Source: Candidatus Goldiibacteriota bacterium (GTDB lineage: Bacteria > Oederibacteriota > JAAXVQ01). Taken from it: 33,642 bases of DNA. Shown in pieces: positions 1-33,642 of the stretch. Within the stretch, counting starts at the first letter, position 1. Each line of letters starts with the position of its first letter. The notes beneath the pieces were generated by a model, which did not search any database, was not told the origin of the DNA, and saw nothing but the letters and a program-made list of their open reading frames with translations. The stretch is from the NCBI GenBank assembly GCA_020052235.1, contig JAGVPM010000084.1, positions 1 to 33,642 of the forward strand, in the 5' to 3' direction. A program made the translations under genes and the position numbers.

Positions 1-4
1 GCTT

Positions 5-355
5 ATGGGAACGGTTTTAACCAACGGACAACATTGGGTATTCGTCACCTTGACCAGTTGGATTGCCATTTTGGGCGGCTTGGCCCTCTGGGTGGGTTTT
101 ATTTATTTGGGTTTAATCGCCCGCCGTTTCGAAAAAGCCTATGGAAAAATTACGCATTGGCAATTTCAACTTATGGCGCCCATAGGAGTCGTGGGGTATT
201 TAATGATGCAATCCATTGCCTCGTTGCGCCATCAGAACATGGGGCCGGTTGAGCAGTGGATTGGATACACCCTTTTGAGCTGGTCAGCAGGGTTGTGCCT
301 GTGGGGCGTAATGCGTTTTCAGAAACTCATTCGGCAATTGAGCCGGGAGGAGTGA
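5..355 (+). CDS. Small integral membrane protein, function unknown
   Basis: This encodes 116 residues with three hydrophobic stretches, at roughly residues 16-38, 52-70 and 86-102, so a small inner-membrane protein is likely. I recognise no family motif. The ATG lies four bases from the window edge, so the true start could be further upstream and the gene may be partial. Its stop at 353-355 sits two bases before the GTG start of the next small membrane protein, so the two probably form an operon and may work together, perhaps as subunits of one membrane complex. That joint role is inference from spacing and similar size only. Confidence 0.6.
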   Translation: MGTVLTNGQHWVFVTLTSWIAILGGLALWVGFIYLGLIARRFEKAYGKITHWQFQLMAPIGVVGYLMMQSIASLRHQNMGPVEQWIGYTLLSWSAGLCLWGVMRFQKLIRQLSREE

Positions 356-357
356 CT

Positions 358-702
358 GTGCTTTCAATTTTGTATCGTGCCAGTTTCTTTTTATATGAAA
401 TCAGCTTCTGCCTGTTTGCCCTGGCATTGTTTTATCACGGGACCGTGCTGCAGCAATTGGCACGCGCATTCCGGTTGCCTGCGCTGGCTTGGTTGTCTTA
501 TCTGGCGGGCGTGCTTTTACTGGTGTGCGCGGGAATTCATTTTTATGTATATCATTCCTTATCCCCGCAATATATGCAAACCGGTTCTTTGGATCAGTTG
601 TTGCAAATGTATGCTTTAAAAACGGTTTCCATGTTCAGTATTTTAATTGCCGGTTTGGCTTTAAGTTTAGGCAATAGTTTTTACCTGAAAAAAACCACCT
701 AA
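358..702 (+). CDS. Small integral membrane protein, function unknown
   Basis: The GTG at 358 is chosen because a GGGAGGA ribosome site lies just upstream (about 345-351), overlapping the end of the previous gene. Longer in-frame starts would run through that gene. The product is 114 residues with about three membrane segments (near 5-24, 40-60 and 85-107) and a basic C-terminus ending KKTT. The segment around HFYVYHSL is aromatic-rich. No family is recognised. It follows the preceding membrane protein by two bases, which suggests translational coupling. Confidence 0.6.
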   Translation: MLSILYRASFFLYEISFCLFALALFYHGTVLQQLARAFRLPALAWLSYLAGVLLLVCAGIHFYVYHSLSPQYMQTGSLDQLLQMYALKTVSMFSILIAGLALSLGNSFYLKKTT

Positions 703-749
703 TTTTAATGATAAATGCACAAATGTTTGGGCGAAGTTTTTTTAAATCG

Positions 750-779
750 TTGAATTTCTATATCATCCCATGCTAAATT
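750..779 (+). promoter_or_regulatory. Possible sigma-70-like promoter of the Thr-rich/PorV pair
   Basis: A TTGAAT hexamer at 750-755 is separated by 18 bases from TAAATT at 774-779, about 40 bases upstream of the ATG at 822. Both hexamers are imperfect, so this is only a plausible promoter. Confidence 0.3.
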
Positions 780-821
780 AGAAAGGTTCAAAGGAATAGA
801 ATTCACCATGGCGGGGGATAC

Positions 822-1874
822 ATGGCCGTTCAACGATATCCGCGTTTTGGAATGCGGATTTTTGGATTTTTATTAATCATCGGTTTGGGCGCATTTTCAC
901 CTGCTTGGGGCGCATTTGCAGATACACCTACTGAAACTCCGACGTCAACAGAGTCACCAACCGTTACGGAAACACCGTCATTCACTGTTTCTCCCTCGGA
1001 GACTGTATCGTCTACGGCAACCCCAACGGAAACCGAATTACGAACGTCGACTCAAACGCCAACCTCCACAGTTACCGGTACTCTCACGGAATCGCCTACG
1101 GCTACACCGACTTCAACGTTTACAGGCACACCCTCGGAATCTCCCACGGCTACGGCCACCCCAACTTATACATGTACGCCTTCGGAAACGCCCTCGTTCA
1201 CTGCAACGTCCACGGCCACGGAAAGCCCCACCAGTACCGGGACACCTACGATCACGGAAACCGCTACGATCACGCTGTCACCCACGGCTACTGCAACCCT
1301 GCCGGATTGGACCATGACCGCAACCCCCACGATCAGTGTTACCGGCACGGAGACAAGTACGGTGACTATTACTCAGACCGCGACTTTAACACCGACGGTG
1401 ACGCCCTCGGGAACGCTAACCCAGACCCCGTCGATCAGCGCTACACCTACGCGTTCAGCCACGCATACACGCACGCCGACCATCTCCGTAACCGCGACCA
1501 TTTCTGCTACATGTACGATTTCACCCACCTTGACGGTTTCACCGACGTTAACCAGTACGGTTACGGTGAATCCCTTTGACGGTGAATTGAGCGCCGTCAG
1601 ACTCAGCCGGAAAATTTTTACCCCGGAAGGCTCGCTGGATAAAAGCCTGCGCTTGTCATTCCAGTCCAGGCTGGCTGCGGATGACATTAAGGTTACGGTG
1701 TTCGACACCAGCGGCCGGAAGATCGCGTCTTTGCCCGTGCAGGGCGCCCAGCCGGATTATTGGGCCGAATGGGACGGCCGGAACGGCGGGGCGGTTTTGG
1801 CCCCGGGCATTTATATTTATGAAATCAAGGCGGGCGGCACGGCCCGCCGGGGCGCGGTGGTGTTGGCGCGATGA
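822..1874 (+). CDS. Secreted Thr/Pro/Ser-rich protein with FlgD-like C-terminal domain
   Basis: The product has 350 residues in three parts. Residues 1-32 form a signal peptide with a hydrophobic core. Residues 33-250 are a low-complexity stalk built almost entirely of T, P, S, E, A and V in patterns such as [13 protein letters not shown]. Residues 255-350 look like a FlgD-type Ig or secretion-system sorting domain, with [15 protein letters not shown] and [13 protein letters not shown]. Such C-termini occur on cell-surface proteins and on cargo of type IX-like secretion. The ATG at 822 follows a GGGGG stretch at 813-817; an in-frame Met 10 codons later is an alternative. Its stop overlaps the next start as ATGA, so it is coupled to the PorV-like protein. 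Biased codons in the stalk create long open frames on both strands; these are not genes. Confidence 0.72.
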
Positions 1875-3847
1875 AATCAACCATCCGGTTCACATTTAGC
1901 CTGATTATACTGCTGGCCTGCGGAGGGCAGGCGGCGCGGGCTTCGTTTGAGCTGGAGCGGCCTGGTGCCCGCGCCTCGGGCATGGCCGGAGCTTTTACAG
2001 CCGTGGCGGATGATGCCGATGCGCTGTATTACAATCCCGCCGGTTTGATGGATATCCCCCAAGAAAGCATATCCGCGGAATTCAGCCGCTTGCTGACGGG
2101 GCTGGATACGGACACGCCCACTGAAAGCCGCTTGGCGTACATCATGCCCATAAAAAATTTAGGTTGTTTGGGATTGGCCTGGCACCAGCGCAGTTTGGCT
2201 GCCGTGTATCAGGAAAATGTCATCCTGGCCGGCCTGGGATTTGCTTTAGATAAGGAAGAAAAATATAAATTAGGCGCGGGTTTGAAAATTCTTCAGGCCG
2301 GGTATCAGGATGGAGATGCCTTGAGTGCCAATTCCGATTTTTTTGCCCAGTCTTCGACTGTGATGGGCATTACGTTTGATGTGGGCGGAAAAGTGGATTT
2401 TGGGGAAGGCATGACGGCCGGAGTGGGCGTGGCCAATATTACCCAGCCGGATGTTTCCCTCAAGGGCGGGTACGCGCTGCCCATTCATATCCGCGTTGGT
2501 GCGGCGTATGCTTATGAAAACGGAGTAAGCGCGCTGGACCTGCTGGCCTATCAAGGCAATCAGCGGCTGGCGGCGGGAACGGAATATTGGTGGTTTGATC
2601 AGGTGCTGGGCACCCGGCTCGGCATGGGATTCGGCAACGCCGGGATGATGGAAATCACGGCCGGCCTTTCCTTAAAAGTTCAATTTGTCGGCCAATTGGA
2701 TTATGCCTATGTCAATCCTTTGGGGGATTTTGCGGGCTTGGGAGGGACGCACAGGGTCAATGTGAGCATTATTCTTGGCGCTCCTCCTTTGGATCCGGGT
2801 ACGCTGCAAGGCCTGCAACTGAAGGCCAAGGGCGATGAAGCCATGAAGCAGGGGAACTGGGCGGAAGCCGTGGATGACTATGAACAGGCCGCGGAGTATC
2901 TGCCGCAAGACACGGAAATAACCGCGAAGATCAACACGCTGCATGAAAAACAAAAAAAAGTGTCGGAGATCAATTTATACCTCAAACAGGGCAAGGATTT
3001 TAAAAAGAACGGCAGTTACCAGAATGCCCTGGCGGTGTATCAAAAAGTTTTAACCCTGGACCCCAATCACGCCGAAGCATTGGCGCAAGCGGCGGAGCTT
3101 CAGGCCGTGCTGCAGAAAATGACCGAGGCGCAACGGTTGCAACAGGAGCAACAGGAGCGTTTGGCTGCGGAAAAAACACGCCAGGAAGGGTTGAAAGCCG
3201 CCAAGGATTCCCTGCAGGCGGCGTTGCGCGCTTTGGAAAAAGCCCGCCGCAATTCGGAAATCCGCCGGTTGCTTGCCGCGGACCTGTCGCGTTTGGAAAA
3301 ACAATGGGGCGCCGCCAATCAGCTGTGGCGCAGCGGCGAAGCGGAACGCGCCCAAGTCGGGGCGCAGGACGTGATGGCTGAATTGGAAAAATTGTACCGG
3401 AAAGCGCAGCGGAAACAAGTTCGGGAAAAACGCGATAAGCTTGCCGCAGAATCTCTCAAACGTGAGAGCGCGGAACCGGCGGCTGAATCATCGGCTCCTC
3501 CGGCGTCTGCGGCCGCGATGTCCGTGCCTACGGTGGGAAAAGCAAGTACGGCTGAGAGGCCGGTTAAGCCGTTGGTGGATGAAGCGCAGCGGCGGCGTGC
3601 GCGCGGAGCGTATGGCCGGACCGTGAAACTGATGCTGGACATTGACAAGCTTCAAGGGAAACGTTATTTTGCCGATGCCTACAGTTCCCTGCAAAGTGAA
3701 ATCAGCCGGATTAAAATTTTAATCAACAGCGAAGACTATGCCGCGGCCGTGGAGTATGCCGAAGGCGTATTTCCCAAACTGGAAGCATTGAAATCACGGT
3801 GCGAAGATAAGAAAAAAGCCCGCGAGGTTATGCCCACGAACTGGTAA
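1871..3847 (+). CDS. PorV/UPF0164-type outer-membrane barrel protein with TPR and coiled-coil extension
   Basis: This 658-residue protein begins with a signal peptide (about 1-24). It continues with the hallmark of PorV/UPF0164 proteins, [20 protein letters not shown] followed by LYYNPAGL. Residues 25-300 should form a FadL/PorV-like outer-membrane beta-barrel. Residues 309-415 contain TPR-like helices (for example [18 protein letters not shown] and [19 protein letters not shown]). Residues 415-530 are rich in K, E, Q, R and A and probably coiled coil; the C-terminus is also helical. The four-base ATGA overlap with the Thr-rich secreted protein indicates translational coupling. In Bacteroidota, PorV is the shuttle of the type IX system, so a role in surface export or attachment of the partner is an attractive inference. 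The fused TPR region would have to be periplasmic. Confidence 0.75.
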
Positions 3848-3860
3848 GGGCATGCGGGTT

Positions 3861-3913
3861 TGTAGGGGCGAACTTTATGTTCGCCCTGGGCGATCACAAG
3901 GATCGCCCCTACA
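3861..3913. repeat. Palindromic dispersed repeat (GTAGGGGCGA type)
   Basis: TGTAGGGGCGA at 3861-3871 is the exact inverse of TCGCCCCTACA at 3903-3913. A second inner inverted pair (GGGCGAAC/GTTCGCCC) lies at about 3865-3883. It sits between the convergent ends of the PorV-like gene and truD, where it could form a strong hairpin and serve as a bidirectional transcription stop, although no T-run follows. Repeats of this sequence type recur between genes in many unrelated bacterial genomes. Confidence 0.7.
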
Positions 3914-3945
3914 TGTTTTCGTAAATTCAAATAAGAATAATTTTT

Positions 3946-5133
3946 TCATACCTGTTTTTTCAGAGGTTCGGCAAAGAGGCGTTTTATAACCATGGTGGCG
4001 TAACTGCCGCGCGGCAAGGTAAAGGCCAGTTGAATTTTTTTCTTCTCCGGATAGAGTTCGTCATCTGCGGGCCGGGCGGTTAGGTTTTGCGGGAAAAGCA
4101 GCATGGGCCGCGGGATGGATTTGAAAAACGCGTTTCTGAGGGGAAACCGGTTGAAGAGTCCGGGATGCAGCCCGCGTTCTTTGAGCAGGTCCGAAAAAAG
4201 AGTTTGGGCATCGGATGCGGTCCAGGTCATTTTGGCGGCCGCCGTCGGGATCATAGTCCGCTGGAGCGCTTCGCGGTCCTGGGAACTTAATCCCGTGTAA
4301 AACCAGTACTCGCCGGTTACGCCGGGATAGCCGATCAGGGACGAAAGCTTGCGTGCGGCCAGGGTTCGGCGCACGGTTTCATTCCAGAGATACGACTGGA
4401 ACGCGCTTAGGGCCATGGAGCAGTCTTCCTTCGGTATCGTAAACAGCACACTTAAAAACCCATCGGATTTTTGCTGCAGGAAATCAAAGGCTGATTTTTC
4501 AAAGGATGTGATTGCGAGCGCGCGGCAGGCGCGCCATTGGCGCCATTGCGCGCTAAATGCGCGTTTGCGTTCTTTCTCCGTTTTTTTATCTTCGGGATGA
4601 ATGGCCGTCAGGTAGGTCTTCAACGCACCATTGAAATGTTTTTTTAAAACTTGTTCCACCCAAAATCCCTGCATTTGATCAAAACTGCCGAAACGCTGAT
4701 CGTCAAAATAATTGGGGATTCCGTGGCGTTCCACAACCGGGATTTCCTGGAGAACTTCTTGTGCTTCGGTTTGGGTCAGTTTTCGGATCGCAATTTCAAA
4801 GCGGTTGCCTGCAATAAACGCTGGCCCCATGGGCTGATCCGAAAATCCGGCGAATTCGAGGTGGAAATTTTGGGCCCGGAACGTCTGCGCTTTGTTGCCC
4901 CGGAGCGTGATCCATTGGCGGGTGAAGCCGTAGCGGTCTTTCTTTCCGCCATAGGCCAAATCGGCTGGTTTCAGGCGCAGCGCCTTCCCGATTTCGCGCA
5001 AGGCATCCACGGTGTTCCAGCCGCGTTTTTCCAGCCAATACACGCCATAGGGCCCCTGTTTGAGCAAGGGCAGGGTGGCGATCTCTTCAACCACAAAGTC
5101 TTCGGGTTGGCATTTGATTTTTGGTTTGAGCAT
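3946..5133 (-). CDS. truD: tRNA pseudouridine(13) synthase TruD
   Basis: TruD converts uridine 13 of tRNA(Glu) to pseudouridine. The 395-residue product carries the family signature YGGKKDRYGFTRQ, with the catalytic aspartate at D66. It also has the conserved NYFDDQRFGS motif and AFQSYLWNE, which forms part of the active-site fold. It is slightly longer than the E. coli enzyme (about 350 residues). The ATG at 5133 is preceded on the minus strand by AGGAT. It is a single gene facing the PorV-like gene and divergent from the zinc locus, so it has its own transcription unit. Confidence 0.95.
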   Translation of the reverse strand: MLKPKIKCQPEDFVVEEIATLPLLKQGPYGVYWLEKRGWNTVDALREIGKALRLKPADLAYGGKKDRYGFTRQWITLRGNKAQTFRAQNFHLEFAGFSDQPMGPAFIAGNRFEIAIRKLTQTEAQEVLQEIPVVERHGIPNYFDDQRFGSFDQMQGFWVEQVLKKHFNGALKTYLTAIHPEDKKTEKERKRAFSAQWRQWRACRALAITSFEKSAFDFLQQKSDGFLSVLFTIPKEDCSMALSAFQSYLWNETVRRTLAARKLSSLIGYPGVTGEYWFYTGLSSQDREALQRTMIPTAAAKMTWTASDAQTLFSDLLKERGLHPGLFNRFPLRNAFFKSIPRPMLLFPQNLTARPADDELYPEKKKIQLAFTLPRGSYATMVIKRLFAEPLKKQV

Positions 5134-5285
5134 AAACCGATCCTATGGTTGAATACAATGCATTGCATCCGGTGCCCACGTATCATAGGGGATGGCTCCG
5201 GTTGGCGCAAGGTTATTTGCAGGCGGCCGTGCCGTTGACGAAAATGCAATTGACAATGAACGGCTGGAGAGGTTAACATTCCGCC

Positions 5286-5594
5286 ATGTTTACCCGGCGC
5301 TTTCGATTTTACTTGATGACCTTGGCACTGACGGCTGACCTGTTTTTTTCAATGGGGTTGGCTGCAGTACATCACCATGCTCACGGCCAGGCGCATCATC
5401 AGGATAATTCCCCTGCGTGTTCCCTTTGTTTGGCGGTCCGGAATTTAGGCTCCGCGGATCAACCGGTTCCAAAGGTTGTGCAACGGCAACCGGCACTGAC
5501 AGCGGTTTCCGCTCTGGTTTTTGTTAAAACGCTCCCATGTAAAAAAAACATTTGCCTTAATCAGCCTGTTATCCATGATCCACCTCTGGTTTAA
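5286..5594 (+). CDS. Small exported His-rich peptide, likely metal-binding
   Basis: The 102-residue product has an N-terminal hydrophobic segment (about residues 8-28). It is followed by a histidine cluster, HHHAHGQAHHQ, and then a CSLC pair within ACSLCLAVRNL. Small exported proteins with a His stretch plus CxxC are often found beside zinc or other metal transporter genes and may act as metal sensors or buffers outside the membrane. Here it precedes a porin-like gene and znuA, which supports a zinc role. The ATG has a GGAGAGG at 5266-5272, a rather long 13-base spacing, so the start is somewhat uncertain. Confidence 0.6.
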   Translation: MFTRRFRFYLMTLALTADLFFSMGLAAVHHHAHGQAHHQDNSPACSLCLAVRNLGSADQPVPKVVQRQPALTAVSALVFVKTLPCKKNICLNQPVIHDPPLV

Positions 5595-5641
5595 TCGTTT
5601 AAAAAAAATCATAAAAACAATTTGCTCTCTTTGGATTTGTT

Positions 5642-5662
5642 AAACCCATCGCCTCTGGGTTT
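5642..5662 (+). promoter_or_regulatory. Small hairpin in the leader of the porin-like gene
   Basis: AAACCCA at 5642-5648 pairs exactly with TGGGTTT at 5656-5662 around a seven-base loop, in the 139-base gap before the porin-like gene. No T-run follows directly, so this is not a clear terminator. It could be an operator or a leader structure. Confidence 0.3.
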
Positions 5663-5733
5663 ATATCCTTTGCTTCATTAATACCCTGTGGTTTGCCGCA
5701 AGGCGCTGCATACTTTACGACCGGAGGTTAGCC

Positions 5734-6936
5734 ATGAAACTATGGATGTATTTATTTATCTGTGTATTCTCGGTTTTGTCAGGTGTTTCACAAAGCGCTC
5801 GGGCTATTGAAACCGATAGCGCCGCCAGCGGTGCGTCCGGATTTTTCGGCGCAGCTTACCTGAGCAATCCCAACCTTTCCTTGATTCTTGACACTAGGGT
5901 TTATTCCTCAAACTTGAACAATTTGGAATTGGAGGCTAAGGGAATTCCTGGCTATACCACTGAAGGATTGGAAATGAAAAAAGGTTTCAATCTGGATTCC
6001 GCGGAGCTCTTCTTTTTTTCGCCAGTGGATCCTTTCTTTAACCTATATGCCGCTATGCCACTATCGCTGGCTGGAGTGGAATTGGAAGAAGCCTATGTAG
6101 TTTCCACCGCATTACCTGAGGGCTTGCAACTCAAATTAGGGCGCTTTAAGAGCAACATCACGCGTTTGGATGCTCAGCACCCGCATGCTTGGGATTTTAC
6201 GGATATGGCATTGCCTTACCGTGCGTTTTTAGGTTCAGAAGGCTTGGGCGGGGAAAATGGTGCCCAGGTGACCTATCTACCCTCATTGCCGGTTTATATC
6301 CTGCTAGGCGCGGAAATTTTGCAGGGCGAAAATCCGCTTATCTTGGGAGGCGATACTTGGGCGGGTCCGCAGGCCTTTACGGGTTTTATCAAAGCCTCGC
6401 TCGACACCAGCGATTTATCGGCCTTGTACTTCGGGCCTTTGGTTCTTGTTGGTCAAACCAAGACCCATGAAGTTATCCCAGGCGCAGCGTTAACTGGCCG
6501 GAGCACCTTGAGCGGCCTGGAAGCGGTTTGGAAATGGAAGCCCTGCGCGGGGATGGGGCTAACCTGGCAAAGCGAGTATTTGGTTTTACACCAGGAAGGT
6601 AAGCTCGCAGACGATGCCGGAATGGTTGGGGATGTGCTTAGAAATCAAGATGGCTTTTATCTTCAATCAGTCTGCCAGTGGTATCAATTTCGGGTAGGCG
6701 CTCGTTATGACCGGCTGGCCTTGGCGTATGATCAATTGAAAATCAACGAAGAGCAACAAGATTTGGGCGACATTCCTTGGCGGGTCAGTGCTAACTGCGA
6801 GTATGTCCCGGATGAGTTTACCAATATCCGCTTACAATACACGTATGACGCTTCTGCACGAAATGGGCAAATTAACCGCGAGATCATATTGCAGTTTATC
6901 TTCGCCATTGGCGCGCACCCCGTGCACATATTTTAG
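5734..6936 (+). CDS. Outer-membrane porin-like protein of a zinc-uptake locus
   Basis: The 400-residue product has a signal peptide (about 1-24, ending SARA). The mature protein alternates short hydrophobic and aromatic strands typical of a beta-barrel. Features include GFNLDSAELFFFSPVDPFF, LKLGRFKSNITRLDAQHPHA and a C-terminal strand REIILQFIFAIG. I recall similar proteins annotated as zinc-regulated outer-membrane receptors next to znuA-like genes in thermophilic bacteria; that match is from memory. I see no TonB box or plug domain. A GGAGG at 5722-5726 supports the ATG. The next gene, znuA, starts 11 bases after the stop, so the two are co-transcribed. The likely role is passage of zinc or another metal across the outer membrane. 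Confidence 0.6.
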   Translation: MKLWMYLFICVFSVLSGVSQSARAIETDSAASGASGFFGAAYLSNPNLSLILDTRVYSSNLNNLELEAKGIPGYTTEGLEMKKGFNLDSAELFFFSPVDPFFNLYAAMPLSLAGVELEEAYVVSTALPEGLQLKLGRFKSNITRLDAQHPHAWDFTDMALPYRAFLGSEGLGGENGAQVTYLPSLPVYILLGAEILQGENPLILGGDTWAGPQAFTGFIKASLDTSDLSALYFGPLVLVGQTKTHEVIPGAALTGRSTLSGLEAVWKWKPCAGMGLTWQSEYLVLHQEGKLADDAGMVGDVLRNQDGFYLQSVCQWYQFRVGARYDRLALAYDQLKINEEQQDLGDIPWRVSANCEYVPDEFTNIRLQYTYDASARNGQINREIILQFIFAIGAHPVHIF

Positions 6937-6946
6937 GAGGCCATTT

Positions 6947-7489
6947 ATGAAAAAAATATTCTTTATGGTATTCGGTTTGCTGTTAACAGTTACAACGGCT
7001 CACGCTGCTATCCATGTGGTGGCTACATTGCCTTGGATAGGGAGCATTGTCCGTGAGCTCGGCGGGGACAAGGTACAGGTCACGGTTTTGGTCAAGCCGA
7101 GCCAGGACCCGCATATTATCGATGCCAAACCCAGTTTCATTCTGGCCGCGCGCAAGGCGGATGTGTTTATGTACAACGGGCTGGACCTGGAAATCGGCTA
7201 CCTGCCTTTGATTGTTGAATCCTCTCGAAATGCCAAACTTCAACCGGGAAAACCAGGGAATTTTGATTGCTCGCGTTTTGTAACGGTGGTGGAAAAAAAC
7301 AGCACAGTGGACCGCAGCTTGGGAGATGTGCACCCGTTGGGTAATCCGCACTATCAATATTCACCCACCAATGTTCAACGTGTGGCCGAGGGGATTGCCG
7401 ACCGCCTGGCGCAATTGGATGGCACCCATACGGAGTTTTTTCAGTTGCGGCTAAAAGCGTTTTCCGAAAACATGAAACAGCTCCCGTGA
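6947..7489 (+). pseudogene. znuA: ZnuA-type zinc-binding protein, C-terminally truncated by a deletion
   Basis: The ATG at 6947 follows GGAGG at 6936-6940; the longer in-frame open frame overlaps the porin-like gene and is rejected. The 180 residues comprise a signal peptide (1-21) and the N-terminal half of a cluster A-1 metal-binding protein. The two expected His ligand contexts are present: SQDPHIIDAKPS and GNPHYQYSP. A complete ZnuA has about 290-310 residues, and the C-terminal lobe with the remaining ligands is missing. The reading frame ends at MKQLP, exactly where a different frame opens into a segment resembling the end of a ZnuB permease. An internal chromosomal deletion that removed the rest of znuA, a znuC-like ATPase gene and most of znuB is the simplest reading. 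Confidence 0.75.
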
Positions 7490-7578
7490 TTGTAGCCGGG
7501 TTGGCAGTGACGTTTTTTTTACTTTTGGCAATCCGGTATGTTTTTCATAAAACGCAAGATGCTTCTTCGCCGGCCTGA
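7471..7578 (+). pseudogene. C-terminal remnant of a ZnuB-like ABC permease
   Basis: In the +1 frame relative to znuA, the sequence reads TAPVIVAGLAVTFFLLLAIR, then a short basic tail ending DASSPA and a TGA at 7576-7578. A final hydrophobic segment starting with a PxIV pattern and followed by a short basic tail is what the last membrane helix of zinc/manganese ABC-3 permeases looks like. It has no start codon of its own. Its position right after the broken znuA supports the identification, but the fragment is short. Confidence 0.5.
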
Positions 7579-7602
7579 TCCGGGCATGGCCGGAAAGAAG
7601 GG

Positions 7603-7631
7603 TTGACGGAAAAAGGAAATTGGCTTATAAC
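7603..7631 (+). promoter_or_regulatory. Sigma-70-like promoter of the UPF0251 gene
   Basis: TTGACG at 7603-7608, a 17-base spacer and TATAAC at 7626-7631 make a near-consensus promoter 36 bases upstream of the UPF0251 start. The -10 element lies inside the left arm of the adjoining palindrome, so a protein bound there would block transcription. Confidence 0.7.
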
Positions 7632-7653
7632 TGGCATATGCCAATTATAAGCC
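7622..7653. promoter_or_regulatory. 32-bp operator-like palindrome over the -10 box
   Basis: The 32 bases form a near-perfect palindrome with a single mismatched pair. The outer arms are GGCTTATAA and TTATAAGCC; the centre is TGGCATATGCCA. It covers the -10 hexamer and ends just before the ribosome site GGGAGG at 7655-7660. This arrangement is typical of a repressor operator. Autoregulation by the UPF0251 helix-turn-helix protein encoded next is the most direct inference. Confidence 0.7.
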
Positions 7654-7666
7654 TGGGAGGCTTGCC

Positions 7667-7975
7667 ATGCCCCGTCCTATAAAAACACGCTGCATTTGCA
7701 CTCAACCTCAGGCAAATTATTTCAAGCCACGCGGGATTCCCATGAGTGAATTGGACGAAGTTGTTTTGACCCTTGATGAATTTGAGGCCGTACGTTGGGC
7801 CGATTGGGAAGGGCTATATCATGCAGAAGCTGCGCAAAAGTTGAATGTTTCCCGGCAAACCTTGGGCAATATCCTGGAATCTGCCCGTCGCAAAATTGCC
7901 GATGCCCTGATTCACGCCAAAGCGCTTAAAATTGAAGGTGGCGTGGTTCAAGTTACCAATACCCTGCAGCCCTAG
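7667..7975 (+). CDS. UPF0251 (DUF134) family helix-turn-helix DNA-binding protein
   Basis: The 102 residues match the UPF0251 pattern throughout: MPRPIKTRCI at the start, LTLDEFEAVRWADWEGLYHA in the middle, then a helix-turn-helix with AAQKLNVSRQTLGNILESAR and the ending RKIADAL...LKIEGG. The N-terminal cysteines (CIC) may bind metal or an Fe-S centre. Members of this family often accompany NifX/NifB-type (dinitrogenase cofactor) proteins, and a broken one follows here 30 bases downstream. The upstream promoter and palindrome suggest that the protein represses its own operon. This gene appears intact, while its neighbours on both sides are damaged. Confidence 0.88.
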   Translation: MPRPIKTRCICTQPQANYFKPRGIPMSELDEVVLTLDEFEAVRWADWEGLYHAEAAQKLNVSRQTLGNILESARRKIADALIHAKALKIEGGVVQVTNTLQP

Positions 7976-8005
7976 GCTGCAATCTTTGATTGTGAGGAGT
8001 TTATT

Positions 8006-8364
8006 ATGGAGTTATGCGTTCCTACCCAAACCCGCGAGGGCAAGCAAGCACAGGTATTTGAGCATTTTGGCAGTGCGCCGTTTTTCACCCTGGTGGACAC
8101 AGAGAGTCAAAGTGTGGAAATAGTTGAAAATGCCAATCAGCATCATGAACATGGCATGTGCCAGCCGCTGCAGGCCATTGCCAACCTTAAAGTAGATGCG
8201 GTGGGGGTATGGGTGCTAGGGCAGTACAGCGTTTGAATGAAGGCGGAATCAAAGTTTATCGCGCTATCCCGGGAACTGTGGAGGCGATTGTGTCCCAATA
8301 TATTCAAGGCAGCTTAGAAGAAATCTCGGTGCATAATGCCTGTTCGCATCACGGTTGCCATTAA
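8006..8364 (+). pseudogene. NifX/NifB-type (dinitrogenase cofactor family) protein, frameshifted
   Basis: The first frame (8006-8236) gives MELCVPTQTREGKQAQVFEH and continues through HGMCQPLQAIANLKVDAV, a typical small NifX/NifB-C-like protein, then goes out of frame. A second frame from about 8196 continues the same family as GGMGARAVQRLNEGGIKVYR, then IPGTVEAIVSQYIQGSLEEI, and ends at a His/Cys tail ACSHHGCH with a stop at 8362-8364. The shift falls in the GTGGGGGTATGGG stretch near 8195-8210, where a few bases appear to be lost. Restored, the protein would have about 120 residues. Such proteins bind Fe-S or Mo-type clusters; their role outside nitrogen fixation is unclear. A sequencing error in the G-rich run cannot be excluded. 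Confidence 0.75.
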
Positions 8365-8459
8365 GCTGGACGGGCGCATGGTTAACAGCCATGAAAAGTT
8401 TTTAAAAATTTTTTTTTGGATAACAAACGAGCAGAAGAAGGCAGTAATGCGGTGAAACC

Positions 8460-8781
8460 ATGAAACAACCAACCTTACTTGAAATCGTAAAGACGGCGCT
8501 CTATATAGGTGTTGTTGGCTACGGCGGACCGGCCATTATTGCGCCCATGAAAAAAATCATCGTGCATGAAAAAGCATGGGTTTCCGAAGAAGAATTTATG
8601 CGCCAGTTAAGTTTGGCGCGGCCTTATTCTGGCCGTCGCACTGCAATTTGCCATCCACTCGCTGGTGAATTGGCGGACTTGGGCGGTTTTTCTTGTTTCT
8701 ATGCTCTATCTTTGGTGGGGGAAGCGGGATACCTTTTGGCTGATTTTAGGAACAGTCATTGCCTCATTGTTCCTGTTTTGA
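8460..8781 (+). pseudogene. Chromate transporter (ChrA family) with internal deletion
   Basis: The first 50 or so codons read MKQPTLLEIVKTALYIGVVG, then GYGGPAIIAPMKKIIVHEKA and WVSEEEFMRQLSLA, the N-terminus of a ChrA/CHR-family permease. At about 8610-8617 the reading frame changes. In the new frame the sequence is RGLILAVALQFAIHSLVNWR, TWAVFLVSMLYLWWGKRD and FWLILGTVIASLFLF with a stop at 8779-8781, which resembles the final two membrane helices of the same family. The middle of the protein, including the PG motif after LAQ, is missing. The remaining frame is open to 8873 by chance. The ribosome site before the ATG is weak. The 3' end overlaps the convergent gene by 18 bases. Confidence 0.7.
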
Positions 8782-9231
8782 ACGCTGGGAAGAGCCTGTC
8801 CACAGGGGAAAACCGTTACGATCCCGCAATTTTAATGTTTGGTTGCCTTTGTGTATTTCCGCTGCCAAGATAACCGTTTGATTCTCGACAACCACACTGG
8901 AGCAAACAACTTCGAGCTTGTCGCCTTTGTTGAGCGTTATAGCTTGCTTGGTCACATAGGCCTTTGGTCCCAAGATCACCGAGAGTTTTTTTTCATCAGT
9001 TTGCAACAGCATGCGCAATCCGAAACTCAAGCCCTTTAGGTTTTTTACATATTCCAAATTAATTATTTTGCCTTGAATGGTTTCGGCTGTTGAAGGGCCA
9101 TAGGAATTCCATATCAGTTTTATATCAGGCGCTCTATGCGGTTTTTCCGGCGGCCCATATTGCCGCCAAACAAAGGTGGCAACTGACAGAAGAAGTAATA
9201 TTCCGATAAGTGTGGTTTTGGTTTTCATCAT
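8764..9231 (-). CDS. Exported protein, OB-fold-like, function unknown
   Basis: The 155-residue product has an N-terminal membrane anchor or signal segment (about 6-24). Residues 50-148 hold a compact beta-rich domain with KGDKLEVVCSSVVVENQTVI and the ending TLKLRDRNGFPLWTG. The patterns GD-LEV-GS and LRD--G-PLW recur in small periplasmic OB-fold-like proteins of unknown role; this comparison is from memory. No clear ribosome site precedes the ATG pair at 9226-9231. It runs opposite to the broken chrA gene and overlaps its last 18 bases. Confidence 0.5.
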   Translation of the reverse strand: MMKTKTTLIGILLLLSVATFVWRQYGPPEKPHRAPDIKLIWNSYGPSTAETIQGKIINLEYVKNLKGLSFGLRMLLQTDEKKLSVILGPKAYVTKQAITLNKGDKLEVVCSSVVVENQTVILAAEIHKGNQTLKLRDRNGFPLWTGSSQRSKQEQ

Positions 9232-9273
9232 AGGCGGTGAACTGGCGGCTTAAGAATATAACGGTTGCGTGAA

Positions 9274-9308
9274 ACGGTTTCGGGAGGAATCCCGGGGCCG
9301 TTTTTTTT
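9274..9308 (+). terminator. Rho-independent terminator on the plus strand
   Basis: A 12-base stem (9274-9285 with 9290-9301, including three G-U pairs) around the loop GGAA is followed by seven further T residues (9302-9308). This is a textbook intrinsic terminator reading rightward. No intact plus-strand gene ends just upstream. It may have served a gene since lost, or may stop transcription that runs antisense through the minus-strand gene. Confidence 0.6.
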
Positions 9309-9420
9309 ATGGCGTCAAGTTTTTGGTATAAGCAGCAGCGCAAAACGTATTGCAATCCTGCAGTAAATTTTATATAGTGGCTGGCAAGTGCAGTCCGCAC
9401 TTTTATCTCAGGAGTATTCC

Positions 9421-9530
9421 ATGTCCGCCATTAATTCTTCAGAAGAAAAAATGATTCATCACATACTTTTGTCATTGGCTGCATTTTTACTCATGGTTGT
9501 GCTTGAGCGTATTGTGGGCAGGTTGTCCAT
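9421..9530 (+). pseudogene. N-terminal fragment of a membrane protein
   Basis: The ATG at 9421 follows an AGGAG at 9410-9414 and reads MSAINSSEEKMIHHILLSLA then AFLLMVVLERIVGRLSIP, one clear membrane helix. The frame stays open to 9651, but from about 9530 the other frame is clearly the C-terminus of a HAD phosphatase, so the natural protein was probably cut here. I cannot name the parent family. Confidence 0.45.
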
Positions 9531-9704
9531 TCCCATGTGGGCGATCTCTGGGAAACGGCCATTCTCGGGGCGCACAATACAGGCTTGCGAGCGCTTTGGT
9601 ACAATCCTACCCGCCAGATTTGTCCGAACCCTGAGTGGGTGCGGGAAGTAAGTTCGTATGAACCACTGGCACCTATTTTGGAATGGCTGAATTTGTCGGT
9701 TTGA
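9531..9704 (+). pseudogene. C-terminal remnant of a HAD-superfamily phosphatase
   Basis: In frame 3 the sequence is HVGDLWETAILGAHNTGLRA, then LWYNPTRQICPNPEWVREVS and a final SYEPLAPILEWLNLSV before the TGA at 9702-9704. HVGD---TAILGAHNTGL is motif IV of HAD hydrolases with its conserved Asp and the following GA-N-GL. No start codon or motifs I-III are present upstream; instead a membrane-protein N-terminus abuts at about 9530. This looks like a deletion fusion. Confidence 0.65.
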
Positions 9705-9773
9705 ATCAATGGCTTCGTAAGAAGGATGTCTGTGAAAATAGAGCGGGTAAGAGTACGAGCTGAGGAGTGCGGC

Positions 9774-9809
9774 ATGAAACCGTTTGGCTACCACGAGACC
9801 CTGCGATGA
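9774..9809 (+). other. Mini-ORF coupled to the DUF454 gene (leader or deletion remnant)
   Basis: An ATG at 9774 with a GAGG ribosome site at 9762-9765 opens an 11-codon frame, MKPFGYHETLR, whose TGA overlaps the next start as ATGA. It could be a leader peptide or the fused ends of a deleted gene, like others in this stretch. Confidence 0.35.
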
Positions 9810-10144
9810 GATACATCCATTATTCGAAAAAAATTGCGTTTTTAATTTTAGGTTGTGTCGGTTTTTTGTTAGGCTTGGTGGGGTTGATGTTGCCGGTGGT
9901 GCCTCAAGTGCCGTTTTTCTTATTGGCGTTTTACGGTTTTGTCCGTGGGTCCGACCGGCTGCACCGCTGGTTGCACCAAGCGCCTAAGCTGGCCTGGTTG
10001 CGTAAGATTTGGGAAACCCACCAACCCACGACACCGGAGAAGGCCAAGCGCCTTCAACTCATTGTCACCATCGGCGTTCTCGGGTATGCGGCGTTAGGCG
10101 GGTTGGCGTATTTTCTATATCGGTTTTGGAAAAATGGACAATGA
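9806..10144 (+). CDS. DUF454 (YbaN-like) inner-membrane protein
   Basis: The 112 residues match the DUF454/YbaN pattern. An N-terminal helix (LGCVGFLLGLVGLMLPVVPQ) is followed by VPFFLLAFYGFVRGSDRLHR and WL, with a second helix near the C-terminus (about 83-103). In the family, the LP-xP-TPF region lies at the membrane and the function is unknown. The ATG at 9806 overlaps the stop of an 11-codon mini-ORF; a GTG at 9767 is in frame but less likely. No gene is visible between its stop and the convergent gene at 10310; the 165 bases there show nothing I can name. Confidence 0.75.
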   Translation: MRYIHYSKKIAFLILGCVGFLLGLVGLMLPVVPQVPFFLLAFYGFVRGSDRLHRWLHQAPKLAWLRKIWETHQPTTPEKAKRLQLIVTIGVLGYAALGGLAYFLYRFWKNGQ

Positions 10145-10309
10145 CACACGTTTCCTGAGAATTGTGTCAGGTAGATGTCGGCGCCTGGAGGGCGTCACTT
10201 ACGCCTGCTGGGACTTTGGATCACGGAGCGGCTTGAGTGTTGGTTTGGGTTGTGGCCTGCAGATGTTATTGAATTCGGAATTCGTACCACGGTAGGATCA
10301 CGGTCAAGG

Positions 10310-12067
10310 TTACTTAATGATAATCAGAAGTACCGGTTGGTTGTCTTCGCGTTTTCCCAGATCCAGGAACTCGTCCCCTTCGCCAATAGCATTGACATTG
10401 ATCTGTTTTATTTTTTCAGTCACAATCAGATGCCGCAGTACGCTGTTGGCGCGGGCGCGGGAGAGTGATTTCCCTAAAAAAGCGCGCAAGAGGCTTGGGC
10501 CGCTGGGCTGCCCTTGCACCACGAGCGGGGCTTCGGGGTATTTACCCAATTCCTCGGCCAAGCGGCTCAGCAAGGGGAAGGAATTGGGCTTGATGAGGTC
10601 TTTGGCAAAATAAAAATCTATTTTAGGCAAATAGTCGATGCGGTGACCCTGCTTATCTTCGACAATGTCCAGATCCGGTAAAACATTTCTGTCGGCTTCG
10701 GCGTATTGTTCATATTCAGCGTAATTTTCTTCTTTTTTCTTCGGCTTTTCCTGAGTGGGGACAGCCGTGGGCGGAACTTCAACCTTTTTAACGGTAGGGA
10801 CGGGTGTGGGTACGAGCGTTGGCACAGCGGTGGGTTCAACTTCTTCACGGGGCGTAGGTTGGGCTGGAATCACCACGGTGGTTGGTTCCACCCGTGCTTT
10901 TTCCCGGGGCGCGGGTTGGGCAGTAGGTTCGGGTTCTAGTGTGGGTTTAGATGTGGGAATAAAAGTGGCTGTGGGTATAATAACCGGGGTTTCAATTTTA
11001 ACCGGTTGTTTCGTGTGTGCCGCGGATTTTTTTTCAATGGCTACGGGTTTGGGGCTGAGGCGCGCACTGCTTATTTCAGGCGTTGGTTGCGGTGTGTTGG
11101 GGATATAAACACGCGGCGTCTTGGTTTTATAAACCCGCAACCAAGCAGGAGAAACACCCCCGTTCCGGGTGACGGAGAAAGCGCCGGAACCATCTGCGTT
11201 CATGACCCAAATTTCCCAATGCATGGGGTCCTGCCTGCCTGAGGAAAACGCAATGCGTTTGCCGTCCGGTGACCAGGCCGGGGAATGGCTGTGTTTATCC
11301 TGGGTCAGCCGGGTCAATTTACCGCCGTCGGCCTGCACGATCCAAATATCGGTATCTTCACGCGAACAGACGGTAAAAGCGATTTGTTTTCCGTCGGGGG
11401 ACCAAACCGGGCCTCCCACATGTTGCGCTGTGGGAAAGTTGGTGATGGCCCAATTTTCCGATGTGCCCAATTTAAACAAATGGAGGTTGTGAGTTTTACC
11501 CTGGTTGGAGACATAGGCCAGGCGTGTTCCGTCCGGCGACCAGGCCGGGGAAATATTCTCGCCCTCGGTGATTATGGTTTCCAGGTTGAAACCCGTATTT
11601 TCCATGAGCCAGATTTTCCCGGAAAAAGAAAATGCGATTCGCCGGTTGTCCGGCGACCAAGCTGGGGCGTTGTGAATGTTGAAATTTTGCGAATCCGCAG
11701 CCGGGGAAATTTCATTAAAAAAGGTAAGTTGCAGGCGTTGTTCCGAACGTAAATCCATGCTCCAAATTTCGTAAGCGCCGCCGACTGTGGACCAGAAAGC
11801 AATTTGGGAATCGTCCGGTGAAACGGCGGGAAACCAATCGTTGCCGGTTGAACCGGTTAATTTTTCAGCGGGATTACCCGCTAAATCAGTGGAATATAAT
11901 GAACCGGCTGAGGTATACACGATCATTTCCAAATAGGCCGCAGCCACCGTTGCCGTAGCACCGGCGCGGGGAGAAACGGCTTTTCGGCAACTTAAACTGG
12001 CAGTTGCGAGGAAAAGAACGAGAGTAATTAGCGTAAAAATATAGCGTTTTTTATGTGTAGCTGCCAT
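10310..12067 (-). CDS. TolB-like propeller protein with Pro/Thr-rich linker and OmpA-like C-terminus
   Basis: The 585-residue product starts with a signal segment ending in TASLSC, possibly a lipoprotein site although the lipobox is not canonical. Residues 45-310 contain repeated PD40/TolB blades: PAVSPDDSQIAFWS, PAWSPDNRRIAFSF, PAWSPDGTRLAYVS, PVWSPDGKQIAFTV and PAWSPDGKRIAFSS. Residues 315-450 are a Pro/Thr/Val-rich linker. Residues 475-585 resemble an OmpA-like peptidoglycan-binding domain (IDFYFAKDLIKPNSFPLLSR and ARANSVLRHLI), though its last part is degenerate and lacks the usual NRRVE. TolB and Pal are normally separate partners in the Tol-Pal envelope system; here similar domains lie on one chain. 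It is divergent from the HD-GYP gene. Confidence 0.78.
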   Translation of the reverse strand: MAATHKKRYIFTLITLVLFLATASLSCRKAVSPRAGATATVAAAYLEMIVYTSAGSLYSTDLAGNPAEKLTGSTGNDWFPAVSPDDSQIAFWSTVGGAYEIWSMDLRSEQRLQLTFFNEISPAADSQNFNIHNAPAWSPDNRRIAFSFSGKIWLMENTGFNLETIITEGENISPAWSPDGTRLAYVSNQGKTHNLHLFKLGTSENWAITNFPTAQHVGGPVWSPDGKQIAFTVCSREDTDIWIVQADGGKLTRLTQDKHSHSPAWSPDGKRIAFSSGRQDPMHWEIWVMNADGSGAFSVTRNGGVSPAWLRVYKTKTPRVYIPNTPQPTPEISSARLSPKPVAIEKKSAAHTKQPVKIETPVIIPTATFIPTSKPTLEPEPTAQPAPREKARVEPTTVVIPAQPTPREEVEPTAVPTLVPTPVPTVKKVEVPPTAVPTQEKPKKKEENYAEYEQYAEADRNVLPDLDIVEDKQGHRIDYLPKIDFYFAKDLIKPNSFPLLSRLAEELGKYPEAPLVVQGQPSGPSLLRAFLGKSLSRARANSVLRHLIVTEKIKQINVNAIGEGDEFLDLGKREDNQPVLLIIIK

Positions 12068-12171
12068 AGTGTTCGGATCCTGGAAAAGAATGAATCCACC
12101 TCCGAAAATTTGTTGAGATTTTAAGGGTTTTTCGGCTTTTTGTCAAGGAGAAAGCTGGCAGCCAATTTTGC

Positions 12172-12201
12172 TTGACAAGGGTTGTTTTAAATTGATAAAC
12201 T
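12172..12201 (+). promoter_or_regulatory. Sigma-70-like promoter of the HD-GYP/cyclase operon
   Basis: A perfect TTGACA at 12172-12177 is followed by GATAAA (spacer 16) or TAAACT (spacer 18) at 12194-12201, about 90 bases before the ATG at 12291. It lies in the 223-base gap between divergent genes. Confidence 0.5.
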
Positions 12202-12290
12202 GACCCACGTTTAATTTGTTTTTCAGCTTTTTCCGCCACTTTTCTGGGCACAGTAAACGATGAATTCGTTTACGCACACGGAGGACGGCC

Positions 12291-13574
12291 ATGCGTGTTG
12301 GAATAAAAACTCAGTTCATTATTATGGCCGTTTTTCTCGTGATACTCACGGTTTCAGTTTCGTCGTATTTTTTTATCCAACAAGAACGCCAAGTGTTGCT
12401 GCGTGAAATGTCGCGCCGGGGAATCACCATCGCACGGAATTTGTCCACGGTGAGCACGGATTCCGTGGTTAGCAGCGACCGGTTGGCCTTAACTACCTTT
12501 GTGGCCAGTGTGATGCAAAACGAAGGCGTGGCGTATGCCATGATTATGGACGACAAGGCCAATATTTTGGCGCACAACAAAGTTGAGAATGTAGGCAAGT
12601 CGTACGTGGAACCAAACGGTGTGCGTCCCTTGACCAATGAGTCGGTGCTCGTGCAGCCCTACAAAAATGAAGCTGGGGAAAAAATAGTTGATGTTTCACT
12701 GCCCATTTTGCTGCGCAACGGCGTACGCATTGGGACAGCCGGCGTAGGCATGTCGCAAAAGGCCATTGATGTTTTAGTGGAACAGGCATTCCGTGAAACC
12801 CTGGGTGTGGCCGGCGGGCTGGTGCTGGCGGGTATTCTTATTGCGGTTTTTTTCATCCATATCATGCTCAAACCCGTCGCGGCCCTGGTACGCGGCGCAC
12901 ATGCTTTGGGGGAAGGCAACCTGAATTATCAAATTCGTTTGAAGGGCAAAGATGAATTTGCCATTTTGGCGCGGGCGTTCAATGAGATGGGTTCGCGGTT
13001 GAAGGAATTATACATTGGGATGCTGCGCGCCATGGCCAAAGCCCTGGAGTCGCGGGATAAATTCGCCGGCGGGCATGATCAAAGGGTTTCCGAATATGCG
13101 GCGGCGTGCGCCGAGCACATCGGAATCCCCGAGGATGAAGTGGCTAATATCCAACTGGCGGCCCAGATTCAAAACATCGGGAACATCGCGGTGCCGGATG
13201 TCGTACTGGAAAAAACCGGCAAGCTGACCGAAGAGGAATACGAACATTTGAAAAAACACGTGCTGACCGGCGCCGGGATTTTAAACCAGGTCCAAGCGCT
13301 GCGCGGCACGGTTCCGCTGGTGCTTCACCATCATGAACGCTACGACGGCAAGGGCTACCCCAAGGGTTTGAAGGGCAAGGATATTCCCTTGGGAGCCCGC
13401 ATTTTGTCCGTGGCCGATGCGTTTGACGCCATGACGTCGGAGCAAAAGCACCGGCAGGCCATGTCGCGGGCGGATGCCATGGAAGAATTAAAAAACAGTT
13501 CCGGCACTCAATTTGACCCGGAAATTGTCGAAGCTTTCGTTGAGGTATTGAATTCCAAGCAGGAGGCGTGCTGA
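12291..13574 (+). CDS. Membrane sensor with HAMP and degenerate HD-GYP domain
   Basis: The 427-residue protein has a membrane helix (8-28), an extracytoplasmic sensor region (about 30-170), a second helix (173-194), HAMP (194-247) and an HD-GYP domain (245-425). HD-GYP domains usually hydrolyse cyclic di-GMP using two or three metals. Some ligands remain: H262 in GGHDQRVSEYA, and HHHERYDGKGYPKG around residues 346-359 with an intact GYP. However, the defining HDIGK pair reads IQNIGNI, with Q294 and N295 in place of His and Asp. The enzyme is therefore probably inactive and may act as a binding or regulatory domain. It is the first gene of a pair; the cyclase starts four bases after its stop and shares the TIARxLxS sensor start, so the two sensors look paralogous. 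Confidence 0.85.
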   Translation: MRVGIKTQFIIMAVFLVILTVSVSSYFFIQQERQVLLREMSRRGITIARNLSTVSTDSVVSSDRLALTTFVASVMQNEGVAYAMIMDDKANILAHNKVENVGKSYVEPNGVRPLTNESVLVQPYKNEAGEKIVDVSLPILLRNGVRIGTAGVGMSQKAIDVLVEQAFRETLGVAGGLVLAGILIAVFFIHIMLKPVAALVRGAHALGEGNLNYQIRLKGKDEFAILARAFNEMGSRLKELYIGMLRAMAKALESRDKFAGGHDQRVSEYAAACAEHIGIPEDEVANIQLAAQIQNIGNIAVPDVVLEKTGKLTEEEYEHLKKHVLTGAGILNQVQALRGTVPLVLHHHERYDGKGYPKGLKGKDIPLGARILSVADAFDAMTSEQKHRQAMSRADAMEELKNSSGTQFDPEIVEAFVEVLNSKQEAC

Positions 13575-13578
13575 ATTT

Positions 13579-15126
13579 ATGACAGCAGCGAAAAGCACTC
13601 CGGTTGATACAATGAAACCGGCGGTCAAACGAAAAAAATGGCGGATTTCCCTGGGTGTCAAATTCACCTTTTTCCTGCTCATGGCCATCGGCGCCATGAT
13701 GACGCTGACGACCTGGCTGACGTACCGGCAGCAACAGCGCTCTTTGCGCGACGAGGTGCTGCAGCGCGGAACCACCATCGCCCGCAGCCTGGCCTCCTCG
13801 GCGGCTGAAGCCGTGTTGAATGACCTGGTGTGCGCGGCTTTGATTCACGAGACCATGCCGCGCGAGGATCTTTCGTCGCTTGAAAAAAACTCGCTGGCTT
13901 CCGTGGTCAAGTCTTTGGTGGACGATGTGGTCAGCGTGGCTTCGGGCCAAACCAAGATTATGCGAAATGCCGGTGTGGTGGAAGTTTTGATGGTGGACAT
14001 GAACGGCATGATCGTGGCGCACAATGATATTCAAATGGTATCGCGCCCCTATCAATCGCCCAAGGGCGTGGCGCCGTACCGCGGTGAAACGATTTTAATC
14101 CAGGAATTTCAAACCGAACATGGCGAAAAGCGTTTTGACATTGCAGTGCCGATTTTAGTCAACCGCGTGGGCATGAACGGCGGCAAGCAAATCGGCATGG
14201 TGCACTTGCGCATGTCTCAACTGCTGGTGGATATCGTCGTCAAGCAGGCGACCTTGAAATTGCTTTTGGTCACGGGACTGATGATGTTTTTAGGCAGCTT
14301 GGGCGCGCTGGTGCTTTCGCATTATCTGACCCAGCCCATCCATGAACTGGTCGGCGGCGTGCTGGCCATTGCCGCGGGAGACTTGAACCAGGAATTAAAG
14401 GTGACCCGCAACGATGAATTGGGCGAGCTGACCTCGGCGTTCAACGAAATGTCCGCGTCCTTGCGTGAAAAGGAATTGATTAAAGGCGCGTTTTCCACCT
14501 ATGTATCCGCGCAGGTCATGGAACAGGTGTTGCGGGATCCGGCGCAGCTGGCCTTGGGCGGCGCCCGCAAGCGCGTGAGCGTCATGTTCTCGGACATACG
14601 CGGGTTTACGTCCATGTCGGAAACCATGCAGCCGGAAGAAGTCGTTTCGATCATCAATGTGTACCTGTCGCTGCAGACCGCGATCGTGATCCGCAACGAG
14701 GGCATGCTGGATAAATTCGTAGGGGACTGCGTGATGGCCGTTTACGGCCTGCCTTTTGCCAAGGACGACGACGCCTTGCGCGCGGTCCGCACCAGCGTTG
14801 AGATTCAGGAAGAAATCCGCAAGCTGAACGCGGTTCGGGCCAAGGAAGGGTTGAAGACCATCACCATCGGGATCGGGGTCAACACCGGCGATGTGGTCGC
14901 GGGCAACATGGGATCGCCGCAAAAAATGGATTATACGGTCATCGGCGACTCGGTGAATTTGGCGGCGCGTTTGGAAGCCAATGCCGAAGGGGGAACGGCG
15001 TTGATTTCTGAAAGCACCTTCGCGGAGGTTAAAGAATATATTGTGGCGGAAAAATTGGCGCCTATTCCGGTAAAGGGCAAGAAGGACAAAGTGGTGGTTT
15101 ACAGCGTTAAAGCCATGAAAGCCTAA
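13579..15126 (+). CDS. Membrane class III adenylate/guanylate cyclase with HAMP
   Basis: The product has 515 residues: membrane helix 28-48, extracytoplasmic sensor 50-225, helix 227-250, HAMP 250-303 and a class III cyclase domain from about 330. The catalytic set is complete. Metal-binding D339 lies in FSDIRGF and D383 in KFVGDCVMAVYG. K379 and D451 (MDYTVIGD) suggest adenine specificity. N460 and R464 in SVNLAARLE are the transition-state residues. The likely reaction is ATP to cAMP, switched by a periplasmic signal. It has an AGGAGG ribosome site just before the end of the preceding HD-GYP gene and starts four bases after it, so it is surely in the same operon. No CRP-type receptor gene is visible in the window. 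Confidence 0.9.
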   Translation: MTAAKSTPVDTMKPAVKRKKWRISLGVKFTFFLLMAIGAMMTLTTWLTYRQQQRSLRDEVLQRGTTIARSLASSAAEAVLNDLVCAALIHETMPREDLSSLEKNSLASVVKSLVDDVVSVASGQTKIMRNAGVVEVLMVDMNGMIVAHNDIQMVSRPYQSPKGVAPYRGETILIQEFQTEHGEKRFDIAVPILVNRVGMNGGKQIGMVHLRMSQLLVDIVVKQATLKLLLVTGLMMFLGSLGALVLSHYLTQPIHELVGGVLAIAAGDLNQELKVTRNDELGELTSAFNEMSASLREKELIKGAFSTYVSAQVMEQVLRDPAQLALGGARKRVSVMFSDIRGFTSMSETMQPEEVVSIINVYLSLQTAIVIRNEGMLDKFVGDCVMAVYGLPFAKDDDALRAVRTSVEIQEEIRKLNAVRAKEGLKTITIGIGVNTGDVVAGNMGSPQKMDYTVIGDSVNLAARLEANAEGGTALISESTFAEVKEYIVAEKLAPIPVKGKKDKVVVYSVKAMKA

Positions 15127-15161
15127 CCCTCGAAATCCCTTACAATGCAGCGTTATATTTT

Positions 15162-15189
15162 GTAGGGAACAGGCATGCCTGTTCCCTAC
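15162..15189. repeat. Perfect 28-bp palindrome (GTAGGGAACAGG type)
   Basis: The 28 bases are a perfect palindrome centred on GGCATGCC, with arms GTAGGGAACAGGC. It lies between the cyclase stop and rpiB. It belongs in style to the short palindromic repeats scattered between genes in many genomes, and may act as a transcription or mRNA-stability hairpin. Confidence 0.7.
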
Positions 15190-15260
15190 GGGTTAAATAA
15201 ATTTATTTAACGGCGGATGCTTGTCCGGCGAACCATTAATTTGAAAGCGGAGGAATGAGA

Positions 15261-15737
15261 GTGAAGATTTTTATTGGCAGTGATCATGCGGGGTATGAAT
15301 TGAAGGAACGTATTCGCGTACAATTGGCCGGTATCGGTTACGACGTGGAGGATTTTGGCACCAGCACGGCCGAGTCCTGCGATTATCCGTTGATCGGCGT
15401 GAAAGTGGCCGAAGCCGTGGCGGATCATCCCGAAACCTTGGGGATTTTGATCTGCGGCACCGGCGTGGGCATGGCCATTGTGGCCAACAAGGTGCCGGGC
15501 ATTCGCGCTGCGCTGGCCAGCAATACCTATATTGCCCAATTTTGCCGCGAACACAACAATGCCAACGTCCTGGTGCTGCCCGGACGCGTGGTGGGTGTGG
15601 ACATGGCCATGGCCATGGTCAAAGCTTGGCTTGGGGCGCGGTTTGCAGGCGGACGCCATCAACGCCGTCTGGATCTCATTCACGATGTTGAAAAAAAATA
15701 TTCACGATCGGGTACAGCCGAGGCCTCATCTAAGTAG
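15261..15737 (+). CDS. rpiB: Ribose-5-phosphate isomerase B
   Basis: RpiB interconverts ribose-5-phosphate and ribulose-5-phosphate in the pentose phosphate pathway. The family start MKIFIGSDHAGYELK, the active-site cysteine in ILICGTGVGMAI and the EHNNANVLVLPGR motif are all present. The GTG at 15261 is preferred to the ATG at 15255 because GGAGG at 15249-15253 is seven bases from the GTG but only one from the ATG, and family members begin at this point. The product is 158 residues, slightly longer than usual, with a C-terminal tail after the DVEKKY end. The stop codon lies in the loop of the first hairpin of the structured element that leads to glyA. Confidence 0.93.
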   Translation: MKIFIGSDHAGYELKERIRVQLAGIGYDVEDFGTSTAESCDYPLIGVKVAEAVADHPETLGILICGTGVGMAIVANKVPGIRAALASNTYIAQFCREHNNANVLVLPGRVVGVDMAMAMVKAWLGARFAGGRHQRRLDLIHDVEKKYSRSGTAEASSK

Positions 15738-15853
15738 ATGAGGCGGAGGTTAGGGGGCGTAGCCCCTGAAATAGTTAGGCGGGAAAGCAAGACGTATCGG
15801 CGTCTGCGTCAGGTAAACCTGTGGTTTCCCTGAAAGCGTCAGCTCAGAAGGAG
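15723..15853 (+). ncRNA. Structured leader element, copy A (upstream of glyA)
   Basis: Four hairpins are visible in order. They are GCCTCATC/GATGAGGC (15723-15730 with 15737-15744), GGGGC/GCCCC (15754-15766), GACGT/GCGTC around ATCG (15791-15804), and a 10-base stem with one mismatch (15810-15819 with 15823-15832). The element starts over the rpiB stop and ends at the glyA ribosome site. A second copy precedes the WecA-like gene, with the same hairpins. It fits no riboswitch class I know. It may be a cis-regulatory RNA, a repeat, or both. Confidence 0.5.
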
Positions 15854-15858
15854 TCGGT

Positions 15859-17097
15859 GTGAAATCGTTAAGTTCGGTTGATCCTGAAGTTACCAAAATC
15901 CTGGAGTGCGAATCAGTGCGTGAAGCTTCGCGCCTGCAGATGATTGCTTCGGAAAATTATGTTTCACCGGCGGTCTTGGAAGCCCAGGGCAGCGTATTTA
16001 CGAACAAATACGCGGAGGGGTATCCCGGGGCGCGGTATTATCAGGGCTGCGGCCCCTCTGACCAAGTGGAACAATTGGCGCTGGAACGTTTGAAAACCAT
16101 TTTCGGCGCGGAACACGCCAATGTCCAGCCGCACTCGGGAAGTTCAGCCAACATGGCCGTGTATTTTGCCTTGCTCAATCCCGGGGATAAAATCCTGGGC
16201 ATGGACTTGGCTGCCGGTGGGCACCTGACGCACGGAGCCAAAGTGAATTTTTCGGGTAAATTATTTGCAGCGCATCACTACAAAGTGGATCCGCAAACGC
16301 ATTTGATCGACTACGGCTTGCTCGACCAGCAGGCCCGCGAACTCAAGCCGCGCATGATCGTGATCGGCGCTTCGGCCTATCCGCGCATTCTGGATTTCAA
16401 GCGCTTCCGCGCCATTTGCGATGAAGTCGGCGCCTTGATGCTGGTGGACATTGCGCACATCGCGGGGCTGGTTGCCGGCGGCGCGCATCCCTCGCCGGTG
16501 CCGTTTGCCGATGTGGTCACTTCAACCACGCATAAAACCTTGCGCGGGCCGCGCGGCGGATTTATCCTGTGCCGCCAGGCCTATGCGAAGAAAATTGATT
16601 CCATGGTTTTTCCGGGAATCCAGGGCGGTCCCTTAATGCACGTGATCGCGGCCAAAGCCGTGGCGTTCGGAGAAAATCTGCGTCCGGAATTTAAAGTCTA
16701 TGCCAAACAAATCGTGGACAATGCCGCGGCCCTGGCGCAGGGCTTAATGAACCGCGGATTCAAGTTGGTGACCGGCGGCACGGAGAATCACTTGCTGCTC
16801 ATGAACCTGCAGTCTGAAAGCATGACCGGAGCCGAGGCTGCCGAGCGCCTGGAACAAGCCGGGCTGGTGGCGAATAAAAACGGCATACCCTACGATCCGC
16901 AGGGGCCGCGCGTAACTTCCGGCGTGCGTATGGGAACCGCTGCTTTGACCACCCGGGGCATGAAAACCGGGGAAATGGAACAAGTGGCCGGATTTATCGA
17001 GAAAATTCTGCGGGGCAACAACGATCCTGAACGCTTGAAAGGCATCCGGGAAGAGATCGCGGCGCTTTGTGCCAAGTTTCCGGTATTTGCATACTGA
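15859..17097 (+). CDS. glyA: Serine hydroxymethyltransferase
   Basis: GlyA is a PLP enzyme that interconverts serine and glycine and supplies methylene-tetrahydrofolate for one-carbon metabolism and thymidylate synthesis. The 412-residue product has the family landmarks [47 protein letters not shown] and the PLP-binding lysine K226 in [13 protein letters not shown]. The GTG at 15859 has AAGGAG at 15848-15853. It is preceded by structured element A. The dCMP deaminase gene starts one base after its stop, which links it to pyrimidine nucleotide supply. Confidence 0.97.
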
Positions 17098-17098
17098 T

Positions 17099-17593
17099 AT
17101 GAGTCCTGATAACGCATCCGCCGCTCCCTTGCCCGCGCAGCGTCCCCCGTGGGATGATTATTTTATGGAGATCACCAAACTGGTGGCCAAGCGTTCCACG
17201 TGTTTGCGCCGCTCGGTGGGTGCCATTCTCGTGAAGGACAAGCACATCATAGCTACGGGGTATAACGGCGTGCCTCAGGGTTTGCGGCACTGCGCGGAGA
17301 CCGGGTGTTTGCGCGCCAAACTTAATATTCCTTCCGGCGAGCGGCATGAGATTTGCCGCGGGTTGCACGCGGAGCAAAACGCCATTATTCAAGCCGCGGT
17401 TTCCGGAGTTTCAATTCAAGGGGCAACCCTGTATTGCACCACCCAACCGTGCGTCATCTGTTCGAAAATGCTCATCAATGCCGGCATTGTCCAAGTGAAA
17501 ATTGAAACCGGGTATCCGGATGAGCTTTCCTTGGAAATGCTGCGCGAAGCCAAGATCGAGATAATCTACCTGAAGGACAACAACGCCGCCTAA
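17099..17593 (+). CDS. dCMP/cytidine deaminase family protein (ComEB-like)
   Basis: The likely reaction is deamination of dCMP to dUMP, the precursor of dTMP. The 164-residue product shows the zinc site of the family: GLHAEQNAI with the His ligand and catalytic Glu, and [18 protein letters not shown] with the two Cys ligands. The middle region [19 protein letters not shown] is also typical. The ATG at 17099 begins one base after the glyA stop; a longer in-frame start would lie inside glyA. GlyA makes methylene-tetrahydrofolate, which thymidylate synthase would use with the dUMP made here, so the pair is metabolically coherent. Confidence 0.9.
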
Positions 17594-17609
17594 GCGGACG
17601 TAAAGCGGC

Positions 17610-17745
17610 GCCTCATCTTATATGATGAGGCGGGGGGGCGGGGGCGCAGCTCCCCGACGAAGTTAGGAAGGAAAGCAAAGACGCATCGGCGTCTGCGTCA
17701 GGGAAACCTGTGGTTTCCCTGAAAGCTTTAGCTATTTTCCGGAGG
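17610..17745 (+). ncRNA. Structured leader element, copy B (upstream of the WecA-like gene)
   Basis: This is a close relative of the element at 15723-15853, with the same hairpins in the same order. They are GCCTCATC/GATGAGGC (17610-17617 with 17624-17631), a G-rich/C-rich hairpin (17641-17655), GACGC/GCGTC around ATCG (17680-17693), and a perfect 10-base stem (17699-17708 with 17712-17721). The 3' half is nearly identical to copy A. It begins just after the deaminase stop and ends at the GGAGG of the next gene. Confidence 0.5.
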
Positions 17746-17753
17746 CTAAGCGC

Positions 17754-18764
17754 ATGTGGACATGGGGAATGGCGTTGGTGGTGGCCGCAGGCATGGCCTG
17801 GATCCTGACGCCCTTCACGCGCCTGTTGGCCGAACGCGCTGGAGCCGTGGACCGGCCCGACCGCGACCGTAAAAAACACCGCCGCTTGGTCCCGCTTTGG
17901 GGCGGCGTGGCTATTTTTCCCGCTCTGATTTTAGGGGCAATTTCGGTGTTGTTTTGGACGCCTGCCGGAAGGGAATTGCTTCAATACCAGCAAGGCTTGT
18001 TCGGTTACCGTTTGTTGTGGATAGTGCCTGCCTGGACGGTGTTGTTGGTGACCGGCCTGATTGATGATAAAATCCGAATTCCTCCCAAAGTAAAATTACT
18101 TATGCATATATTGGCTGCCGCCTGCGTCACGGTTGCCGGATTCCGCCTGCACAGTTTGGCGTGGTTCGGCCATGACGAGCCAATACAGTTGTGGACTTGG
18201 TTTAGCCTGCTGATTTCCATTGGGTGGATCACCTTTATGACCAATGCGTTTAATTTCATTGATGGGCTCGACGGCTTGGCCGTGGGGCAAGCGGTTATTT
18301 CCGGGCTCGGGCTGGCCTTGGCCGCGTGGTTGCTCTCGTTGCATCAAGGCGATTTGGCCGGGCAAATGTATACGCGTTTGGCCATTCCGATAGGGTGCGC
18401 GGTGGCCGGGGCCGGCCTGGGGTTTTGGCGCTATAACCGCACTCCGGCAAAAATATTTCTCGGCGACGCGGGTTCGACGCTTTTGGGATTCACCTTGGCC
18501 ATGGGCATGCTGATGGCCGTAGGCCGCGGAGGCTCGCCCTGGGGGCCGTTGGTTCCGCTGTTGCTGCTGGCATGGCCGCTGACGGATGCGTCCATGGCCG
18601 TATGGCGCCGGTGGAAACGCCGGGAACCTATTTCCAAAGCCGATCACCGGCATTTGCATCACCGCCTGCTCGATCAGGGATTTACCCCCGGCGCGGCTGT
18701 GGCGTTTATCCGCACCATGGGCTTGATCGGAACGGTTCTTGCCTTGGTGGCGGCGTGGGTATGA
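17754..18764 (+). CDS. WecA/MraY-family undecaprenyl-phosphate sugar-1-phosphate transferase
   Basis: This integral membrane enzyme of 336 residues should transfer a sugar-1-phosphate, probably GlcNAc-1-P, from a UDP-sugar to undecaprenyl phosphate, starting O-antigen or related glycan synthesis. Diagnostic motifs are the Mg-binding LIDDK, NAFNFIDGLDGLA, FLGDAGSTLLG and the cytoplasmic SKADHRHLHHRLL loop that marks the WecA rather than the MraY branch. About ten membrane helices are visible. The ATG at 17754 follows GGAGG (17740-17744). Its stop overlaps the wecB start as ATGA. The neighbouring epimerase supports UDP-GlcNAc as substrate. Confidence 0.9.
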   Translation: MWTWGMALVVAAGMAWILTPFTRLLAERAGAVDRPDRDRKKHRRLVPLWGGVAIFPALILGAISVLFWTPAGRELLQYQQGLFGYRLLWIVPAWTVLLVTGLIDDKIRIPPKVKLLMHILAAACVTVAGFRLHSLAWFGHDEPIQLWTWFSLLISIGWITFMTNAFNFIDGLDGLAVGQAVISGLGLALAAWLLSLHQGDLAGQMYTRLAIPIGCAVAGAGLGFWRYNRTPAKIFLGDAGSTLLGFTLAMGMLMAVGRGGSPWGPLVPLLLLAWPLTDASMAVWRRWKRREPISKADHRHLHHRLLDQGFTPGAAVAFIRTMGLIGTVLALVAAWV

Positions 18765-19897
18765 AGACTACACCCTTGCGCGTGGCAGTGGTTTTCGGCA
18801 CCCGTCCAGAAGCGATCAAACTGGCGCCGGTGATTCATTGCTTGCGGGCGGACAAACGTTTTCGCTGCCGCATAGTGGTGACCGGCCAGCACCGCGAGCT
18901 GCTGACGCAAGCCTTGCAAACCATGAGGTTGGTTCCGGATGCTGATTTGAATTTAATGCAGCATAAGCAGACCTTGGCCTCCTTTGTGGGCGCGGCGTTG
19001 GTTGGTCTGGAAGCCGAGTATAAAAAATGGCAGCCGGATGCCGTAGTGATTCAAGGCGACACGGGTTCGGCCTTGGCCGGAGGCTTGGCGGCGTTTTATC
19101 AAAAAATACCCGTCGGCCATGTGGAAGCGGGCTTGCGCAGTTACGATCATGCCAATCCGTTCCCGGAAGAAGTGAACCGCTGCATGGTCAGCCGCCTGGC
19201 AACCTGGCATTTTGCGCCCACCGCGCTGGCAGCAGAGCAACTGCGCGCTGAAGGCATAGCATCGCAAACCATTTTTGTCACGGGCAATACGGTAGTGGAT
19301 GCGTTGTGCGCACTGGTGAACCCAAAAGCGCTGGCCAAACAGGCCCGCGAACCCCGGGTGGTGGTCACCGCTCACCGGCGGGAAAACATCGGCGCTCCGT
19401 TGGATGAATTGTGCCAAGCGGTAAAACTATTGGCGCAGCGCCATCCTGATATCGAATGGGTTTTTCCAGTGCATCCCAATCCGGAGGTGCGCGGCCGCGT
19501 TATGCGGGGCTTGGCCCCAAAACCGCGCAACATACGCTTGCTGCCACCCATGGAGTATCATGATTTTCTGCGATTTTTGGCGCGCGCGCGTCTGGTGATC
19601 ACGGATTCCGGCGGCGTGCAGGAAGAGGCCACGGTGTTTAATACGCCGGTGATCATTGTGCGTAAGATCACCGAGCGCCCGGAAGTTTTGCAGGCTGGAG
19701 GTGTTTTAGTGCCGGTCAAACACCGCGCCATCGTGATTGCGGCGGAGCGTTGCTTACAACAACCGCAACGTCTACGCCTTGGTGTATCACCGTTTGGCGA
19801 CGGGCTGGCTTCTGAGCGGATTGTGCAAGCATTGGCCTGGGCTCAGGGCAGAGGCGCGGTGCGGCCGAAACCGTTTAGATTTAAAGTTAAGGCATAA
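18761..19897 (+). CDS. wecB: UDP-N-acetylglucosamine 2-epimerase (non-hydrolysing)
   Basis: WecB interconverts UDP-GlcNAc and UDP-ManNAc for surface polysaccharide synthesis. The ATG at 18761 overlaps the preceding stop as ATGA; a longer in-frame start would run through the WecA-like gene. The 378-residue product shows FGTRPEAIKLAPV, QGDTGSALAGGLAAFY, VGHVEAGLRS followed by PFPEEVNR, TAHRREN, TDSGGVQEEA and ITERPE, so all the known catalytic motifs are present. The C-terminus carries FGDGLASERI. It is coupled to the sugar transferase. The adjoining 485 bases downstream contain only repeats and a 39-codon ORF. Confidence 0.95.
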   Translation: MKTTPLRVAVVFGTRPEAIKLAPVIHCLRADKRFRCRIVVTGQHRELLTQALQTMRLVPDADLNLMQHKQTLASFVGAALVGLEAEYKKWQPDAVVIQGDTGSALAGGLAAFYQKIPVGHVEAGLRSYDHANPFPEEVNRCMVSRLATWHFAPTALAAEQLRAEGIASQTIFVTGNTVVDALCALVNPKALAKQAREPRVVVTAHRRENIGAPLDELCQAVKLLAQRHPDIEWVFPVHPNPEVRGRVMRGLAPKPRNIRLLPPMEYHDFLRFLARARLVITDSGGVQEEATVFNTPVIIVRKITERPEVLQAGGVLVPVKHRAIVIAAERCLQQPQRLRLGVSPFGDGLASERIVQALAWAQGRGAVRPKPFRFKVKA

Positions 19898-19919
19898 TTG
19901 GGTTTTGGATTTTTTCCTT

Positions 19920-20008
19920 CTTTGTCATTTCGAACGAAGTGAGAAATCAGTATTGCTTTTATTTTTAAAGTTGTTATTAGATTTCTCACTTCGCCCGAAA
20001 TGACAAAG
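19920..20008. repeat. Inverted repeat of the GTCATTTCGA family, 89 bp
   Basis: The left arm (19920-19948, CTTTGTCATTTCG then CGAAGTGAGAAATC) mirrors the right arm (19980-20008), with a few unmatched bases. The loop is AT-rich. The same short sequence recurs at 20161, 20355, 20677 and 21798. Confidence 0.75.
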
Positions 20009-20121
20009 AAAGAATGGGTGACGAAAGTCGGGCTGGTTAAAGTAATTGGGGTAGGAAAAAATATGTCGATGAAAGAAGTCTTAAGTTGATAAACCGTGGC
20101 GCTACGTAAGGAGGCTGTTAA

Positions 20122-20241
20122 ATGTCTGAATCTGAAAAAGAAAAAACTTTGAAAGATGTTGAGATCTCTCCCTTTGGTCGAGATGACAAGGATGTATGGG
20201 GCGGGTGTCAGTCACCGGTTAATGATGGAGGCCGGAGTTAG
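20122..20241 (+). other. 39-codon ORF ending in repeat-derived sequence
   Basis: An ATG at 20122 with an AAGGAGG ribosome site (20108-20114) opens MSESEKEKTLKDVEISPFGR and runs to a TAG at 20239-20241. The second half is encoded by a copy of the dispersed repeat (20161-20188), giving EISPFGRDDK, almost the same as the repeat-derived tail of the GIY-YIG protein (EISPCGRDDK). It may be a cut-down remnant of a gene of that sort or simply fortuitous. Confidence 0.35.
20161..20188 (-). repeat. Dispersed 28-bp repeat, inverse orientation
   Basis: The sequence is the inverse form of the repeat at 20355-20382 and matches the copy at 20677-20704 at 26 of 28 positions (CTTTGG instead of CTGCGG). Confidence 0.7.
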
Positions 20242-20318
20242 TTTGTTAGTTTTGTTGGGTAAGGTACTCAGCCCGAAACATAAAAATCTCCGCAACTATT
20301 TTCAGCAATTCTTGTCTA
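20234..20318 (+). repeat. Direct repeat DR1, copy 1
   Basis: About 85 bases, from GGAGTTAGTTTGTTAG to CAGCAATTCTTGTCTA, reappear at 21838-21921 with roughly 80 percent identity. The last 30 bases (CGCAACTATTTTCAGCAATT and on) are identical. The two copies flank the GIY-YIG and MNT/HEPN genes. Confidence 0.7.
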
Positions 20319-20354
20319 CTCCCTAGCAATAGTTTGAAATAAACCTCGCACCTC

Positions 20355-20382
20355 TGTCATTTCGACCGCAGGGAGAAATCTC
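20355..20382 (+). repeat. Dispersed 28-bp repeat abutting the GIY-YIG start codon
   Basis: TGTCATTTCGACC...GGGAGAAATCTC ends exactly at the base before the GIY-YIG ATG at 20383. Its inverted partner is at 20677-20704 (26 of 28 matching). There is no separate ribosome site except the GGGAGA inside the repeat, so the repeat supplies the translation start region. Confidence 0.8.
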
Positions 20383-20718
20383 ATGCCCCAAGAGCATCAC
20401 TACTACGTATACCTATTAACCAACCAGAACAACAAAGTCATGTACATCGGCGTAACCAACAACCTTGAGCGGCGGGTGTATGAGCACAAGATGAAGCTGG
20501 TACCGGGTTTTACGGAAAAGTATAACGTGAACAAGCTTGTTTACTTTGAGGAAACGTCCGACGTCCGCGCTGCGATAGCAAGGGAAAAGGAAATCAAGAA
20601 ATGGCGGCGGGAGAAAAAGAATAATCTGGTTATAGCTGCAAATCCTGAGTGGAGGGATTTGAGCGAGGGGTGGGGGGAGATCTCTCCCTGCGGTCGAGAT
20701 GACAAAGGCGAAAGTTGA
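20383..20718 (+). CDS. GIY-YIG family nuclease, repeat-associated
   Basis: The 111-residue protein has a single GIY-YIG domain: YYVYLLTN (the GIY strand, residues 7-14), YIGVTNNLERRVYEHK (21-36) with the catalytic R30, and AREKEIKKWRREKKNNLVI followed by NPEWRDL with the conserved Glu. These small stand-alone GIY-YIG proteins are of unknown function; relatives include UvrC nuclease domains and homing endonucleases. Residues 99-111 (EISPCGRDDKGES) are encoded by the inverted repeat copy at 20677-20704. The ATG directly abuts the left repeat. The gene therefore lies precisely between two inverted copies of a dispersed repeat, which resembles a mobile unit. Confidence 0.85.
   Translation: MPQEHHYYVYLLTNQNNKVMYIGVTNNLERRVYEHKMKLVPGFTEKYNVNKLVYFEETSDVRAAIAREKEIKKWRREKKNNLVIAANPEWRDLSEGWGEISPCGRDDKGES
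20677..20704 (-). repeat. Dispersed 28-bp repeat inside the 3' end of the GIY-YIG gene
   Basis: This is the inverted copy of the repeat at 20355-20382, with two mismatches. It is translated as the C-terminal tail of the nuclease. Confidence 0.8.
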
Positions 20719-20750
20719 GATGACAAAGTTGGGGATCGAGATGACAAAGA
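20696..20750 (+). repeat. Short tandem tail of GAGATGACAAAG units
   Basis: GAGATGACAAAG occurs at 20696-20707, 20718-20729 and 20739-20750, spaced about 21-22 bases apart. These are partial copies of the end of the dispersed repeat, as if it had been extended by slippage or repeated insertion. Confidence 0.6.
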
Positions 20751-20804
20751 CGGAAACTGAGGTAAAATGTTGTTTCTTCCTAAAAAGCATGGTAAATTTA
20801 GGCC

Positions 20805-21122
20805 ATGACTATTCAAGATCGCATGCCCATTATCCAAGACATGGCTGATAAAATTATCGCTGCTTTTTCCCCGGAAAGGATCATCTTGTTCGGTTCCTAT
20901 GCCTGGGGCAAGCCGGGTCCAGACAGTGACATCGATTTTTTTATTATTAAAGATACGAATGATACCCGTAAAACATCCCGGAAGATAAACCGCCTGTTGT
21001 TCCCCAGGGAAACGCCCATTGATGTGATTGTTTTTACTCCGCAAGAATTGGAAAAACGGAAAAATGATTTTTTTGTGGAGGATATTTTGAAGAAAGGCAA
21101 GACGCTATATGCCAGAGCATAG
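20805..21122 (+). CDS. MNT-type minimal nucleotidyltransferase (antitoxin candidate)
   Basis: The 105-residue protein has the nucleotidyltransferase signature GSYAWGKPGPDSDIDFFII, with G30-S31 and the metal-binding D42 and D44, plus a third Asp at D73 in PIDVIVFT. Minimal nucleotidyltransferases paired with HEPN proteins form toxin-antitoxin modules in which the transferase modifies and silences the HEPN RNase. The HEPN gene overlaps its end by 14 bases, so the two are translationally coupled. The start lies after the repeat tail of the GIY-YIG gene, and no clear promoter is seen. Confidence 0.85.
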   Translation: MTIQDRMPIIQDMADKIIAAFSPERIILFGSYAWGKPGPDSDIDFFIIKDTNDTRKTSRKINRLLFPRETPIDVIVFTPQELEKRKNDFFVEDILKKGKTLYARA

Positions 21123-21489
21123 CGTGAAAGAGTGGCTGGCCAAGGCGGAAGAGGATGCAATTGCCGGGGAAGATATTTTAGCTGCGGGACATTTTTATGG
21201 TCCGGCTTGCTTTCACTTTCAGCAGGCAGTTGAAAAAATGCTGAAAGGTTTTCTGCTTTTTCACAATCAGAGATTTCCCAAGAGCCATGATTTACTGCAA
21301 CTGGAAACGTTTCTTTTGCCCTTTGAGCCGGAAATCAAAGAATTAGAACCGGAGTTGGATATATTAAACTCCTATTATATTGAAACCCGTTATCCCGGAG
21401 CAACGTCTGGTTTTACGCGCCAAGAAGCAGAACTGGGTCTCGCGGCTATGATGAAGATCAAGGAATTTATAAAAAAGAAAGTAAAATGA
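21109..21489 (+). CDS. HEPN-domain protein (toxin candidate of the MNT/HEPN pair)
   Basis: The 126-residue helical protein matches HEPN domains: VKEWLAKAEEDAIAGEDILA at the N-terminus, FHFQQAVEKMLKGFLLF in the middle and QRFPKSHDLLQL containing the Rx4H motif (R55, H60) of HEPN RNases. The usual extra Tyr two residues after the His, seen in HepT, is not present (HDL here), so it may belong to the other branch of HEPN proteins. It overlaps the nucleotidyltransferase gene by 14 bases. Confidence 0.85.
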   Translation: MPEHSVKEWLAKAEEDAIAGEDILAAGHFYGPACFHFQQAVEKMLKGFLLFHNQRFPKSHDLLQLETFLLPFEPEIKELEPELDILNSYYIETRYPGATSGFTRQEAELGLAAMMKIKEFIKKKVK

Positions 21490-21498
21490 AGCTCCCTG

Positions 21499-21628
21499 CG
21501 GCAGGCCGGAAACATTCCTGCACGAAGGCCAAACCGAGATTAAATATTCCTTGAAGCAAAAAGTGGACAGGGAAGAATTGGCCGAGATAGAAAAACGGGT
21601 GGTGAGGCTGGAAAATAAAGTGGCGTAA
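21499..21628 (+). pseudogene. Coiled-coil gene fragment without a start codon
   Basis: One frame reads PETFLHEGQTEIKYSLKQKV then DREELAEIEKRVVRLENKVA and stops at a TAA (21626-21628). It is clearly charged and helical, like the end of a real protein, but no start codon lies upstream. The parent family is unknown. The bases immediately before it read out of frame from the HEPN gene. Confidence 0.35.
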
Positions 21629-21759
21629 CCGCGCTGTTCAGGTTTCGTTGAACAATCGGATATCGCTGGAATTAAATGATTAACCGGAACCTTTCGCCCG
21701 CATCGGTGCAAGGCGCGATTTTCGCGTGGCCCTTTCACTCATACCTCATGCTAAAATTT

Positions 21760-21791
21760 AACGTCCCTGAAATTCATGGGAACGTTTTTTT
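21760..21791 (+). terminator. Rho-independent terminator
   Basis: AACGTCCC (21760-21767) pairs with GGGAACGTT (21778-21786) with one bulged base, followed by a run of T residues to 21791. It would end transcripts from the MNT/HEPN pair or from the gene fragment before it. Confidence 0.5.
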
Positions 21792-21797
21792 AAAGTT

Positions 21798-21827
21798 TGT
21801 CATTTTGAGGTAAACCCGAGAAATCTT
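21798..21827 (+). repeat. Degenerate copy of the GTCATTTCGA repeat
   Basis: TGTCATTTTGAGG...CCGAGAAATCTT resembles the dispersed repeat at 20355, with several changes. It lies directly before DR1 copy 2. Confidence 0.5.
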
Positions 21828-21837
21828 GATGCGTGAC

Positions 21838-21921
21838 GGAGTTAGTTTATTAATTTTGTTAGGTGCGGCACCAGGTCTAAAACAGAAAAATTCCGCAACT
21901 ATTTTCAGCAATTCTTGTCTA
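21838..21921 (+). repeat. Direct repeat DR1, copy 2
   Basis: Second copy of the ~85-base repeat at 20234-20318, in the same orientation, 1.6 kb away. Apart from this, the terminator and the degenerate repeat, the 545 bases between the HEPN gene and the dinD fragment hold no gene I can support. Confidence 0.7.
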
Positions 21922-22034
21922 AAAAAGAAAAAACGATTTAGAAATATGATTTAATACGAAATAGGATAATATTTCGATGAATTCCCGGATTCCATAGTTG
22001 ACGTGAGCGTGGGTAAGAACGGAGGGGAAAAATA

Positions 22035-22427
22035 ATGGCAAAGGAAATTGCAAAGATAACCGGCGGTCATGCGTCGCCTTTCGAGCGGATCAAGCGCATG
22101 AACGATTCGGGTATGGAGTTTTGGTCAAGCCGTGACTTTTCCGAGGTGCTCGGTTACGGCGATTACCGCAATTTTGAGGGAGTTATAGAGAAGGCCAAGA
22201 TGGCCTGTTTTAACAGTGGACACCGTCTTGAAGACCATTTCGTTGACGTCACCGAAATGGTCGCCATCGGGAGTGGTGCTGAGCGGCCTATTAAAAATAT
22301 TCTCCTTTCCCGTTACGCCTGTTACCTTGTCATTCAGAACGCCGATCCCAACAAGGAGATTGTGGCACAAGGTCAAACCTACTTTGCCATCCAGACGCGG
22401 CGTCAGGAACTGGCGGCAGAAACGTAA
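22035..22427 (+). pseudogene. DinD-like protein, C-terminally truncated
   Basis: The 130 residues match the N-terminal half of DNA-damage-inducible protein D. Landmarks are SPFERIKRMNDSGMEFWSSR, DFSEVLGYGDYRNFEGVIEK, then HRLEDHFVDVTEMVAIGSGA and LSRYACYLVIQNADPNKEIV followed by AQGQTYFAIQTRRQE. Full-length DinD has about 270-280 residues; here the frame ends right after RRQELAAET. The first half is well preserved, so this is either a recent truncation or a short stand-alone form. An AGGGGAA lies before the ATG. Downstream (22428-22662) I see no gene. Confidence 0.75.
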
Positions 22428-22662
22428 AATTTTGCGTTGTTGCGCGGTTTCATTTCAAATTCAATACCTAATTTCTTGAAAAATCTATTTACCGTGATAT
22501 CAAGCTATGGTGGGCACTTGCCTGTAAAAACCCCTGAGATTGTGGCTTTTCGTGTTTTACTAGGTGTGCTTATTTAAGATTTATATTATAATTACCGAAT
22601 GTTTCGTGGACTCTGGACATATAACCACGCAAGTGATTTTGCAAGCAAGCGAAGGAGCACTT

Positions 22663-24930
22663 ATGACCCGCGAACGACTCCGTCATCTTTGTGATCAAGC
22701 CGTCCATTTGGCGCTCATCAGCCTTTTGCTGGTTGTGCCGCTGGTGTTTTATACCTATGCTTACGATGTTTTTGAATATAATAAGCTCACGGCGTTTCGG
22801 CTGTTTACCTTATTGGCTTTGTTGGCCTATTTAACCAAACGGTTGCTTTTGGGCCAAGAACCGGTCAAGTCTTCGCCGCTCTGGCCGCCGGTGATTGCCA
22901 TCGGGGTGTCGGCGCTGCTTTCGACGCTTTGGACCAATAATTATGCCACCAGCATATTCGGCGTGTACGAGGATTTTGAGGGCATTCTCACCATTGCCAA
23001 TTATATTCTTCTGTTTTTCCTGGTTAATCAGCACACCCGGCATTTGAATGATGTGCGCAAATTTTTGACTGCGGTGGTGGTTGCGGGCACCTTGGCCGGC
23101 GGGTATGGCGTGGCGCAAAATTTCGGCATTGATTTTATTATGTGGAATCCAACCACCTACACGGCTTCGCGCTTGTTCGGCTCCCTGGGAAATCCGAACT
23201 TTTTGGCGGCTTATGTTTTAATGTGTTTGCCCATTGCGGGTGTTTTGTTCCTGATGAGCCGGCGGCCGTGGGTGAAAGCGGTTATGCTCATGATTGTGCT
23301 CATCATGGGGTTGAGCATCTTTTTCACCAAAAGCCGCGGCGCCATGTATGCCTTGGCTGCGCAGTTCGCGGTGCTGGCGGTTTATTTCTTTTACGATTTG
23401 CGCCATGACGGGCAATTGTGGAAAGGAAACCGCCGCTGGCTTTTAGCCTTGGCGGTTTTGGCGGGCATGACTTTGTTTTTGCCCAATGTCCGTTCGACCA
23501 TTCAAATTTCACTTTCACGCACCGTGGCGGTGTTGAACATCCGCGAGATTCACATCACGCCCCGTTTGTATATTTGGCGCAGCGCCCTGCAAATGATGCG
23601 CGATCATCCGGTTTTAGGGTCGGGCTTGGACACGTTTCAAATTACTTTTCCCAAATACCGTTTGGCCGAATACTGGCGCTTGGAATGGAACGGGACCCCG
23701 GAAAAAGCGCATAACTTTTTCCTGCAAATCGGAGCCACCACGGGTTTGTTGGGACTGGGAGCGTGGCTGTGGCTGATTGGTTTGTATTTTGTAAAGGTGG
23801 TGAAGCAGCTCCCGGGGCTTTCGCCTCCACGGCGCCATCTGGCGGCCGCCATTGCCATTGCCCAGGTGGGTTTTTTGGTACAAGATCAATTTAATTTTAC
23901 GGTCATGTCTTATGGGGTTTTGTTTTGGTTTTTCTTTGCCCTGGGAACATCGCTGGACCGCGAAGAGGCACCGGCCGATCCGGGGCTAAAAAAAGGCGAG
24001 CCGTTTGCATTGGCCAAAGTAGCCTTGCCGGATTGGCTTACGTACCTGGGCGCTGTTGGGCTTATTTTCCTGGCCCTGGTATTGACCGTGCGGGTTTGGA
24101 CCGCGGATTTGTACTTTAAACGCGGGATCATCATACTCACCTCGGGCTATCCGGAACAGGCCATTGGGGACTTGGCGCAAGCCGTGGCCCTGCATCCTTA
24201 CCGGGAAATCTACTGGGTTAAATACGGCATTGCCTACGAGGAAGCGGCCAAGCGGGCCATGCAGAAAGAACCGATTCTGCAAAAAGCCGCGGAAATTCAT
24301 CAACACACCATTGGGATGAATCCGCTCAATGGATACGATTATAATAATTTGGGCCGGGTGTATAAATATTGGGGGGATTATCTGAATCCCGCGAAGCTCA
24401 AGGACGCGGAAGCGGCCTGCAACCAAGCCACCCGATTGGATCCGTATAATGTGTATTTTGCCATGGATTTGGCTTCAGTGTATTTGTCCCAAAAGCGGTT
24501 TGACGAAGCCCGGACTATTGCCGAACGTTTGGTGAAGTTATTTCCGGATTTTGCTTTGCCGTATTCTTATTTGGGATATTTAAGATTAATGCAGGGCGAC
24601 ATGGACGGTGCGTTTCAGTATTTGCTCCTGGCCTCGCAGAAAAATTGGCGCGGCGACGCCAACACGCAAGCCAGCACCTGGAGCAATTTGGGCATTGTGC
24701 GCGCCCGGCGCAATGAGTTGGACTTGGCGGCCGCGGCTTTCCGGGAAGCGTTGAAACTGCGGCCGCAATATTTGGAAGCGCGGTTGAACCTGGCCGTGGT
24801 TTTGGAGCGGCAGGGGATCAATTTGGATGCTGTGAATGAATACCGGCGCATTCTTAATGATGCGCCGCAGTACCCTCAGGCAGATGCCTTGAGGAAAAAA
24901 ATTGAGAAGTTGGAAAGGGGAAAACTCTAA
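22663..24930 (+). CDS. O-antigen ligase-family (Wzy/WaaL) membrane protein with C-terminal TPRs
   Basis: The ATG at 22663 follows AAGGAG (22652-22657); an upstream in-frame ATG at 22564 lacks such a site. The 755-residue product has about 11-12 membrane helices in residues 1-500 and a large loop with TPRLYIWRSALQMMRDHPVL and EKAHNFFLQIGATTGLLGLG, the Wzy_C/O-antigen ligase pattern. Residues 540-750 are TPR repeats such as FDEARTIAERLVKLFPDFAL and LDLAAAAFREALKLRPQYLE. Such proteins transfer or polymerise glycans at the outer face of the inner membrane, and the TPR domain would be periplasmic. Together with the WecA-like/WecB pair nearby it suggests a surface polysaccharide pathway. The nrdR start directly follows its stop. 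Confidence 0.85.
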   Translation: MTRERLRHLCDQAVHLALISLLLVVPLVFYTYAYDVFEYNKLTAFRLFTLLALLAYLTKRLLLGQEPVKSSPLWPPVIAIGVSALLSTLWTNNYATSIFGVYEDFEGILTIANYILLFFLVNQHTRHLNDVRKFLTAVVVAGTLAGGYGVAQNFGIDFIMWNPTTYTASRLFGSLGNPNFLAAYVLMCLPIAGVLFLMSRRPWVKAVMLMIVLIMGLSIFFTKSRGAMYALAAQFAVLAVYFFYDLRHDGQLWKGNRRWLLALAVLAGMTLFLPNVRSTIQISLSRTVAVLNIREIHITPRLYIWRSALQMMRDHPVLGSGLDTFQITFPKYRLAEYWRLEWNGTPEKAHNFFLQIGATTGLLGLGAWLWLIGLYFVKVVKQLPGLSPPRRHLAAAIAIAQVGFLVQDQFNFTVMSYGVLFWFFFALGTSLDREEAPADPGLKKGEPFALAKVALPDWLTYLGAVGLIFLALVLTVRVWTADLYFKRGIIILTSGYPEQAIGDLAQAVALHPYREIYWVKYGIAYEEAAKRAMQKEPILQKAAEIHQHTIGMNPLNGYDYNNLGRVYKYWGDYLNPAKLKDAEAACNQATRLDPYNVYFAMDLASVYLSQKRFDEARTIAERLVKLFPDFALPYSYLGYLRLMQGDMDGAFQYLLLASQKNWRGDANTQASTWSNLGIVRARRNELDLAAAAFREALKLRPQYLEARLNLAVVLERQGINLDAVNEYRRILNDAPQYPQADALRKKIEKLERGKL

Positions 24931-25419
24931 ATGAAGTGTCCCTTTTGCGGGTTTCAGGAAGATAAAGTAGTGGATTCCCGGTCCAGTAAAAATGGGTTGG
25001 CCATCCGCCGGCGCCGCGAATGCCTGCAGTGCGGCAAGCGGTTTACCACCTATGAACAGGTGGAAGAGCTTTTGCCGGTGGTGGTGAAGAAAGATAACCG
25101 CCGCGAACCGTTTGACCGGTTTAAAATTATCTCCGGCATGCGCAAGGCTTGCGAAAAACGCCCGGTGTCGACCGAGGTGCTGGAACGGGCCGTGGATGAA
25201 ATTGAAAAAGCGTTGCAGAATAAAATGGAGAAGGAAGTGGACAGCACCGCGGTGGGCGAGTTGGTCATGAAAAAATTGGCGGAATTGGACGAGGTGGCGT
25301 ATGTGCGGTTTGCCTCGGTGTACCGGCAGTTCAAGGATTTAAATGCCTTTATGGATGAAGTCAAGCATGTGATTGCCAAACAAGTGAAACCCGGACCAGG
25401 TCCGGTGAAGAAAAACTAG
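24931..25419 (+). CDS. nrdR: Transcriptional repressor NrdR of ribonucleotide reductase genes
   Basis: The 162-residue protein has the NrdR zinc ribbon at its start (C3, C6, C31, C34: MKCPFCGF and [13 protein letters not shown]) followed by an ATP-cone domain ([20 protein letters not shown] and [13 protein letters not shown]). NrdR senses ATP/dATP and represses nrd operons by binding NrdR boxes. No nrd gene is present in the window. The ATG immediately follows the stop of the ligase gene. The last base of its TAG stop is the first base of a long inverted-repeat element. Confidence 0.96.
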
Positions 25420-25575
25420 TGCAGTGCGTCATTATTAGCTTTACATTTGTCATTGCGAGCGAAGCGAAGCAATCTCGCTTTTCACCATCGTTTGAAGCAA
25501 AAACGGATTGCTTCATCGCAAAAAATGCTCCTCGCAATGACAATTAAATGTAAAGAAGCGTTAGACGCACTACAC
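25419..25575. repeat. MITE-like long inverted repeat of the GTCATTGCGAG type
   Basis: The outer ends GTGCAGTGCGTC (25419-25430) and GACGCACTACAC (25564-25575) pair at 11 of 12 positions. Inside, CTTTACATTT...GTCATTGCGAG (from 25439) mirrors CTCGCAATGAC...AAATGTAAAG (to 25555), and GAAGCAATC mirrors GATTGCTTC. The whole 157 bases fold into one imperfect hairpin. The GTCATTGCGAGCGAAGCGAAG core is a widespread bacterial intergenic repeat. Its left end overlaps the nrdR stop codon. Confidence 0.75.
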
Positions 25576-25577
25576 AA

Positions 25578-25618
25578 GCCGTAAGCGGACGGGAAACCGG
25601 TAAGTCCCTGAAGGTGAC
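25578..25618 (+). other. Possible diverged relative of the structured leader element
   Basis: GGGAAACC, a short spacer and TCCCTGAA appear here as in elements A and B, upstream of the radical SAM gene. The hairpin CCGTAAGCGG precedes it. The similarity is short and the other hairpins are absent. Confidence 0.25.
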
Positions 25619-25623
25619 CAACG

Positions 25624-26601
25624 ATGCATCAGGCGGATTATTGGAAAACAGTCAGTGAATTTATTCATTGCGAATTGTGCCCGCACGGCTGCCGCATTCG
25701 CGAACAACAAACCGGCCGTTGCGGAGTACGCAGGCACGTGCGGGGCGTTTTGGTGGCTGAAGCATATGGCTTGGTATCGGCGCAAGCCATGGATCCGGTG
25801 GAAAAGAAACCTTTATTCCATGTCAAGCCGGGGCGGGAAATATTTTCCGTGGGTTCCGGCGGCTGCAATTTCCGGTGCCAGTTTTGTCAAAATTGGACCA
25901 TATCACAATCGGTCCCGCCCATGACTCCTTTATCGCCGGAGCAAGTGACGGCTTTGGCGCTTGCCCGGGGAGCCTGCGGCGTGGCGTATACTTACAACGA
26001 ACCGTTGGTTAATTTCGAATACATACTGGATTGCGCCCGCAGGGTTCATGAAGCGGGATTGTTGAATGTTTTGGTTACGAACGGCTACATCAACCCGGAA
26101 CCCCGCAAGGTTTTAATGCCGTGGATTGATGCATGGAACATTGATTTGAAATCGATCCGGCCGGAATTTTATCAGCGGTTTTGCGGAGGCGAGTTGGCGC
26201 CGGTGCAAGACACCATCCGCGCGGTTGCCGCGTCCGCGCATGTGGAACTTACGCATTTGATTGTGACGGATGCCAATGATGTGGAAGCTGATTTGGAAGC
26301 GTTGGTGGATTGGGTGGCGCAGGTTTCACCGGAGATTCCCATGCATTTTTCCCGTTATTTTCCGCAATACCAGTGGGACGCTCCGCCGACTTCGCAACGC
26401 ATCATGCAGCGCGCTTTGGTCATTGGGCAGAAGAAGTTAGCCTGGGTTTATGCCGGGAACGTCATGGGGCACGATGATTCCACGTATTGCCCGGATTGCG
26501 GCAACCGTTTGATTCCGCGCCAGGGATTTATTTCCGGGACCGTGAAAGTTGCGGAGGGCCGCTGCCCGCAATGCCAACGCAGCGTGCCGGGGATTTTTTG
26601 A
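25624..26601 (+). CDS. amrS: AmmeMemoRadiSam-type radical SAM enzyme (AmrS family)
   Basis: The 325-residue product has the radical SAM cluster motif CNFRCQFCQNW (C81, C85, C88). An N-terminal cysteine set (C16, C19, C23, C33 in CELCPHGCR...GRCG) and a C-terminal zinc-ribbon pair (YCPDCGNR and CPQC) complete the layout of the AmrS/PflA-like family. Members are usually encoded with AMMECR1 and MEMO homologues; neither is present in this window. The substrate is unknown. A weak ribosome site (GAAGGTGA) precedes the ATG. The membrane-protein gene starts 15 bases after its stop. Confidence 0.88.
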   Translation: MHQADYWKTVSEFIHCELCPHGCRIREQQTGRCGVRRHVRGVLVAEAYGLVSAQAMDPVEKKPLFHVKPGREIFSVGSGGCNFRCQFCQNWTISQSVPPMTPLSPEQVTALALARGACGVAYTYNEPLVNFEYILDCARRVHEAGLLNVLVTNGYINPEPRKVLMPWIDAWNIDLKSIRPEFYQRFCGGELAPVQDTIRAVAASAHVELTHLIVTDANDVEADLEALVDWVAQVSPEIPMHFSRYFPQYQWDAPPTSQRIMQRALVIGQKKLAWVYAGNVMGHDDSTYCPDCGNRLIPRQGFISGTVKVAEGRCPQCQRSVPGIF

Positions 26602-26616
26602 TAGGAGATAAGGCTT

Positions 26617-27033
26617 ATGGAATGGTGGGATGGGTTGTATTTGGGTTTGTCGCTTCTGTTATGGGTGGTTTTGTTTGGTTTAGGTTCGTGCTCCCTGCAT
26701 CCGGAATTTGCCGGGTGGCTGCAACAGCATCCCAAGGTGATGACGCTGTTGCTGGGCATCAATCAACTTCCCTTGAAGCCTGTGCGCACATTAAGGCGGT
26801 TTTACCTTTTTTTGGCCTCCGGTTGGACGTGGCTGCTGGTTTGGTCGTGGTGGATCATGCCGGCTTTGAAAAATTCCTTTTACCACAATTTGAACTCGCT
26901 TAAAAGTTTTCAGATGGCCCGGATATCCATGCTGATTATCCTGATTGCTTATTCGGCGTTTGGTTTTTATTGTGTCGGTAAGGCGCTTAATATCTGGTTC
27001 AAGGAAATCTACAATCGTCCCGGGGCGGGGTGA
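26617..27033 (+). CDS. Integral membrane protein, function unknown
   Basis: The 138-residue product has three hydrophobic segments, near residues 5-25, 63-88 and 100-128, with tryptophan-rich stretches (SGWTWLLVWSWWIM). I recognise no family. A TAGGAGATAAGG site (26602-26613) supports the start. It lies between amrS and the endonuclease Q-like gene with gaps of 15 and 3 bases, so the three genes are probably one operon. Confidence 0.65.
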   Translation: MEWWDGLYLGLSLLLWVVLFGLGSCSLHPEFAGWLQQHPKVMTLLLGINQLPLKPVRTLRRFYLFLASGWTWLLVWSWWIMPALKNSFYHNLNSLKSFQMARISMLIILIAYSAFGFYCVGKALNIWFKEIYNRPGAG

Positions 27034-27036
27034 GCT

Positions 27037-28332
27037 ATGCACGCGACTGAGCTGAAAGAATCTCCGGCTTCGTTGATTTTTGCGGACCTGCATATTCATT
27101 CGCGGTATTCACGCGCCACATCCGGGCAAATGGAAGTCGAGACCCTGGCCTATTGGGCGAAACGAAAAGGTATAGGCTTGCTGGGTACCGGCGATTTTAC
27201 CCATCCCCGGCATTTTCAGGATCTGAACGATAAATTGGAATTGGATGCTTCGGGGTTTTACCGGCTGCGCCAAGGGGACAATGGCGTGCGTTTTGTGCCC
27301 ACGGCGGAGGTATCCAACATGTTCAAGCAAAATGGCCGCGGCCGACGCGTCCATACTCTGATCATCGCGCGTTCCCTGGAATCGGTCCGGGAAATTAACC
27401 GGGCTTTGGCTTCGCGCGGCAATGTGGCGTCGGACGGCCGTCCGATTTTTGGATTTTCCGTCAGGCATTTGTGCAAGCTCTTGCGCGGGATCGATCCTGA
27501 AACTTTGGTCATTCCAGCACATATTTGGACCCCTTGGTTTTCAGTGCTGGGGGAACGCTCAGGATTTGACACGCTGGCCGAATGTTTTGAAGAAGAGCTC
27601 CCCTTCGTAAGCGGTATTGAAACCGGACTTTCTTCAGACCCGGAAATGAATTGGCGCTTGTCCCAGCTGGATCCATTTGCCGTTATTTCCAATTCCGACG
27701 CCCATTCGCCTGCCAAGATCGGACGCGAGTGCAATGCTTTTCGCGCTCCCCTGACTTGGGATTCGTTGCGCGATATTTTACGTACCCGGGACCGCGGGCG
27801 ATTCCGTTTTACGGTGGAATTTTTTCCCGAGGAGGGGAAATACCATTGGCCCGGACACCAGGCCTGCGGCGTGGTGTTCTCTCCCGAACAGTACCGGGAA
27901 TTGTCGGGCTGTTGTCCGGTCTGCAAAAAAGCCCTGACCGGCGGAGTGGCGTCGCGCGTGGAAATGCTGGCCGACCGGCCCTTGGGCTACGTTCCCCAGA
28001 ACGCGGTGCCCAGTATTCATTTGGTGCCCTTGGATGAAGTCATCGGGGAAGCGTTGGGAAAAAAATCAACCAACAAACCGGTCCAAACCTTATGGGATCA
28101 GTTGGTGGAGGAAGCAGGCAATGAAATGGCCGTGCTGTTGTTTTTGCCTGAAGCGGAGTTGCGCCATTTGGCCGGTGAACGCATCGCCGATGCGATAATG
28201 AAAATGCGGCGAGGCGAGGTTCAGGCTGTTCCGGGATATGACGGCGTGTATGGCCACATCAGGATTTTTGGGAGCGCCGGGGTTGAGCCTTCCACGGGAT
28301 TGGTGTCAGCGCCTCAATTGCCCTTGTTGTAA
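27037..28332 (+). CDS. Endonuclease Q-like PHP-domain protein
   Basis: The 431-residue product starts with a PHP metal-binding domain (ADLHIHSRYSRATS with D17, H19 and H21; LGTGDFTHP; HIWTPWFSVLG; SNSDAHSP). It continues with a zinc-finger region (HQACGVVFSP...GCCPVCKKALTGGV followed by RVEMLADR) and a helical C-terminus. This order is that of endonuclease Q, which nicks DNA 5' of deaminated bases such as uracil and hypoxanthine. EndoQ is best known from Thermococcales and other archaea, with scattered bacterial members. It begins three bases after the membrane-protein stop and is likely co-transcribed with it and with amrS. Confidence 0.85.
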   Translation: MHATELKESPASLIFADLHIHSRYSRATSGQMEVETLAYWAKRKGIGLLGTGDFTHPRHFQDLNDKLELDASGFYRLRQGDNGVRFVPTAEVSNMFKQNGRGRRVHTLIIARSLESVREINRALASRGNVASDGRPIFGFSVRHLCKLLRGIDPETLVIPAHIWTPWFSVLGERSGFDTLAECFEEELPFVSGIETGLSSDPEMNWRLSQLDPFAVISNSDAHSPAKIGRECNAFRAPLTWDSLRDILRTRDRGRFRFTVEFFPEEGKYHWPGHQACGVVFSPEQYRELSGCCPVCKKALTGGVASRVEMLADRPLGYVPQNAVPSIHLVPLDEVIGEALGKKSTNKPVQTLWDQLVEEAGNEMAVLLFLPEAELRHLAGERIADAIMKMRRGEVQAVPGYDGVYGHIRIFGSAGVEPSTGLVSAPQLPLL

Positions 28333-28373
28333 TTACGTACAGGTAGTTATGCGTGTCCAAATTAACCTATGAC

Positions 28374-28470
28374 TTCACCGCGGAGGCGCAGAGAACGCAG
28401 AGAAATGTTTGAAAAATAAAAGCCGGTTCCTTTATGGAATGCTCTGCGAACTCGGCGTCTCTGCGGTGAA
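28374..28470. repeat. Inverted repeat of the TTCACCGCGGAGGCGCAGAG family
   Basis: The left arm (28374-28402) and right arm (28442-28470) match as inverted sequences with a few changes. They bracket an AT-rich middle. The type, TTCACCGC-GAGGCGCAGAG, is another dispersed intergenic repeat common in many genomes. It lies between the EndoQ-like gene and the peptidase and could act as a hairpin terminator. Confidence 0.75.
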
Positions 28471-28491
28471 ATATGTCGTTTAGGAGAAATC

Positions 28492-31254
28492 ATGATAAAA
28501 AACTTGCGTACTCTTTACCCACTGGGCGTGGCCTTGGCGCTGATTGCCGGATTGGGAACCTGGGGAAGCAGTGCCAATTTCGAAAGCGAGGCAATTATGA
28601 ATTCAATGCAGGATACGTTTCAACTTGCCAATGGGCTGACGGTCATTACCAAATCCGTACCGGCCGTACCCGTGGTTTCGGTTTATATTTGGTACAAAGT
28701 GGGCAGCCGGAATGAACCCGGGGGCAAGTCCGGCATGGCGCATTTTTTGGAACACATGATGTTTAAGGGCACGGAAAAATTTCCCAAAGGGGAAATCACC
28801 CGGCGGGTGGGCCGGACCGGGGGCGAGCAAAACGCCTTCACCAGCTATGATTACACGGCCTATTATGAAACCATGCCCGCGGAATACCTGGAGTTGGGCC
28901 TGGAAATTGAAGCGGACCGGATGCACCATGCGCTGTTGGATCCCCAGGAACTGGAGAGCGAGCGGACGGTTATTTTATCCGAGCTTGAGGGAAACCGCAA
29001 TCATCCGCAAACGCGTTTGCGCGATCTGGTCAATGCCCAAACCTGGCAACAGCATCCCTACCGCCGTCCGGTCATTGGTTGGCGGGAGGACGTGCAGCGG
29101 TTATCGGCAACCGACTTGCGGGAATTTTATCAGCGCTATTATCGCCCCAACAACGCAACGTTGGTGGTGGTGGGGGATTTTAAACCCGCTGAATTGCGCC
29201 AATCCATTGAACGTTGGTTTGGGCCGATTTCCGGGGGAACGCCGGCACCGGCTTTTGCCAATGTCATGGAGGTGCAACAAGGAGAGCGCCGGGTGGTGCT
29301 GCGCGACCACGGCCAGACGCCCATGCTGCGCCTGCAAATCCGCATCCCCGAAGCCGGGAAACCGGATCAGTACACCCTGACGGTGCTTAATGAAGTGCTG
29401 GCAAATGGGAAAACCGCGCGTTTATACAAAGCCTTGGTGGACACGGGCCTGGCGGCCGATGTCTCGGCCTCGCCCCAGGAAATGATCGAACCCGGCGTGT
29501 GGGTGTTCAATGTGATCTGCCAGCCGGGCGTGGATCCGGCCAAAGTGGAAGCTGTTATGAAAAAAGAGTTTTCAAAAATAGCGCATGAGCCGCTGACTCC
29601 CCGGGAATTTCAACGCGCGGTCAATCAAACCCGGGCCCAATTGATTTATGCCAAAGACAGCATCAGCGACCAGGCCATGTTGTTGGGTTTTTACCAAACC
29701 GTGGCCGGAGATTGGCGCATCGCGGATCAATATCCCGCCCAAGTTGCAGCCGTGACCCCGGCGCAAATCCAGGCTGCGGCGGAGAAATTTTTAAATCCTG
29801 ATTTGATGACCTTCGGCTGTTTCATCCCCTTGCCCGGAAAGCCCGCGGGTTCCCTGACGGCTGCCGAAGGCAAGGTGTCCTGGAAAACCAGTCCGGACCG
29901 TTTGGCCGCCCTGGAAAGCCTGCCCGTCTTGCCTGAAGGATCATCCGCAGCCGGGGCAATATCCACGACGGCATGTGAACGCTGGGTCATGCCCAACGGC
30001 ATGGTGGTGTTGCTGCAACCCAATCACAGCAATCCCACGGTCAGCCTGTCGGGTTTGATTAAGGCCGGGATCGTCTCGGAACCGTCAGGGATTCCGGGAT
30101 TGGCCACTGTGCATGCCAACATGCTGGACCGGGGCACGCAGCAACATACGATGGAACAGTTGTCCGAGGAACTGGAATTTCACGCCGTGCGTTTGTCCCA
30201 TAATGCCGGTTATGAAGAACTTAATTTGAGCGGTGAAGCCTTGAGTGAGAACGCCGAGTTGTTGCTGGCGTCCTTGGCGGAAACCCTGCTGCAGCCGGCG
30301 TTCCCCAAAGGAGAATTGGAAAAAGTCCGGAAGGAAGTGCTGACTTCCGTCCGCATGGCGCAGGACAATGCGAATAGCCAGGCCTGGTACGCCTTCAATC
30401 AACTGGCCTATCCGGCCGGGCATCCGATGACACGAAGTTTGATTTCCGCCGAACCCGGCATCCGGAAAATTAAACGCGCGGACTTGGTTGCCTACCACGC
30501 GCAATGGATCAGGCCGGATCTTACAGTTTTGTCCATTGCCGGAGATATTGATCCTGTCCAAGTTAAGGTTTGGTTGGCAAAGTTATTCGGCACTTGGGCG
30601 GTCAACGGTCCCAAACCCAGCAACGCATTCACCCCCATGCCCGCGGTGGTGAAGAGTTCCGCCCGGACCGTGGAACTGCCGGGTAAACGCGAGAGCATTA
30701 CCGTGCTTGGGCATGAAGGGATTCAGCGGCAGGACCCGGAGTATTATGACGCTTATTTGGCCAACCATATTTTAGGGGGCAGCGGACTTTCCAGCCGCCT
30801 TATGAAAAGTGTCCGCGACCGTGACGGCTTGACGTACTCCGTGTATTCACAATTCAAATTATCCACCAATGTCCGCCCCTGGATTGTTCAGTTTCAATCG
30901 GACCCCGCCAAAGTGGAACAAGCCAAGCAGACCATCCTGCGCGAAATTCAGGACCTGCAAAGCAACCGGGTCAATGAACAGGAAGTGGACGATGGGCGCG
31001 AAGAATTGGTGGGGAGTTTGCTGCTGACCCTGGAAACCAATCAAGGCATTGCACATTTAAACCGGGAGGTGGAATACCACCAATTGGGGGCGGATTATCT
31101 GAAGAGATATCCGGTTTTAATCCGCGCGGTTACGCGGGACCGGTTGGTAAACGCCGCCAGGAAATGGCTGCACCCGGACCGTTATTTGGCCGTAACCGTG
31201 CAGCCTCCGGCAACGGAAATTTCTCAACCCCAGGGGCAGCATGAGGCGCATTGA
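28492..31254 (+). CDS. M16-family zinc metallopeptidase, two-domain
   Basis: The 920-residue protein has an N-terminal signal or membrane segment (about 8-24). The active M16 domain follows, with the inverted zinc motif HFLEH (H84, E87, H88) and the third ligand E164 in VILSELEGNRNHP. The second half (from about 495) is an inactive M16-like domain that lacks HxxEH but keeps the fold, with the R/Y-type end SRLMKSVRDRDGLTYSVYSQ. Such peptidases degrade peptides in the periplasm or process exported proteins. The ATG follows TAGGAG. It is a single transcription unit, as the repeats on its left and the rubredoxin on its right suggest. Confidence 0.9.
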   Translation: MIKNLRTLYPLGVALALIAGLGTWGSSANFESEAIMNSMQDTFQLANGLTVITKSVPAVPVVSVYIWYKVGSRNEPGGKSGMAHFLEHMMFKGTEKFPKGEITRRVGRTGGEQNAFTSYDYTAYYETMPAEYLELGLEIEADRMHHALLDPQELESERTVILSELEGNRNHPQTRLRDLVNAQTWQQHPYRRPVIGWREDVQRLSATDLREFYQRYYRPNNATLVVVGDFKPAELRQSIERWFGPISGGTPAPAFANVMEVQQGERRVVLRDHGQTPMLRLQIRIPEAGKPDQYTLTVLNEVLANGKTARLYKALVDTGLAADVSASPQEMIEPGVWVFNVICQPGVDPAKVEAVMKKEFSKIAHEPLTPREFQRAVNQTRAQLIYAKDSISDQAMLLGFYQTVAGDWRIADQYPAQVAAVTPAQIQAAAEKFLNPDLMTFGCFIPLPGKPAGSLTAAEGKVSWKTSPDRLAALESLPVLPEGSSAAGAISTTACERWVMPNGMVVLLQPNHSNPTVSLSGLIKAGIVSEPSGIPGLATVHANMLDRGTQQHTMEQLSEELEFHAVRLSHNAGYEELNLSGEALSENAELLLASLAETLLQPAFPKGELEKVRKEVLTSVRMAQDNANSQAWYAFNQLAYPAGHPMTRSLISAEPGIRKIKRADLVAYHAQWIRPDLTVLSIAGDIDPVQVKVWLAKLFGTWAVNGPKPSNAFTPMPAVVKSSARTVELPGKRESITVLGHEGIQRQDPEYYDAYLANHILGGSGLSSRLMKSVRDRDGLTYSVYSQFKLSTNVRPWIVQFQSDPAKVEQAKQTILREIQDLQSNRVNEQEVDDGREELVGSLLLTLETNQGIAHLNREVEYHQLGADYLKRYPVLIRAVTRDRLVNAARKWLHPDRYLAVTVQPPATEISQPQGQHEAH

Positions 31255-31345
31255 CTAGGATCGCGCCTCTGGTATAAAATAAACACCCATCGGGCGAACA
31301 TACCCGTTAGGGTTAATCGCAAGCAGAATGAAAGCGGGGATGTAT

Positions 31346-31504
31346 ATGGAAAAATATGTCTGTACGGTTTGCGGGTATGTCTATGATCCTGCCAAAGGGG
31401 ATCCGGAGAACGGCATTGCAGCCGGAACATCTTTTGCCGCGCTTCCGGAGGCTTGGGTATGTCCGGAATGCGGCGCAGGCAAATCCAGTTTCGAAAAAGA
31501 ATAA
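31346..31504 (+). CDS. Rubredoxin
   Basis: The 52 residues form a complete rubredoxin with one iron bound by two CxxCG knuckles: C6 and C9 in [12 protein letters not shown], and C39 and C42 in [13 protein letters not shown]. Rubredoxins carry single electrons, often to oxygen- or peroxide-reducing enzymes in anaerobes. An in-frame ATG six bases upstream is an alternative start; GGGG at 31336-31339 fits the ATG at 31346. It lies between the peptidase and the FakA-like gene, with 25 bases to the likely TTG start of the latter. Confidence 0.93.
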
Positions 31505-31529
31505 TTTAATTCAAAAGGGGTATTCATCC

Positions 31530-32519
31530 TTGGAACGGCTGCGCGGAATACGGTTTAAACGGGCATTGATGGCGGGCATACAATGGTTTTCTCATTATCG
31601 CCAGGAGGTTGACCGGATCAATGTTTTTCCGGTCCCGGATGGGGATACGGGGAAAAATATGCACCATGCTTTTCAGGCTGCGTCAAAAGCCATGGAGCCT
31701 GTAAAAAGCGGAGATGTTTCGGAATGTGCCTGGGCCGCAGCCCGGGGGGCTTTAATGGGCGGGCGCGGATGTTCGGGAATGATTTTATCCGGATTTTTTT
31801 CCGGTTTTGCCGAAGGCATCGGTGAACGGCGTACGATCACAGCGGAAGATTTTGTGCGTGCGTTGCAAATCGGTTCCTTGCGGGCGCGGGAACGAGTAGA
31901 GCATCCCCGCGCAGGAACCATACTTTCCGTGGGAGAAGCAGCGGCCCACAAAGCGTCCGAAGCCGCACAGCGTACGCAGAATGTGTTCGAGGTGCTGCAG
32001 GCGGCCTGGCAGGGAGCGCAAAAAGCTTTAAACCAAACCCCGCAGCAACTCCCGGAATTAAAAAAACATCACGTGGTTGACGCCGGCGGGCAGGGGTTGG
32101 TTTATTTTTTTGAAGGCCTGGTGCGGTACAGCCGCCGCCAATCCTTGGATGCCCGCGCCGCCAGGCATGATTTGCCCGCGATTGCGTCCGGGCCTCGGGA
32201 AATGAAGGTTGCCGCTTTTACCCAACATAAATTTTGCACCGAGTTTTTACTTTCCGCGCAGGAATTAAAACCCGAAAAGTTAAGGCGCATTTTGGCCCCC
32301 TTGGGGGAACACCTCATGGTGGCTTCCGCACCCGGCGGGGTGTTCAAGATCCATATCCACACCCAAGATCCGGATTTGGTATTTGCACGCGTGGAACCTT
32401 GCGGAGCCGTTACTTGGCGCAAGGTGGATGATATGGAAAAACAGCATCATGATACTTTGAAAATGGAAAAAGGGAGAACGGATGGAACGCATCGTATTGC
32501 TGACGGACAGCACATGTGA
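31530..32519 (+). CDS. FakA/DhaL-like protein (fatty acid kinase subunit), short form
   Basis: The TTG at 31530 with AAAGGGG at 31514-31520 is the likely start, because the longer open frame overlaps rubredoxin and the family begins just here. The 329-residue product has a DhaL domain (about 1-195) with the ATP/Mg motif NVFPVPDGDTGKNM (D37, D39) and GGRGCSGMILSGFFSG. A middle domain includes FCTEFLLS, FKIHIHTQDPDLVF and KVDDMEKQH. FakA/YloV proteins usually have about 550 residues with a further C-terminal DegV-like domain, which is absent. The DegV gene overlaps its end by 38 bases. FakA phosphorylates fatty acids held by FakB, so the two would work together. Confidence 0.8.
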   Translation: MERLRGIRFKRALMAGIQWFSHYRQEVDRINVFPVPDGDTGKNMHHAFQAASKAMEPVKSGDVSECAWAAARGALMGGRGCSGMILSGFFSGFAEGIGERRTITAEDFVRALQIGSLRARERVEHPRAGTILSVGEAAAHKASEAAQRTQNVFEVLQAAWQGAQKALNQTPQQLPELKKHHVVDAGGQGLVYFFEGLVRYSRRQSLDARAARHDLPAIASGPREMKVAAFTQHKFCTEFLLSAQELKPEKLRRILAPLGEHLMVASAPGGVFKIHIHTQDPDLVFARVEPCGAVTWRKVDDMEKQHHDTLKMEKGRTDGTHRIADGQHM

Positions 32520-33336
32520 TGTTCCGCCTGAAGTATTGGCGGAAAAAAATATTCACATGGTGCCGCTGAGTGTTTTATTCGGCGATGAAGAATACCGGGA
32601 TGCCTTGGATTTAAATCCCGATCAATTTTATGCGAAATTAAAAGCCGCGCCGCAATTGCCCACTACCTCCCAACCATCCATAGGCGTTTTCTTGGAGATG
32701 TTTCAAAAAATCCGGCAAGAGGGCGCGACGCATGTTTTGGGCCTTTTTATCACAGGGAAATTTTCCGGCACGGGCCAAGCCGCCAGTGCGGCCTTCAAGA
32801 TGGTGCCGGGTTTAAAAGGCGAAATCCTTGATGCCAAATCGGCTTCCTGGGGGCATGGTTTGCTGGTTTTATACGCCCATCAATTGATTCAAAGCGGGGT
32901 ATCGTTTGCCGAGGTTTTAAACTTGATCCAAGACCGGATAAGCAAAACCATGATTTATTTTGCAGTGGATACCCTGGATGCCTTGTATCAAGGCGGGCGT
33001 ATCGGACGGGCTGCGGCTTTTTTCGGAAAACACCTGGGTATTCGCCCGCTTTTATCTTTGCCGGGGCTGACTGGGGAGATTGAGGTGGTGGGAAAGGTTA
33101 ACAGCCGGGAAGCGGCGCTTGCGGGCATGGTTAAATTAGCTTGCCAACATGTTCAAACCCGGGGATTGGTTTTTGGCATTGCGGTAATGCATTCAGCCAT
33201 GCCCATGATGCAGCGCGAACTGCTTACGGCCTTGCAGGGCAGCGGAGAAAATTGGAAAACCATAGTGGAGGGGCGCATTGGGGCGGTGATCGGCACTCAT
33301 TTGGGACCCGATGGCTGGGGCATTGCTTTGTGTTGA
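32482..33336 (+). CDS. DegV family (FakB-like) fatty acid-binding protein
   Basis: The 284-residue product has the DegV start IVLLTDSTCDVPPE, the PTTSQPS motif (residues 60-66), FITGKFSGTGQAA and LDALYQGGRIGRAA. DegV/FakB proteins bind a fatty acid with its carboxylate presented to the kinase FakA. Coupling to the FakA-like gene through a 38-base overlap supports that role: making acyl phosphate from exogenous fatty acids for phospholipid synthesis. A GGGAGAA ribosome site precedes the ATG. Confidence 0.88.
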   Translation: MERIVLLTDSTCDVPPEVLAEKNIHMVPLSVLFGDEEYRDALDLNPDQFYAKLKAAPQLPTTSQPSIGVFLEMFQKIRQEGATHVLGLFITGKFSGTGQAASAAFKMVPGLKGEILDAKSASWGHGLLVLYAHQLIQSGVSFAEVLNLIQDRISKTMIYFAVDTLDALYQGGRIGRAAAFFGKHLGIRPLLSLPGLTGEIEVVGKVNSREAALAGMVKLACQHVQTRGLVFGIAVMHSAMPMMQRELLTALQGSGENWKTIVEGRIGAVIGTHLGPDGWGIALC

Positions 33337-33488
33337 ACGCAGGTCACGGTACGCAGGCACCCGTTGAGAGGTAAAAATACATTAATCGGCTTGAGCGGGA
33401 CTTTATTAAATGATAAAGTAATTCAGGAAGTTTTCCGATAATTTGAATGAAAAAGAATTTTAGTGTGAGGCTCGACGGGAGGCCGGTG

Positions 33489-33578
33489 GTGGTGAAAACG
33501 ATTTTGGTCGTTGATGATGAAGTTGAAATTTTAAGTTTGGTTAAAAAAATTGGCGCTTCCGGAATTCGTGTGGGATGA
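33489..33578 (+). pseudogene. Response-regulator receiver domain, truncated after about 20 residues
   Basis: GTG codons at 33486, 33489 and 33492 follow GGGAGG (33477-33482). The frame gives KTILVVDDEVEILSLVKK, a clear receiver-domain start with the acidic DDE pocket, then IGASGIRVG and a TGA at 33576-33578. The phospho-accepting Asp and all later parts are missing. In the next frame the DNA reads LALPEFVWDDCVKCTA and stops at a TGA overlapping the following start, as if another gene's end had been joined here. An in-frame ATG at 33447 would add 15 residues. Confidence 0.55.
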
Positions 33579-33596
33579 TTGTGTAAAATGCACAGC

Positions 33597-33642
33597 ATGA
33601 GCAACGAGTCACTCGAAGAGTTCTACGGACACATCCTCGGCA
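33597..33642 (+). CDS. Start of a gene running off the window end
   Basis: The ATG at 33597 overlaps a TGA (33598-33600) that ends the fragment before it, an ATGA coupling. The visible product is MSNESLEEFYGHILG. An in-frame ATG at 33588 is an alternative. Too little is present to name it. Confidence 0.4.
   Translation, partial: MSNESLEEFYGHILG

Follow-up and report, generated by a model that had tools for sequence, protein, structure and literature searches.

The window analysed here is an entire contig (C68) of 33,642 bp from a genome of 3.17 Mb in 200 contigs, with a reported completeness of 99.33% and contamination of 0.22%. Between truD and a tolB-like gene it carries about 5.2 kb of accessory DNA (positions 5134–10309), here called the accessory block, in which at least four genes are broken and others are intact; the genes of this block lie on the forward strand unless stated otherwise. 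The intact members include a small His/Cys protein (5286–5594), which resembles an ORF of locus L201 and has a similar small protein in front of the porin in relatives, and a porin-like outer-membrane protein (5734–6936), a related ORF of which lies upstream of the binding protein gene in relatives. Further intact members are a UPF0251/DUF134 regulator (7667–7975; PF02001, 76.4 bits against a cut-off of 27, positions 6–95 of 98), a 155-aa protein on the reverse strand (8764–9231), an open frame with a weak MamS-like match, and a DUF454 membrane protein (9806–10144; PF04304, 68 bits against a cut-off of 35.1). As the small protein, the porin, UPF0251 and DUF454 are all intact, part of the block may still be in use.

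The surroundings of the block are undamaged. Backbone genes that were checked, truD, rpiB, glyA, a cyclase, sugar genes and nrdR among them, cover their profiles and are intact. Every scar falls inside the one accessory block, and the damage is confined to it. Relatives available for comparison were one genome of the same genus (G001) and six of the same order. In G001 (locus L087), truD and the tolB-like gene lie only about 140 bp apart, and their order and orientation match those in the window. The block is therefore present here and missing from the corresponding site of a close relative, as is typical of a genomic island. No direct repeats of at least 14 bp flank it, no RNA genes were found in the window and no integrase or transposase was found among the window ORFs identified by Pfam. 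Because mobility genes, an RNA integration site and flanking repeats were not found, we file it simply as an accessory block. Short accessory genes also form a second patch at 19895–22560, between wecB-like and O-antigen-ligase-like genes. This patch contains a GIY-YIG gene, a nucleotidyltransferase-HEPN pair and a 130-aa Bro-N protein in which only that domain could be recognised, and is in part of low GC.

The four broken genes

The first of the broken genes (6947–7489) encodes a ZnuA-like binding protein truncated to about 60%. Its 180-codon open frame (6947–7486, with a stop at 7487) matches positions 1–144 of the 263 in the ZnuA profile (PF01297, E = 4.8e-30), and it is by these N-terminal positions only that it belongs to the family; full-length relatives of the protein exist. 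Overlapping its end is a possible C-terminal remnant of a permease, 31 aa long (7483–7578). Pairwise alignment of this frame (7483–7575) against permeases gave scores no better than those of shuffles, and against a profile of the permease C-terminus 114 of 5000 shuffles scored as well, a weak signal. A permease gene does follow the binding protein gene in relatives, and a remnant at 7483 is thus favoured by position and barely by sequence.

The NifX-type gene (8006–8364) is divided between two frames, one (8006–8233) covering positions 3–64 of PF02579 and a different one (8200–8361) covering positions 60–94 of 94. In a DNA alignment with the intact nifX genes of G025 and G028, the window copy has a single gap of 7 bp, at 8202/8203. 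The remnant of chrA (8460–8781) is similarly split: 8460–8612 corresponds to positions 1–43 of PF02417 and 8611–8778, in another frame, to positions 117–164 of 166, the second piece being weak when taken alone (E = 0.0074). In a Syntrophaceae MAG (L158), an intact gene for a ChrA of 397 aa lies upstream of UPF0251. Alignment to it places the break close to 8618/8619 and shows that about 872 bp are absent, a length that is not a multiple of three. The window copy resembles this long-chain ChrA chromate transporter in its first 51 residues (78% identical) and its last 53 (55% identical), but it lacks about 290 middle codons, has its two ends out of frame and does not contain a complete PF02417 transporter domain.

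The last of the four is the C-terminal remnant of a YjjG-type HAD phosphatase (9531–9704), of which 9531–9701 matches positions 175–222 of 223 in TIGR02254 (E = 1.2e-5); the N-terminus is missing. A 248-aa ORF in G007 contains the matching HAD C-terminus, and no YjjG above the cut-off was found elsewhere in the genome. Directly in front of the remnant stands an N-terminal fragment (9421–9530) with a ribosome-binding site and start site and no detectable relative.

Compared with profiles and intact genes, the binding protein gene, nifX, chrA and the HAD gene all have the disrupted frames of pseudogenes. All four junctions put the second part out of frame, and profile coverage shows that conserved domain halves are missing. 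No point-mutational decay was seen apart from the breaks, and the surviving fragments have open frames that are still conserved (77% identity to intact genes for the 3′ part of nifX and 78% for the 5′ part of chrA). Since the fragments are still open and conserved, the breaks look recent, or false. The stretch 7490–9800 is without any ORF of at least 160 aa, unlike every control window: among 838 overlapping windows of 2.3 kb, taken from 20 stretches on other contigs of the same genome (253 kb in total), none lacked such an ORF. The cluster of damage exceeds chance. The sparse control stretches that we inspected consist largely of short open genes in succession, and one gene among them may be frameshifted. 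This is a pair of overlapping frames at 2135–2958 of locus L103 (contig C25), which resemble a single outer-membrane protein gene broken by a frameshift and may be a further pseudogene.

An earlier sequence-only reading of this DNA had described four damaged genes between 6947 and 9704 (ZnuA-like, NifX-type, chrA and HAD), and frames, coordinates and profile coverage confirm this inventory, as they do the intact state of the UPF0251 gene in the middle. Its frameshifted NifX/NifB-type gene is borne out by the two PF02579 frames and the gap, and its chrA without a middle by the recovery of both ends. The comparison with intact relatives that it proposed allowed the deletions in nifX (7 bp) and chrA (about 870 bp) to be placed. 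Its statement that recognisable ends of two proteins meet in three cases fails for chrA, where the two ends are those of one protein, and needs qualification at the other sites. For the supposed joining of znuA to a znuB-like end, the truncation of znuA stands and the znuB-like identity is at best weakly favoured, with a null pairwise result and a weak profile score. For the membrane-protein N-terminus joined to a HAD C-terminus, the HAD part is upheld; the N-terminal part has its ribosome-binding site and matches nothing that would identify it.

Intact cassettes in other genomes

Two Omnitrophota loci (L173 and L136) contain a complete set of genes in the order porin, binding protein, permease, UPF0251 and nifX, with one additional gene between UPF0251 and nifX in L136. 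The order in the window is that of the Omnitrophota cassette minus the permease. Other families of the host phylum likewise have a porin, a binding protein and a permease (271–275 aa) in that order, and a related porin ORF lies directly upstream of the binding protein gene in G009, G024, G015, G013, G023 and G021. The block shares its gene order with a ZnuA/AztC-type metal ABC uptake cassette, made up of a PF01297 binding protein and a permease of about 272 aa, as seen in L173 and L136. It differs from these in that the 3′ end of the binding protein gene and almost the whole permease gene are missing, in its frameshifted nifX, and in the chrA, YjjG remnant and DUF454 gene that follow downstream. 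In the Omnitrophota cassettes (L173:1–3679 and L136:1–4424), an ATPase gene was not seen between the binding protein gene and UPF0251.

Elsewhere in the same genome, contig C57 encodes a znuABC of its own that is intact, and because of it a second metal-uptake system would be dispensable.

Proposed origin and erosion of the block

The simplest reading of these observations, and one that we consider quite probable, is that a dispensable and probably acquired metal cassette has been eroded by deletions. Genes for metal uptake (porin, ZnuA-like binding protein, permease, UPF0251 and NifX-type protein) would once have stood in the block as a cassette, together with chrA and others, and part of the block would no longer be under selection, plausibly since a separate intact znuABC is present. 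Piecemeal removal would have followed, with deletion as the route at all four sites. The first deletion would have taken about 120 codons of the binding protein gene along with the bulk of the permease gene, which the lengths in relatives put at about 1.1 kb in all, and one event may account for the loss of both; 7 bp of nifX and about 870 bp of chrA would have gone in others, and a further event would have left the YjjG C-terminus. The sequence-only reading had likewise taken repeated deletions in one metal-related region as a sign that selection was lost, and this part of its interpretation is supported by the intact relatives, the placed deletions and the second intact znuABC. It did not recognise that the scars all belong to a single accessory block which G001 lacks at this position.

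Transfer from elsewhere is the likely origin of the block, judging from the comparison of genomes, although its composition does not point that way and the lack of a flanking repeat, RNA gene or recognised integrase speaks against it. In a tree of poor resolution, from which no donor can be named, the UPF0251 gene does not group with its counterparts from the order. A DNA-level search against 59 relatives gave short matches only, a scan of the genome contigs with TruD gave no relative, and no match in plasmids was found for 7600–8800, for the 31-aa tail or for the 9421 fragment. The block might instead be old and vertically inherited, with complete loss in G001 and in the relatives at order level, and the window would then show an intermediate stage of that loss. 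Such a history would suit the related porin, binding protein and permease operons in several families of the same phylum, and also the composition of the block, which is not foreign (GC 0.485, the 22nd percentile of 5.2-kb windows). We nevertheless regard it as unlikely: none of the seven genomes at order level or closer has the porin or a close binding protein, and chrA was seen in none of the 12 relatives searched. Moreover, the tolB-like neighbourhood occurs in four order-level genomes but the block does not, with a PorV-like gene directly adjacent in three of them (L088, L089 and L092).

The broken junctions are known from one genome's assembly, and the breaks could be faults of that assembly, arising where a mixture of strains or low coverage was misjoined, with full-length genes in the cell. 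The breaks are clean, with open and conserved fragments on both sides and no point decay, and a false join would look alike. However, three large breaks and one of 7 bp would have to coincide within 2.8 kb, and there is no comparable cluster in the contig's backbone genes or in the 253 kb from other contigs. Furthermore, the middle of ChrA, or any other ChrA, and a permease of the cassette type were found on no other contig of the bin. Local misassembly is thus improbable in our view. The sequence-only reading had also named a collapse of the metagenome assembly, which is not indicated, given the intact backbone genes, the reported completeness and contamination, and the absence of the missing permease and chrA middle from the rest of the bin; a genome-wide collapse was rejected, the backbone genes being intact and the control stretches showing no comparable cluster of damage. 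That the short products are working, rewired proteins from fused or split genes under selection is very hard to credit, for although no stop interrupts the frames before the junctions and UPF0251 and its palindrome are intact, the second part is out of frame in four of four junctions, conserved domain halves are lost and the same forms occur in no other sampled genome.

On the reading that we favour, the region is a dispensable metal cassette in decay, an instance of ordinary bacterial gene loss. Bacterial pseudogenes have been studied in Salmonella, for example (PMC2916853). The block is like young pseudogenes in accessory or acquired DNA in its clustered truncations and frameshifts, its intact backbone and its still recognisable fragments. 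It differs in that most of the damage here looks like large internal deletions, all in one metal-uptake block and known from one genome. What appeared in the raw sequence as odd fusions proves to be a single accessory block undergoing erosion, rather than scattered lesions, and the decay in itself is ordinary.

The UPF0251 regulator and its upstream palindrome

UPF0251/DUF134 is a widespread HTH family, often encoded beside NifX-type genes, and it has hardly been studied: our full-text searches under both names brought up nothing beyond single passing mentions, and our literature searches returned no report of a palindrome upstream of UPF0251. In the window, a palindrome of 32 bp, GGCTTATAACTGGCATATGCCAATTATAAGCC, lies upstream of the gene at 7622–7653. 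It is symmetric at 15 of 16 positions, has three mismatches to the core pattern TTATNNGCATATGCNNATAA, and is a probable operator. Similar palindromes occur in front of UPF0251 in relatives, and the loci surveyed for them, from many phyla, include L004, L005, L006, L043, L044 and L049, and L133–L212.

To count these, we used the 77 of 80 close UPF0251 loci, from many phyla, that had the required minimum of at least 50 bases upstream. CATATG occurs no more than 100 bases upstream of UPF0251 in 55 of the 77, nearly always as the centre of the palindrome ATTATNNGCATATGCNNATAAT, as against 41 of 3763 stretches of 100 bases elsewhere in the same loci (1.1%); many of the 77 loci are inter-related, and the ratio of these two figures is not a formal probability. 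In several relatives the palindrome comes after a TTGACA-like box, an arrangement that would fit autorepression. The CATATG-centred palindrome is thus a probable, putative autoregulatory operator of UPF0251/DUF134. We lean towards the view that this protein regulates its own gene by binding ATTATNNGCATATGCNNATAAT in the promoter region, and that protein and operator would here have outlived the transport cassette that they once controlled.

Together with the cassette found across phyla, the palindrome leads to a concrete hypothesis for UPF0251/DUF134, namely metal-responsive autoregulation, and we consider it a more useful lead than the gene decay itself. The genome contains a second, shorter UPF0251 gene (C72:22464–22721, L130), which has no palindrome upstream. 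Phylum-wide, ten sites match TTATNNGCATATGCNNATAA with at most one mismatch; seven of these are found a short distance upstream of UPF0251 genes, and one more, in G042, lies about 570 bp upstream of such a gene.

Follow-up and report, generated by a model that had tools for sequence, protein, structure and literature searches.

The CGTC-tagged REPs are short dispersed repeats with a CGTC tag, stems that start with AT and an arrangement as head-to-head dimers, and they include the Neisseria dRS3 repeats and the RPE-4 and RPE-6 elements of Rickettsia; in the survey that described them they were apparently without a dedicated transposase (Di Nocera, 2013; PMC3733652). With dRS3 and the Rickettsia palindromic elements included, they are among the commonest short repeats of bacteria. 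Two other described systems come close to the locus that I will discuss here, namely the REPtrons, in which REPs or REPINs are paired with a RAYT, an HUH transposase with a Y1 tyrosine, and the free-standing GIY-YIG homing endonucleases of the I-TevI group. In this article I argue that a small GIY-YIG nuclease and the CGTC-type REP hairpins that it would recognize, cut and spread probably, though far from certainly, make up a widespread two-part selfish system, an argument that draws on the association of hairpin and gene, the outward orientation of the hairpins, the matching of hairpin type to protein clade, base-pair covariation, gain and loss of the unit and the invariant catalytic residues. 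A published report of such a pairing was not found in the literature searched, whose coverage left preprints and most subscription papers outside.

The locus lies in a stretch of 33,642 nucleotides from a Candidatus Goldiibacteriota bacterium (the window, meaning the whole stretch analysed), where a GIY-YIG nuclease gene (20383..20718, + strand, 111 amino acids by translation; PF01541, E 1.7e-18) sits, exactly as the initial annotation had proposed, between inverted copies of a hairpin repeat at 20356..20381 (+) and 20678..20703 (-). Both copies point their GTC outward, away from the gene, with TGTC at both outer ends of the unit; the ORF starts directly after the left hairpin and one C, and the right hairpin overlaps its last codons. 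The match of 26 in 28 positions given for these two copies is correct, and its 2 mismatches fall on opposite sides of a single stem pair (T-A to C-G) and so compensate for each other. The additional copies listed with them are also present, as a head-to-head dimer at 19924..20004 (copies at 19924-19949, +, and 19979-20004, -), a further single copy at 20162..20187 (-), a degenerate copy, GTCATTTTGAGGTAAACCCGAGAAATCT, at 21799..21826 (+), and three outward half-copies of the GTC end, of the TCGAGATGACAAAG type, at 20694..20756 (-). At up to 3 mismatches the window holds 5 matches to the 26-nt repeat GTCATTTCGANNNNAGNGAGAAATCT, and 100 shuffles of it hold 0. The inner arm of the left hairpin carries AGGGAG (20370..20375, +), 7 nt before the ATG, which is likely the ribosome-binding site of the nuclease gene and would then be supplied by the repeat itself. 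Tandem outward half-copies like those in the window, consisting of the GTC end and the 5' arm only, occur at the outer edges of REPs in several phyla (L186, L267-L286 and L074), with 45 outer and 19 inner cases, and may reflect the mechanism by which the repeats are copied.

The 26-nt repeat is a hairpin with a GTC tag, an AT-starting stem and an unpaired C-T/C tail. In the class found in the window, a 5-bp stem is followed by tandem G-A mismatches, a 2-bp inner stem and a 3-nt loop, and other lineages have uninterrupted 8-bp stems, for example GTCATTCCTGCGNAGGCAGGAATCC. For the analysis of covariation, 26-mers fitting the pattern GTCAT-N3-GA-N7-GA-N3-ATC[CT], 52 distinct ones in all, were gathered from all loci without demanding that the N3 or inner bases pair. 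Within the predicted helix 95.9% of cells are paired and 82 double changes occur, and the covariation exceeds that of all 500 shuffles (0/500) and of all slid versions. Columns 4-24 (A-T) and 5-23 (T-A) pair in 52/52, although the collection had already demanded GTCAT and ATC; the other five pairs covary. The single-strand folding energies of the short hairpin type are unremarkable, so the claim of structure rests on the covariation, and the repeat is conserved as a structure rather than as a sequence.

With the CGTC-tagged REPs the repeats of this family share a TGTC, CGTC or CCTC tag (terminal and unpaired, TGTC in the window), the AT-starting stem, a short C-rich tail, head-to-head dimers and a mainly intergenic dispersal. 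The described form, with a stem of 8-9 bp, a loop of 4-5 nt and a CCA tail, is that of the Rhizobiaceae, Azospirillum lipoferum and Flavobacteriaceae types, whereas the tandem G-A mismatches of the window type stand between 5 and 2 bp of stem, its loop has 3 nt and its tail is CT. The repeats of this family either belong to the CGTC-tagged superfamily or resemble it closely. Also, the surveyed taxa that were checked (Sinorhizobium meliloti with CCTC tags, A. lipoferum, N. aromaticivorans and Neisseria with its dRS3 arrays) carry the nuclease gene beside CGTC/CCTC-type hairpins; the difference is that the survey found no transposase gene to go with the repeats, while here they are consistently linked to a nuclease gene.

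The window genome (3.17 Mb, 99% complete) contains 59 copies of the repeat at up to 3 mismatches, against 0 for a reversed-pattern control, and among 30 sampled copies 29 are paired head to head. The repeat is dispersed as a dimer of 63-102 bp whose edge at the GTC is sharp and in which a short hairpin mostly faces a longer one. Two genes of the REP-linked GIY-YIG subfamily are present in this genome, the second (L002) flanked by a different hairpin type, GTCATTGCGAG...GCAATC. Copies number 127 in a Francisellaceae genome (G076), many of them identical, in dimers with two spacings.

The encoded protein is a GIY-YIG nuclease by Pfam and by fold (structure model pLDDT 84), with UPF0213 BH0048, Slx1 and UvrC-N as its fold neighbours. 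Y10, Y21, G23, R31, H35, E68, K72, R76 and N87 are invariant in 62/62 homologues, and this set includes all of the catalytic residues (Y10, Y21, R31, H35, E68 and N87). Slx1 is a nuclease that cuts branched DNA, so the likeness of fold fits a hairpin or cruciform substrate. The small GIY-YIG proteins of COG2827/UPF0213 (1zg2, 1ywl), to which E. coli YhbQ belongs, have the same fold and size, and the window protein shares with them the catalytic Y, R, H, E and N; what sets its subfamily apart from that group generally is the linkage to REPs, which the more distant GIY-YIG proteins tested do not have. The idea that the repeat-encoded tail (EISPxGRDDK) would recur in homologues did not hold up: the family core ends near residue 97, homologues normally end at NPxWxDLSxxW, and residues ~99-108 of the window protein (EISPCGRDDK) are an extension beyond that end, predicted to be disordered and best described as incidental read-through into the right repeat, so that comparison of C-termini across homologues ruled out a conserved domain. 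The Slx1-like neighbours could also suggest a host enzyme that resolves REP cruciforms or hairpins, is kept because REPs are hazardous and is linked to them for co-inheritance, and one of the three COG2827 genes reported in Caulobacter crescentus has an SOS box (PMC1839093). I regard such a repair or policing role as very improbable, since one would not expect a housekeeping enzyme to be present patchily, to be tightly linked to REPs or to be gained and lost together with them, and many REP-rich genomes are without the gene.

A profile built from 14 homologues and run against GTDB contigs, a protein-only search that left the flanks unselected, returned 80 homologous loci from more than 20 phyla, including Patescibacteria, Chloroflexota, Planctomycetota, Myxococcota, Bacteroidota, Bacillota and Cyanobacteria. 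A GTC-AT hairpin lies within 250 bp of the gene at 76/80 loci, compared with 70/344 control ORFs of the same loci (p 2e-37), and hairpins on both flanks with GTC outward are found at 39/80 loci compared with 1/344 control ORFs (p 2e-31). Flanking repeats thus recur at homologues in many phyla, as the initial annotation had anticipated, and close homologues do not consistently lack them. The density of hairpins is highest in the first 100 bp from the gene and falls to background beyond ~600 bp, and the altered tags GACAT, CTCAT, GTAAT and GTGAT showed no enrichment near the GIY-YIG genes. Among more distant GIY-YIG genes a hairpin was found in 3/14, all looking spurious, and in the phage records no homologue was found. 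Two conserved loci (L105 and L146) have no hairpin anywhere in the locus, which counts against spread by the nuclease; they could be domesticated or recently transferred gene copies. The unit takes its simplest form in several cases on alphaproteobacterial plasmids (L187-L190, L290-L291), where one CGTC hairpin stands on each side of the gene, the two inverted to each other.

REPs are substrates for recombination, and one could imagine that they simply land near a small dispensable gene, or that the gene moves by homologous recombination at REPs, with no role for the enzyme; the existence of REP-rich genomes without the gene agrees with this. Such passive hitch-hiking is improbable in my estimation, because it does not account for an enrichment at the GIY-YIG gene over neighbouring ORFs of the same loci, for the outward orientation, for the absence of hairpins at other GIY-YIG subfamilies or for hairpin types that are specific to protein clades across phyla. 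That last point comes from a maximum likelihood tree of the 80 proteins (95 columns, poorly resolved), on which hairpin class needs 18 changes compared with a shuffled mean of 40.9 (0/200). The clade with TTCGA-type hairpins spans 7 phyla and the clade with TCTGA-type hairpins also 7, and in the phyla found in both (Myxococcota, Planctomycetota, Chloroflexota, Thermodesulfobacteriota and Zixiibacteriota) the hairpin type follows the clade and not the phylum, from which it is reasonable to conclude that nuclease and hairpin travel or evolve together.

The parallel with REP and RAYT drawn in the initial annotation is apt, since here too one small enzyme gene is bracketed by inverted tagged hairpins, in the window and at those 39 loci, with repeat dimers in trans, divergent low-copy enzyme genes and species that have the repeats but not the enzyme. 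Unlike in REPtrons, the enzyme is a GIY-YIG nuclease and not an HUH Y1 tyrosine transposase, the tag is GTC and not GTAG, and the gene often lies between direct copies of a dimer; the system is therefore not a REPtron although it would work like one.

The copy number of the repeats follows the gene in part. Among 251 Flavobacteriaceae genomes, the median number of GTCATTCCTGCG hairpins is 19.5 with a close homologue (26 genomes), 2 with another member (108) and 0 with none (117), a relation with p 6e-14 by a statistic that ignores kinship; of seven exceptions with at least 10 copies and no member, six hold a more distant member by profile. Among 59 relatives of the window genome, at least 5 core hairpins were found in 7/17 with the gene and 5/42 without it (p 0.017). 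The expectation that repeat number should track the nuclease therefore stands for the Flavobacteriaceae but is broken by repeat-rich genomes without a close homologue, which count against spread by the nuclease: G057 with 69 copies, G001, and G300, where a GIY-YIG member is absent even by profile search. The REP-rich genomes G002 and G005, with distant GIY-YIG members only, count against it as well. The case of G057 indicates that the repeats can persist without the gene, as REPs do without RAYTs.

Furthermore, the gene comes and goes as a discrete unit with REPs at its borders, and the filled and empty sites that one would look for in related strains do exist. On the plasmid AZO_p3 of A. lipoferum 4B the order is sufB, REP dimer, GIY-YIG, REP dimer, sufC; in 11 other Azospirillum records sufB and sufC match and the insert is absent, and the five sequences read are without it. 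In those sequences the region between sufB and sufC contains no REP, so the A. lipoferum unit is an insertion, its exact ends blurred by divergence of the intergenic DNA, so that no target-site duplication can be read. In Winogradskyella, two genomes (G059 and G335) have hairpin, gene and hairpin where a third (G342), its left flank 98% identical to that of a gene-bearing site, has one fused symmetrical hairpin, GTCATTCCTGC-CTTC-GCAGGAATGAC, at the same point. A second comparison sets G340, with a decayed gene and both hairpins, against G334, with the fused hairpin (flanks 98% and 88% identical, 20-bp overlap), and remnants at this site in other species suggest an old presence and repeated loss, for which replication slippage across the 20-bp repeat could suffice. 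The comparison of S. meliloti with Sinorhizobium M103 was ruled out as an empty site, as the gene is present in both and the sole difference lies in how many REP cassettes they have.

A simple element with terminal inverted repeats, as first pictured, is not the general form: the long repeats beside the gene duplicate an entire REP cassette in direct orientation at 26/78 loci and are inverted at 5/78, and A. lipoferum and S. meliloti are examples of the direct arrangement. The ends of the unit are REPs of variable type, and gene copies within one genome are divergent, where an insertion sequence would be expected to leave near-identical copies at several sites. This divergence means that no recent transposition of the gene was seen, which counts against spread by the nuclease. 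The main rival takes up the direct cassettes. GIY-YIG is the classic fold of homing endonucleases, and REPs of other origin could serve as homing sites, a resident REP being cut and the gene copied in by homologous repair so that it ends between two REP copies, which would agree with the direct cassettes at those 26 loci and at the A. lipoferum insertion, and with one fused hairpin at empty Winogradskyella sites against two at filled ones. The likeness to the I-TevI group extends to the catalytic fold and to a gene flanked by copies of its putative target, but there is no intron or intein, and that target is a multicopy hairpin instead of a unique gene site. I consider homing unlikely, as by itself it leaves unexplained why REP copy number tracks the gene, and no REP stands at the insertion point in the other Azospirillum sequences read.

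To return to the two-part system, its nuclease would most likely recognize the tagged hairpin, as a single strand or a cruciform, and cut there, after which repair or replication would copy REP units to new places and occasionally also the nuclease gene between its REPs; the repeats would thus be spread in trans, in an operation like that of the RAYT/REPIN pair with an unrelated enzyme. The broader proposal, a class of mobile DNA in at least 20 phyla in which a single hairpin-recognizing GIY-YIG nuclease moves itself and CGTC-REPs in trans, its specificity coevolving with the hairpin and no transposase, integrase or reverse transcriptase taking part, is more tentative, and I would put it at somewhat below even chances. 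If true, it would mean a further class of mobile DNA, one that works without a transposase, and a large group of proteins whose only name at present is 'GIY-YIG nuclease family protein' would gain a function. A specific candidate enzyme can now be named, one that adjoins the repeats both in those CGTC-REP taxa that were checked and in many phyla outside the 2013 survey. Its substrate is predicted in detail, including the stem sequences specific to each clade, so that the question of how the repeats spread becomes directly testable.

The neighbourhood of the window unit deserves a few remarks of its own. Directly downstream lie the genes of a nucleotidyltransferase (PF18765/PF01909) and a HEPN protein (PF05168), a pair of toxin-antitoxin form (20805-21122 and 21109-21489), and a direct repeat of ~96 bp, at 20223-20318 and 21827-21921, brackets this pair together with the GIY-YIG unit, its identity rising from 74% to 94-100%; a search with its 28-mer core found only two copies in the genome, which ruled it out as a dispersed element. 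The genus-mate G001 has the same flanking genes without the GIY-YIG gene, and was ruled out as a clean empty site because its entire interval differs, with other genes standing there between the conserved ones for an epimerase and an O-antigen ligase. Beside the repeats, at 22035-22427, is an ORF with a Bro-N domain (PF02498), usually of phage or mobile origin.
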